Below the pieces are notes generated by a model. The model saw only the letters and a list, made by a program, of their open reading frames with translations. It made no database searches and had not been told where the DNA came from. Positions 1 to 52,299 of a stretch of 52,299 nucleotides of DNA are shown piece after piece; the stretch's first letter is position 1, and each line of letters opens with the position of its first letter. The DNA is from Candidatus Halobeggiatoa sp. HSG11 (GTDB taxonomy: Bacteria > Pseudomonadota > Gammaproteobacteria > Beggiatoales > Beggiatoaceae). Position numbers and translations under genes: made by a program. Location: positions 1 through 52,299 of the forward strand of contig JAUCGL010000014.1 of assembly GCA_030378105.1 (NCBI GenBank), read 5' to 3'.

Positions 1-126
1 GGATAAAATATATCATTGTTAACGCACGAAGCGGAGCTTCTTAAGCAGTGCGTTCCCAAACAAGAGTTTGGGAACGATATTTAAACGGTTTCATTAAATG
101 TTTGTCTTGTCAATGCGTAAGTCCTA
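1..126 (-). repeat. Repeat family A, copy 1 (MITE-like, partial)
   Basis: Contains the palindromic core GTTCCCAAAC...GTTTGGGAAC and ends in AATGCGTAAGTCCTA, which is the terminal sequence of the complete family A element at 14314-14575. The window edge may truncate it. The gap before trkA (1-275) holds only this element and repeat H; no gene is seen. Confidence 0.7.
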
Positions 127-132
127 ATTTAT

Positions 133-226
133 ATAGTTTTTCAGATAAATAATTTCACTTAAAACCTACGAGGTTTCCAAAACCTCGCAGGTTTCACACG
201 AATGTATTTTTATGAATATTTATAGT
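133..226 (-). repeat. Repeat family H, single inverted copy
   Basis: This is the reverse complement of the 89-bp unit arrayed at 38950-39169. Its core is a long hairpin built from AAACCTACGAGG / CCTCGCAGGTTT arms, followed by the same AT-rich tail including AATGTATTTTTATGAATA. It abuts the family A element directly. Confidence 0.7.
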
Positions 227-275
227 TCACCAATTCACAATTAAAAAATTTTAGGTTCCTAAAAATTAATAAGGC

Positions 276-1655
276 ATGAAAATAATCATTCTGGGTGCTG
301 GTCAAGTAGGGTATTCCCTTGCTAATCATTTAGTTGCTGAAATTGATAATGATATAACAGTAGTTGATAAGGATACTAACCTATTACGCAATTTACAGGA
401 ACATATGGATTTGCGGACTGTTATTGGTCATGCTGCACATCCTCATGTATTGTTTAAAGCTGGAGCTGAAGATGCTGATATGTTAATTGCTGTAACTAAT
501 AGCGATGAAACTAATATGGTTGCTTGTCAAATTGCCCATACAGTATTCCATACTCCGACTAAAATAGCTCGAGTACGAGAAAGTGATTATTTAAATCATG
601 ATGAAATTTTCGGCGATAACGGCGGATTAGCAGTTGATGTTCACATAAGTCCAGAACAATTAGTAACTCACTATATTCAACGTTTAATTGACTATCCTGA
701 TGCTTTACAAGTGCTTGATTTTGCTGATGGTAAAGTTCAACTAGTAGCAGTTAAGGCATTTTATGGAGGCCCATTAGTTGGACATGCGTTACGAGACATT
801 CAAAATTATTTGCCCAATATTGAAACTAGAATTGCAGCTATGTTTCGGCGAGATAAGGCGATAATTCCAGAAGGTGATACTGTAGTTGAAGTTGATGATG
901 AAATATTTTTTGTGGCTGCAACTCAAAATATTCGTACCGTTATGGCAACTTTGCGTGAATTAGATCGACCTTGTAAACGAATAATGATTGTTGGAGGCGG
1001 TAATATTGGTACTCGTTTAGCATCAGTTTTAGAAAAAAAATATCATGTTAAATTAATTGAAACAAATGTAGGACGTACTGAAATAATTTCTGAAATATTG
1101 CATAAAACTATAGTATTACAAGGTGATGCAGCAGATGAAGATTTATTAAGAGAAGAAAATATTGATGAAACTGATATTTTTTGTGCTATAACTAACGATG
1201 ATCAAATTAATATTTTATCTGCAATGCTTGCCAAACGTATGGGAGCTCGCAAAGTTATGGCTCTTATTAATCGTCCGGCGTATGTGGATTTAGTAGAAAG
1301 TAGTACAATTGATATTGCGATTTCTCCTCAACAAGCTACAATTGGAACTTTATTGGCTCATATACGTCAAGGTGATGTTGTAGTGGTACATTCGTTACGG
1401 CGTGGTGCTGCTGAAGCTATAGAAGCCATTGCTCATGGTGATACAAGGTCATCTAAGGTTGTCGGGCGACGTATTGAGCAGATTAAATTGCCTAAAGGTA
1501 CTACTATTGGTGCTATTGTGCGTGGAGATGAGGTTATAATGGCCCATCATGATACAGTTATTGAATCAGATGACCATGTTATTTTATTTTTAGCTGATAA
1601 AAAGCATATTGCTGTAGTAGAAAGATTATTTCAAGTTGGAGTTATGTTTTTGTGA
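276..1655 (+). CDS. trkA: Trk potassium uptake regulatory subunit TrkA
   Basis: TrkA is the cytoplasmic NAD(H)-binding gating subunit of the Trk K+ uptake system; it docks on the membrane subunit TrkH or TrkG. The 459 residues match the usual length and show the duplicated RCK layout. A first Rossmann fold starts at GAGQVG (residues 7-12) with an acidic VVDKD end of strand 2, and a TrkA-C domain follows. A second Rossmann fold starts with [13 protein letters not shown] near residue 237, followed by a second TrkA-C domain. The ATG is preceded by a weak AAGG. No trkH lies in the window, so the membrane partner must be elsewhere. A repeat-filled gap precedes the gene and a structured gap follows it, so it is probably monocistronic. 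Confidence 0.95.
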
Positions 1656-1726
1656 TTTTTATTCAATAATTATTTTGTTAATTGTTTAACTTAGTTTATT
1701 ATTAGTATGAAAGTTGCTTAAGGAAC

Positions 1727-1841
1727 GTGTATGAAATAACTTCATCAACTGTAATTAGGAGTTGCAAGATTTACTTGCAAATCGAAATAAGGGAACCTTG
1801 TACTCCGAAAATCATAAGAAAACGTATTTTATTTCATGCAC
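1727..1841. repeat. Imperfect inverted-repeat element in the trkA-mshL gap
   Basis: Outer arms GTGTATGAAATAA (1727-1739) and TTATTTCATGCAC (1829-1841) pair with one mismatch. Inside, GGAGTTGCAAG (1758-1768) can pair imperfectly with CTTGTACTCC (1797-1806). It looks like a small MITE or structured element. The rest of the 356-bp gap is AT-rich with no gene. Confidence 0.5.
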
Positions 1842-2011
1842 ATTACTTACATAAAATAACTACTGTTAAGTAAAAATAATTACACATTTACTATCAATAA
1901 TATATAATATAAATATGATTGGAAGTTTTGACACAACCAATGCAGAGTTAAATATTATGTTATTCAATAATAAAATCAAGAATTACTATATATTTTGTCA
2001 GGTCTAAAATT

Positions 2012-3637
2012 TTGAAATTTCAAGTTATGTGTTTGAAGTGTTATTTAAGTATTTTAGTAATTTTATTAATAAGCTGTGCTCCACAACCTCCAATTCCTTC
2101 ATCCGGGCATCTTAATACTAATAACATTGATATTCCTAAGGATGACATACCGCCATTGGTACAGCAGCAGCCTTTCGTGCCAGTTCCACAACCAACTGCA
2201 CCTTTGGAAGAATTTACGGTTGTTGTTGATGCAGTAGCAGTTGATAAATTACTGTTTGCTTTAGCTCGTGATGCTAGCATAAATGTTGATGTCCATCCCA
2301 GCATTAAAGGTAACATTACTTTAAATGCAATCAACCAAACTCTACCACAACTATTGGAACGTATTGCAAAACAAGTTGATTTACGTTATCAAATCACTGA
2401 TAGTCTGATTACTGTTTTTCCTGATTTACCTTATATGCACTTGTATAAAGTTGATTATGTCAATATGTCAAGAGATACTAAAAGTGAAGTAAAAATTTCG
2501 ACTCAAATAATAAGTAATATGAGTCAAACTGGGGGAGGTGAAGGTGGCGGAAGTGGTGGTGGACAAAGTGATTCGGAAGATAATAACTCTTTAACTACAA
2601 TTACCAATGAATCGAATAACCGTTTTTGGGATACTTTAGAGAAAAATATCAATACTATTTTAGCAAGTTATGAAACTGAAGAAACGGATAAAAAAAATGT
2701 TACTGTTAATTCGGAAAGTGGATTAATAACTGTATATGCCACTCATAAGCAACATAAAGAAATTCAAAATTTTCTTGATCAAGTAATTGCTAGTACTCAT
2801 CGACAAGTTTTAGTTGAAGCCACTATTGCAGAAGTACAATTAGGTAATAACTATCAAGCCGGGGTTAATTGGCAACGAATTGCCGGAGATTTTGTTTATA
2901 ACCAATCTATTTTAGGAGGTGATTTAGGTAATGCACCGTTTTATTCCTTTGAATACAAAAATTCCAACAGCAAATTTGGAGATATTTCTAGCACTGTACG
3001 TTTGTTAGAAACATTTGGTTCAGTTAAAGTTTTGTCTAGTCCTAAAATCATGGCTTTAAATAATCAAACAGCATTACTTAAAGTAGTTGATAATATTGTT
3101 TATTTTACTACTGGGATAGAAGTTAGTGAAACAGAAACTAGAACTCGTGAAATTTATACCACTAGTATTCACACAGTACCGGTAGGTTTGGTTATGGCTA
3201 TAACTCCACAAATAAGTGCTGGTAATAGTATAATTTTGAATGTCCGCCCAACTATTTCTGGGGTTATACAATATAAACTTGATCCAAATCCGGCATTGGC
3301 TTTAGCTGGTACAAAAAATGAAATCCCAGAAATTCAGACTCGGGAAATTGAATCTATTTTAAAGATAGAAAATGGCAATATTGCAATAATTGGTGGTTTG
3401 ATGCAGGATAAAACTGAACAAGATCGACGTGGAATACCGCTTTTATCTCAATTACCTTGGGTTGGCGACCTATTCAGTTATCGCAATGATAATTATAAGA
3501 AAACTGAACTGGTTATTTTTATACGCCCAACTATTATCAAAAATCCTAGTTTGACTGGTGATTTAAAAGAATATAAAGCTTTCTTGCCTAATAATAGTCA
3601 ACCAGATACATTGCCAGCAACCGGATTAAGTCATTAA
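2012..3637 (+). CDS. mshL: MshL-like type IV pilus / type II secretion secretin (lipoprotein)
   Basis: Outer-membrane secretin ring subunit of the MSHA-type pilus or general secretion class. The N-terminus is a lipoprotein signal with lipobox LISC (Cys22 if the TTG at 2012 is the start; an in-frame ATG lies at 2027, leaving a shorter signal). A secretin N0/STN-like domain covers roughly residues 65-130. A Gly/Ser-rich insert (GGGEGGGSGGG) follows near residues 174-186, then an N1/N3-like domain and the C-terminal secretin gate domain with the hallmark GLMQDKTEQDRRGIPLLSQL and a terminal VIFIRPTII strand. MshL is the best match because of the Gly-rich insert and the N-terminal layout; a PilQ or GspD assignment is less likely. 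None of the other msh/pil genes is adjacent, so it stands apart from the usual cluster. Confidence 0.85.
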   Translation: MKFQVMCLKCYLSILVILLISCAPQPPIPSSGHLNTNNIDIPKDDIPPLVQQQPFVPVPQPTAPLEEFTVVVDAVAVDKLLFALARDASINVDVHPSIKGNITLNAINQTLPQLLERIAKQVDLRYQITDSLITVFPDLPYMHLYKVDYVNMSRDTKSEVKISTQIISNMSQTGGGEGGGSGGGQSDSEDNNSLTTITNESNNRFWDTLEKNINTILASYETEETDKKNVTVNSESGLITVYATHKQHKEIQNFLDQVIASTHRQVLVEATIAEVQLGNNYQAGVNWQRIAGDFVYNQSILGGDLGNAPFYSFEYKNSNSKFGDISSTVRLLETFGSVKVLSSPKIMALNNQTALLKVVDNIVYFTTGIEVSETETRTREIYTTSIHTVPVGLVMAITPQISAGNSIILNVRPTISGVIQYKLDPNPALALAGTKNEIPEIQTREIESILKIENGNIAIIGGLMQDKTEQDRRGIPLLSQLPWVGDLFSYRNDNYKKTELVIFIRPTIIKNPSLTGDLKEYKAFLPNNSQPDTLPATGLSH

Positions 3638-3678
3638 AAAATGAGGTATCGTAGAAGGCAGGTCTAGGCTCATTGCTA

Positions 3679-3778
3679 TTAAGTTAAGGGCAACCATAAA
3701 GGATTGCCCCTACATAACATGATGATTTGTAGGGATAATTCCCTTGTGATTATCCCCTAATAAATTTCCTTAACTTAA
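3679..3778. repeat. Repeat family B, copy 1 (MITE-like)
   Basis: Bounded by TTAAGTTAAGG and CCTTAACTTAA as terminal inverted repeats. The interior holds CAACCATAAAGGATTGCCCC and GTAGGGATAATTCCC, which are shared with the copies near 5.9 and 34.2 kb. Confidence 0.75.
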
Positions 3779-3810
3779 TTTATTTAATTAATTAATATGG
3801 AGAATTAAAC

Positions 3811-5706
3811 ATGAAAAAATATGGTTTACTCGTAGCATTATTAATGGAATCAGCAATTGCTGTTCCGGAAATTCCAGCAGTATTTACCAATTCAATTAAG
3901 TATCAAGATGGCAAAATGGTCATGATTGATAAAACTAAAGGTAAAACCTATCCTATACGGAAGGAAGCACCTTTGTATACTTTGGAAGCAGCAGAAGGTA
4001 AAATAACTGGTACAGATACTGGTCTAGCCTTTGATTTTGGTTATTTTGAAGGAACTCTATATTATGGTTTAATTAACTATAATGATGGAAATCATCCAAT
4101 GCCAGTGTTTTTCAAGAAATCAGTTCCAATTGAAAACGGTAAAACTAAAATCACAATTAAAGGCGGATTATCTGGCAAATATGATATGTCTGGTTGGGAA
4201 AAAGCTGGCAAAGGAACCTTAGGTTATCGATTGGTTAACACAAAAGGTAACATAATTTATGATGGTCGTGTGTCTTTTCAAGGCTTAGGACCGTTTAAAA
4301 CCAACGTTTCCTTTATTGAAGAACCAACAGTTAATTATGTCACTAATGACAGTGCAGTTATTGCATTTAGGACTAATTTTCCATCAATAGCAGTTGTTAA
4401 GTTAGGCGATAAAACTTTTAATTCTTCAACCAGTAAAAATCATGAAGTTAAGCTGACCAATTTAGCTTCAGATACTATCTTTTATTACACAGTAACTGTT
4501 TCTGCTCCCGGACAATTATCCAATTCCCAATCTTATAGTTTTAGCACTGCCCCTAAACCCGGAACTCGCAAACCATTTGTATTCGCTTATGCAAGTGATT
4601 CCAGAGCTGGTCAAGGTGGCGGAGAGCGTGATATTTATGGTACAAATGCTTATGTTATGAAGAAGATCATGGCCGTAGCTAAGGCAAAAGGGGCGGTGTT
4701 CTTCCAATTTACCGGCGACATGATTAACGGGCGTTTTAACAACGTATCTGAAACTAAACTTCAATATCAAAATTGGAAACGGGCTATTGAACCTTTTAAT
4801 CATTATATGCCAGTTTATTCAACAATGGGTAATCATGAAGGGCTGTTCCATACTTTTAACGATGGATCAAGAATTGGAATTAATGTAGCTCGTTTTCCAT
4901 TTGCTACCGAATCGGCGGAAGCTATATTTGCGAGTCAATTTGTATTACCAGAAAATGGGCCTGTAAGTGAAGATGGGGCTGAATATGATCCAAATCCTCA
5001 AACTCCTGGTGATTTTCCTAGTTATAAAGAAAATGTTTATTATTATGTATATGATAACGTAGCAATGGTAGTTTTAAATTCTAACTATTTGTTTTCACAA
5101 TCTTTTAAATATTGGTTTGCTAAAAAACATAAAAAGGGTACTTTGGCTTCCGGCGGTGGTTTGCATGGGTATTTAATGGATAAACAATTGGAATGGTTGG
5201 ATAAAACATTGGATAAATTGGAAGCTGATCCGAATATTGATTTTATTTTTGCCACTCAACATACTCCAATATTTCCAAATGGTGGTCATAAAGTGGATGA
5301 TATGTGGTACGATGGCAATAATAGTCCACGTCCATATATAGCTGGTAAACCAGTGCGACATGGAGTTATTGAGCAGCGTGACCGTTATTTGGAAATGTTA
5401 TTGAAACATGAAAAAGTGGTGGCTGTTTTAACTGGTGATGAACATAATTATGCTCGGATGGAATTAACTCCAGAAACTCAAATTCATTTAGCTAACTGGG
5501 ATAATCCTAAAGTAGAAGTTACTCGTTCTCTTTGGCAGATAAATAATGGAGCAGCAGGAGCTCCGTATTATGCACAGGAAACTTTGCCTTGGTCAAATCA
5601 AGTTAAATTGTTCTCTACTCAAAATGCGGTGGTATTTTTCCATGTAGATGGACAGAAATTGCGTATAGAGGTAGTTAATCCAGAAACTTTGGAGAGAATT
5701 GAGTAA
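3811..5706 (+). CDS. Secreted metallophosphatase (purple-acid-phosphatase-like, calcineurin fold)
   Basis: Predicted exported phosphoesterase of 631 residues. It has a weak signal peptide (KKYGLLVALLMESAIA). A beta-rich N-terminal region follows, with a fibronectin-III-like domain (about residues 165-250) of the kind that precedes purple acid phosphatase catalytic domains. The calcineurin-like dimetal domain then carries the expected ligand motifs: ASDSR (about 259), FTGDMINGR (about 302), MGNHE (about 341), ATQHTP (about 482) and GDEHNYAR (about 543, in the GHxH position). A good GGAG lies 8 nt before the ATG. The stop codon overlaps the start of the next gene by one base. The substrate is unknown; phosphate scavenging from organic esters is plausible but not shown. 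Confidence 0.85.
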   Translation: MKKYGLLVALLMESAIAVPEIPAVFTNSIKYQDGKMVMIDKTKGKTYPIRKEAPLYTLEAAEGKITGTDTGLAFDFGYFEGTLYYGLINYNDGNHPMPVFFKKSVPIENGKTKITIKGGLSGKYDMSGWEKAGKGTLGYRLVNTKGNIIYDGRVSFQGLGPFKTNVSFIEEPTVNYVTNDSAVIAFRTNFPSIAVVKLGDKTFNSSTSKNHEVKLTNLASDTIFYYTVTVSAPGQLSNSQSYSFSTAPKPGTRKPFVFAYASDSRAGQGGGERDIYGTNAYVMKKIMAVAKAKGAVFFQFTGDMINGRFNNVSETKLQYQNWKRAIEPFNHYMPVYSTMGNHEGLFHTFNDGSRIGINVARFPFATESAEAIFASQFVLPENGPVSEDGAEYDPNPQTPGDFPSYKENVYYYVYDNVAMVVLNSNYLFSQSFKYWFAKKHKKGTLASGGGLHGYLMDKQLEWLDKTLDKLEADPNIDFIFATQHTPIFPNGGHKVDDMWYDGNNSPRPYIAGKPVRHGVIEQRDRYLEMLLKHEKVVAVLTGDEHNYARMELTPETQIHLANWDNPKVEVTRSLWQINNGAAGAPYYAQETLPWSNQVKLFSTQNAVVFFHVDGQKLRIEVVNPETLERIE

Positions 5707-5909
5707 TGAACATTATTTTGAAAGCCCAATGGTGGATTTTGGTTGCTACTATTGTTATAGGCTGTGCAACACCGGTTAATAAACCAATACCCCCGGTTAA
5801 TAATGAATCGGACAATGTAACCAAGCAATTAAAACTTTTAGATAACAATGACCCACGAGCTGGGGTATTTTTTAAATCCGATTCGTTTGGAAGTATACGG
5901 ATTAAATAA
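5706..5909 (+). CDS. Small lipoprotein, translationally coupled to the phosphatase
   Basis: This 67-residue protein has a hydrophobic signal (WWILVATIVIGC) ending in a lipobox with Cys20, then a short hydrophilic Pro/Asn/Asp-rich tail. Its ATG shares one base with the phosphatase stop codon (TAATG), which indicates translational coupling and a linked function. The mature part is under 50 residues and resembles no family I recognise. It could be a membrane-tethered accessory factor of the phosphatase. The gene is real by context and signal; the function is unknown. Confidence 0.65.
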   Translation: MNIILKAQWWILVATIVIGCATPVNKPIPPVNNESDNVTKQLKLLDNNDPRAGVFFKSDSFGSIRIK

Positions 5910-5917
5910 ATTATCTC

Positions 5918-6052
5918 AGGCTGCTACCCACTGCCATTAAGTTAAGGAAATTAATTGGGGTAACCACAAGAAATAACCCCTACAAATCATCATTTAACGT
6001 AGGGGCAATCCTTTATGGTTGCCCTTAACTTAATGGCAGTGAGGCTGCTACC
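5918..6052. repeat. Repeat family B, copy 2 with 11-bp flanking direct repeat
   Basis: The element spans 5930-6040 with long perfect ends ACTGCCATTAAGTTAAGG / CCTTAACTTAATGGCAGT. It is flanked by the direct repeat AGGCTGCTACC (5918-5928 and 6042-6052), which looks like a target-site duplication or recombination scar. Confidence 0.75.
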
Positions 6053-6079
6053 ACATTAAAATTAATTGTCGGAGTTGAG

Positions 6080-6105
6080 TTCACGGAATATAGATGTTCC
6101 GTGAA
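6080..6105. terminator. Family G hairpin, copy 1
   Basis: TTCACGGAA / TTCCGTGAA arms with an 8-nt loop, starting 23 nt beyond the stop codon of the leftward propeller-cyclase gene. No U-tract follows, so it is a candidate 3'-end or stability hairpin rather than a classic terminator. The same hairpin recurs after other genes (34040, 49115, 51424). Confidence 0.45.
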
Positions 6106-6127
6106 CATCATGAAATTTTTACGAAAC

Positions 6128-9100
6128 TCATTCCAATTCAACCTTATTATTACACCGTTTCAAATAAACTTGGGCCGCAATATCGTCTTTGTTAACTTTT
6201 AACACTTTCTCAAACAGTGGTTTAGCATCTTTATATTCTTCCCAATGGTATAACACAAATCCTTCTTCAAAATTGTTACGAGTTTTATCTTTCAATTCCA
6301 AACTGATAGCTGAATCAGCGTCATAAATCTCATATATGGTGACAACTTCTGTTTTACCTTTAACTTGTACCGCATCAATCACTCTAACATGATATTGTAA
6401 TGGGTCTTTTAACTTTAAATAAGTTTGTTCAGTGATTAACAAAGGAGTCCCATATATTTTGGTTAAGCCTTCAACTCTGGAAGCAACGTTAACCGTATCA
6501 GAAATAACCGTACCATCCATTCGATTTTGTCCACCGACAGTACCTAACATTGATGGCCCAGTATTTAATCCAATCCCAATTTGCATAGGTTTCAAACCAC
6601 CTCGTACTAAAAGTTCATTATGTTGAGTTAACATATTAAGCATAGCTATCCCACCTTTAACTGCATTATCTGCATTATCTGGAAACAAAGCCATAATTGC
6701 ATCACCAATATATTTGTCTATGATGCCTTTATTTTCAGCAATAACTGGCTCCATTTTACCAAGATACATATTAATTAAATCAAATACCTTTTTAGGTGAC
6801 ATAGTTTCAGACATTGCGGTAAACCCTCGAATATCAGAAAACAAAATGGTTATTTCTTTTTCAATATGATCACCTAAATTAACTTCAATGACACTGTTTT
6901 TTTCTAATAAACTGAGAAATTGTTTCGGTACAAAACGTTCATAAGCTTGATTTAGTTTGTATAATTTTTCTTTTTGAGCTTCAGCTAACTGTTCAGTTAG
7001 AGTCTCTAATTCTGTATTTTTAGTTTGTAATTCTATATTTTGCTGCTTGACTTGTGCTTCAATACGCTTGCTTTCAGTTATATCTTGACTAAAACCTTTA
7101 AGATAAATTGGAGTTTCAAAATCATCGTATTCCAATTCAGCTTGTGAACGTAAATTTCGTATTTGGCCATCAGACCAAATAACTCGAAATTCTATTTCAG
7201 CAACATCTTCACCAATAATGCAAGTCTCCAATAAAGAATCAATTTTTTCTTTATCGTCTGGATGAACTTGTTCAACAAAAGCTTCATAACTTGGAACGTA
7301 ATCGTTTGGAGCAATTCCACAGTTCAAACAATCCTGAGTTGAACGAGATACAGTTCCCATTTTAATATCCCAAATCCAACTGCCAACTAAAGCCATGCGT
7401 TGAGCATCTTCCAATAACTTTTCGCTATTACGTAATCTTCCTGTACGTTCAGCAACTTGTTGTTCTAAAGTTTCAGAATAATTGGTTAATTTTTGGGTGA
7501 CTTGCTGTTGTTTAAATTCAAGTTGTTTACGCTCAGTTATATCTTGTATAATATTGATAGCATAAATAATATCGCCCTGTTCATCAAAAATTGGAGTTCC
7601 AAAAATTTCTAAAGGAACTACTGTATTATCACGATGAATTTCCACATCATTTATACTGGTTTTTTCTCCTTTTAAAGCTAATGCAAACGGTAGCTTATCA
7701 TCAGAATATAACTGTTTTGTATCAGTAAGATAAAAAGGTCGATCAGTAAATAATTCTTCAATGGTAGTTATAGTTATGGTTTTTAATTCTTCCAATCCTA
7801 AAATTTTTTGAGCTTGTTGATTAAAAAAGAAAATAGTTCCATAAACATTCAGCACTATAACACCGATTGGCATGGATTCTAAAAATTGCATGAGCCGATT
7901 TTTATTTTCAACTGTTAGTCGCAAAGTTTCAGCTTTAAGTTTAGAAACGTTGAGATGAGTTTTAATTCGAGCTATTAACTCATCTTTAAACACAGGTTTA
8001 GCAAGATAATCATTGGCTCCATTTTCAAATCCAATTACCATGTCTATTATTTGATTCTTGGCGGTCAGTAAAATAATTGGTAGTTCATCAGCCGCCCAAG
8101 TTTTACGAATTTCTTTAGTTACTTCATAACCACTTTTAACCGGCATCATGATATCTAATAAAATAATGTCAGGACGTTCTATTTTTTTCAATATTTCTAA
8201 TGCTTGCACTCCAGATTCAGCTTGAATAATATTATAATTTAATAAAGATAAATGGTTAACCAATACTTGTCTGTTAACTGGTTCGTCATCAACAATTAAC
8301 ACGGTGTGTTTGTCCGAGGGCAATAATTCTATAACTGTTTCCTCAATAACTTCTTCGTCAGGTAGTTCTGGCAATATTGAATTTGAATTATCTAAAGGTG
8401 CTTGTTTAGCTATAATTGGTAATTGTTCACTAGTTATTTGTTCCTCGGTAATTGGCAAAATGAATGTAAATTTTGAGCCTTGATTTAAGCGTGATTCCAC
8501 ACAAATATGACCGCCGTGTAAACTGACTAACTGGTGGGTAACTGCCAATCCCAAACCAGTACCACCATAAGTTCTTGCTGTTGAACCATCAACTTGTTCA
8601 AATGCTTCAAAAATACGGCTTAATTTTTCGGTTGGAATTCCAATTCCAGTATCAGCAACAGTCACTGCAAAACCTTCTGTTACTATTTCAGCCGATATTG
8701 TAACTGTACCTTTTTCGGTAAATTTAATCGCATTACCAACTAAGTTATGTAAAATTTGTTGAACACGGTTTTCGTCAGCGTTAAGAGGTGGTAAATAAGT
8801 TGAAATTTCATTGATTAATTTAATATTTTTTTTCTCAATCAATGGCTGACTGAGAGCTAAAACTATTTCCACAATAGTTGGCATATTAATGGAAGTACGT
8901 TGTAAATCAAACTCTTGTTTTTTAAGTTTGGAAAAGTCTAAAATATCATTGACTAAGCTAGTCAGCCTTCTGCCACTGGATACAATTATCGCTAAATTAG
9001 ATTCCAACTGTTGATTAACATTGCCAGCAACTCCATCAATTAATGACTCAGCTATTCCAATGATGCCATTAAGAGGTGTGCGTAATTCATGTGAAGTATT

Positions 9101-11629
9101 GGCTAAAAATTCATCTTTTAATCTATCTGCTTCCTTTAATTGAATAGCTATCTGTTGTTCTCGCTCTAATTCTCGTTGTTTGGCTGCCAGTTTACGTTTT
9201 TGCAGACGCATATAGCTGATAATAATAGCTAAAATAGTGATTAAATATAAAGTATAAGCCCACCAAGTTTGCCAAGGTGGTGGTAATACAGTTATTTTAA
9301 TAGCAGTTCCAACTTCGTTCCAAATTCCATCATTATTGCTACCACGAACTCGAAAGGTATAAGTTCCATGTGGCACACTTGTATAATAAGCATTGCGGCG
9401 AGTTCCGATGAAATTCCAATCTTGTTCTAAACCTTCCAGTTGATAAGCATATTTATTTTTTTCTGGCTGCAAAAAGTTCAAAGCTGCGAACTCAAAAGAA
9501 AAGAAAGATTGCTGATAATTCAATATGATATTATTGGTTTCACTGATATGCTGGGTTAAAGTTTCTCCAATCGCTACTGGTTGATTGAAAATTTTAAAAT
9601 CGGTAATAATAACAGGCGGTACATAAGGATTATCTTTAACTTTTAATGGATGGAAAACATTGAAACCATTGATACCACCAAACAAAAACTGGCCATTGTT
9701 GGTTTGATAGTAAGCTTCTCTAAATTCATCGCTTTGTAAACCATCTAATACATCATAATTCCGGAAAGTATTTTTGTCGGGATTAAATTTGGACAGTCCA
9801 CCATTAGTACTTATCCAAAGATAACCTTGCCCATCCTCTAAAATTCCATAGGTGACATCGTTGGCCAAACCATCAATCTGTCGATAATGAGTTAACCTTT
9901 GAGTTTCACGATCCAACATATTTAAGCCACCGCCTTGAGTACCAACCCACAGTCTATGCTGACTATCTTCATAAACAGCAAATACATCGTTATGGCTTAT
10001 GCCTTGTTCTTGTTGATAAACAGTAAAAGTTTCAGTTTTGGGATCAAATCTATTTAAACCACCACCCTGAGTACCAATCCATAATATGCCGCCAAAGTCT
10101 TCATAAATAGATAATACACTGTTTTCGCTGAGAGAATTTGGATTGTCAGGGTCATTTTTATAATGGGTAAATTGCTTGCGATCAAATTTATTTAAACCAT
10201 CTCTTGTACCTAACCATAAATTACCAGCCCGATCTTCATAGATGGCTCGCACCATATCATTGCTTAGGCTATTCAGATCGTCTGGATTGTGGAGATAATG
10301 AGTAAAAGTTTGACCATCAAATTTATTCAAACCATTCTCAAAAGTTCCAATCCACACAATTCCAGCTTGATCTTCATGAACTGACCAAACATCATCACTG
10401 CTTAAACTATTGGGATTGTCCGGATCATGTTTATAATGAGTGAAGCTTCCATCTGTTAATTTATTCAATCCGCCACCAAGAGTTCCAATCCAGTGAATAT
10501 TATTGTTATTAACGTGAATGGAGGAAACAGTGTTATGGCTTAAACTGTTGGAATTTTGTGGATCGTTTTTATAATGGACAAATTTATCTCGATACCGATC
10601 AAATTTATTCAAACTACCACCATCAGTACCAACCCATAAAGCTCCAGCCTGCTCTTGGTTAATTGACATAACATAGTCATTGCTTAAACTACGTGGATTA
10701 TTTGGATCGTGAATATTGTGGATAAATTTATTTTGAGCTGGCAGATATTGGTCTAATCCACCATCAGTTGCAATCCATAGATTGTTGGAAGCATCTTCAT
10801 TAATTGCCCAAATAGTATCATTATTTAAGCTATCGGGATTTTGCGGATCGTTAATATAACGGATAAATTGATTATTTTTTAATTGATTAAGTCCAGCATC
10901 CATAGTTCCAACCCACAAATCACCATTATGATCTGCAAAAATATCGGTTATGCTATCGCTGCTTAAACTCAAAGGATTTTTGGGGTCATGTCGATAGTTA
11001 GTAAATTTTTTAGTCTTGGGGTCAAAACGATTAAGACCAGCACCATCAGTACCTATCCACAAAATCCCTTTTTTATCAGTATGGACTCGCCATAAAATAT
11101 CACCACTTAAACTATTGGGATTGTTTGGTTCATGTCGATAATGAGTAAATTTTTTGCCATCGAAATGATTTAAACCAGTGTCATAAGTGGTAATCCATAA
11201 ACCAGTTGCATCTTCACAAATGGACAATACGCCATCACTACTTAAACTATTGGGATTGTCAGGTTCATGTTGATAACTGGTAAAATTATCCTGCTGTCGA
11301 TTATATTTAGCAATTCCACCATCATTTATGCCAATCCACAAATTTTTAGCTTTATCTTCATAAATAAAAGTGATGAAATTTCCAGTTAAGCTATTGGAAT
11401 TATTTGGTTCATGTCGATAATGAGTAAAATCATAACCATCGTATTTATTCAAACCATCTTGAGTTCCAAACCACATAAACCCCTTGCTATCTTGCAAAAT
11501 AGCATAAACTGTACTTTGTGATAGTCCATCTTTACGAGTTAAATGCTCAAATTCTTGCCCATAAACAGATAAACTAATTAATAATAGAAGGATTTTGTAG
11601 TAAATATTCATCAACTTGCTAAACAACAT
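6128..11629 (-). CDS. Propeller sensor - histidine kinase - receiver - PAS-PAS - adenylate cyclase fusion
   Basis: A giant 1833-residue membrane sensor. A signal peptide (alternative start at Met7) precedes 14 two-component-type propeller repeats with LWIGT..GGLNKFD motifs (about 25-680; two seven-blade propellers). A Y_Y_Y domain (about 705-778) and one transmembrane helix (about 787-808) follow. The cytoplasmic part has HisKA ([10 protein letters not shown] near 847), HATPase (about 955-1075), a receiver (LIVDDEP, phospho-Asp in LLDIMMP; about 1110-1225), PAS (about 1255-1365) and PAS (about 1405-1515). A coiled coil, a class III cyclase (about 1580-1760) and a TPR-like tail complete it. 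The cyclase keeps both metal Asps (FSDIRGF, IGDAIMALF), and its DGTVISDTVNVASR motif resembles cyanobacterial CyaC-type adenylate cyclases. It likely converts an extracellular polymer or glycan cue into cAMP through internal phosphorelay. It is monocistronic. Confidence 0.92.
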   Translation of the reverse strand: MLFSKLMNIYYKILLLLISLSVYGQEFEHLTRKDGLSQSTVYAILQDSKGFMWFGTQDGLNKYDGYDFTHYRHEPNNSNSLTGNFITFIYEDKAKNLWIGINDGGIAKYNRQQDNFTSYQHEPDNPNSLSSDGVLSICEDATGLWITTYDTGLNHFDGKKFTHYRHEPNNPNSLSGDILWRVHTDKKGILWIGTDGAGLNRFDPKTKKFTNYRHDPKNPLSLSSDSITDIFADHNGDLWVGTMDAGLNQLKNNQFIRYINDPQNPDSLNNDTIWAINEDASNNLWIATDGGLDQYLPAQNKFIHNIHDPNNPRSLSNDYVMSINQEQAGALWVGTDGGSLNKFDRYRDKFVHYKNDPQNSNSLSHNTVSSIHVNNNNIHWIGTLGGGLNKLTDGSFTHYKHDPDNPNSLSSDDVWSVHEDQAGIVWIGTFENGLNKFDGQTFTHYLHNPDDLNSLSNDMVRAIYEDRAGNLWLGTRDGLNKFDRKQFTHYKNDPDNPNSLSENSVLSIYEDFGGILWIGTQGGGLNRFDPKTETFTVYQQEQGISHNDVFAVYEDSQHRLWVGTQGGGLNMLDRETQRLTHYRQIDGLANDVTYGILEDGQGYLWISTNGGLSKFNPDKNTFRNYDVLDGLQSDEFREAYYQTNNGQFLFGGINGFNVFHPLKVKDNPYVPPVIITDFKIFNQPVAIGETLTQHISETNNIILNYQQSFFSFEFAALNFLQPEKNKYAYQLEGLEQDWNFIGTRRNAYYTSVPHGTYTFRVRGSNNDGIWNEVGTAIKITVLPPPWQTWWAYTLYLITILAIIISYMRLQKRKLAAKQRELEREQQIAIQLKEADRLKDEFLANTSHELRTPLNGIIGIAESLIDGVAGNVNQQLESNLAIIVSSGRRLTSLVNDILDFSKLKKQEFDLQRTSINMPTIVEIVLALSQPLIEKKNIKLINEISTYLPPLNADENRVQQILHNLVGNAIKFTEKGTVTISAEIVTEGFAVTVADTGIGIPTEKLSRIFEAFEQVDGSTARTYGGTGLGLAVTHQLVSLHGGHICVESRLNQGSKFTFILPITEEQITSEQLPIIAKQAPLDNSNSILPELPDEEVIEETVIELLPSDKHTVLIVDDEPVNRQVLVNHLSLLNYNIIQAESGVQALEILKKIERPDIILLDIMMPVKSGYEVTKEIRKTWAADELPIILLTAKNQIIDMVIGFENGANDYLAKPVFKDELIARIKTHLNVSKLKAETLRLTVENKNRLMQFLESMPIGVIVLNVYGTIFFFNQQAQKILGLEELKTITITTIEELFTDRPFYLTDTKQLYSDDKLPFALALKGEKTSINDVEIHRDNTVVPLEIFGTPIFDEQGDIIYAINIIQDITERKQLEFKQQQVTQKLTNYSETLEQQVAERTGRLRNSEKLLEDAQRMALVGSWIWDIKMGTVSRSTQDCLNCGIAPNDYVPSYEAFVEQVHPDDKEKIDSLLETCIIGEDVAEIEFRVIWSDGQIRNLRSQAELEYDDFETPIYLKGFSQDITESKRIEAQVKQQNIELQTKNTELETLTEQLAEAQKEKLYKLNQAYERFVPKQFLSLLEKNSVIEVNLGDHIEKEITILFSDIRGFTAMSETMSPKKVFDLINMYLGKMEPVIAENKGIIDKYIGDAIMALFPDNADNAVKGGIAMLNMLTQHNELLVRGGLKPMQIGIGLNTGPSMLGTVGGQNRMDGTVISDTVNVASRVEGLTKIYGTPLLITEQTYLKLKDPLQYHVRVIDAVQVKGKTEVVTIYEIYDADSAISLELKDKTRNNFEEGFVLYHWEEYKDAKPLFEKVLKVNKDDIAAQVYLKRCNNKVELE

Positions 11630-11757
11630 ATCTTAAAAGATTAATCAAAATTTTGACTCATATATTTATACACCAATTGATATTATACAAGTTAAACTGT
11701 TAAAATTATGTATGGTGCAATGAAAAATTAATTGTATCCAGATTCAAAATATAATAT

Positions 11758-11906
11758 GGCATCCTTCAAAAGCAGTTGACAGTTATTTCGGGAATGGAGT
11801 GAAACGGATTTCCCGAAACCCATATCTAGCAATCGTTTCGGGAAATCCACTTTGTTCCATTCCCGAAACAACTGTTCACTACTTTTGCGTTAATATGAAG
11901 TATGCC
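11758..11906 (+). repeat. Repeat family F, copy 1 (double-hairpin palindrome)
   Basis: A near-palindrome from 11780 to 11874 is made of two TTTCGGGAA/TTCCCGAAA sub-hairpins around a central spacer (11819-11835). It is followed by TTTGCGTTAATATGAAG. Imperfect outer ends GGCATCCTTC and GAAGTATGCC bound the unit. A second copy at 41368 carries the spacer in the opposite orientation. Confidence 0.75.
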
Positions 11907-12055
11907 TATAATATTAACTTAAAGATGCAATTTGTAAGCTCATTATATTTTACATCCTAAATGTGGTCTTTTGTATTTTACATAACTGAAGTAACGCAAG
12001 GTATTATAAATATCAGGATAAAAAGTATAAAAATAAGTGAAGATTATAATAAGGT

Positions 12056-12246
12056 AGGACTTACGCATTGACAAGACAAACATTTAATGAAACCGTTTAA
12101 ATATCGAAATATCGTTCCCAAACTCTTGTTTGGGAACGTACTGTCAAGAAGCTCCGCTTCGTCGTTAACAATGATATATCTTACCTCAATTCAAAGCAGA
12201 GCTTAAACGGCATTGTGTTCCCAAACAGGAGTTTGGGAACAATAAT
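12056..12246 (+). repeat. Repeat family A, copy 2 (right end missing)
   Basis: Starts AGGACTTACGCATTGACAAG, the left terminal inverted repeat of the complete copy at 14314, and carries both GTTCCCAAAC palindromes. The right inverted terminus is absent. With family F this accounts for most of the 763-bp gap between the propeller-cyclase gene and the hydrolase gene; the remainder is AT-rich and without a gene. Confidence 0.75.
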
Positions 12247-12392
12247 AAAGAAAAATAAATAACTTCATTTAGATATAATGATTATTAAAATAGTTCAACT
12301 AAGAATTTGTTTTCCCTCATCAGTTAAGGTGGGGGAAGATGAACAATCATCTTTTCATTTACAAACATCTATAAATTCAACATCGGTAATCA

Positions 12393-13220
12393 ATGAAAAA
12401 TTTAATATTTTCAATAATAAGAATAATAGTTGGAACAATAATCGCTATACCCTTATTATTATACCCATATCTATATTTTATCCAAGAAAAGTTATTATTT
12501 ATCCGTCAAGATTTATCACATTCCGTCCAGAACTATTCTTTTGTTGAAGAGGTGCAAATAAAGACTCATGACAATGTTACATTGCATGGTTGGTTAGTTA
12601 AATCCGAACCAAAAGCTCCGTTATTAATCTACTTTGGTGGTAATGCTGAGGAAGTTTCTGGACACATAATGGACTATAAACAACTGGCAGGTTGGTCGTT
12701 GTTGCTAGTGAATTATCGTGGTTATGGTCTAAGTACAGGTTCACCAAGTGAAAAAAATTTATTTAATGATGCGGTATTACTTTATGATACTTTTGCCAAC
12801 CGAAGTGATGTTGATAGCAATAAAATTGTAGCATTTGGACGTAGTCTTGGTACTGGAGTTGCGGTATATCTGGCTTCTCAACGGAATTTGCAAGGAGTGG
12901 TGCTGGTTTCACCTTATGATAGTATGAAAAATTTAGCTCAAGAGTATTATCCTTATGTACCAGTATCTTTACTTTTAAAACATCATTTTGATTCAATGAG
13001 TTATGCTTCTGTAATTAAAGCTCCAATGTTGACAATGATTGCAGAGCTGGATCAAATTATTACTCCAAAACATTCCTTGAGATTGGTTAAAGCGTGGGGT
13101 GGAACTGTGCAACAAAAAATTATTAAAAATGCTAATCATGATGACATTAGTTTAGCGTCACAATACTGGGAAACTGTCACTTATTTCCTTGATTCGGTAT
13201 TGGAAAAAGATCAGTTATAG
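12393..13220 (+). CDS. Membrane-anchored alpha/beta hydrolase (ABHD13/Bem46-like)
   Basis: This 275-residue serine hydrolase has an N-terminal hydrophobic anchor (residues 5-32) and an alpha/beta hydrolase fold. A catalytic triad is readable: Ser151 in the nucleophile elbow GRSLGTG, Asp220 in AELDQIITP and His249 in NANHDD. An oxyanion strand YFGGNAE and the NYRGYGLSTGSPSE segment are typical of the Bem46/ABHD13 group. The substrate is unknown; members act on lipid or acyl esters at membranes. The ATG at 12393 has only weak Shine-Dalgarno support but begins the hydrophobic anchor correctly. It stands alone between repeat-rich gaps and converges on the leftward lemA gene. Confidence 0.88.
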   Translation: MKNLIFSIIRIIVGTIIAIPLLLYPYLYFIQEKLLFIRQDLSHSVQNYSFVEEVQIKTHDNVTLHGWLVKSEPKAPLLIYFGGNAEEVSGHIMDYKQLAGWSLLLVNYRGYGLSTGSPSEKNLFNDAVLLYDTFANRSDVDSNKIVAFGRSLGTGVAVYLASQRNLQGVVLVSPYDSMKNLAQEYYPYVPVSLLLKHHFDSMSYASVIKAPMLTMIAELDQIITPKHSLRLVKAWGGTVQQKIIKNANHDDISLASQYWETVTYFLDSVLEKDQL

Positions 13221-13303
13221 TAAGATTTGTAATCTTCTCATTATCCACAGGTAGAGGCCTGAAGAATCGGTTCAGGTAAAAGAGGAATTTGTGCAATACC
13301 AGA

Positions 13304-13387
13304 TATAGCAATTATTAATTAAATTCTACAAAAATATCAATTATTTATTTTGTATTACTGTAATCTATTTAATCGGGAAATGCTATA
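13304..13387. repeat. Repeat family E, copy 1 (MITE-like)
   Basis: Ends TATAGCA and TGCTATA are inverted. The interior has the AATTAAAT-type AT-rich sequence and AATCGGGAAATGCTATA, shared with copy 3 at 16023. Confidence 0.6.
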
Positions 13388-13477
13388 TTCGATCTTGAAG
13401 ATAATGCCAAAATGATATGCCATGTTTTTTCAAACTGGCAAAAGTATCTCGACATTTTTGTCCATCTCAATCTTGCC

Positions 13478-14065
13478 TTACCAAAATAATTCGCCCACAT
13501 TAACATTTTGCCGTTCAGGTGCTGCAATAGTAAATACTTGTTTACGTTTTAATCTCATCATACCGGCAATTATGTTAGTAGGAAACATTTCAACTCCATT
13601 GTTGTAATCAGTCACGGTAGCATTATAAGCACGCCGAGCCGCAGAAATTTGTTCCTCAACCTCATTTAAACTCGCTTGTAAGTGTAGAAAGTTTTGATTC
13701 GCTTTTAAATCTGGGTAAGATTCAACTGCTACCATAATCTGACCTATTGTACCACTTAGCTGATTATCTAAGTTAATCTTTTCCTCATTAGACAAGTTAC
13801 TATGAACTGCTTGACTACGCAAATTAGTAATTTTTTCTAGTAACTCTCGTTCGTGAATGGCATATTTTTGTACAGTTTTCACTAGGTTAGGTATTAAGTC
13901 ATAGCGTTTTTTTAACATAACATCCATACCTCCAAAAGCATAATCTACTTGGTTTTTCTTATCAATCAGACTGTTGTAGAGAATTGCGACTATTATTCCA
14001 GCTAGAATCAATATTCCAAAAAATCCTCCAAACACTACTAACAATATTATTACGGTGTTTGACAT
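13478..14065 (-). CDS. lemA: LemA family membrane protein
   Basis: A 195-residue LemA protein. One N-terminal transmembrane helix (about residues 5-30) is followed by the family signature YNSLIDKKNQVDYAFGGMDV, then DLIPNLVKTVQKYA, and a helical domain with NEVEEQISAARRAYN near residue 145. LemA proteins are anchored with a short external N-terminus and a cytosolic coiled-coil body; the molecular role is unsettled. The length fits the family. A strong AAGGAA lies 9 nt before the ATG. Its divergent neighbour is a DUF3137 protein, a known genomic companion of LemA, so the two probably act together despite the 600-bp repeat-filled gap between them. Confidence 0.93.
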   Translation of the reverse strand: MSNTVIILLVVFGGFFGILILAGIIVAILYNSLIDKKNQVDYAFGGMDVMLKKRYDLIPNLVKTVQKYAIHERELLEKITNLRSQAVHSNLSNEEKINLDNQLSGTIGQIMVAVESYPDLKANQNFLHLQASLNEVEEQISAARRAYNATVTDYNNGVEMFPTNIIAGMMRLKRKQVFTIAAPERQNVNVGELFW

Positions 14066-14106
14066 GTTATGGTTCCTTTTTAAGGTAATTCGTTAAGTAT
14101 TTAAAC

Positions 14107-14221
14107 TATAGCAATTCTTAATTATGAATGCTTAATTCTTAATTAACTTCAATTTAAATATCAATCATTTAATTAAATAGACTGTAGTACATCAAATTGG
14201 AATTTGCTATAGATATGCTGG
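14107..14221. repeat. Repeat family E, copy 2
   Basis: TATAGCAATTCTTAATTATG at the left and TTTGCTATA at the right form the inverted ends. It lies just upstream of lemA and may overlap its promoter region. Confidence 0.65.
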
Positions 14222-14313
14222 TGAAACCGGTTGAACTATTCCAACCAACTATTTGATTGTATAATTTTCCATTATGCTGATCAAGTGTTTTTAATACTAA
14301 AATTATTTTTTGA

Positions 14314-14575
14314 TAGGACTTAACGCATTGAACAAGACAAACATTTAATGAAACCGTTTAAATATCGAAATATCGTTCCCAAACTCTTGTTTGGGAACGC
14401 ATTGCCAAGAAGCTCCGCTTCGTCGTTTAACAATGATATACCATAACCTCAATTCAAAGCAGAGCTTAAACGGCATTGTGTTCCCAAACAGGAGTTTGGG
14501 AACAATAATTAAGTTATAACTATATTATTTATAAAAAATTAATATTTTTTAGCTTTTGTCAATGCGTAAGTCCTA
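14314..14575 (+). repeat. Repeat family A, complete MITE with terminal repeats and TTTGA duplication
   Basis: 262 bp with inverted ends TAGGACTTAACGCATTGAAC and GTCAATGCGTAAGTCCTA. It is flanked by the 5-bp direct repeat TTTGA (14309-14313 and 14576-14580), consistent with transposition. Two internal GTTCCCAAAC/GTTTGGGAAC palindromes are present and no coding capacity. It is the reference copy for the family. With repeat E it fills most of the lemA-DUF3137 gap. Confidence 0.85.
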
Positions 14576-14662
14576 TTTGATACTTAATCTAATGAATTAA
14601 TTTGCATTGGAAAATGCCATATGGTAGGTTTATTGACACTACAAATACAATAAATTAAATAT

Positions 14663-16009
14663 ATGAAAACTAAACAAGAAACCATTGTCCATAACAAAGG
14701 AATTGATACTAAACTTAGGTATATTAATGTTATTCTTGGTATATTAGGCGGATTGCTAATCATTTGGATATTTGTGATCCCTTTTGGAACTATCTTTTTA
14801 TCTCAATTTTCACAGACAAATATTGTCGCTTTAGTGGAGTTTTTTACTTCACCAGCTTTTGTTAAACTATACGAAGCATATACCCCACAAGTTATCTTTA
14901 CCAGCGTTATTTTATTAATAATATTTCAATGGTATAAAGGTAATTTGAAAGAGTCTTATCTGTCAATGATTGACGAAGAAAGAAAAATAAAAGAACTTTA
15001 TATCAATAAATTAAAACCAAAGTTAAAAATACTTGAAAAGCAACGTAAAAATATAGTATATAACATGGTTATTGCGATAGTTATTGCGATAGTAGCTTTT
15101 TTTGTAAGTTTCTTCCTAATTATAGTGTTGATAGGTATAATTTTCTATGTATTAAGCTTTATAATAAACCTTGAAAGTAGCTTTGGCGGTGGTTATATCC
15201 TGATGTTTTCTTTATTTATTTCTATGTCTATAGTATTTGTAACCTTCAATAGTCTGTATCGTCCATATAAGAAAAAATTTAAAGCTGAAATAATTGGTAG
15301 CATTGTTACCGCTATTGATAAAAATTTAACCTATTATCCGCAAAGAGAAATAACTTATCAAGAATTCCAAGTAACTAAATTAGCAGAATATTTGGATACA
15401 ATAGATACATTGAGTGGTGAAGATTATGTCGAAGGTATGCTTGGCAAAACAGCAATTAAATTCTCCGAGATTAATGCTGCACGTACTGAAATGGATGAGC
15501 ATGGAAATGAATATCATGTTACAGTATTTAATGGTTTATTCTTTATCTTTGATTTTAATAAAGCTTTTGAGGGTTTAACTGTTGTCGTACCAAAAGGTAA
15601 TTATTATTGGAATTCTGGAGAATTAGTTAAATTAGAATCACCTAAATTTGAACAAGAATTTTCTGTGTATAGTGATAACCAAATAACTGCTCGTTATATC
15701 TTGTCGCCAAGTTTAATGCAACGTATATTAAAATTTAAGCAAACATCAAAAAAGAAACTTTACTTATCTTTTGTTGATGGTAAATTATATGTTGCGATTT
15801 CTATTTCTGGAGACTTGTTTGAACCAAATGTTTTTAGCACATTATTAGATTATGAGATTTATCGTGATTTTTTTACCAATATGTCATTTGCTGAAAATAT
15901 TGTCGAAGAACTTAACCTTAACCTGCGAATTTGGAGTAAAGGTTCACCATCATTCGACCCGACAGTTGTACTTAGACAAAACGATTTGCAGGGAATGATT
16001 GAGAAGTAA
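14663..16009 (+). CDS. DUF3137 family membrane protein
   Basis: A 448-residue protein of the uncharacterised DUF3137 family. Four hydrophobic segments in the N-terminal half (about residues 25-50, 77-95, 132-168 and 173-195) flank a charged helix (DEERKIKELYINKLKPKLK). A soluble C-terminal domain begins near residue 205. It carries the family pattern SGEDYVEGMLGKTAIKFSEI and, further on, FNGLFFIFDFNKAFEGLTVV. DUF3137 genes often sit beside lemA, as here in divergent orientation. No ribosome-binding site is obvious before the ATG. The biochemical function is unknown; a membrane-associated partner of LemA is the most that context allows. Confidence 0.85.
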   Translation: MKTKQETIVHNKGIDTKLRYINVILGILGGLLIIWIFVIPFGTIFLSQFSQTNIVALVEFFTSPAFVKLYEAYTPQVIFTSVILLIIFQWYKGNLKESYLSMIDEERKIKELYINKLKPKLKILEKQRKNIVYNMVIAIVIAIVAFFVSFFLIIVLIGIIFYVLSFIINLESSFGGGYILMFSLFISMSIVFVTFNSLYRPYKKKFKAEIIGSIVTAIDKNLTYYPQREITYQEFQVTKLAEYLDTIDTLSGEDYVEGMLGKTAIKFSEINAARTEMDEHGNEYHVTVFNGLFFIFDFNKAFEGLTVVVPKGNYYWNSGELVKLESPKFEQEFSVYSDNQITARYILSPSLMQRILKFKQTSKKKLYLSFVDGKLYVAISISGDLFEPNVFSTLLDYEIYRDFFTNMSFAENIVEELNLNLRIWSKGSPSFDPTVVLRQNDLQGMIEK

Positions 16010-16022
16010 CTGGAACAAGAAC

Positions 16023-16127
16023 TATAGCAATTCTTAATTATGAATGCTTAATTCTTAATTAAAATCTATAAAAATATCAGATTCTTGCTTAATATAACTA
16101 TGGTCCATCTAATCGGGAAATGCTATA
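16023..16127. repeat. Repeat family E, copy 3
   Basis: Begins TATAGCAATTCTTAATTATG (identical to copy 2) and ends AATCGGGAAATGCTATA (as in copy 1), directly after the DUF3137 stop codon. Confidence 0.7.
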
Positions 16128-16206
16128 TTAGAATTGGTAAACGAAATAGGAAATAAAAAGTATTTTAATAATCTGATAAATTTCATAAAATATATTTTAT
16201 AATATC

Positions 16207-16641
16207 ATGGACGAAAAAAACTTTAAAACCACTTATCAAAATATGAATCCACTACCTTGTATATTTAGGAAAGCAATCCTAAGTAATAAATTTGGTTGTG
16301 AAAAATTTCAGAGGTTAAATATTGCAGAGCGAGAAAGTATAAATTGTAATTCATCAGATGCTCATAAAATTTGTACTACTTTATTAAATTTACTAATTGT
16401 AAATTCTCAAGTTGCTTTACATTTGTCTGATATTGAACAGCAGATACCTCATAATAAGGCTATGCAATTACAATGTGGAGGTTTATTAGGTATACGAGAT
16501 GTGTTAGAATTAACTGGAGAAGTTATAAATATTTATGCTTTGATCAAACAATCTTTATCTGAATTTCAAAATTTAGAAAATTTACCCTATCAAAATATTG
16601 TTGGAACAATCATACATTATAAAGCTAGAAAACAACGTTAA
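16207..16641 (+). CDS. Small conserved cysteine-containing protein, function unknown
   Basis: This 144-residue soluble protein carries four cysteines in its first 56 residues (C18, C31, C47, C56) with the local motifs KFGCEKF and IAERESINC. The rest is helical, with one further Cys at 90 (LQCGG). The cysteine spacing and the AER-C motif suggest a metal- or Fe-S-binding N-terminal module, but I cannot assign a named family. I recall similar short proteins in gammaproteobacterial sulfur oxidisers; this is recollection, not a search. No Shine-Dalgarno is visible. The gene is followed within a few bases by the convergent remnant of a cyclase gene. Confidence 0.6.
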   Translation: MDEKNFKTTYQNMNPLPCIFRKAILSNKFGCEKFQRLNIAERESINCNSSDAHKICTTLLNLLIVNSQVALHLSDIEQQIPHNKAMQLQCGGLLGIRDVLELTGEVINIYALIKQSLSEFQNLENLPYQNIVGTIIHYKARKQR

Positions 16642-16642
16642 A

Positions 16643-16872
16643 CTATTTTCTACCTTTTATATAGATAAGTGTCATTTTACCTTTAATTTCAATTAATCCT
16701 CTTTCTTCCATGAAAAACTTATCTTTAATCCGGTGATATGTGATTTCTGAAACTTGAATTTCATCTGGGATACCTGTGATTCCATTCTACTAGCTATGTT
16801 TACAGTATCGCCCCATAAATCATAATTAAATTTATGTTTACCAATTACTCCTGCGACCACTGGACCAGTCAT
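16643..16872 (-). pseudogene. Remnant of a class III adenylate/guanylate cyclase, frameshifted and truncated
   Basis: Leftward reading gives [20 protein letters not shown] and then [11 protein letters not shown], the middle of a class III cyclase domain. After ES the frame slips: a missing base (CAGGT where CATGGT is expected) moves the rest to another frame, which reads [20 protein letters not shown], then [19 protein letters not shown], to a stop at 16643-16645. The N-terminal half is absent; the homology stops exactly where repeat D begins at 16873. It has at least two lesions and no plausible activity. Confidence 0.8.
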
Positions 16873-16972
16873 GTAGGGTCGGTGCAATAAAATGAAACCG
16901 ACCAAATATAAATCCAATCAATACTTTTGTCTTTTGTAATGGTCGTTTAACACTTTGCTTCACCGATCCTAC
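16873..16972. repeat. Repeat family D, copy 1, abutting the cyclase remnant
   Basis: Left arm GTAGGGTCGGTGCAATAAAA and a diverged right arm ending CACCGATCCTAC. The right arm most resembles the arm of copy 3 at 44986. It forms the 5' border of the broken cyclase. Confidence 0.65.
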
Positions 16973-17019
16973 CAACTCAATACATTCTACTCCAAAAAAG
17001 CCTATTTACTTAAGCTACA

Positions 17020-17316
17020 TCATAAAAGATTATATGAATCTATCCTAAGATGAATATCATTGTCCGTCAAAAGATACCCGCCACCAACAGTTAATGCAAT
17101 AAATAATAACCAACTAAGCCAAGGTGGTAACCATGAAAAGAAAGCAATTATTAAAGCTAAAACTCCAGCTATATATAAAATATCTGTAGCACCAGCAGAA
17201 TTTAATATGTTATAAACTGGTTTAAATATTTCTGGAAACATTCTATACAAATCTGGGTAAGAAAGTGCCAATAATAATAGAAAAACTCCAATAAAAGCAA
17301 AACCAAAAGCTCTCAT
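17020..17316 (-). CDS. Small three-helix membrane protein downstream of algC
   Basis: This 98-residue protein is dominated by hydrophobic segments (about residues 4-20, 43-60 and 65-85), with SYPDLYRMFPEIFKPVYN between the first two. An excellent AAGGAG precedes the ATG. The start lies only 11 nt after the algC stop codon on the same strand, so the two are co-transcribed. No family is recognised. A link to envelope or polysaccharide biology is suggested only by its partner. Confidence 0.7.
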   Translation of the reverse strand: MRAFGFAFIGVFLLLLALSYPDLYRMFPEIFKPVYNILNSAGATDILYIAGVLALIIAFFSWLPPWLSWLLFIALTVGGGYLLTDNDIHLRIDSYNLL

Positions 17317-17327
17317 TATCTATCTCC

Positions 17328-18692
17328 TTAAAAAGGTAATTTTAATGTATTATCTATTGCTAAAAATTGTTGCCGAAATTGAGACTGAATTGTTTCCAAA
17401 GCAGCTTGATTATTGGCTTCAAAACGAATAACTAAACAAGGTGTTGTATTAGAAGGACGCACCAAACCCCAACCATCATCAAAATCAGCTCTGATACCAT
17501 CAACAGTTGTTATTTCGGCACTGTCAAATTTAAAAGTATTCCGTATTTTATCCATTAATTTATAATGTTCTCCAAATTCTGTCAATTCCAATTTTAACTC
17601 AGGAGTATTAACTGCATTTGGTAAAGAAGCAAAAACTTCGGTTGGAGAACGTTCATCTTTAGATAAAATCTCTAACAAACGAGCTGCGGTATATATGGCA
17701 TCGTCAAAACCATACCAACGCTCTTTAAAGAAAATATGACCACTCATTTCACCGGCTAATAATGCCCCAGTGCTTTTCATCTTGGACTTAATCAAAGAAT
17801 GACCAGTTTTCCACATAGTAGCTTTGCCACCTTGTTTTTCAATAGCATTGCTCAGATGACGACTGCACTTGACATCATAAATGATTTCACTACCCGGATG
17901 ACGTTGTAACAAATCTGTGGCATATAAAATCATCTGTCGATCAGGCCAAATAACTTGTCCCGTTGCATCGACAACTCCTAATCTATCACCATCACCATCA
18001 AATGCTAAACCCAAATCTGCATTTTCAGCTTGCACCGTATTCACTAAATCTTCTAAATTCTTTGGAACACTTGGGTCTGGATGATGGTTAGGAAAGTTAC
18101 CATCAACTTCACAGAACAACTTTACCACTTCACAGCCTAAAACTTCAATTAAATGTGGAGCAATTATTCCAGCTACTCCATTACCACAATCAATAACAAC
18201 TTTAAATGGCCGTTCTAATTTAATAGTTTTGTGAATTTGAGAGGTATAGGCATGGTGAATATCAGTTGTATGGCGAGAACCATCACCAGTTATTAAATCA
18301 TTGGTATCTATACGATTTTTTAAAGCTTGGATAGAATTTTCGGATAAAGTTTCACCATTTATCATAATCTTTAAACCATTGTAGTTAGAAGGATTATGAC
18401 TACCAGTTAACATAACTCCAGTGCCAGTTTTCAAATAAAAAGTAGCAAAATATAACAATGGAGTCGGCATCATACCAATATCAATTACTTCTCGTCCTGC
18501 CATTTGTAAACCGGTGATTAAAGCCTCTATCAAATCAGGCCCGGACAAACGTCCATCTCTGGCAACCACAACTTTATCTTGATAACATTTCGCAGCTTCA
18601 CTACCTATAGCTTGACCAATTTTCGTAACTATTTCTGGAGTTAGAGTATCGCCAACAATACCACGAATATCATAGGCTTTAAAAATAGACAT
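17328..18692 (-). CDS. algC: Phosphomannomutase / phosphoglucomutase
   Basis: Bifunctional PMM/PGM that interconverts mannose-6-P with mannose-1-P and glucose-6-P with glucose-1-P, supplying GDP-mannose and UDP-glucose precursors for exopolysaccharide and LPS. The 454 residues follow Pseudomonas AlgC end to end. The motifs are AYDIRGIVGDTLT at the N-terminus, the active-site phosphoserine loop LTGSHNPSNYNG (Ser near 107), the Mg-binding loop AFDGDGDR (about 239), sugar-specificity loop GEMSGHIFFKERW (about 322) and phosphate-binding RPSNTTPCLVIRFE at the C-terminus. It forms an operon with the small membrane protein 11 nt downstream. A cpsG/manB naming is possible, but similarity to AlgC is closer. 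Confidence 0.95.
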   Translation of the reverse strand: MSIFKAYDIRGIVGDTLTPEIVTKIGQAIGSEAAKCYQDKVVVARDGRLSGPDLIEALITGLQMAGREVIDIGMMPTPLLYFATFYLKTGTGVMLTGSHNPSNYNGLKIMINGETLSENSIQALKNRIDTNDLITGDGSRHTTDIHHAYTSQIHKTIKLERPFKVVIDCGNGVAGIIAPHLIEVLGCEVVKLFCEVDGNFPNHHPDPSVPKNLEDLVNTVQAENADLGLAFDGDGDRLGVVDATGQVIWPDRQMILYATDLLQRHPGSEIIYDVKCSRHLSNAIEKQGGKATMWKTGHSLIKSKMKSTGALLAGEMSGHIFFKERWYGFDDAIYTAARLLEILSKDERSPTEVFASLPNAVNTPELKLELTEFGEHYKLMDKIRNTFKFDSAEITTVDGIRADFDDGWGLVRPSNTTPCLVIRFEANNQAALETIQSQFRQQFLAIDNTLKLPF

Positions 18693-18776
18693 GTCTTAAC
18701 CTGTTTAATTGTGAATTTGTAAATTTGTGAATTAAGAATGATTAATGGCTTTGATTTTCATTAACAATTAACCATT

Positions 18777-19862
18777 TCACACATTAAATCTAAAGTGCAT
18801 AATATCTCCTTCTTGAACAATATAATCTTTACCTTCCAAACGCCATTTTCCAGCTTCTTTGGTTGCTTGTTCTCCTTTATATTCAACAAAGTCATCATAA
18901 GCAACCACTTCAGCACGAATAAAACCACGTTCAAAATCAGTATGAATAACTGCGGCAGCTTTGGGAGCAGTATCTCCAATTTTTATTGTCCAAGCCCGTA
19001 CTTCTTTTGGTCCAGCAGTAAAATAAGTTTGTAAACCGAGCAAATTATAACCAGTGTGAATAATTCGATTTAAACCCGGTTCTGTTAAACCCATATCATT
19101 GAGAAACTCTTGTCTTTCCTCAACATCTAACCCAATAAGTTCAGCTTCGGTTGCGGCACATACCGATACTAATTTAGCATTTTCAGATTTAGCAATTGAT
19201 TGAACTTGGTCGAGATAAGGATTATCTGTAAATCCATCTTCAGCAACATTAGCAATATATACCACTGGTTTAACAGTTAATAAATGTAATTCCAGTAATT
19301 GTTCTGTTATTGTATTATCTAAAGTACGGACTGGTTGACCAGAATCAAGATGTGCTTGTACTTGTTCAAGCACCTGTTTTTGTTCCAGAGCTTCTTTTTT
19401 ACCGCTACGGATATTTTTAGTTATTCGCTGTAAAGCACGCTCAACTGTATCCAAATCTGCTAGTGCTAATTCAGTATTAATCACCTCAATATCATTTATA
19501 GGATTAATTTTATTAGCAACATGAATTACATCATCGTCTTCAAAACAACGCACCACATGAGCAATAGCGTGAGTCTCACGAATATTTGCCAAAAATTTAT
19601 TTCCTAACCCTTCACCTTTAGAAGCTCCAGCTACTAATCCAGCAATATCAACAAATTCCATGGTAGCAGGAATTAATTTTTGGGGTTTAACTAAATCAGC
19701 TAATATTTCTAATCGTTTATCCGGTACCGGTACAATGCCAACGTTAGGGTCAATTGTACAAAATGGATAGTTTTCTGCTGCTATTTCAGCATTGGTAAGT
19801 GCATTAAATAGAGTTGATTTGCCAACATTAGGTAAACCAACAATTCCACATTTAAATCCCAT
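18777..19862 (-). CDS. ychF: Redox-responsive ribosome-binding ATPase YchF
   Basis: Universally conserved OLA1/YchF P-loop ATPase (Obg family), which binds ribosomes and hydrolyses ATP in preference to GTP. The ATG at 19862 ([17 protein letters not shown]) is chosen over an upstream in-frame TTG at 19880 because it matches the invariant family start and gives 361 residues, the usual length. Visible are the G1 P-loop GLPNVGKS, G3 [16 protein letters not shown], the noncanonical G4 position NVAEDGF (NxxE in place of NKxD, explaining ATP use), and the C-terminal TGS domain ending [11 protein letters not shown]. The gene lies upstream of algC on the same strand with an 84-bp AT-rich gap. Confidence 0.97.
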
Positions 19863-20072
19863 AATTAATGAACATAACAAATATGATACTCAAACTATTA
19901 ATTTAAAATAATTTTCAATAACTTCCAAATTGTTAAATGGTAAATTTATGAACACATTCTCAATCAAAGATGTTAAGAAATCAGAAAAAATTTGATAGTC
20001 AAGTTTTAAGATAATTTTTGATATAAAGTAACTGATGGTTAACGCCAGAGAGTATTTTAATTAATTCGCATC

Positions 20073-20365
20073 CCATAGGATTCACCTATGGCTATTTAAT
20101 TTTAACCCAGTTGGGGTTATTCAAATCTTAAAAGGATTGAATGTGAATAGCTACCGATAAAATCGGTGGAATACAAAAGATTTCTGTGTAACCTCAGTAA
20201 AGTAATTAAATTTATTATTAAAATAGTAATTTCTTTTGTTAAATTATATCACGAATATTTTAAAATTCCCAAAATAACACTGGTCAGGGTTTATGAATCA
20301 ATTGTTAACCCAAAAGGGGTGAAACATGAATAGCCATAGAGTAAAACCAATGGTACTTTAAAAAT
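20073..20365. repeat. Cluster of short hairpins in the ychF-kinase gap
   Basis: The 605-bp gap 19881-20485 has no gene. It contains consecutive small hairpins: CCATAGG/CCTATGG (20073-20091), AACCC/GGGTT (20104-20118) and ACCGAT/ATCGGT (20153-20167). A diverged inverted relative lies at about 20307-20345 (AACCCAAAAGGGGTGAAAC, then GAATAGCCATAGAG). A half-end of repeat B (ACTGCCATTAAATTAAG) lies near 20424-20441. It appears to be decayed repeat material. Confidence 0.5.
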
Positions 20366-20485
20366 TAAAAAATGGGAAATTTTAAAACAGAATAAAAGCT
20401 GTTTTTCGACAGGCTAAGCTTCACTGCCATTAAATTAAGAAGATGAGCTTGTACTTCACTAAAATCTGAAAAAACTATAACAGTT

Positions 20486-23356
20486 CTAAGATTTTAAAAA
20501 TTTTATTATCTCAAAAGACTCTTTGAGTATTTTATTAATATCCGATACATTAAAAGTTTGAGCATGCTTAAATAACTGTTCACTATATTCAGTAAAGACT
20601 GCCACATTATATATATTACCTAATTCAGCCATTTTCTCAGCAAATTTCACTACAGTTTCCATTTCCATAACAGTATTGGTTTCTTTCCAAAGTGGCATGG
20701 CTTCTTGTTGTAACCTATTTTGTAATTCTGGAAGGTTAGTGATAGTTGCTGGATTTGGAAAATTAATAATTTCATTGTGATTTAAATGATGTGATAATTC
20801 GCCTAATAATGTAGAAATATTAACCGGTTTAGATAAAAAACCATCAAAACCATAGTTATTTATCTTGTTTTGCTCGTCCGAAGTTACTGAAGCTGTTAGA
20901 GCAACAATTGGAATTTTTGAAGTATTGGCATTTGTTTTCAAATATTTAGTGGTTTCATAACCATCTATTCCCGGCATTTTTAAATCCATTAAAATTAATG
21001 CTGGGTTATATTTTTCAGCATAAAATAATGCTTTTTGGCCATTTTCTGCACCTACAACTTTTAAATTAATTGATGACAAATACTCTGTAATTAAATTCCG
21101 ATTAGATTCAATATCATCTACCACCAATATTATGGAACCATCAAAAACAATATTATCGGAATTAGAGTTATCATCTACTTTATTTACTGTAGGAGTAGCG
21201 ATATTAATTTTTCGTAGAGTTATCGCAAAACAACTCCCTTTACCTTGGGTACTGGTAACAGAAATTTGACCATTCATCATCTCAACCAAACGCTTAGAAA
21301 TAGTTAATCCTAAACCAGTTCCTTCATATTGACGATTATTTTGACCATCTTGTTGGCAAAAAGATTTAAAAATAATTTCCTGTTGATCTGATGGAATACC
21401 AATTCCACTGTCTTCAACTGTAATTAGTAGATCAACATTATCTGATGTAGTAAAGATTTTTTTGGCAGTCAGTTTAATATAACCAGTTTCAGTAAACTTA
21501 ATAGCATTGCCAATTAAATTGACTAATACTTGCCGTAATCTAACACCATCTAAGGTCAGAACCGATGGGATTGTTGCATCAATATCTAATATAAATTTCA
21601 AATTATTTTCGACAATTTTAAGAGCAAAAAACTGTTGTAATTCTTTAAAAATATAATCTAAACTTGTTGTTTCATATTGAATTTTTAAACGACCAGCTTC
21701 GATTTTAGATAAATCAAGTATATCGTCAATTAAACTAAGTAGGTTTTTACCAGCAGTTTGAATAGAATTAATATAACCTTTTTGTTTGCTGTCAGTTATT
21801 TTATTAGCTAAAATATCGCTAAATCCAAGTACTGCATTCATAGGAGTACGAATTTCATGGCTCATATTAGCTAAAAATTCACTTTTAGCACGATTAGCAT
21901 CATCAGCTTGTTCTTTGGCCTGTTTTAATGCCAATTCTGTTTGTTTACGTTCAGTTATATCCAAACAATATTCAATCATTTGTACTACATTGCCGGCTTT
22001 ATCAAAAATTGGAAAACCATGTATTTCGGCATTAATAGTATTACCATTTTCATCGAAGTGAAGATGTTCAGTAACAAAGGGTTTTTTAGTCTTTTTAACG
22101 GTTTCAATAGGGCAATTTTTTTCACAAGGTTTATCTTCTTTATGGACTAATTTATAACAAGTTGTTTGAGATTGTACATTTTTAGTGGCTGAGTTACTAA
22201 TTTGGATTTGGTAGTTATTCACATCTACCACAAAAAAAGGATGATCGAGTGAATTTATTATATGTTGTAAAAACTCACCTTGTTGTTGAATTTTTTCTTT
22301 TGCCAGTTTAGTTTTTACCTTTTCAGTTACTATTAAATCATTATGAGCTTTTTTTAATTCTGTTTCTACTCGGCTAATAAATAAATAAAAAAATCTTAAT
22401 AATCCTCCACCTATAAAAATAGACAGTATTATTAAGGCTGCTAGTAAAATTTGTAAAGTCTTCTTATATTCGGAAACATCATTTAATACTAAAACTTCAC
22501 ATATTTCACGATTATTAACATCTAATATTGGCAAAAGACTACCTCGATAGTTTTTACCATTTATAAAAAAATCATATATGGCAGATATATGTTCGTGTTT
22601 AGGGTCCAATAAAATATTTTCTACAAAATCACGTATATCTGATGGAATAAGTGGCATTGTTTTATCTATTACAACAAGTTCAGAAAATTGTTCCCAATCT
22701 CCACTACTTCCTACCATCCTTAATCCTTCTTCCCAATTAGTACGATTTAAAAAAGACTTTTTGACCATGAAAAATAGTTCGACATTTAAAATTTGTTTAA
22801 TTGCCGCAGTTATATGCTCAATTTCTTTACCTAATTCAATATAACCAACTAATTCACCATTGATTCGCCATGGATACACAAAACGCAAAGTAAATGTACC
22901 AAATTTACCTAATTCAATTCCATATTCTGGTTTATCTTTAGATATAACATTTGCTAAAGTAAACCTTGGAATAACATCACCATAACGTGGATAATTATGT
23001 ACTCGTAAAAAACAAACTTTGTCTAATTCGATAAAGTAAAAATGAGTTACTTGGTATTTGATACGAATTGCATTAAAAAATGGCAGAGCATGTTGCAATA
23101 ATTTATCTCTATCTTTAGCTTGATAAGCTGTTTGTAAGTTTTTATTTAATTGTAAAAGGTTAATTTGGCTTTCTAAAATTTTGGCGTCTTCATCCAGCTT
23201 CATATGAAATAACTGTTCAACATCCTCAATGTGCATTGCTGTTTTTTGATTAAGATTATGTTGTTGTAGTTTATAAATGCTAAAAATTGAAATTGCCAAT
23301 AAAATCAACAAAGCTACACTTAGAGGGATAAGAATTTGTTTGGTTATATGTTGCAT
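20486..23356 (-). CDS. Hybrid sensor histidine kinase (dCache_3-like sensor, PAS, HK, receiver)
   Basis: A 956-residue inner-membrane sensor. A TM helix (about 8-28) is followed by a periplasmic double-Cache-type domain (about 35-295, with FLRVHNYPRYGDVIPRF and GYIELGKEIEH) and a second TM (about 300-322). A PAS domain (about 365-480) carries an unusual Cys cluster, CYKLVHKEDKPCEKNCP. HisKA (NMSHEIRTPMNAVLG, His near 497), HATPase (about 600-715) and receiver (LVVDDIESNRN, phospho-Asp in LMDLKMPGIDG; about 740-860) follow. The C-terminal helical tail lacks a phosphotransfer His motif. It starts 3 nt after the stop of the larger upstream kinase, so they form one operon. Its kinase-receiver-tail half is paralogous to that neighbour. 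The signal and output are unknown. Confidence 0.92.
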   Translation of the reverse strand: MQHITKQILIPLSVALLILLAISIFSIYKLQQHNLNQKTAMHIEDVEQLFHMKLDEDAKILESQINLLQLNKNLQTAYQAKDRDKLLQHALPFFNAIRIKYQVTHFYFIELDKVCFLRVHNYPRYGDVIPRFTLANVISKDKPEYGIELGKFGTFTLRFVYPWRINGELVGYIELGKEIEHITAAIKQILNVELFFMVKKSFLNRTNWEEGLRMVGSSGDWEQFSELVVIDKTMPLIPSDIRDFVENILLDPKHEHISAIYDFFINGKNYRGSLLPILDVNNREICEVLVLNDVSEYKKTLQILLAALIILSIFIGGGLLRFFYLFISRVETELKKAHNDLIVTEKVKTKLAKEKIQQQGEFLQHIINSLDHPFFVVDVNNYQIQISNSATKNVQSQTTCYKLVHKEDKPCEKNCPIETVKKTKKPFVTEHLHFDENGNTINAEIHGFPIFDKAGNVVQMIEYCLDITERKQTELALKQAKEQADDANRAKSEFLANMSHEIRTPMNAVLGFSDILANKITDSKQKGYINSIQTAGKNLLSLIDDILDLSKIEAGRLKIQYETTSLDYIFKELQQFFALKIVENNLKFILDIDATIPSVLTLDGVRLRQVLVNLIGNAIKFTETGYIKLTAKKIFTTSDNVDLLITVEDSGIGIPSDQQEIIFKSFCQQDGQNNRQYEGTGLGLTISKRLVEMMNGQISVTSTQGKGSCFAITLRKINIATPTVNKVDDNSNSDNIVFDGSIILVVDDIESNRNLITEYLSSINLKVVGAENGQKALFYAEKYNPALILMDLKMPGIDGYETTKYLKTNANTSKIPIVALTASVTSDEQNKINNYGFDGFLSKPVNISTLLGELSHHLNHNEIINFPNPATITNLPELQNRLQQEAMPLWKETNTVMEMETVVKFAEKMAELGNIYNVAVFTEYSEQLFKHAQTFNVSDINKILKESFEIIKFLKS

Positions 23357-23359
23357 ATG

Positions 23360-26300
23360 TTAATTCCAGAAATCTATTATTTCAGATAATTCCTTAAGTA
23401 TTTCATGTATATTTGCTATGTTAAAAGTTTGACTACAATCCAATAACCGTTCACCATGATAAATAAAATTTGGTATATTATAATGTTTTCCTAACTCTAT
23501 CAATTTTTCAGCACATTCGCTAACTATATCCATCTCTACCGCAGTGTCTATTTCAGTTAAGAATGGCATTATTTCTTGAATAATTTTATCTTTTAATTCT
23601 ATGTTGATTGTTGTTGGAGTAACGGTTTCCAAATCTGTATCTTGCGTAGAATTGTTTTCATAATATTTTAAATGATTAAATAATTTAGTGAGTAATTCTT
23701 GTATATTAACCGGTTTAGGTAAAAAACCATCAAAATGGTGAGATTTAATCTTTTCTGTAATAATGGAAGCTGTCAAGGCAATAATTGGAATTTTGGCAGT
23801 ATTAGGATTAGCTTTTAAACGATCAGTAGCTTCATAACCATTCATTTTTGGCATTCTTAAATCCATTAAAATTAAATCGGGCTGATATTTTTCAACCATC
23901 AATAATGCTTCCTGTCCATTTTCAGCGGTAATTACTTCTAAATTGACTTGAGATAAATATTCTTTAAGTAAATTACGATTAGATTCAATGTCATCCACTA
24001 CTAATATTTTAGCTTTTGCAAATAGCATATTGTGAAAACGAAAATTATCCTGTTGTAATGTAGATGGTATAGAAATAGCGACATCCACGTCTTGTAAAGC
24101 TATACTAAAACTGCTACCTTTATCAGGAATACTAGTAACTGAAATTTGACCGTTCATCATTTCCACTAACCGTTTACTTATAGCTAAACCTAATCCAGTA
24201 CCTCCATATTTACGAGTACTTTGTCCATCTTGCTGTTTGAATGATTCAAAAATAAGTTCTTGTTGATCAGTGGGAACTCCAATTCCAGTATCTGTTATGG
24301 TAATAATTAAATCCAATTGGTTGTGAACATTAGTTTTATAAATTTTCTTAGCATTAAGTTTAACGTAACCAGTGTCAGTAAATTTAATGGCATTGCCAAC
24401 TAAGTTAAGCAATACTTGGCGTAATCTTATTTCATCCAAAATCAGTGCTGTTGGTAATTCTGCATCTATATCAATAATAAATTCTAATTTTTTTTCGGCT
24501 ATTGTTAGAGCAAAAATTTGTTGCAATTCATTAAAAATAGTTGCTGGATTCACTGGTTCATACTGAATTTCTAACCGCCCTGCTTCAATTTTAGACAAGT
24601 CCAATATATCATTGATTATATTTAATAAACTTTTACCAGCAGTTTGAATTGAATTCAGATAACTTTGTTGTTTTTTATTGATAATTTGGGCTGCTAAAAT
24701 ATCGCTAAATCCAATTACAGCATTCATTGGAGTACGAATTTCATGACTCATATTAGCCAAAAATTCACTTTTAGCTTTATTTGCAGCATTAGCCATATCT
24801 CTTGCTTTTTTTAAGTCATTTTCAGTTTTTTTTCGTTCAGTAATATCTTCAATTTTAGCTAAAAAATTAATTATTTCATTCTCATTATTACGCAAAAATG
24901 AAACTGCTAAATTACCATAAATTATCTGTCCATCTTTCCGAATATAGCGTTTTTCCATTTGATAAAATAGAATTTCTCCATCTAAAGCTTTTTGGATTAA
25001 CTGTTTATTTGCAGGCATATCATCAGCATAACTTATATCTTTAATATTCATTTTTAGCAATTCTGCTTCAGTGTAATCAATCATCTGACAGAAAGCAGTA
25101 TTAGCTCTAGTAAAGTTCATTTTGGAATCAGTTATAACCATTCCAATTGGTCCTTCTTCAAACATTTTCCGAAATCTAGTTTCACTATGTTGTAATTTTT
25201 CTTTGGCTTTTCGGCGTTCAGTTATATCTCTAAATACTCCTTGAATTCTTGGTTGGCCTTTAATATAAATAAGGTTAGATAATATTTCGACTGGTATTTT
25301 ACGTCCATCAGAGCGAATAATAGTTTCTTCAACTAAGGAATTACATCCCATTTTTTGGATTTGTTTGGCTGTATGAGCAAATTTTTCCATAGAATTTTCC
25401 GAAGAATGTAATACGCTTTGATGTAAACCAATAATTTCTTCACGAGACCTTAACAATAATTTAGAAGCTGCCGGATTAGCATCAATAATTGTTCCAGATG
25501 TTGGATCAGTTATTAAAATTGCATCTGGCATACCTTCAAATAACGAGCGAAATCTAGTTTCACTTTCTTGTAAAACTTGTTCTGTTTGTTTTCGTTCCGT
25601 TATATCAATAAAAGTAACTACTGAACCTATAGTTTTACCATTTTTAACTATTGGATAAGACCAGTATTCAGCTGGAAAAGAAGTGTTGTCAGCTCGCCAT
25701 AAAATTTCATTATCAATATGCGTACCTTTATTATTTTGAAATGATTTATAAATATAACTTTCTGTTACTAGATAATATGAACCATCTATTTTAGTGTGAT
25801 GAATTAATTCGTGCATGTTTTTATTAATTAAGTCATCAGCACTGGTATAACCTAATAATTTAACGCAAGCTGGATTACAAAAAATACAATTTCCTTGTAA
25901 ATCCAAACCATAAATAGCTTCTGAAACTGAGTTTAATAATAGACGGTTTTTATCATCACTTTCCTGTAAAGCTTCTTGTATTTGTGTACGTTCTATAATT
26001 TCTGCTTGTAAATGGTGATTAACTTTATTAAGCTCAATTGTACGTTCTCTAACTAGCTCTTCTAAATGATCGTGATATAAAGTTAACTCTTCTTCTATTT
26101 GTTTGCGTTCAATTATTTCCTCATGTAACTGTTCATTAATATAGTTTAATTCTGTAGTTCGTTCTTTTACTTTGGTTTCTAATTTATTTGAAAAATCTTT
26201 TAAAGCAATTTCTAAACGTTTATTTTCGGTTATGTCAAACATCACACCATATAATTTAACTACCTGCTCATTTTTAACTTCAATATTAACTAAGTCTTTG

Positions 26301-27748
26301 ACCCAAATATCAAAATTATTTTTGGTAATCAAACGGTATTCAGAAATGTTATTTTGTTGATGTTTGATAGCTTGTTTGCGATGTTTTAATATATCGTTTC
26401 GGTCGTCAGGATGAATACGTTCAGGCCAAAAATTAGGATTTAACCAATTAGTTAGTTTATAACCAGTTAGATGTTCGGCCTGTTTGCTTATAAAGGTAAA
26501 TTGGAGAGTTGCCGGATCAGCTTCCCAAACTATACCATCAATAGAATTAACTAAATTTTCATACCGTTGTTGATTATTTTTTAAATTTGTTGCTAAAGTT
26601 TGTATGCCAAGTTTTTGTTGTTCAATTTCAATTATCTTTTGTCTCAATTCAGTAGTTCTATCTAAAACTTGTGCTTCCAATTCATTACGATGATTTTGTA
26701 ATTGGTCTTGAGTATTTTTTATTTTAGTTATCATTCGATTAAATACAACAGAAAGCAAACCAATTTCATCTTTGTTATTAATATCAATCTGATAGTTCCA
26801 ATTACCTTTTTCAATTTCCTCAATTTTACGAGTTAATTGAATAACGGGAGAGATAATAGTACTTGCAATTGAAAAAGCTATGATACTACTTATGGCTAAT
26901 AGCAACATAAGAAAAAATGCCATTGTTTGTACTAACTCAGCTGTTGGTATAAAAGCTTCTTCGGTAGTCATTTCTGCCAATAAATACCAATTGCCTATTT
27001 TTTTATAGGTCCCAATAACATTTTTATTTAAATAATTTTTATAGATATTTATTTCATCATGTTCTAATAATTTTGACTGTTCTTGGTTTTTAATAGAATT
27101 AACTTGCACTTTTAAGATAGCATTATTAATAAACCTAGATGGTGTTATCATGTAACCATCTTTATTAACTAGATAAATTTCGCCGGTTTTTCCCAATCCA
27201 GTCCTGTTGGTTGTGATTTCATATAATCCTTCTGCAACTTCTGTGCTAATGGTTATTATACCAATAAAATTGTTATCTATTAGCATGGGATAAGATATGC
27301 TAAACATATAAGTATTAGTTATGTTAGAAAAGTAAATATCTCTTATATATACCTTATTTTTACCATTTTTAAATATCTCGGCATTTCCAACTGTATCAAC
27401 ATTGCTTGAAGTTAAAATATTGCCTTTGTTATCCAAAATAGTTACTTGAGAAATGTCGTTATAAACCTGAGTTAAAGTTTTTATTCTTTGTGCTGCTGGG
27501 ATTATATTTCCAGTTATTGCAGCTTGTACAAATGATTGATCAGTAGCTAAAATTTTTATAAGTTCTATTTCTTCATTAAGCAAAGTTTTAATATTTTGTA
27601 CTCTTGAAACTGCAACATCTTCTAAATGTTTATTAACCTCATTTGCAAGCATATTTTTTGACACTATAGCACTTACAACTATAGAAACTATTCCAGTTAT
27701 TAAAATTATCGTAAAAATGATACTAAAAATTTTGGTTTGAATTTTCAT
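23360..27748 (-). CDS. Hybrid sensor histidine kinase (Cache-HAMP-4xPAS-HK-receiver)
   Basis: A 1462-residue membrane sensor and first gene of a two-kinase operon. The N-terminal TM (about 8-30) and a periplasmic double Cache domain (about 35-275) lead to a second TM (about 278-300) and HAMP (about 300-352). A coiled coil and four PAS domains follow (about 395-515, 605-720, 725-850, 855-975), separated by long coiled coils and ITERK linkers. HisKA (NMSHEIRTPMNAVIG, His near 1002), HATPase (about 1100-1220) and receiver (LVVDDIESNRN, LMDLRMPKMNG; about 1247-1360) complete it. The C-terminal tail resembles that of the partner kinase and has no phosphotransfer His. The receiver probably passes phosphate to an unlinked response regulator; none is encoded alongside. 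Confidence 0.93.
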   Translation of the reverse strand: MKIQTKIFSIIFTIILITGIVSIVVSAIVSKNMLANEVNKHLEDVAVSRVQNIKTLLNEEIELIKILATDQSFVQAAITGNIIPAAQRIKTLTQVYNDISQVTILDNKGNILTSSNVDTVGNAEIFKNGKNKVYIRDIYFSNITNTYMFSISYPMLIDNNFIGIITISTEVAEGLYEITTNRTGLGKTGEIYLVNKDGYMITPSRFINNAILKVQVNSIKNQEQSKLLEHDEINIYKNYLNKNVIGTYKKIGNWYLLAEMTTEEAFIPTAELVQTMAFFLMLLLAISSIIAFSIASTIISPVIQLTRKIEEIEKGNWNYQIDINNKDEIGLLSVVFNRMITKIKNTQDQLQNHRNELEAQVLDRTTELRQKIIEIEQQKLGIQTLATNLKNNQQRYENLVNSIDGIVWEADPATLQFTFISKQAEHLTGYKLTNWLNPNFWPERIHPDDRNDILKHRKQAIKHQQNNISEYRLITKNNFDIWVKDLVNIEVKNEQVVKLYGVMFDITENKRLEIALKDFSNKLETKVKERTTELNYINEQLHEEIIERKQIEEELTLYHDHLEELVRERTIELNKVNHHLQAEIIERTQIQEALQESDDKNRLLLNSVSEAIYGLDLQGNCIFCNPACVKLLGYTSADDLINKNMHELIHHTKIDGSYYLVTESYIYKSFQNNKGTHIDNEILWRADNTSFPAEYWSYPIVKNGKTIGSVVTFIDITERKQTEQVLQESETRFRSLFEGMPDAILITDPTSGTIIDANPAASKLLLRSREEIIGLHQSVLHSSENSMEKFAHTAKQIQKMGCNSLVEETIIRSDGRKIPVEILSNLIYIKGQPRIQGVFRDITERRKAKEKLQHSETRFRKMFEEGPIGMVITDSKMNFTRANTAFCQMIDYTEAELLKMNIKDISYADDMPANKQLIQKALDGEILFYQMEKRYIRKDGQIIYGNLAVSFLRNNENEIINFLAKIEDITERKKTENDLKKARDMANAANKAKSEFLANMSHEIRTPMNAVIGFSDILAAQIINKKQQSYLNSIQTAGKSLLNIINDILDLSKIEAGRLEIQYEPVNPATIFNELQQIFALTIAEKKLEFIIDIDAELPTALILDEIRLRQVLLNLVGNAIKFTDTGYVKLNAKKIYKTNVHNQLDLIITITDTGIGVPTDQQELIFESFKQQDGQSTRKYGGTGLGLAISKRLVEMMNGQISVTSIPDKGSSFSIALQDVDVAISIPSTLQQDNFRFHNMLFAKAKILVVDDIESNRNLLKEYLSQVNLEVITAENGQEALLMVEKYQPDLILMDLRMPKMNGYEATDRLKANPNTAKIPIIALTASIITEKIKSHHFDGFLPKPVNIQELLTKLFNHLKYYENNSTQDTDLETVTPTTINIELKDKIIQEIMPFLTEIDTAVEMDIVSECAEKLIELGKHYNIPNFIYHGERLLDCSQTFNIANIHEILKELSEIIDFWN

Positions 27749-27764
27749 TTTGGGTCAATAATAT

Positions 27765-27870
27765 ATAGTATATTTTTAATTATGAATGGTTAATTGTTAA
27801 TTAAATTCAAAATAAACATCAATTACTTAACATTAACTGTTATTTATTCAATTGGAAAGTGATATAGTAT
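27765..27870. repeat. Repeat family E, copy 4 (diverged)
   Basis: TATAGTATATTTTTAATTAT at the left and GATATAGTATA at the right, with the interior TTAATTGTTAATTAAATTCA typical of the family. It lies in the divergent promoter gap between the two kinase loci. Confidence 0.5.
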
Positions 27871-28072
27871 ATCTAAAATTGCTATATAATGCCGTGTGCA
27901 AATTCTTTATTATAAATGGTTAATTATACAATTACTTCGATATTTTTGCTATTACTTAAACTCTACTGCTATATCAAAGTATCATAGGTGTTCTGGACAA
28001 TTTTAAATATTTGATTTAACATACATTTAATGTAGGTATATAAGTGATAACGTCATACACCAACATTATGAA

Positions 28073-28098
28073 GGTGGATAACACTCCGCTTATCCACC
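28073..28098. repeat. Hairpin in the gap before the second propeller kinase
   Basis: GGTGGATAA / TTATCCACC perfect 9-bp arms around an 8-nt loop, followed by CCTAC. It is related in sequence to repeat family C at 34.1 kb. The rest of the gap 27749-28270 is AT-rich without a gene and must hold the promoters of both divergent kinase loci. Confidence 0.6.
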
Positions 28099-28270
28099 CT
28101 ACTATTTTTAATATTTCAAAACTGTCTGAACCATATAATAATCAATAGTTATATTTTTTATCTTGTACAAAGAAAAATATTACAAACAATACCAGTGTTA
28201 ATTAAGTTTTGTGATTTAATCAGGAATATTTTTTGCTCAAGTAAGAATAAATCCTATATTTAAAATAGAA

Positions 28271-31200
28271 ATGAAAAATTACCTTATTTTATTGGCCATA
28301 ATATTGTTAACACAGGTAACCCGAGCCGAAAATATAAAATTTGAACATTTAACTGTTGAAGATGGGTTATCAAATAATATTGTTTTTTCCGTATTGCAAG
28401 ATAGTCAAGGTTTTATTTGGATTGGTACTAAAAACGGATTAAGCAAATATGATGGTAATAAATTTATAGTTTATACCCATGATCCAGATAACTCAAATAG
28501 CCTCAGTGGTAATTATGTTAGATATTTATTTGAAGATCACAATGGAATTTTATGGATTGCATTACGTCCCGGAGGATTAAATCGCTTTGATCCAGTTACT
28601 GAAACTTTTACTCGTTATCAACATGATATAAATAATTCTAATACTTTAAGCAATAATAGTGTTTGGTCTATTTACGAAGATAGTAATGATATATTATGGA
28701 TAGGTACTGAAAATGGTTTAAATAAGTTTGACCCTAATACTGAAGCATTCACTCGTTATCATAATGATGCAGATAATCTTAACAGTTTGAGTCACAATCA
28801 AGTACAAACTATTTGTGAAGATAATTCTGGAATTTTATGGGTTGGTACTCAAGGCGGATTAAATAAATTTGTCCCAACTACCGAAACTTTTGTTCGTTAT
28901 CAATATGATGAAAATAATCTTAATAGCCTAAGCCATAATTGGACTAATTCCATTTATAAAGATAGTTCTGGAATGTTGTGGATTGGTACTCAGGGCGGTG
29001 GGATAAATAAATTTAACCCATTAAAAGAAACTTTTATTCGTTATAAACATGACGCTAATAATCCCAATAGTTTAAGCTATGATTGGACTCATTCTATTTA
29101 TGAAGACAGTAATGGGATGTTATGGATTGGTACTAGAAACGGTTTGAACCAATTTGATCGAAGCAATAATAAATTTATTCATCATAAGAAAGATGCTAAA
29201 CAACCTAACAGTTTGAGTGATAATACAGTTTTTGGAATTATTGAAGATACTACCGGTACTTTATGGGTCAGTACTGTTAATGGTTTGAATAAATATGATC
29301 CGGGTAATAAACGGTTTGCTTTATATCAACATAATCCCAACAATCCTTATGGCCTTAATAATAATACAGTTATGGCTATTTATGAAGATAATGCTGGTAT
29401 TTTGTGGATTGGCACAAGAGGCGGAGGACTTAATAAATTAAATCGAACCAATGATAATTTTACTCATTACAAACATGAAGCAAATAATCCTAATAGTTTA
29501 AGTGATAACCGAATTTTAGCAATTCAACCAGATAGCAAAAATAATCTATGGATTGCCACAAGTAGTGGTTTAAATAAGTTTAACCCAAAAACTGAAACGT
29601 TTGTGCATTATAAACATGATCCAAATAATATAAATACTATAAATGATAATTTCGTATGGGACATTGAAATTGACCAAGACGACATTGTATGGATTGGTTT
29701 AGGTAGAGGAAAAGGTTTAGACCGTTTTGACCCAATAACTGAAACTTTCACTCATTATATTCTTAATGAAGATTCTAGCTTTGGCTTTATCAGAGTAGTA
29801 ACCATGGATTCTAACGGTGCATTGTGGATTGGTACAGAAAACAAAGGACTTACCAAATTTATTCCAGCAATTAGTTCAAATAAAGAAATTTTTATTAATT
29901 ACCAACATGACAAGAATATCCCTAATAGCTTAAGCAACAACACTATTAACATGATTTATGAAGACAGTGCTGGTACAATTTGGGTTGCTACTGGAGATGG
30001 TTTGAATAAACTTGACGGCAATAAATTTACTATTTATCGTCAAAAACAAGGACTAGCCGGCAATAGAGTGGTTGGCATTCTGGAAGACAAACAAGGTTAT
30101 TTGTGGATAAGTACTGACAATGGTTTATCAAAATTTGACTCTCAGCAACAAGTATTTAGAAATTATGATCGTTGGGATGGATTGCAAAGTAATTTCTTTG
30201 AGCTGCATTCATCCTATAAAAGCAAAAGTGGTGAGCTATTTTTTGGTGGAGTTAATGGATTCAATGCTTTTTATCCAGAGAAACTACTTGATAATCCGCA
30301 TATTCCATTAGTTGTATTGACTGATTTTCAATTGTTTAACAAACCAGTTACTATAAGTAAAGATTCACCATTACAACAACATATTAATTTTGCCGAGCAA
30401 ATCATTCTATCTTATGATAAAACTGTATTTAGCTTTGAATTTGCTGCTTTGAATTATCGAGCTGCCAATAAAAATAAATATTCGTATATGATGGAAGGCT
30501 TTGATAAAGATTGGGCGGACACTGATAGTAATCGAAGATTTGTCCATTATACTAATTTAGACCCCGGTGAATATATTTTTCGAGTTAAAGCTTCCAATAA
30601 CGATAACAAGTGGAATGAAGATGGAACGTCTATTAAAATCATAATAACTCCCCCTTGGTGGGAAACCCTTTGGTTTCGAGGTGCAATGCTTATTTTGTTC
30701 GTAGCTTTGTTAATTGGTGGAGTTAAATGGCGATTATATGCAGTTAAAAAACGCAACCGAGAACTTGAAATTCAAGTTGCAGAAAGAACCCAAGAGCTAA
30801 AAAAAGAAAGAGATGGAGCAGAAGTTTTACGAGAGCAAGCTGAAGTAGCTAATCAGGCCAAAAGTGCTTTTCTTGCTAATATGAGTCACGAACTAAGAAC
30901 GCCACTTAATGGTATTTTAGGTTATGCTCAAATTTTACGCCGTGATCCAGTTATAACAACTCAACAACGTCATGGCTTAAATGTTATTGAACAAAGTGGT
31001 AATCATTTATTAAATCTGATTAATGATGTACTTGATTTAGCAAAAGTAGAAGCTGGTAAAATAGAATTATACAATGTTGATTTCAATTTGCCACTCTTTC
31101 TAACCGGAATGGGAGAAATGATTCGAATTCGAGCTGAATGTAAGGAAATTAATTTTAACTTGGAAATTGATTCTAGCTTACCCAACCATATACATGGTGA

Positions 31201-32224
31201 TGAGAAACGTTTGCGGCAAGTGTTACTTAATTTGTTAGGCAATTCGGTTAAATTCACTGATCAAGGCCATATAGCACTTAAAGTGGAAGCTCAAGAAAAA
31301 AATATTCGTTTTATAGTTGAAGATACTGGAATTGGTATGACGGCTAAAGAACTCCAAACTATATTTGACCCATTTCATCAAGTTGGTGATCAAGATAGGC
31401 AAATTAAAGGCACTGGACTTGGTTTGTCTATAAGTAAAAATTTAGTTGAGCTAATGAATAGCCAATTACAAGTAGAAAGTCAAAGTGGTTCTGGAACTAA
31501 GTTTTGGTTTAATTTGGCTTTGTTACCCGTAGAAAATAAAGAAACAGTTCAAGACATAGAACCAGACTTACCAATTATTGGCATTAAAGGTAGAACTAGA
31601 AAAGCATTAGTAGTTGATAACAATTGGGAAAATAGGGCAGTAATCGTAGATTTATTAGTACCATTAGGTTTTGAAATTCAAGAAGCTAATAATGGTTTGA
31701 AAGCTTTAGAAAAATCCATAAACTTTAATCCAGATGTTATTATAACTGACTTAATAATGCCAGAAATGGATGGATTTGAATTAATTGCTAAAATTCGCAG
31801 TTCTCAAGAATTGAAAGACAAAGTTATTATTGCAGCTTCAGCCAGTGTGTATGAAGAAGACCAAAATAGAAGTATAGTGGTTGGCAGTAATGTATTTTTA
31901 CCTAAGCCGATACAAGTTGATAGTTTGTTGTCTCACTTACAAAATTATTTGAATTTAACTTGGATTTATGGTGATACTAAAGAAGTTACAAAAGTTGCAG
32001 AAATTAAACAAGAAATAACATTTCCGTCACCAACTGAAGTGGCAGAGATGTATGAGTTATCCTTAATGGGTGATGTTAATGGATTGGCAAATCAACTGAC
32101 TAAATTGTCTCAAGTTGATTCTAAATTCCAGCCTTTTATTAATGAAATGCAAAAATTGCTGAAAAGTTATCAATTGGAAGCTATAAGTGAATGGCTTGAA
32201 TCTTGCCAAGATACACCTAATTAA
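28271..32224 (+). CDS. Propeller sensor hybrid histidine kinase
   Basis: A 1317-residue sensor with a clean signal peptide ([20 protein letters not shown]). Fourteen propeller repeats with LWIGT..GLNKFD motifs (about 25-670) predict two seven-blade propellers. A Y_Y_Y domain (about 715-790) and one TM helix (about 795-818) follow. The cytoplasmic part has a coiled coil, HisKA ([12 protein letters not shown], His near 873), HATPase (about 975-1085) and a receiver (about 1110-1225; phospho-Asp in [12 protein letters not shown]). The receiver reads VVDNNWENR, with Asn in place of the second acidic residue of the usual DD pair. It is organised like the propeller-cyclase protein but ends after the receiver plus a short helical tail. 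The diguanylate cyclase gene begins 21 nt downstream and is the likely phosphorelay output. Confidence 0.93.
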
Positions 32225-32245
32225 TCATATAATTTTTATAAAAAA

Positions 32246-33133
32246 ATGACAAGTACAATTTTAATTGTTGATGACGAACCAAATAATTTAGACGTATTAA
32301 ATAATTGTTTACATAGTGCAGGTTTTAAAGTGTTAGCTGCTACTAATGGTGAAATGGCTTTAAAGCGAGTTGCTTACAAAAAACCGGATTTGATTTTGTT
32401 AGATATAAATATGCCAAAAATGGATGGCTTTGAAACTTGTAAACGATTGCGAGAAAATGAAAGCACAAAAGATACTCCAGTTATTTTTGTTACTGCTTTG
32501 GCTGATATTGAAACTAAATTAAAAGCCTTTCATGCTGGCGGAGTTGATTATATAACTAAACCGTTTGTGGAAGAGGAAGTATTGGCTCGAGTCAGAGTGC
32601 ATATAAGGTTAGAAAAAACTCTGGAAAGATTGGAAGAGTTATCAATGACAGATACTTTAACTGGGGCTTTTAATCGTAGATCAGTGTATAAAGTTTTGGC
32701 TCAACAAATTGAAAGAACTAAAAAAGCCAAAGAATGTTTTGTGTTATGTTATATAGACATAGATAATTTAAAAATAATTAATGATAATTATGGTCATGCA
32801 GAAGGGGATGTGTTAATCAGTACTGTAGTTGATTTTCTTAGAAATATGATAAGGGCTTCAGATTATGTTTTTCGTATGGGTGGTGATGAATTTTTGATTA
32901 TATTTCCTAAAGTTAAATTGGAAGATTCACAAAAGTTAATTGAAAGGATAAGAAAAACTTTAAATAAACAAAAAATTCATGATATGGCGATTGATTTTAG
33001 TTTCGGATTCTCAGAATATTGCTGTAAAAATGATATGTCTCCTAAAGCTTTAATTGAAATAGCAGATGAAAATATGTATAAAGCTAAAATGGAAAAAAAA
33101 CGCAAGATGCAAACTGTAAGTTTAAACAAATAG
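32246..33133 (+). CDS. Response regulator diguanylate cyclase (REC-GGDEF)
   Basis: A 295-residue cytosolic response regulator making c-di-GMP from two GTP. The receiver (residues 1-120) has LIVDDEPNN, phospho-Asp in LLDINMPKMDG and the conserved Lys in TKPF. A short linker helix leads to the GGDEF domain (about 135-288), starting DTLTGAFNRR. It has an intact catalytic motif RMGGDEF and an allosteric inhibition site RxxD (RASD) exactly five residues before GGDEF, so it should be active and product-inhibited. It lies 21 nt after the propeller kinase and 13 nt before the ZnuA-like gene on the same strand, indicating an operon in which the kinase drives c-di-GMP production. Confidence 0.95.
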   Translation: MTSTILIVDDEPNNLDVLNNCLHSAGFKVLAATNGEMALKRVAYKKPDLILLDINMPKMDGFETCKRLRENESTKDTPVIFVTALADIETKLKAFHAGGVDYITKPFVEEEVLARVRVHIRLEKTLERLEELSMTDTLTGAFNRRSVYKVLAQQIERTKKAKECFVLCYIDIDNLKIINDNYGHAEGDVLISTVVDFLRNMIRASDYVFRMGGDEFLIIFPKVKLEDSQKLIERIRKTLNKQKIHDMAIDFSFGFSEYCCKNDMSPKALIEIADENMYKAKMEKKRKMQTVSLNK

Positions 33134-33146
33134 AGATATTAAATAT

Positions 33147-34025
33147 ATGTACAAATTTATTGTTTTATTATTGATTTTAATTACACCTGTTCACGCTTCA
33201 GTACCTAAAGTAATAGTTACAATCAAGCCAATTCATGCTCTTGTTAGTGGAGTTATGGATGGGATAGAAACGCCACATTTATTATTATCTGGTGGAGAAT
33301 CACCACATGATTACAGTCTATATCCATCACAAGTTAGGCAATTACATGCAGCTACTCTTATTATCTGGGTTGGTAAGGAAAATTTTTTAAATAAAATTGT
33401 AACCACAGTTAGTGGCAATGTTTTACGTTTGATTGATATTCCGAATTTAAAGCTATTAAAAATACGTGAAGATTGGGAAACACATCATGTTAATCATAAT
33501 AATGAATTTGAAATTGACTCACATATCTGGTTGTCATCTGATAATGCAAAAATAATTGTACAGGCTATTGCTAAAACATTGAGCGAAATTGATGTTAACA
33601 ATACAACAAAATATATGGCTAATGCCAAGCATTTATTGAAAAAACTTAATCAACTTGAGCAAACTTTAAAGCTACAATTAGAACCTATTAAAACTTTGCC
33701 ATATTTGGTTTTTCATGATGCTTATCAATATTTTGAAGAGCAATATCAGCTTAATGCGATAGGTACTGTTAAATTATCGCCAGAAACTCGTCTCAGTGTT
33801 AAACGTTTGCATAATTTACGAACTCGTATAAAAAATCAGCAAATAAGATGTATTTTTAGTGAACCTCAATTTGAATCAGATTTAATCACTACCTTGATAG
33901 AAGGTACTTCAATACAGCGTGGAGTGCTTGATCCCTTAGGAATTAACTTAGACAGTGGAACAGAAAGTTACTTTACTTTGTTAAATAATATGGCCAACTC
34001 ACTTACGCAATGTCTGCAACGGTGA
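33147..34025 (+). CDS. znuA: Zinc/manganese ABC transporter substrate-binding protein (ZnuA-like)
   Basis: A 292-residue periplasmic metal-binding protein of the cluster A-I family. A signal peptide (YKFIVLLLILITPVHA) precedes two lobes joined by a long helix. Likely metal ligands are visible: His in ESPHDYSL, His in IDSHIWLS, His in VFHDAY, and an acidic residue near the C-terminus (LDPLG). The His-rich loop (ETHHVNHNNEFEID) is short compared with ZnuA of E. coli. Zinc is the best guess. No znuB or znuC permease/ATPase gene is nearby. Its 13-nt spacing to the GGDEF gene implies co-transcription with the signalling pair, which is unusual for a transporter component. Confidence 0.85.
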   Translation: MYKFIVLLLILITPVHASVPKVIVTIKPIHALVSGVMDGIETPHLLLSGGESPHDYSLYPSQVRQLHAATLIIWVGKENFLNKIVTTVSGNVLRLIDIPNLKLLKIREDWETHHVNHNNEFEIDSHIWLSSDNAKIIVQAIAKTLSEIDVNNTTKYMANAKHLLKKLNQLEQTLKLQLEPIKTLPYLVFHDAYQYFEEQYQLNAIGTVKLSPETRLSVKRLHNLRTRIKNQQIRCIFSEPQFESDLITTLIEGTSIQRGVLDPLGINLDSGTESYFTLLNNMANSLTQCLQR

Positions 34026-34039
34026 ATAAAGAATATCAG

Positions 34040-34065
34040 TCCACAGAATGTCCATATTCTGTGAA
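34040..34065. terminator. Family G hairpin, copy 2 (variant)
   Basis: TCCACAGAAT / ATTCTGTGAA arms with a 6-nt loop, 15 nt after the znuA stop codon. It is a variant of the hairpins at 6080, 49115 and 51424. No strong U-tract follows. Confidence 0.45.
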
Positions 34066-34106
34066 CTAATCAATTTCCATGTAATTCTTTAAGTTATATA
34101 TCAAAT

Positions 34107-34184
34107 GTAGGGTGGATAGAATGAAATGAAATCCACCATTTTGAAGGTTCGGTGGGTTTCCACTTCGTTTCTACCCACCCTACA
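34107..34184. repeat. Repeat family C, copy 1
   Basis: GTAGGGTGGATAGAATGAAA at the left and CTACCCACCCTAC at the right, with an internal GGTGGGTTTCCACTTCGTTT arm. It forms a foldable inverted repeat. Confidence 0.65.
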
Positions 34185-34188
34185 TAAT

Positions 34189-34280
34189 CACTGCCATTTG
34201 CGTTAAGGACAACCATAAAGGATTGCCCCCTACGATTAAATGATAATTTGTAGGGGTTATTTCTTGTGGTTACCCCAATC
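34189..34280. repeat. Repeat family B, copy 3, between direct repeats
   Basis: Carries CAACCATAAAGGATTGCCCC and the opposite arm GTAGGGGTTATTTCTTGTGG. It sits between two direct copies of the right half of repeat C (34136-34186 and 34286-34337), so the gap is a nested or duplicated repeat mosaic. Confidence 0.7.
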
Positions 34281-34285
34281 AATCT

Positions 34286-34337
34286 ACCATTTTGAAGATT
34301 CGGTGGGTTTCCACTTCATTCCTACCCACCCTACATA
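34286..34337. repeat. Repeat family C, second right half
   Basis: Repeats 34136-34186 at a 150-bp offset with about three mismatches (ACCATTTTGAAGATTCGGTG through CTACCCACCCTACA). Confidence 0.65.
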
Positions 34338-34380
34338 TACATTTTTATTTCAAGTGCTTAAATACTTATGTATAATGATG

Positions 34381-34474
34381 AGAACTCTTGTTTGGGAACA
34401 CAATGCCGTTTAAGCTTTGATTCGATATTTAAACGGTTTCATTAAATGTTTGTCTTGTCAATTCGTAAGTCCTA
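34381..34474 (-). repeat. Repeat family A, copy 4 (truncated)
   Basis: Has one arm CTTGTTTGGGAAC, the conserved block ending in TTTGTCTTGTCAATTCGTAA and the terminus AGTCCTA. It ends 15 bp before the next gene, so it supplies most of that gene's upstream region. Confidence 0.7.
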
Positions 34475-34489
34475 GATAATATACTAATT

Positions 34490-35440
34490 ATGAAAAAAAT
34501 AATAGAAAAAGTTGGCGGTAATAAATTTGCTAATGGATTGGCAATTATTATTGGTATCGGTGCAGTCGTATTACCAATAGTGACATTTTTAGTGTGGTGG
34601 TTTTGGGAACAGATTCTTAAAATACCACTATTAATATGGCTACCAATATTTATTATAATAATTCTCTCAATATTCTTATTTTATAAAATTAAGCAAACTC
34701 AGATTGAGCCGGAAGTTGACAAATTCATTCCCAAAAAACCAGAATACCTTCCTTTTGACACTCAAGGTTGTATAACTGATGCAGATGATTTTTTTGGTAG
34801 GGAATTGTTATTGAAGAATATTTTTACCAATTTGGAAAGAGGTTCTAATTTGTCGTTGATTGGTGAATCAAAGGTTGGTAAGTCTTCGTTATTGAATTAT
34901 GTTGTTAAAGTTGGGCCGGAAAAATTGGAATGGCCGAAGGAAAATTTTATCTATTTGGATATGCAGAATGTTAGGGATGAAAATGATTTTTTTACGGCTT
35001 TATGTGCTGAGATTGGGATTGAGAAAACTCAAGGTCACAATTTGGTTAGGAAGTTGAAAGGTAACCGATTTATTTTATGTTTGGATGAGATTGAGAAGAT
35101 GACAAACAGTGATAAATTTAGTGGTGAGGAGCGGACGGAGTTAAGTGGTTTGGCTGGTGGTCAGGATTTGCCGTTGACTTTGTTGATTGCTAGTCGGTCA
35201 TCTTTGGAAAATTTGTTTCCTGATTCACCGTTGATGACTTCGCCATTGGCTAATGTCTGTGAAAAAGTTGATATTTTGCCGTTTTCTAAGTCGGAAGTGG
35301 AAGGTTTTATAGCTAAACGTTTGTTGCCAACTAAAATTCAGTTTTCTGATGATGAAATTGCTGATATTAATGAACAGAGTCAAGGTCATCCGGCTGAGGT
35401 TCAGAAATTGGCTAAGAGGTTGTATCAGGAGAAGAGTTAA
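34490..35440 (+). CDS. Membrane-anchored STAND/AAA+ NTPase
   Basis: A 316-residue protein with two N-terminal TM helices (about residues 15-40 and 47-66) and a cytosolic P-loop domain. FFGRELLLKNIF is the motif that opens STAND NTPase domains. Walker A is GESKVGKSS (about 124-132), Walker B is FILCLDEIEKM (about 200), and a sensor-like ASRSSLENLF precedes a winged or helical end (SEVEGFIAKRLLP). No C-terminal sensor repeats are present, so it is a minimal form. STAND ATPases act as signal-dependent switches, often in immunity or regulated death; a defence role here is inference from the nearby island. From about 34800 the coding strand becomes strongly G+T-rich. Confidence 0.8.
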   Translation: MKKIIEKVGGNKFANGLAIIIGIGAVVLPIVTFLVWWFWEQILKIPLLIWLPIFIIIILSIFLFYKIKQTQIEPEVDKFIPKKPEYLPFDTQGCITDADDFFGRELLLKNIFTNLERGSNLSLIGESKVGKSSLLNYVVKVGPEKLEWPKENFIYLDMQNVRDENDFFTALCAEIGIEKTQGHNLVRKLKGNRFILCLDEIEKMTNSDKFSGEERTELSGLAGGQDLPLTLLIASRSSLENLFPDSPLMTSPLANVCEKVDILPFSKSEVEGFIAKRLLPTKIQFSDDEIADINEQSQGHPAEVQKLAKRLYQEKS

Positions 35441-35449
35441 TTTTGGCAG

Positions 35450-35478
35450 ACCTGACAGGTTTCCAAAACCTGTCAGGT
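35450..35478. terminator. Perfect 13-bp hairpin after the STAND gene
   Basis: ACCTGACAGGTTT / AAACCTGTCAGGT with a 3-nt loop, 9 nt after the stop codon. The shape matches the family H core (same loop and similar arms). It is a possible 3'-end hairpin without a U-tract. Confidence 0.55.
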
Positions 35479-35486
35479 ATAGCCGG

Positions 35487-35597
35487 GTAGGGTCGGTGCA
35501 ACAACGTGAAACCGACCATTGTGATATAAACAAACACATAAATTATTAATTAGTACTTAAATGTTTGGTCGGTTTCATTTTATTGCACCGACCCTAC
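35487..35597. repeat. Repeat family D, copy 2
   Basis: GTAGGGTCGGTGCAACAACG ... and CATTTTATTGCACCGACCCTAC form inverted ends. It is followed by the separate motif TGCGTTAATATGAAGGATGC that also ends family F elements. Confidence 0.75.
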
Positions 35598-35603
35598 TAT
35601 TTG

Positions 35604-35629
35604 TGCGTTAATATGAAGGATGCCATATT
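35604..35629 (+). promoter_or_regulatory. Repeat-derived ribosome-binding site
   Basis: GCGTTAATATGAAGGATGCC is shared with the right ends of both family F elements (11887-11906, 41475-41494). Here its GAAGGA (35615-35620) lies 9 nt before the ATG of the next gene and serves as the Shine-Dalgarno sequence. Confidence 0.55.
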
Positions 35630-36013
35630 ATGAGCAATACATATAAAATTATTATTGTGGCTGTTATATATTTTGGAGCTATTTTTTTGCTATTTGACAG
35701 TTTTGGAATAGCTTTTTTAGTTTCTATATTAGCAGTTTATTTCTTTATTGAAGAAGGTGTTATTTTTATAACAATAACTCCTATTGTCTTTTTTGGAACT
35801 TATTGGTTTTTCGATGAAATTTGGTTAGCTTTATTTTTTGCTGGTGTAGCAGCTGTCCTTCTTTCTAAGAATATTGTCAAAAATAGGAGAAATGGAAGAG
35901 GCGGAGGTGGATTCGGTGGGTGTGGTGGTGGAGGTGGAGATTGTGGTGGAGGGGGAGATAGTAGTGGAGGAGATGGTGGTGGTGGAGGATGTGGAGGATG
36001 CGGTGGTGGTTAA
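35630..36013 (+). CDS. Small membrane protein with a Gly/Cys-rich tail
   Basis: This 127-residue protein has three or four tightly packed TM helices in residues 5-80 (YKIIIVAVIYFGAIFLLF and following). A basic stretch (KNIVKNRRNGR) then leads to a C-terminal tail of about 38 residues made almost only of Gly, Cys, Asp and Ser (GGGGFGGCGGGGG repeated). The positive-inside pattern suggests a cytoplasmic tail. Similar Gly-rich tails occur in other small bacterial membrane proteins, but the regularly spaced cysteines are unusual and could bind metal or cross-link. It lies between two STAND-type ATPases on the same strand. The tail DNA is low-complexity G+T-rich, so its length may vary. Function unknown. 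Confidence 0.7.
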   Translation: MSNTYKIIIVAVIYFGAIFLLFDSFGIAFLVSILAVYFFIEEGVIFITITPIVFFGTYWFFDEIWLALFFAGVAAVLLSKNIVKNRRNGRGGGGFGGCGGGGGDCGGGGDSSGGDGGGGGCGGCGGG

Positions 36014-36022
36014 TCTTTTATT

Positions 36023-36161
36023 GTTCCCAAACTCCAGTTTGGTAACACAATGTTCCAAAAGCTCTGCTTTGAATGGATATTATTTTCAGTTAATTAGAAT
36101 TTATAAAAGAAACGAAGCAGAGCTTCGCAGGCAGTACATTCCCAAACTGGAGTTTGGGAAC
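36023..36161. repeat. Repeat family A, copy 5 (core only)
   Basis: Two GTTCCCAAAC/GTTTGGGAAC-type palindromes with GAAGCAGAGCTTCG between them and no terminal AGGACTTACGCA ends. Confidence 0.65.
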
Positions 36162-36187
36162 GATAATAAAACTCTAACTGGTTTTTA

Positions 36188-36222
36188 TCCTGAAAATCCT
36201 TTAATCTTGAAAATCCTGATTC
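36188..36222 (+). repeat. Short tandem repeat TGAAAATCCT
   Basis: TCCTGAAAATCCTTTAAT is followed by CTTGAAAATCCTGATT, a 17-18-bp tandem pair in the gap before the large STAND gene. Confidence 0.6.
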
Positions 36223-36263
36223 AGACAATAAAAATCTGATAAACAAATAAAACTATAATAATT

Positions 36264-38978
36264 ATGCCAAAATTCCCTGTATATGAAGGCGAGTTACCAG
36301 CTTGTCTGAGTCCGTTTAATCCCCGTCATTATTGGTTACTTATCTATTGGGTATTTTTTCGTCCAACGGCTTTTAAATGTTATTTATATCAGGCTGATGA
36401 AGAACTTTATAAAAATGGCAAAGGTAAGGAAACTTTATTAAAAATTTTACATATTCCTGCTTATCGTTATTTGTATTTGATGATACCAATTGCTATTTTT
36501 ATATTAAGTTTATTAATCACTGCTCCTTTACCATTGTTGGCTTATTTAACTGGAGGTATTTTGTTTGATATTTCTGAATGGGTATTTATATTAATATTAG
36601 GCATAATATTCAGCATAGTATTCGGTGTGGCAATGAGTATTATGGGATGTAAAATAATTGGCGTGGCAAGCGGTGTGGTATTCAGTGTAACAGCTAGTAT
36701 AGCATTCGGTACAGCAGTTAGCACAGCATTTGGTACACCATTAGATATAATGTCAGATATAGAATATTTTATAGCATTTGGTGTGATCTTAAGTACGATA
36801 TCTGGTATAGCTGTTGGCATAATATTTAGTATGGCAATAAGTGTAATAGGTGCTATTATATTAATAATAACACTGGGATTTACATCAATTTATCTTGGAA
36901 TTGCCATAATTACGTTAGGAAGTATGCGAGCTATTTTTTATCCAATTCAATGGTTTTTAAGTTTATTAAGTCGTGTAAGTATAGTTAAACACCCCTTTTA
37001 TTGGGATGAATTTGTAGTTTTTCCTTTGACAGACATACAGCCATCTTTAGAACGTAGGTTACAAACTAATGAACAACAAGGATTAACGCAATTGGCCACA
37101 ATTATGGCTAATCCTTTCCAACGTTGGCAGATGCAACGGTTTTTTTATAAGCATTCTCATAATCAACCACAACCTTTGTATTTTATTTATAATACAATAG
37201 TTAACAATCCAAAATTAGACTATTATATATTTGTACCTGTTGAACCAGAACAATGGAAAAATACTCCTAATTATAATCAACTGTTATTAGGAGAATTAGC
37301 TAGTAAATATGTTAAATCTCATGATGATACTGAAAAACTAGTCTGGCATCTAACCAAACGTTTCCGCAACAACCAACCAACACCTCTAACAGAATTCGCT
37401 GGCCTACTCTACGAACTAACCAAAATAAACCGAGAAGACCCAGCCACAATCCTTAATCAATCATGGGCCAAAGAAGCCTACACCAACGTCAACCAATACC
37501 CCAATGGCGAAGAAATCAGCCAATCATTCGCAGCCTTCACCACCTACATTAACTACCAAACTATCAACGACATAGCCAATGCAGCCCAAATAACCCTGCC
37601 AGACCACAAAATCCGTCCCAACGTACTCACAGCCCTCAACCAACTCCAAGCAACCGGCAGCGAAATAACCACCTACCAAAAATCCACCAGCCGAACCAGA
37701 AAACTCGAAGCCCTCAGCCGTGCTAACGATAATTTAGAACAACTCAAAAACTATGTCGCCACCGAAGTCACCGAACCAGAACGCTACATCCTAGAAGCAA
37801 TCATCGACCAATGGCAACCAATCATAACCACCGCCAGTGGCGAAATAGCCCGCTTCCAAATCACCGAACCAATCACCGACCCATATATCGCCGGCAACCC
37901 GGTAAGCGGAACATTATTCGTTGGCCGAGAAGACATCCTCCGCCAATTCACCAGTCTCTGGAAACCAGAAAAATGCCCATCAATCGTCCTATTTGGCCAC
38001 CGCCGCATGGGCAAAACCTCCATCCTGCAAAACTTACGCTCTCAAAGCCAAGCCAACTTAATCTACTTCAACATGCAACTTGAAGTCTCCATTAAAACCA
38101 CTGGCGATTTCCTACACAGCCTTGCCATTGAAATTTATGACGAACTCGAACCAGATTTACCAGAACTCAACAAAGCTCAATTCATTGACGACCCATACCT
38201 GACATTCAAACGATTCCTGAAAAAATTAGACAAACAACCCCAACGCATATTCATTCTCATTGACGAATTTGAAGCAATCGAACAAGCAATCAATGAAGGA
38301 CGGATGGAACCTTACTTACTAGAATATTTACGAGGATTAATAATAACATACAACTGGTTCATCATAACCCTAGCCGGCCTCCACACCCTCAACGAAATGC
38401 GACACGACTACTGGCATCCATTCTTTCAAGGCATCGAATCCATCCACGTCAGCTTCCTTTCCGACCACTCCGCCCGGCAATTAATCACCGAACCCGATCC
38501 CGATTTCCCACTGGAATACACCAAAGAAGCAATAGACAAAATCCTCCAAATAACCCATAACCAACCGTACCTTATCCAACGCATTTGCAAAAACATGATC
38601 CGAAATTTCAACGAGCAAATGTTCAACAATAAAACCAAACCCAGCCAAATATTAACCATAACCGATGTCCAAACCGTCATTGACTCCAAAGACTTCTACC
38701 GAGATGCCACCGCCTACTTCAATGGAATCTGGACCCAAGCCAATACCGACAAAATCCAACCACAAATATTGAAAGCTTTAATCCAAATTGAAGGCTTAAC
38801 CCTGCAAGAATTACAACAAAAATTGCCAGAACAAAATTTAACCGAAGCAATTAAAATCCTTAAACAACATGATGTTATTAGACAACAAGACGGGAAATAT
38901 ATTTACAACGTGGAATTAATGCGGTGGTGGGTATTGCAATATTGTAGTGAAACCTGCGAGGTTTTGGAAACCTCGTAG
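36264..38978 (+). CDS. Large membrane STAND-type ATPase
   Basis: A 904-residue protein. A short cytosolic start leads to hydrophobic segments in residues 70-240. These include a low-complexity run of FG/VxxS units (GVVFSVTASIAFGTAVSTAF) likely forming packed helices. A helical linker (about 250-540) precedes an ATPase domain (about 545-780) with VGREDILRQFTSLW, Walker A FGHRRMGKTS (about 580) and Walker B RIFILIDEFEAIEQA (about 665). A winged-helix-like C-terminus follows (EGLTLQELQQKLPEQ). It is probably a switch NTPase partnered with the smaller STAND protein upstream. From about 37335 the coding strand becomes A+C-rich with C/A-ending codons, unlike the first third. The last ten codons and the stop lie inside the first unit of repeat H. 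Confidence 0.82.
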   Translation: MPKFPVYEGELPACLSPFNPRHYWLLIYWVFFRPTAFKCYLYQADEELYKNGKGKETLLKILHIPAYRYLYLMIPIAIFILSLLITAPLPLLAYLTGGILFDISEWVFILILGIIFSIVFGVAMSIMGCKIIGVASGVVFSVTASIAFGTAVSTAFGTPLDIMSDIEYFIAFGVILSTISGIAVGIIFSMAISVIGAIILIITLGFTSIYLGIAIITLGSMRAIFYPIQWFLSLLSRVSIVKHPFYWDEFVVFPLTDIQPSLERRLQTNEQQGLTQLATIMANPFQRWQMQRFFYKHSHNQPQPLYFIYNTIVNNPKLDYYIFVPVEPEQWKNTPNYNQLLLGELASKYVKSHDDTEKLVWHLTKRFRNNQPTPLTEFAGLLYELTKINREDPATILNQSWAKEAYTNVNQYPNGEEISQSFAAFTTYINYQTINDIANAAQITLPDHKIRPNVLTALNQLQATGSEITTYQKSTSRTRKLEALSRANDNLEQLKNYVATEVTEPERYILEAIIDQWQPIITTASGEIARFQITEPITDPYIAGNPVSGTLFVGREDILRQFTSLWKPEKCPSIVLFGHRRMGKTSILQNLRSQSQANLIYFNMQLEVSIKTTGDFLHSLAIEIYDELEPDLPELNKAQFIDDPYLTFKRFLKKLDKQPQRIFILIDEFEAIEQAINEGRMEPYLLEYLRGLIITYNWFIITLAGLHTLNEMRHDYWHPFFQGIESIHVSFLSDHSARQLITEPDPDFPLEYTKEAIDKILQITHNQPYLIQRICKNMIRNFNEQMFNNKTKPSQILTITDVQTVIDSKDFYRDATAYFNGIWTQANTDKIQPQILKALIQIEGLTLQELQQKLPEQNLTEAIKILKQHDVIRQQDGKYIYNVELMRWWVLQYCSETCEVLETS

Positions 38979-39169
38979 GTTTTTAATGAAATTATTTATT
39001 TGAAAAACTATAGACATTCATAAAAATACATTCGTGCTAAACCTGCGAGGTTTTGGAAACCTCGTAGGTTTTTAATGAAATTATCTATCTGAAAAACTAT
39101 AGACATTCATAAAAATACATTCGTGCTAAACCTGCGAGGTTTAAGAAACCTCGTAGGTTTTAAGTGAAA
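38950..39169 (+). repeat. Repeat family H, 89-bp tandem array of three units
   Basis: Units begin with AAACCTGCGAGG at 38950, 39039 and 39128, an exact 89-bp period. Each carries a hairpin (AAACCTGCGAGGTTT / AAACCTCGTAGGTTT) and an AT-rich tail; the third unit is partial. The first unit encodes the end of the STAND gene, and the last reaches the stop codon of the convergent exoprotein gene. An inverted single copy lies at 133-226. Confidence 0.85.
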
Positions 39170-41338
39170 TTAATCCTCCAACATTGGTTTAGGCTTGAAT
39201 AATATCGGCTTACTTGGTAATAAATCATCTAATGGCTTAAAAACGCCTTCAGTTGGTTTAAGTGTAAAACTACTCGTATTTTCAGCAACTCTTGCGTTAC
39301 ACGGCGGTTGCAGTTGATTAGCTATATCTACAAATTTGGCAGGTAACACTAAAATACGTCCACTCAAATCACTTTCTGGAGCACTCACCAAAACTTGCCC
39401 ATCAATGCCTTTTTGTGAAGAAGCATCAACTAAACTACTCTGAGAAGATAAAAACTGGTCGGAGGTAATATTAATATTGCCACCACGCCCTTCATCCGCT
39501 TGAGCAATAATATTAGATCGGTTTAATACCACAAACAACGGATTTTTAATAGTAATATTGCCACCATCACTTATACCACCATTGACGCTTGTATTAATAT
39601 AACTTTTTTGTAGATACAGTAGTAAATCAGAAACAGTTAATATGATATTACCACCAGAAGCATTTGCCGTTTTAGCTGTTATAGAACTTTGATTTTTTAA
39701 ATTTATTGTGCCGGCTTGTACTAAAATTTCGCCAGCTTTACCAGCATTGGTTTCCGAGCCTTGCGAAAATGCGTTAATGGTACTTCCATTTGAAAGTTCT
39801 AAAACATCAGCAACATTGATTATAATAACACCGCCATTTCCGATACCTGCTGTTAAACCAGAAATTTCTGCATCATTCATGCTAATTTGGTTTGCTTCTA
39901 TCTTAATATATCCGGCATCACCAGTAGCAGCATTACCACTAGAATTCATTTTTGAACTGCTACTTATTTTTCCATTATTAAGCATTAAAATACCAGCCAC
40001 TTTTATAGTAATCGTACCACCATTTCCAACACCTGCACTATTGCTTGCTATATGTCCATCATCCATTATTTTTATTTGGTCAGCGTTTATTTTAATATAT
40101 CCAGCATTACCAGCATTGCTTTTTGTACTGTGTGAATTACTTATAATATTACTACCGGTATCATCTTCGTTCATCCCTGAAAGCATCAAACTATCAGAGA
40201 CTTTAATAGTAATAGTACCCCCATCTCCGGCTCCAAATGTTGAACTAGTTATCCTTGAACCATTTATTAATTTTATTTGTTTTGCATCTATCTGAATATT
40301 GCCACCATTACCAGCATCATCTTGTTGACTATTTGTATTGCCCATAATCTCACTTGAAATAAGTGTCAATGTGTCAGCCACAGAAATAATAAGGATAGCC
40401 CCATTTCCTAAATTACGAGTATTACTCCTAATTACTGATTGATTCGTTAAAAGCATCTGTTTAGCCTGAATATTTATTATTCCATCCTGTTGAATATCAA
40501 ATGTTTCACTATAAATATGGCTTTGGTTCATTTCAATACGTCCAGCACGAATAAAAACACTACCACCACCTTTGCCATTGACATTAATTTTAGTGTTGTT
40601 AATAGTTATTTGTCCAGATTTTACATCAATATTATTATTTGTTTTAGTTGGTATAATTTCACCTGATGAAGCCAAACTTATAAGATTAATTTGTCCAGAG
40701 GGAGCAAAAAGTTCGCTATAAAATTGTATTCCCTCTTCAGTCTCATGAGGAGCAGCACCATCAAAATATAAATCACCACCAATAATAGATAATGTTTTAT
40801 CTTTAAGGACAGGTAAATTGCTATCTTGAAATGTGATAGAAGCTGGAGTATCAGTTAAAAAACCAAATGCTTCTACTGGTGCAACCGTCAACAAGCTATC
40901 ACTCGGATAACGTGCATCAAACCGTCCATTTTCCCCCAACCGTAAATAGTCCGCCGTACTTGCATTAAAGCTTCCTTGTACATCCAACTGTGCATTTGGC
41001 CCAAACATAATTCCATATGGATTAAGGAAATACATATCGGCATTGGGAATTGTTGATTGAATTAAGCCATCAATATTGGATGGATTGCCACCGGTTACAC
41101 GATTAATGATATTTTGCACCGAATCTGGCCCGGAAAAGATAGCATTTTCTGAACTATTCAAATTGAAGTCTTGGAAACTGTGGAAAAGATTGCCATCGTG
41201 TTGCTGGCCCAAATCTGAAGTGATTTGAAAGTCGGGACCGGGTAAATTAACTTGTTGCCCTAAAGTTCCATCGGTTATTATTTCAGCATTGATGGATAAA
41301 GTTATTATTAATATAAAAATTGTTAGTATATATTTCAT
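39170..41338 (-). CDS. Two-partner-secretion exoprotein with filamentous haemagglutinin N-terminal domain
   Basis: A 722-residue secreted beta-helix protein. The ATG at 41338 is chosen over one at 41554 because it starts a proper signal peptide (KYILTIFILIITLSINAE), whereas the longer start would read through repeat F. The TPS domain (about residues 20-230) shows NLPGPDFQITSDLGQQHDG, FQDFNLNSSENAIFSGP, GGNPSNIDGLI and NPYGIMFGPNAQLDV. Repeats of NAGNGGNIQIDAKQIKLING type follow, building a right-handed beta-helix. The tail has QPPCNARVAENTSSFTLKP, typical of the cyanobacterial/Beggiatoa-type members. A TpsB outer-membrane transporter is needed for export, but none is in the window. Likely role: adhesion or surface display. 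Confidence 0.88.
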   Translation of the reverse strand: MKYILTIFILIITLSINAEIITDGTLGQQVNLPGPDFQITSDLGQQHDGNLFHSFQDFNLNSSENAIFSGPDSVQNIINRVTGGNPSNIDGLIQSTIPNADMYFLNPYGIMFGPNAQLDVQGSFNASTADYLRLGENGRFDARYPSDSLLTVAPVEAFGFLTDTPASITFQDSNLPVLKDKTLSIIGGDLYFDGAAPHETEEGIQFYSELFAPSGQINLISLASSGEIIPTKTNNNIDVKSGQITINNTKINVNGKGGGSVFIRAGRIEMNQSHIYSETFDIQQDGIINIQAKQMLLTNQSVIRSNTRNLGNGAILIISVADTLTLISSEIMGNTNSQQDDAGNGGNIQIDAKQIKLINGSRITSSTFGAGDGGTITIKVSDSLMLSGMNEDDTGSNIISNSHSTKSNAGNAGYIKINADQIKIMDDGHIASNSAGVGNGGTITIKVAGILMLNNGKISSSSKMNSSGNAATGDAGYIKIEANQISMNDAEISGLTAGIGNGGVIIINVADVLELSNGSTINAFSQGSETNAGKAGEILVQAGTINLKNQSSITAKTANASGGNIILTVSDLLLYLQKSYINTSVNGGISDGGNITIKNPLFVVLNRSNIIAQADEGRGGNINITSDQFLSSQSSLVDASSQKGIDGQVLVSAPESDLSGRILVLPAKFVDIANQLQPPCNARVAENTSSFTLKPTEGVFKPLDDLLPSKPILFKPKPMLED

Positions 41339-41367
41339 TCTTATATTATAACAGGAAATGCTATTGA

Positions 41368-41494
41368 CAGTTATTTCGGGAATGAAACGAAGTGGATTTC
41401 CCGAAACGATTGCTAGATATGGATTTCGGGAAATTCGTTTCACTCCATTCCCGAAACAACTGTTCACTATTTTTGCGTTAATATGAAGGATGCC
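41368..41494 (+). repeat. Repeat family F, copy 2 (spacer inverted)
   Basis: The palindrome 41368-41462 has the same outer flanks as copy 1 (TTGACAGTTATTTCGGGAAT; ATTCCCGAAACAACTGTTCA). Its central spacer (41407-41424, CGATTGCTAGATATGGA) is the reverse complement of that in copy 1. It is followed by GCGTTAATATGAAGGATGCC. It lies between the divergent exoprotein and recB genes. Confidence 0.8.
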
Positions 41495-41578
41495 TAAAAT
41501 TTCTTTTAAAATTGGTAAAATTATAGATTTTGTGATAGATTTTGATAATGTCAAACCTTAAAATAATAACTGCTACCA

Positions 41579-44500
41579 ATGAACAATATACCCAAAATAC
41601 TCGAACCAACTTCCGTTCCTCTTAACGGTATCAACTTGATAGAAGCCAGTGCTGGAACCGGTAAAACTTACACTATTTCCACCCTTTTTATCCGCTTGTT
41701 ATTAGAAAAAAACCTTACTGTTGAAAAAATATTGGTAGTCACCTTTACCGAAGCCGCAACCGAAGAACTACGTGATAGAATCAGAAAACGTTTACGTGAC
41801 ACTCTATTAGCATTTCAAACTAACAATACTGACGATAAAATTTTAGCTGAATTGCTCGACAAATATCAAAATAAAGATGAAATAATTACCAGTTTAATCA
41901 ATGCAATCCGTAGCTTTGATGAAGCATCTATTTTTACTATCCACAGCTTTTGCAAACAAATGTTACAAGACAATGCTTTTGCCAGTGGAATGTTGTTTGA
42001 TGTTGAATTGATAACTGACCAAAATTATTTACTACATGAAATAGTTGAAGATTTTTGGAGGCAAAATTTTTATCAAACTTCCCAATTATTTCTTAATTAT
42101 GCTCTGGAAAATGGCTATAAAAATCCATCTAGTTTATTGACTAATTTGAACTATGGACATTTAAATATTATTCCACAATTTGAAGTAGTTGATTTGAAAG
42201 AAGACCAGTTTAATAAAGCTTTCTTGGCCGCTAAACAAGTTTGGAATCGACAAAATATTCAAGATTTTTTGATGGCTAGTAAAAGCTTAAACCGTAATAA
42301 ATACCGCAATATTCCTTTATGGTGCAAAGAGTTAGATTATTTTTTTGCTGCAACTCCATCAGTCAACTTACCAGAAAAATTTATTAAGTTAACTAGCAGT
42401 GAACTAGCTGTCAGTGTTAAAAAAGGCCAAATTGCTCCTGAACATGAATTCTTTGATTTAGCTGAACAATTATTAACTTGCCAAGCTGATTTAGTGCAAG
42501 CTTTTAAACGGCATTTACTTGCTTTAAAAATAGAGTTATTTGCCATCACTAAACAGACTTTAATCCAGAAAAAACAACAGCATCACATTCAATCTTTTGA
42601 TGATTTATTGACTAATTTACATAAAGCCTTGACTGGTAGCAATGGTGGTAATTTGGCGAATGCTATAAGAAACAAATACCACGTTGCATTGATTGATGAA
42701 TTTCAGGATACTGACTCAATTCAATATGAAATATTTCATACTATTTATAACAAAAACAGTATATTATTTTTGATTGGAGACCCCAAACAAGCAATTTATA
42801 GCTTTCGGGGAGCTGATATACATACCTATTTGGCTGCTAGTAAAGATGCGGATAAGCATTATACTTTAACAACTAATTGGCGTTCCGAGGCTGATTTAAT
42901 TAATAGCACTAACTTATTGTTTAGCCAACATAATAATCCATTTTTATTTGAAGATATCCAGTTTCAACCAGTATCACCGCCTCCCAACAAACAGTTGACT
43001 TATACCGCTTGTTTGCATCTATGGTATGTAACTCGCAGTTTGGCGGAGAGCAAAAAATCTATAAGTAAAAAATGGGCTAAACAGCATATTCCCAAAGCAG
43101 TTGGATATGAAATAGCTCGGTTATTACAATCTGGAATGATGATAGAAAAAAAGCCATTGGTTGCTGGTGATATTGCTATTTTAGTACGCACTAACCGGCA
43201 AGCTTTACAAATGCAAAAAACTTTGACTAAACAGCGAATTGCCAGTGTATTGTATAGTCGGGAAAGCCTGTTTGATTCACATGAAGTGATGGAAATAAAA
43301 CGTATTTTGTTAGCAATAGCAGAACCAAGTCGAGAAGGATTAATAAAAGCAGCTTTAACTACTGATATATTTGGAGTTTCTGGTAATGAGTTATATGCTT
43401 TAATGACAGATGATAAACAATGGCAAATGCGTTTGAATCGCTTCCAACATTACCATTTTTTGTGGCAACGCTTTGGTTTTATTAAAATGTATCGAACTAT
43501 GTTGCTGCAAGAACAAGTACAGACGCATTTATTGAGCTATCCAGATGGAGAACGGCGTTTAACTAACATATTGCATGTTGGAGAAATGTTGCAGCAAGCG
43601 GCAGTCCAACAAAAACTTGGCATGAATCGCTTATGTGAATGGTTAGAGCAGAGCCATGAAGAAGAGGAATTACGCTTAGAAAGTGATGAAAAACTAGTCA
43701 AAATAATAACTATTCATAAAAGTAAAGGTCTTGAATATCCTATAGTTTTTTGTCCTTTTATCTGGGATGGAATTTTGCATAATAGAAAGGCAGAACAGTT
43801 TGTCTTTCATAATGGCACTGAATTGACTTTGGATTTAGGTTCTGAACAACAGGAACAGCATCGCAAACAAGCTTTGACAGAAGAGCAAGCAGAAAATTTA
43901 CGCTTATTTTATGTGGCTGCAACAAGAGCAAAATATCGCAGTTATTTAGTTTGGGGACCTTTTAAGGATAGTGCTGATTCAGCTTTGAGTCACCTGTTAT
44001 ATCCAAATATTGAACAAGAAGATGATGGCCAGTTTGTGCAAATATTACAGGATTTAGCTGCTAAGTCGGAGCAAACTTTACAAATTTCTGAATTACCATT
44101 AAAACCAGTTGAATATAAAAGACAAATTGATACAGTTGAGCCTTTGCAAGCTCTCAAATTCACTGGCAATATAGATAAAAAATGGCAAGTTTCTAGTTTC
44201 ACGGCATTGTCAACTCATAGCTATCAAGCTGAACAGAAATATATATCTTATTCAGAACATGATATTTTTAGCTTTCCACGTGGAGCTAAAGCTGGACTTT
44301 TTTTCCATTTTTTGCTGGAACATTTGGATTTTAGTAAACCTGATTCTGGGCTGATTCAAACCCAATTGGCTAATTATGGTTATGATTTGGAAAAATGGTT
44401 TCCAGTTGTTGAACAGTTAGTTACTGATGTTATTAATACTTCCTTGGGTTCTTTCAACTTATCTCAAATAACTTGTGATAAACGTATGAATGAACTGGAA

Positions 44501-44953
44501 TTTCACTATCCACTTTCACATATAACTGATGCTGGTTTACAGGCAATATTTGCCAACCATTCTATATCACATATTAATTCAGTACGAGGGTTTATGAAGG
44601 GTTATATTGATATGATATTTGAACATGAAGGACGGTATTATTTGGTAGATTATAAGTCTAATATGTTGGGTTATAAACAGGACGATTATCATTATAAACA
44701 GCTACATGGAGCTATGAAAAAAGAAGATTACATATTGCAATATTATATCTATGTGGTAGCTTTACATCGTTATTTGGCTTTCCGTTTGCCAGATTATAAT
44801 TATGAAGAGCAATTTGGTGGAGTGTATTATTTATTTTTACGTGGCATGAAATCTGAGTGGGGCAGTGAGCATGGAATTTATCGGGATCGGCCAAATATTG
44901 AATTAATTCAGGAGTTATCGGATTATTTTGATGGAGTGTCACAGAATCAATAG
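41579..44953 (+). CDS. recB: Exodeoxyribonuclease V beta subunit RecB
   Basis: Helicase-nuclease subunit of RecBCD, which processes double-strand DNA ends and degrades foreign linear DNA. The 1124 residues are close to the E. coli length. UvrD-type helicase motifs appear in order: Walker A EASAGTGKTYT (near residue 23), VVTFTEAATEELRDRI, motif II LIDEFQDTDS (near 371), motif III GDPKQAIYSFRGADIHTY, motif V IITIHKSKGLEYPIVF (near 710) and motif VI LRLFYVAATRAKY. The C-terminal RecB nuclease domain keeps the catalytic YYLVDYKSNMLG (near 1021). recC and recD are not in the window, so the complex is either encoded apart or cut off from this locus. No clear Shine-Dalgarno. Confidence 0.96.
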   Translation: MNNIPKILEPTSVPLNGINLIEASAGTGKTYTISTLFIRLLLEKNLTVEKILVVTFTEAATEELRDRIRKRLRDTLLAFQTNNTDDKILAELLDKYQNKDEIITSLINAIRSFDEASIFTIHSFCKQMLQDNAFASGMLFDVELITDQNYLLHEIVEDFWRQNFYQTSQLFLNYALENGYKNPSSLLTNLNYGHLNIIPQFEVVDLKEDQFNKAFLAAKQVWNRQNIQDFLMASKSLNRNKYRNIPLWCKELDYFFAATPSVNLPEKFIKLTSSELAVSVKKGQIAPEHEFFDLAEQLLTCQADLVQAFKRHLLALKIELFAITKQTLIQKKQQHHIQSFDDLLTNLHKALTGSNGGNLANAIRNKYHVALIDEFQDTDSIQYEIFHTIYNKNSILFLIGDPKQAIYSFRGADIHTYLAASKDADKHYTLTTNWRSEADLINSTNLLFSQHNNPFLFEDIQFQPVSPPPNKQLTYTACLHLWYVTRSLAESKKSISKKWAKQHIPKAVGYEIARLLQSGMMIEKKPLVAGDIAILVRTNRQALQMQKTLTKQRIASVLYSRESLFDSHEVMEIKRILLAIAEPSREGLIKAALTTDIFGVSGNELYALMTDDKQWQMRLNRFQHYHFLWQRFGFIKMYRTMLLQEQVQTHLLSYPDGERRLTNILHVGEMLQQAAVQQKLGMNRLCEWLEQSHEEEELRLESDEKLVKIITIHKSKGLEYPIVFCPFIWDGILHNRKAEQFVFHNGTELTLDLGSEQQEQHRKQALTEEQAENLRLFYVAATRAKYRSYLVWGPFKDSADSALSHLLYPNIEQEDDGQFVQILQDLAAKSEQTLQISELPLKPVEYKRQIDTVEPLQALKFTGNIDKKWQVSSFTALSTHSYQAEQKYISYSEHDIFSFPRGAKAGLFFHFLLEHLDFSKPDSGLIQTQLANYGYDLEKWFPVVEQLVTDVINTSLGSFNLSQITCDKRMNELEFHYPLSHITDAGLQAIFANHSISHINSVRGFMKGYIDMIFEHEGRYYLVDYKSNMLGYKQDDYHYKQLHGAMKKEDYILQYYIYVVALHRYLAFRLPDYNYEEQFGGVYYLFLRGMKSEWGSEHGIYRDRPNIELIQELSDYFDGVSQNQ

Positions 44954-44985
44954 GATTTCTGATTATAACGGATAAAACTATAAAT

Positions 44986-45077
44986 GTAGGGTCGGTGAAG
45001 TGAAAGCGTAACCGACCATTAACATTGATTAACTCTTTATCTTGATGGTCGGTTTCATTTTATTACACCGACCCTAC
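44986..45077. repeat. Repeat family D, copy 3
   Basis: GTAGGGTCGGTGAAGTGAAAG and TTTCATTTTATTACACCGAC...CCTAC arms lie between the convergent recB and type IIL gene ends. Confidence 0.75.
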
Positions 45078-45119
45078 AAGCATTTGTTAAATATTGAGTT
45101 TATTGTTATCAATAGGATT

Positions 45120-47813
45120 CTATGTATATTCATTATATAATTCAAATAGATACCCTATCCTAGCCATTTCATTGGGGAATGGTTTGGGGCGGTAGCAAAG
45201 GTCAACGGCTTTATCAAGAGTTTGATGAGCTTTGACTAGTTTTGGTGGCATGGTTAATGGATCGTATAAATCGGCCAGACTGCTATCAGGAAATTCAGCC
45301 CGCACATCCAAAATTTTTTGAGCGGCTTTTTCTACTTTGGTTGTATTCTTTTTGGCTGGGTCTTTGGGCCAAGGGAAGTTGTTGTAAACTATACCTTTTG
45401 AGTATCTGAAATCACTTTTTAATCTTCCACAAGTATATTTTACCCACGCCATGTGCATTATTGATGTCAAAATTCCAAAATGATATTTTGTAGCGTTTGG
45501 AATAGACATGCAAGTATCGCTTATAATATAGTTTTTATCAAAAAATCCCATTGGTATGTATTTGCGGTTTTCTGAAGATACTCTTGGTACTACTATAGAA
45601 CTATCTGCTCTGTTTCGGTCTCTAAATAATGTTGGTGTAAGTGAATGTTTTTGAGTTGAAGGAGCTTTGCTCGCTAATCTAAATTCCTTAACTTTCTGTA
45701 CTCTATCCAACACAAATGGCATTGATTTCAATTCCTGTGGTTCTATTCCTTCTAACCATAAGCACCATCTATTTTTTTGATTTAAAAACTCTTTTGCACT
45801 AACTAATGGCAAAATATATTTTTTTGCTTTTGGTTCTAATTTTAAAAAATCTGATAATTCATCATCATTTATTATTAAATTTCCGCCATCTAACGGCATG
45901 TTACCAAATGACATCTTTGGAACTTCACAAATTGGTTTATTTTTTCTAACTATAACAAGGTCATTAGCATCAATCAAATAAGGATTTATATTTTTTACTT
46001 TCAATTGAGCAGCTTCACCTTTAATATCAGAATAAACAAACAAGTATTTATTATTTATATCAAAATTGGAAAAACCGATAATTATGCAATAAACTGCTGC
46101 TTTTCCCTTAGCTTCATTATTCCATTTAAAAGTATTATGTGCAAAATGAATTTTAATGCCAAAATTATTAAGCATTTCATACCACAAAACACCAACTTGT
46201 TCACCTTGTGTTATAGAATTAGTGGAAACAAAAGCAATTTTTATGTTAGTATTTTGAATATATTTAGAGGCCAATAGATACCAAGCAGAAACATAATCCA
46301 ATATTTTTCCGTTAGTTACTCCTAAAAATATATTAGCCATTTCTTCCCGTTGCTCTTTATTAAGTAATTTTGAACCAATAAACGGTGGATTCCCAAGTAT
46401 ATAATTTAACTTGTTTTTTGGAACAACAGCCTCCCAATCAATTCGCAACGCATTCCCATGCACAACATTAGCAGACTTCCACAATGGCAACCTCGTAAAA
46501 TACTGCCCAAACTCCTCCGAAACCAACAAATTCATCTGATGATCCATCAACCACATCGCTACCTCAGAAATTCGCACCGGCCACTCATCATACTCAATCC
46601 CATAAAACTGATCCACCTCAACCAACACCAACAAATCAATATTAAACACCTGTTGACTACCTTTCAACTCCCGCAAAACTTCAAGCTCCAACAACCGTAA
46701 CTCACGATAAGAAATAATCAAAAAATTCCCACACCCACAAGCCGGGTCCAAAAATTTAAGCTGTGCCAACTTCTTATGAAAAGCCTTCAACTTGGTCTTA
46801 TTCTTCTTAACCTTCCCAAACTCCTCCCACAACTCATCCAAAAACAACGGCTTAATCAACTTCATAATATTCTTCTCAGAAGTATAATGAGCTCCCAAAT
46901 TCCGCCTTTCATCCGACTTCATCACTGCCTGAAACATAGAACCAAAAATAGCCGGCGAAATCTTCCCCCAATCAAGCCCACAACAATCCAACAACATCTC
47001 CCGCATCTGTGAATTAAACGCTGGAATTGGTAACGGCTCCTCAAACAACTTACCATTAATATACGGAAACTGATTCAAAGACTCATCCAAGTTTTTCAAT
47101 CGCTTAGAACGTGGTGTATTCAAAACCTGAAAAAATTCCGACAACAAAGTCCCCAAACTGTTTCCGTCAATCCCTGTTTTAACCTCCACAAACTCCTTAA
47201 ACAAATCCTGCTCAAAAATCCCAGTACTATCCGCAAACAAACAAAACAATATCCGCACCAACAACACTTCCAACGGATGACCATTATAACCATTATCCTC
47301 AAGCAAATCACGCAACTTACCCAACAACTCAGCAGCTTTTATATTAACCGGGTCTTCTTCCTTAAAAACCCGCTTCTGATAACCAGCGATAAAACCAAAC
47401 AACTTAATATTATCATGCAACTCACTGATATTAAACTCATATTCTGTAGAATCATCCAGATCATACAAGCGAAACTTTTCAAAATCGGACACCAACACAT
47501 ATTTTGGCAATTCCCGTTCCTTCAAACCACTAAAATAATCCAATGCTTGCGAATAAGCCCTATCTAAATTCTTACCTTTTGACTTATGTTCAACCAACAA
47601 AGTACCTTTCCAAAACAGGTCAATAAAACCATATTTATCATTTAATTTTTTAACCGACTGCTCAAACGAAGCCAATCGCCTCCGACTCATTCCAAAAATA
47701 TGAAAAAAACCATCCCAAAACGACTTCGCTTCAGCATGTTCCCTTGTTTCTCCTTGCCATTCCTTGGAAAATTTTAACGCCCTGTCCTTAATTTCATTCC
47801 AACTTAAAGCCAT
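45120..47813 (-). CDS. Type IIL (MmeI-like) restriction-modification enzyme
   Basis: A single-chain enzyme (897 residues) that both methylates adenine and cuts DNA. An N-terminal nuclease domain has Asp65, then Glu75-His-Lys77 (IDLFWKGTLLVEHKSKG), matching the D-x9-ExK spacing known for MmeI. A helical spacer (about 130-330) leads to the gamma-class N6-adenine methyltransferase, with motif X-like GAHYTSEKNI, motif I FLDPACGCGNF (about 355) and motif IV GNPPF (about 472). The remaining C-terminal half should be the target-recognition domain that sets specificity. All key residues are intact, so it is probably active; a methyltransferase-only role is the alternative. Base composition shifts sharply at about 46430, just before motif IV, as if the halves had different histories. 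Confidence 0.87.
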   Translation of the reverse strand: MALSWNEIKDRALKFSKEWQGETREHAEAKSFWDGFFHIFGMSRRRLASFEQSVKKLNDKYGFIDLFWKGTLLVEHKSKGKNLDRAYSQALDYFSGLKERELPKYVLVSDFEKFRLYDLDDSTEYEFNISELHDNIKLFGFIAGYQKRVFKEEDPVNIKAAELLGKLRDLLEDNGYNGHPLEVLLVRILFCLFADSTGIFEQDLFKEFVEVKTGIDGNSLGTLLSEFFQVLNTPRSKRLKNLDESLNQFPYINGKLFEEPLPIPAFNSQMREMLLDCCGLDWGKISPAIFGSMFQAVMKSDERRNLGAHYTSEKNIMKLIKPLFLDELWEEFGKVKKNKTKLKAFHKKLAQLKFLDPACGCGNFLIISYRELRLLELEVLRELKGSQQVFNIDLLVLVEVDQFYGIEYDEWPVRISEVAMWLMDHQMNLLVSEEFGQYFTRLPLWKSANVVHGNALRIDWEAVVPKNKLNYILGNPPFIGSKLLNKEQREEMANIFLGVTNGKILDYVSAWYLLASKYIQNTNIKIAFVSTNSITQGEQVGVLWYEMLNNFGIKIHFAHNTFKWNNEAKGKAAVYCIIIGFSNFDINNKYLFVYSDIKGEAAQLKVKNINPYLIDANDLVIVRKNKPICEVPKMSFGNMPLDGGNLIINDDELSDFLKLEPKAKKYILPLVSAKEFLNQKNRWCLWLEGIEPQELKSMPFVLDRVQKVKEFRLASKAPSTQKHSLTPTLFRDRNRADSSIVVPRVSSENRKYIPMGFFDKNYIISDTCMSIPNATKYHFGILTSIMHMAWVKYTCGRLKSDFRYSKGIVYNNFPWPKDPAKKNTTKVEKAAQKILDVRAEFPDSSLADLYDPLTMPPKLVKAHQTLDKAVDLCYRPKPFPNEMARIGYLFELYNEYT

Positions 47814-47866
47814 TTAATTAAATTCCTTGTTTAATTCTACTTTGTCACCTTAACCATTCAATAAAC

Positions 47867-48635
47867 TTACGGAACTGATTTTCGTTGAGGAACAACAAGT
47901 TTTGGGTCTTCCAAATAAATTTTTTTGTCTTTGTGTACGTCAGCCATGAATATTTCATCAACATTCTCAAATGGATATTCTCCATTACAATCCATCACAC
48001 TCAGTTATAGCGAATACCATTGTTTCTTGCCTGATAAATCATTTCCAATGCTTGTTCTTGTTTGAAAATAATTTTATCTTCGGGAATACCAGCATCCAAA
48101 CAGCGTTGTTTATCATCTGTCCAAACTTCGGGCAAATATAACTGTTCATCTATCAATGTTGCTCGATTTTCACAAGCAAGTGCAATAAAAACAGCAACTT
48201 GACTATTATCTACTGTAACCTTCAGTTAGGCATTCCATTGGCGAGAAACACCAACTGATTTTGTACCTTTTTTCGCAAAGCATGATTCATCAACAACAAC
48301 TATCCTCTTTTCCACCCAATTGAGCATCTGCTTCTTTGGCAACTTGATTCAAAACTTCCCTTTCATCCCAGTCAGATTCACTGATAAAATGTTGTAATGA
48401 TTGACTATCTGTAACAGGTACTATTTCTGCCATGTGTTCCATGTTTTTTCTACCTTTTTCAGCCTGAATCAAACCTTTAATATACTGAAATAATGGTTTT
48501 TCCCATGTATTTGTTTGACCAATAAAATAAACAGTGACGAAAATCGTACACAAAATTCTGTTAAATGTTTTGCTATGTCGTATAAATTTTCGGATGAATC
48601 ATTTGCTCTTTGATATGTGTCATTTTTTTAGTCAT
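47867..48635 (-). pseudogene. Decayed IS701-family transposase
   Basis: Leftward reading recovers an IS701-type DDE transposase in pieces. DSSENLYDIAKHLTEFCVRF is in one frame. An open piece follows (QYIKGLIQAEKGRKNMEHMA ... WDEREVLNQVAKEADAQLGG), then VVVDESCFAKKGTKSVGVSR, DNSQVAVFIALACENRATLI, LYLPEVWTDDKQRC and finally EIFMADVHKDKKIYLEDPKL before a stop. At least three frameshifts or stops and an internal deletion separate them, and the C-terminal third is missing. No terminal inverted repeats are recognisable. It marks old mobile-element activity beside the restriction gene. Nothing else is seen in 47814-48775. Confidence 0.85.
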
Positions 48636-48775
48636 AATAATTTGTTAAATTAGCCATTTTAACAATATTATATATATTTTTCAAACTGTTAAATTTGACA
48701 AAGTAGAATTATGAAGTTTTTGATAATAAAATACCCAAGTAGAAAGGCAACTAAGCAATATATTGTAGGTAGTTA

Positions 48776-49090
48776 ATGATAAAATTAGATGAAGAAGAAC
48801 AAGGAATTTTAGAAGCTTTTGAGGTAGGTGAATTTAAATCTGATATGATACCTGCTAGAAAAATTTTTATTGAGCAATCAGCAGATTATACTTTTAGAAA
48901 AAGCAAGAGAATTAAAATAGAAATATTGGAACAAGATTTTACAGTTCTTGAAAGAAAATCTTTAGAAGAGGGAATGTCTTATCAGACTTTGATAGCTAGT
49001 GTTATTCATAAATATATTTCTGGTAGTTTGTGTGATGTTACGGTTAATAAACAACCATCCGCTAAAAGATGGGAGGGTAGAGAGAAATAA
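48776..49090 (+). CDS. CopG/ribbon-helix-helix-type antitoxin (orphan)
   Basis: A 104-residue acidic-start protein (IKLDEEEQGILEAFEVGEFK) with a C-terminal DNA-binding segment, RIKIEILEQDFTVLERKSLE followed by EGMSYQTLIASVIHKYISG. This is the beta strand plus two helices of ribbon-helix-helix antitoxins that normally pair with a RelE/BrnT-like toxin encoded just upstream. Upstream here is only 140 bp of gene-free DNA and a dead transposase, so the toxin gene has been lost or moved. An AGGTAG lies 5 nt before the ATG. It may act as an orphan anti-toxin or a repressor. Confidence 0.75.
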   Translation: MIKLDEEEQGILEAFEVGEFKSDMIPARKIFIEQSADYTFRKSKRIKIEILEQDFTVLERKSLEEGMSYQTLIASVIHKYISGSLCDVTVNKQPSAKRWEGREK

Positions 49091-49092
49091 CC

Positions 49093-49152
49093 GTTTCGCT
49101 GAAAAATTGATTAGTTCACGGAATATGGGTATTCCGTGAAATTTCTGTGAAA
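49093..49152 (+). repeat. 60-bp direct repeat, left copy (contains family G hairpin 3)
   Basis: GTTTCGCTGAAAAATTGATT through ATTTCTGTGAAA, identical except one base to 51402-51461. It includes the hairpin TTCACGGAAT / ATTCCGTGAA (49115-49140), which also sits 3' of both converging genes here. The two copies bracket the AAA-DUF4435 pair. Confidence 0.85.
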
Positions 49153-49169
49153 ATCCTTCAAAATTATTT

Positions 49170-50054
49170 TTAATTTAACACTTTATCAAAAAAATCCTCC
49201 AATTCGGTATCAACCAAGTCGTTATTTTTTATAATATCTGCTAAAGCACCACGTTCTGATGTCATATCTTTAAAAATATTACCAAACATATCTTTGCGTT
49301 CTAAACGTGCTAAAACACGCTTGCCATCCAATAAACGACTCAATTTATCCCAGCGTGTATTATTATCTTGTTCTTGTTCAGCAAATGCTTCTATTTTAGA
49401 ATAATGTTCTGAAAAAATACTGTCATCAATTTGTAAATGTTCTTTAACCTTTTTTCCTAAATTTTGGCCATTTAATTGTTTTCCAAATACTTCTCTTATC
49501 TTATTCGATGTGTTTACACCATTAGTTGATAAAATTGTTATTGTAATAAAATCCTTTTCTTTATTAATTAGTTTCTTTGCTATTGAATTAACAGACATTA
49601 CATTTCGGGATAATTTTTTATTTACCATCAATTTTTGCAAAGCTTCAGGTTTTAATAAATAATTTTCCATTTCCCAACGTCTCAATATATGAATATACTC
49701 ACCAAAAATTTTGGAATCAAAAAATATTTGCTCATTAGTCTCCCAGAATGTTTCATCATATTGTTTAGCTTTCTTTTTATCTTCTGGTTTTGACAATAAA
49801 ACATCTCTATCAACAATACCAAAAGCAACTTTACCTCTATCTATTTCTTCTTTAACTCTAGCAATTACCTGTTTACATCCTCCACCACCTTGTCCCGTTT
49901 GTGGTTCTGTGTTTTCAAAACTAATTTGATCTTGTAAGTGAAAAAACCATTTATTCCCAATTATTTCAAGGTCATCTTCTGATTCTAAAAAAACTTTAAT
50001 ACCACCTAAGTAATCACTTGTTATGTTACTTAATTCACTTATAATTTCCCATAT
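49170..50054 (-). CDS. DUF4435 / Toprim nuclease-like protein (AriB-like), non-ATG start
   Basis: The open frame continues 86 codons beyond the first conventional start (TTG at 49796) to an ATA at 50054, preceded by AGGA at ideal spacing. The extended 294-residue product includes a Toprim-like acidic set: Glu24 in KVFLESEDDLEII and the Asp pair in GIVDRD (residues 82 and 84). A Gly-rich TGQGGGGCKQV lies between them. The C-terminal part has WEMENYLLKPEAL and a helical end. DUF4435 proteins with a partner ATPase include the AriB effector of the PARIS anti-phage system. The stop of the ATPase gene is only 7 nt upstream, so they form one operon. It starts with ATA, is mutated at the start, or is frameshifted near it. 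Start position is uncertain; family call is moderate. Confidence 0.65.
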   Translation of the reverse strand: MWEIISELSNITSDYLGGIKVFLESEDDLEIIGNKWFFHLQDQISFENTEPQTGQGGGGCKQVIARVKEEIDRGKVAFGIVDRDVLLSKPEDKKKAKQYDETFWETNEQIFFDSKIFGEYIHILRRWEMENYLLKPEALQKLMVNKKLSRNVMSVNSIAKKLINKEKDFITITILSTNGVNTSNKIREVFGKQLNGQNLGKKVKEHLQIDDSIFSEHYSKIEAFAEQEQDNNTRWDKLSRLLDGKRVLARLERKDMFGNIFKDMTSERGALADIIKNNDLVDTELEDFFDKVLN

Positions 50055-50061
50055 TTTATTC

Positions 50062-51213
50062 CTATTTTAAGTCTTCAATCAGATGTCCACCTTTGATCAA
50101 TTCTCTTTCTTTGCCTTTTTCGATAATATTTAAAGTATTAACATAAGTATCAAGAATTTCTACAGAATGAGTGGTAATCATTACGGTTACTCCGGGATTA
50201 TCAGTTGCAAAAGCTTTGAGTGCGTTAAATAATTTATGTTGCCAGCGAAGATGTAAATGTACGTCAAATTCATCAATCAGCACTATAGTATTTTGCGTCA
50301 TATGTGTACCAATTCGCAAAAATAATTGCAACAGATTTTTTTCACCACTACTCAAACGATCAAGACGGTGGGTAGATTCATCAGTACACCGAATAATCGC
50401 TTCTGGTGGTTCTCTACGCACATCTTCCAGATGTTTTTCTGAACTATAAAAAAGTTGTTTGTTAATTAGGTCACGAGCCTTTTCAAATCGTCCATCATCC
50501 AGCCATTTAAGCCAAAATAGCAAATTATCTAAAGAATATGACCAAGTTTCATCATGTGGCATAAAACGATGTACTGTTTGATAACCCCAATGGGCAGCTT
50601 TGGTGATATTACGTTGACTATTAATATTTATAGGTGGAATATCACGATATGCAGAAAAATACATTAAGGTTGGGCCATGATACAAACTTTCTCCAAAATG
50701 CTCAGGAGAAGTATCAATACTGGTTTGGATGACGGTGAGAAAATCAGCAACAAAGTCATTACTGCTATTACTGATTAATGGTTCTAATTTTCCAGCAACT
50801 CGATTAAAATAACCACAACGATACCAATGTTCGGATTGGTGTTTTTGTAAGTCATTTTTTGACCAAACTTTTAAAGATAAATCTGTGTTTGAGCAACCAG
50901 CAAGAATGGATAAAATAAATTGGTGATCACGTCCTTCCCAATGTACACGAATTAATATATCTAACTGTGCTCTTCCTCGTCCACTATCTAAGTCTTCTTG
51001 TCCATAATTTTTAGGATTTTCTGTACCAAGTAAGCTAATAAGGCTGGTAAAAGTATTAAATACAGTAGTTTTACCAAATCCATTTGGTGCTACAAGCATA
51101 TAAAAATTACATGGTTGACCATTTTCGTGTACAAAGTTTATTTCATAAGGGTTGGTGAATGGGCCAATATTTTCTAGGGTTAAGGCTATTGGTCGGAATT
51201 CATAGATGGTCAT
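50062..51213 (-). CDS. ABC/AAA_15-21-type ATPase (AriA-like)
   Basis: A 383-residue SMC/ABC-like ATPase. N-terminal LENIGPFTNPYEINF leads to Walker A VAPNGFGKTTVFNTF (about 43-57). The middle region is helical (about 90-290). An ABC signature LDRLSSGEKNLLQL (about 292), Walker B NTIVLIDEFDVHLH (about 317-330) and switch His in MITTHSVEIL (about 352) follow. It is the first gene of a two-gene operon with a DUF4435 protein, the layout of PARIS (AriA ATPase holding the AriB nuclease until an anti-restriction protein is sensed). A generic OLD-like or other ATPase-effector pair is the alternative. Co-location with a restriction enzyme fits a defence role. Confidence 0.82.
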   Translation of the reverse strand: MTIYEFRPIALTLENIGPFTNPYEINFVHENGQPCNFYMLVAPNGFGKTTVFNTFTSLISLLGTENPKNYGQEDLDSGRGRAQLDILIRVHWEGRDHQFILSILAGCSNTDLSLKVWSKNDLQKHQSEHWYRCGYFNRVAGKLEPLISNSSNDFVADFLTVIQTSIDTSPEHFGESLYHGPTLMYFSAYRDIPPININSQRNITKAAHWGYQTVHRFMPHDETWSYSLDNLLFWLKWLDDGRFEKARDLINKQLFYSSEKHLEDVRREPPEAIIRCTDESTHRLDRLSSGEKNLLQLFLRIGTHMTQNTIVLIDEFDVHLHLRWQHKLFNALKAFATDNPGVTVMITTHSVEILDTYVNTLNIIEKGKERELIKGGHLIEDLK

Positions 51214-51265
51214 AGGCTTATTTTTGGTTAAATGGTGAATAGCGATTTGAATATCATATCTGCTA

Positions 51266-51400
51266 ACATACGCTGCGAGACATGGAGAGGCGAAGCCGAA
51301 GTCGAGTAGTCCGCAACTAGATGAGAGTTCTGAAATTTGAAGAAATAGTTAAGCGAAGCTAATTAAGTGCGGAGTCGCCCGATGAGACCTGACTATAGCT
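51266..51400. other. GC-richer, possibly structured gene-free stretch
   Basis: The stretch CGCTGCGAGACATGGAGAGG to GATGAGACCTGACTATAGC is visibly richer in G+C than all neighbouring gaps and has no open frame. It contains GGCGAAGCC (self-pairing) and GGCGA...TCGCC complementarity. It lies upstream of the ATPase start. I cannot name it; a structured RNA or mobile-intron scar is possible. Confidence 0.35.
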
Positions 51401-51401
51401 T

Positions 51402-51461
51402 GTTTCGCTGAAAAATTGATTAATTCACGGAATATGGGTATTCCGTGAAATTTCTGTGAAA
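51402..51461 (+). repeat. 60-bp direct repeat, right copy (contains family G hairpin 4)
   Basis: Matches 49093-49152 with one mismatch. The hairpin TTCACGGAAT / ATTCCGTGAA spans 51424-51449 and lies about 65 nt 3' of the leftward propeller lipoprotein gene. Confidence 0.85.
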
Positions 51462-51513
51462 CTTCTTTAAAATATTGAGGTAGTTCGTTTCCTCACCACC
51501 TCATACAAGCCAT

Positions 51514-52191
51514 CTATTTAAAACAAGCTTCAATTGGTAATGCAATTCCTTCTATATCATTAAACGGTTTAGTTGGTATATCTGCTTCTTCAATAATTTC
51601 ACATTTTTTGGCATCAAAGGTATGAATATTGAAACTTTCATCATTATTTATGCCTATTAGCAAAAAACCATCTGGCATCATTTCAAGAGCTTCAGTTTCG
51701 CCAAGCAGATTAGGACATGTTTTTAACTCTTCTGCTTCCATATCATATATTAAGAGTTTGGTATCTGAAGAACCATAAAAGATGGTATGACCTTCATCTT
51801 GACTTAATGTTAATCCTTCTATTGGTTCGTTATAGGGTTCTCTTAAAGTACCTATACCAGTTGTTAAATCAATGGTAATTAAGCCATCATCTTTTGCCCA
51901 TGCCCATAATGTACCATCGGGACTAAATGCGAGGTCTTCGATTTCATTGAAACCGGTGCTACCAACTGATAGAAGTTCACCGGTTTGTCCATCTACAATA
52001 TAAAGATGTCCTTTATTTTCTTCACTATCATCACCAGAAGCTAAGTAAATAATGCCGGTTATTGGGTCAATGGCAATCGCTTCTAAATCATGTTCTTGGT
52101 ATAATGGCCCTAGTTTTGTGACCTTGAAATCATCAAAATTAATAGTGAATATTTGTGAGTCATTAAGTCCTTTATCCTGACAGCCTGACAA
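51514..52191 (-). CDS. Beta-propeller lipoprotein with disrupted signal peptide
   Basis: A 225-residue all-beta protein with repeated propeller strands (DLEAIAIDPITGIIYLASGD, EIEDLAFSPDGTLWAWAKDD, DIEGIALP). The first conventional start (TTG at 52191) falls inside a lipobox: LSGC precedes the mature QDKG. In frame upstream are the hydrophobic residues LCSFFIL but no start codon. An ATG at 52210 would supply the signal (MLFF...ILLSGC) if the A-run at 52198-52204 had six instead of seven bases. So the gene is either frameshifted in a homopolymer or starts unusually. It is probably an outer-membrane or periplasmic lipoprotein of unknown ligand. No gene is seen in 52192-52299. Confidence 0.7.
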   Translation of the reverse strand: MSGCQDKGLNDSQIFTINFDDFKVTKLGPLYQEHDLEAIAIDPITGIIYLASGDDSEENKGHLYIVDGQTGELLSVGSTGFNEIEDLAFSPDGTLWAWAKDDGLITIDLTTGIGTLREPYNEPIEGLTLSQDEGHTIFYGSSDTKLLIYDMEAEELKTCPNLLGETEALEMMPDGFLLIGINNDESFNIHTFDAKKCEIIEEADIPTKPFNDIEGIALPIEACFK

Positions 52192-52299
52192 AAGTATAAA
52201 AAAAGAGCATAATAGGTTTAATTAACAACCTAAAACAGACATAAATAAAAAATGAAAATCCTTGACCCATTATTAACAACTTTATCAAATTTTCTATCT

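Follow-up and report, generated by a model that had tools for sequence, protein, structure and literature searches.

Can a single bacterial polypeptide convert an extracellular cue into cAMP through an internal phospho-switch? The question is raised by a gene on the minus strand (11629..6128) of the window, the whole 52,299-nucleotide stretch of DNA analysed here, which is contig C51 of a 5.2 Mb genome. A sequence-only reading of the window had proposed that the receiver domain of the encoded protein acts as an internal switch for a cyclase, so that a periplasmic cue is turned directly into cAMP, a proposal made reasonable by the anatomy, completeness, conservation and modular reuse described below. 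With moderate confidence, we put forward that the protein is a self-contained transmembrane hybrid histidine kinase with an adenylate cyclase output, phospho-switched in the manner of CyaC and carrying a sensor of the hybrid two-component system (HTCS) type. Its parts, an HTCS-type sensor and a CyaC-type domain order, are known; for the propeller-cyclase fusion, a literature search (titles and abstract starts) returned no paper describing a propeller-kinase-REC-cyclase architecture among the matches listed.

Gene and domain anatomy

The gene comprises 1833 codons plus stop, and the plus strand across 6128..11629 is riddled with stop codons. The single open frame of 1833 residues reported earlier for this interval is borne out, on a strand that had gone unnamed. 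Translation probably begins at Met7 (nt 11611), a choice made more likely by the orthologue L010, in which a stop codon lies directly 5′ of the aligned Met. A chance frame or assembly artefact was rejected because orthologues exist in other genomes of the genus: all four have one, three of them full-length (78-79% identity) and the fourth truncated where its contig stops (79%). The features of the gene are as follows.

6128..11629, minus strand: whole gene, 1833 codons plus stop, likely start Met7 at 11611
11555..11611, minus strand: signal-peptide-like start, Met7 to about residue 25, as judged from sequence alone
9560..11554, minus strand: 14-blade double beta-propeller of Reg_prop repeats, residues ~26-690 (Pfam, model, structure match)
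9284..9475, minus strand: Y_Y_Y domain, 719-782 (Pfam)
9203..9265, minus strand: single transmembrane segment, ~789-809 (hydropathy peak)
8921..9118, minus strand: HisKA, 838-903, phospho-acceptor His847 (Pfam, residue check)
8447..8776, minus strand: HATPase_c, 952-1061, checked N, G1 and G2 box residues intact (Pfam, residue check)
7961..8302, minus strand: receiver (REC; Response_reg), 1110-1223, with Asp1114, Asp1115, Asp1159, Thr1189 and Lys1211 (Pfam, residue check)
7538..7891, minus strand: first PAS domain (PAS), 1247-1364 (Pfam)
7091..7318, minus strand: second PAS domain (PAS_3 type), 1438-1513 (Pfam)
6860..7090, minus strand: linker and cyclase-transducer-like element with ERFVP motif, 1514-1590 (alignment)
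6338..6859, minus strand: class III cyclase (Guanylate_cyc), 1591-1764, with Asp1599, Asp1643, Lys1639, Thr1707, Asn1714 and Arg1718 (Pfam, residue alignment)
6131..6319, minus strand: conserved C-terminal tail, 1771-1833, TPR-like by look alone

In a domain search, all the domains named earlier scored above the curated Pfam cut-offs, with Reg_prop matching in nine stretches, except the C-terminal tail. The tail is present and conserved, and a low-confidence model of cyclase plus tail renders it as three helices (AlphaFold, pLDDT 37.7 from a 4-row alignment); it has no Pfam match at E<=0.1, which leaves its TPR-like label a likeness. Kyte-Doolittle hydropathy gave one hydrophobic peak, and from this single transmembrane segment the propeller and Y_Y_Y domain would lie on the periplasmic side. 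Neither an Hpt domain nor a second receiver was found by Pfam in the protein. The term phosphorelay applied to it earlier was therefore overstated, and by itself the protein would carry out a single His-to-Asp step.

The sensor module

The model of residues 25-790 (AlphaFold, pLDDT 94.3, 26-row alignment) contains, as read from its strand list, 14 four-stranded blades followed by Y_Y_Y, with an N-terminal strand completing the last blade, in agreement with the fourteen blades counted earlier. The top structural match of the modelled ectodomain is the ectodomain of BT4663 (TM 0.77-0.81 to query, 33-34% identity), followed by BT3049 and BT4673. At E<=0.001 the only PDB sequence matches (4a2l/4a2m, 3v9f, 3ott and 3va6) are the same proteins. 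BT4663 is thus the closest solved structure by both sequence and fold, supporting the HTCS-like sensor that had been proposed.

Like the HTCS proteins of Bacteroides, among them BT4663, the window protein joins a periplasmic double propeller and Y_Y_Y to HisKA, HATPase and REC in one chain. HTCS proteins are known to end in an AraC-type DNA-binding domain, whereas here no helix-turn-helix family was matched (Pfam, E<=0.1) and two PAS domains and a cyclase stand in its place; the host is also a gammaproteobacterium rather than a Bacteroides. As it lacks the AraC output, the window protein has an HTCS-type sensor but is not an HTCS member.

The BT4663 relative makes a saccharide the default guess for the ligand, and the polymer cue named in the earlier reading is likewise a guess. 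A glycan-utilisation locus was considered and not supported, since the scanned neighbours offer few hints and no neighbours are shared in four other genomes, one of which contributes a contig of only 7 kb. The hints amount to an alpha/beta hydrolase and a phosphoglucomutase (Pfam on 26 of the 43 window frames of at least 80 aa), the former (12393-13220) matching Hydrolase_4 best and also passing the cut-off for acetyl xylan esterase (AXE1).

The description of GdpX2 and GdpX3 of Xanthomonas in PMC6637768 places Reg_prop/Y_Y_Y in diguanylate cyclase proteins. By that description they resemble the window protein in tying a propeller sensor to a nucleotide second messenger, and differ in that their propeller belongs to diguanylate cyclase proteins.

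Census of propeller proteins

Across 42 genomes, Y_Y_Y scored above its cut-off at 55 places in 21 genomes of the family and at 32 in the other 21. After removal of two fragments (<50 aa) from these 87 places, 85 proteins were classified with purpose-built profiles, with ten tails checked in Pfam. Behind the first kinase-REC, a cyclase was found in 11 of the 85 (five of them with a further REC), SpoIIE in 12, a second kinase in 14 (four with Hpt) and GGDEF-EAL in seven. The profiles found no output in 29, three of which run off the 3′ edge of their contig or stretch; unassigned tails among the 29 reach at most 221 residues. The remaining proteins comprise two with SpoIIE directly after Y_Y_Y, seven that end at the kinase (two cut) and three that end at Y_Y_Y (one cut).

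The cyclase fusions occur in 11 of the 42 genomes and four of 25 genera (five in g1, three in g19, two in g2 and one in g22), and all four outputs are present in the window's own genome. The census qualifies the earlier impression that the domain order lacks a described member: the exact two-PAS order was seen only in the window's genus, in all five of its genomes (one copy without its 5′ part, at a contig end), but the propeller-cyclase fusion as such is not unique.

For the survey outside the family, the best 80 of a larger set of loci, 79 of them named and the set biased to near relatives, yielded 84 frames with Y_Y_Y. Among the matches listed, a cyclase was present in four: the family members L079, L080 and L081, and L112, from a Kangiellaceae metagenome-assembled genome (MAG). 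In L112 (L112:5587-10023) Pfam recognises Reg_prop, Y_Y_Y, HisKA, HATPase, REC and Guanylate_cyc. Its cyclase reaches no more than 63 bits against the family profile and, aligned by eye, has Glu at the position of the window protein's substrate Lys, so that this looks like a fusion independent of the family's, perhaps of guanylate type and possibly a propeller-to-cGMP protein. The SpoIIE version also extends beyond the family, with three of seven propeller-HK-REC-SpoIIE frames among the matches listed being Laspinema, Chloroflexi and Thermoanaerobaculia records, two of which score weakly (56 and 32 bits). REC was the last profile match in 43 of the 84 frames among the matches listed, and in many of them ~135 further residues follow, about the length of an AraC domain. 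Across 369 gammaproteobacterial genomes, the listed non-family cyclase rows with frames >1290 aa came from G045 (four) and G252 (one), and in none of these five frames did the profiles detect a propeller (best rows, at most six candidates per genome, a sampling that rare fusions could escape).

Two further arrangements were observed. In L169 (G000:C25; tail by Pfam), L189, L125, L141 and L142, propeller-Y_Y_Y is joined straight to a SpoIIE phosphatase with no kinase match between them, and these are possible one-component propeller phosphatases. In L040, L042, L043 and L052, frames of up to 2252 aa run propeller-HK-REC-PAS-HK-REC-Hpt, a full phosphorelay in one chain, with Hpt recognised by Pfam in L040 and by an L040-derived profile in the other three.

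Output exchange on a shared core

A core tree was built from the 66 of 85 proteins that have the kinase close behind Y_Y_Y and a REC; of the 19 left out, 12 lack HK-REC and seven have insertions before the kinase, all of these without further output. In this quick tree the 44 output-carrying cores group with three cores whose ends are unknown, as a single clade of 47 (SH-aLRT 100); several long outside branches make the branching order beyond the clade unsure. On a careful tree of the 47 cores, the outputs need at least nine changes, against 19-27 in 100 shuffles, indicating that outputs are inherited yet repeatedly exchanged. A single origin of the propeller-cyclase fusion was rejected: forcing the 11 cyclase-bearing cores, a group defined by output and not by tree, together costs 141 log-likelihood units (AU test, p-AU 4e-13). 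In an illustrative tree of 39 chosen cyclases, in which many branches are weakly supported, the propeller-borne cyclases are interleaved with others (at least four changes). Paralogues with SpoIIE, GGDEF-EAL or a second kinase behind propeller-HK-REC thus share the core clade of the window protein and differ from it in their output enzyme.

Of nine Y_Y_Y proteins above the cut-off in the window's genome, five from the swapping clade were compared pairwise: they are 59-74% identical in kinase and REC but only 33-54% identical in the propeller. Propeller identity is 72-80% in seven same-genus orthologue pairs with the same output. Such fast-diverging propellers fit different ligands feeding one kind of switch. 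Tentatively, and as a serious possibility rather than the probable case, the propeller-kinase-REC unit of giant sulfur bacteria could be a general phospho-switch socket, behind whose receiver unrelated outputs have repeatedly been plugged while the propeller diverged faster. Each cell would then hold parallel receptors, each with its own extracellular cue, feeding cAMP, c-di-GMP or partner-switching, and any output able to read the receiver helix might be driven.

Also encoded in the window is a further propeller-Y_Y_Y-HK-REC protein, whose core is of a different type (28271-33133, plus strand), with a REC-GGDEF gene 21 bases on; together they are likely a two-gene version that would feed c-di-GMP. 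This protein and the SpoIIE paralogue L041 are 56% identical in their propellers but only 38% in their kinases, which suggests sensor-core shuffling too.

Phospho-sites and cyclase residues

His847, the checked HATPase residues and the REC residues Asp1114, Asp1115, Asp1159, Thr1189 and Lys1211 are intact in all 44 output-carrying HK-REC proteins, including all 11 propeller-cyclase proteins, whereas the 29 proteins without further output vary at positions 997 (Gly), 1114 and 1115 (Asp), 1189 (Thr/Ser) and 1211 (Lys). This conservation, together with the joining of the same core to four kinds of output, makes it likely that the receiver is an internal switch for the cyclase; the earlier proposal is strengthened to this extent while remaining inferential. 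It also bears on a mechanism independent of phosphorylation, in which ligand-driven rotation or piston motion would reach the cyclase dimer directly along the coiled coil of the kinase, with kinase and receiver serving as struts. Linker geometry does tune sensor-cyclase coupling in an engineered phytochrome-cyclase, according to PMC5995499, but every one of the 44 output carriers keeps the phospho-acceptor, ATP-binding and receiver residues that were checked, and we regard such a mechanism as very improbable.

The Guanylate_cyc match of the window protein scores 77.2 bits against a cut-off of 21.9. The two metal-binding Asp residues noticed earlier, Asp1599 and Asp1643, are present, as are the substrate residues Lys1639 and Thr1707; all four, with Asn1714 and Arg1718, are identical in the 11 propeller-cyclase proteins, and activity is predicted from these residues. 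Their roles (metal, substrate, transition state) we take over from class III cyclases in general. Lys1639 and Thr1707 align with Lys and Thr in 3r5g (CyaB), in 1wc0, which we take to be CyaC, and in 5mbh, a photoactivated adenylyl cyclase. In 2w01, presumably the guanylate cyclase Cya2, Glu replaces the Lys and the Thr is missing, and the engineered 6fht has the Lys without the Thr. The window cyclase is most likely of adenylate type, and looks intact. Upstream of it, Arg1565, Phe1566 and Pro1568 are kept in all 11 propeller-cyclase proteins, in an element named here by its likeness to the cyclase-transducer element (CTE) described in PMC5995499.

That the cyclase is inactive or makes cGMP seems to us hardly to be expected. 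Prediction from residues is fallible, one residue being able to switch class III substrate, as when E488K turns Cya2 into an adenylate cyclase (PMC5995499); against this reading, Lys1639 and Thr1707 agree with adenylate cyclases, and the examined metal and transition-state positions are filled in 11 of 11.

The earlier comparison with CyaC holds for domain order: as in CyaC of Spirulina and Anabaena, histidine kinase, receiver and class III cyclase follow each other in one chain (Pfam), and 1wc0, taken here as CyaC, shares the substrate Lys and Thr. CyaC is cytoplasmic, has a further N-terminal receiver and is not known to have a propeller; the window protein has a periplasmic sensor, a transmembrane segment and two PAS domains after the receiver, without the extra N-terminal receiver. 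It is CyaC-type only in its HK-REC-cyclase order.

The REC-cyclase junction

Exactly 60 residues separate the REC Lys-Pro from the first cyclase metal Asp in all eight measurable direct fusions (three with propeller, five without), which are homologous and, given the near-identical pairs L055/L070 and L072/L073, represent about six distinct sequences. The same spacing is 205-211 with one PAS domain (five proteins), 384-388 with two (five proteins) and 336 in L059, where one PAS was recognised in the spacer; L001, L068 and L078, in which the motif was not found, stand outside the measurement. The fixed junction suggests rigid helical coupling between REC and transducer, or simply common descent. 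PAS-containing versions, the window protein included, must on their architecture pass the signal through the PAS domains, and the case for direct helical coupling is weaker for the window protein than for the direct fusions because two PAS domains lie between REC and cyclase and the spacing varies (384-388).

In the same genome, G000:C63, C227, C35 and C76 likewise place a class III cyclase after HK-REC, with the 60-residue junction in three and the fourth not measurable; unlike in the window protein, no propeller or Y_Y_Y was seen in their frames (that of C63 is cut 5′). L068, a relative that lacks both propeller and kinase, combines a REC with two or more PAS domains, a cyclase and a further REC.

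The position of two PAS domains directly before the cyclase invites a reading in which the fused receiver does no more than drain or tune the kinase, PAS or bicarbonate sets the cyclase, and the propeller has little say over cAMP; bicarbonate stimulates a cyanobacterial CyaC, as reported in PMC4284465. We consider this unlikely, as the same REC stands before four kinds of output and the measured direct REC-cyclase fusions, constant at 60 residues, have no room for a PAS domain.

Proposed mechanism and significance

In the phospho-switched receptor that we favour, the periplasmic double propeller and Y_Y_Y would bind an extracytoplasmic ligand, and binding would be signalled across the membrane to HisKA/HATPase by the single transmembrane helix that each subunit contributes to a presumed dimer. 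His847 would be phosphorylated and its phosphoryl group transferred to Asp1159 of the fused receiver, whose state, relayed through helical linkers, the two PAS domains and the transducer element, would alter the activity of a dimeric class III cyclase in a direction that may be either up or down. The PAS domains may add a second, cytoplasmic input. The external cue would thereby set the level of the predicted product, cAMP. For CyaC, activation by autophosphorylation and phosphotransfer was reportedly described by Kasahara and Ohmori in a 1999 paper cited in PMC1183210.

If the core truly drives unrelated enzymes through one receiver, it constitutes a natural experiment in modular signalling, with one sensor architecture and four outputs, and would offer a scaffold for building receptors that answer an external ligand of choice with cAMP or c-di-GMP. 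How cyclase-rich uncultured sulfur bacteria link outside cues to cAMP would also become easier to understand.

Genomic context

The genus of the window groups with Thioploca MAGs, its best named match being a contig titled Thioploca sp. CSMAG_545; NCBI taxonomy places Thioploca in Thiotrichaceae, Gammaproteobacteria. No dedicated operon was seen for the gene. When 20 window genes were searched on the four orthologue contigs (that of G003 being only 7 kb), none recurred beyond general kinase and receiver domains, and hence no fixed partner genes are seen around the orthologues.

These neighbourhoods speak to a last alternative, in which the receiver is mainly phosphorylated in trans, or hands its phosphate to other proteins, making the molecule a node and not a closed circuit. 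The phytochrome kinase AphC is proposed to phosphorylate, and purportedly to activate, CyaC (PMC4284465), and the window alone encodes two other large hybrid kinases. The kinase is nevertheless fused to its receiver with its residues intact, and conserved neighbours that might be partners were not seen on the four orthologue contigs; we judge this arrangement quite unlikely and retain the self-contained receptor.

Possible receivers of cAMP are offered by nine matches to the cNMP-binding domain in the genome, three of whose loci carry a phosphate-binding-cassette-like motif in a motif scan. The genome holds 26 Guanylate_cyc matches, remnants included, and matches to the window cyclase range from 0 to 28 per genome across the family. 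One such remnant lies in the window at 16672-16869 (minus strand), covering Guanylate_cyc positions 108-174 and flanked by stops, a decayed gene.

A metallophosphoesterase gene (3811-5706) is convergent to the propeller-cyclase gene, as is one that shares 51% identity with it across 168 aa (L047:7497-8000), in a genome of the Parabeggiatoa group; it was not found near the same-genus orthologues, and the convergent pairing is perhaps chance. The window further encodes an MmeI-type restriction-modification enzyme (45120-47813, minus strand).
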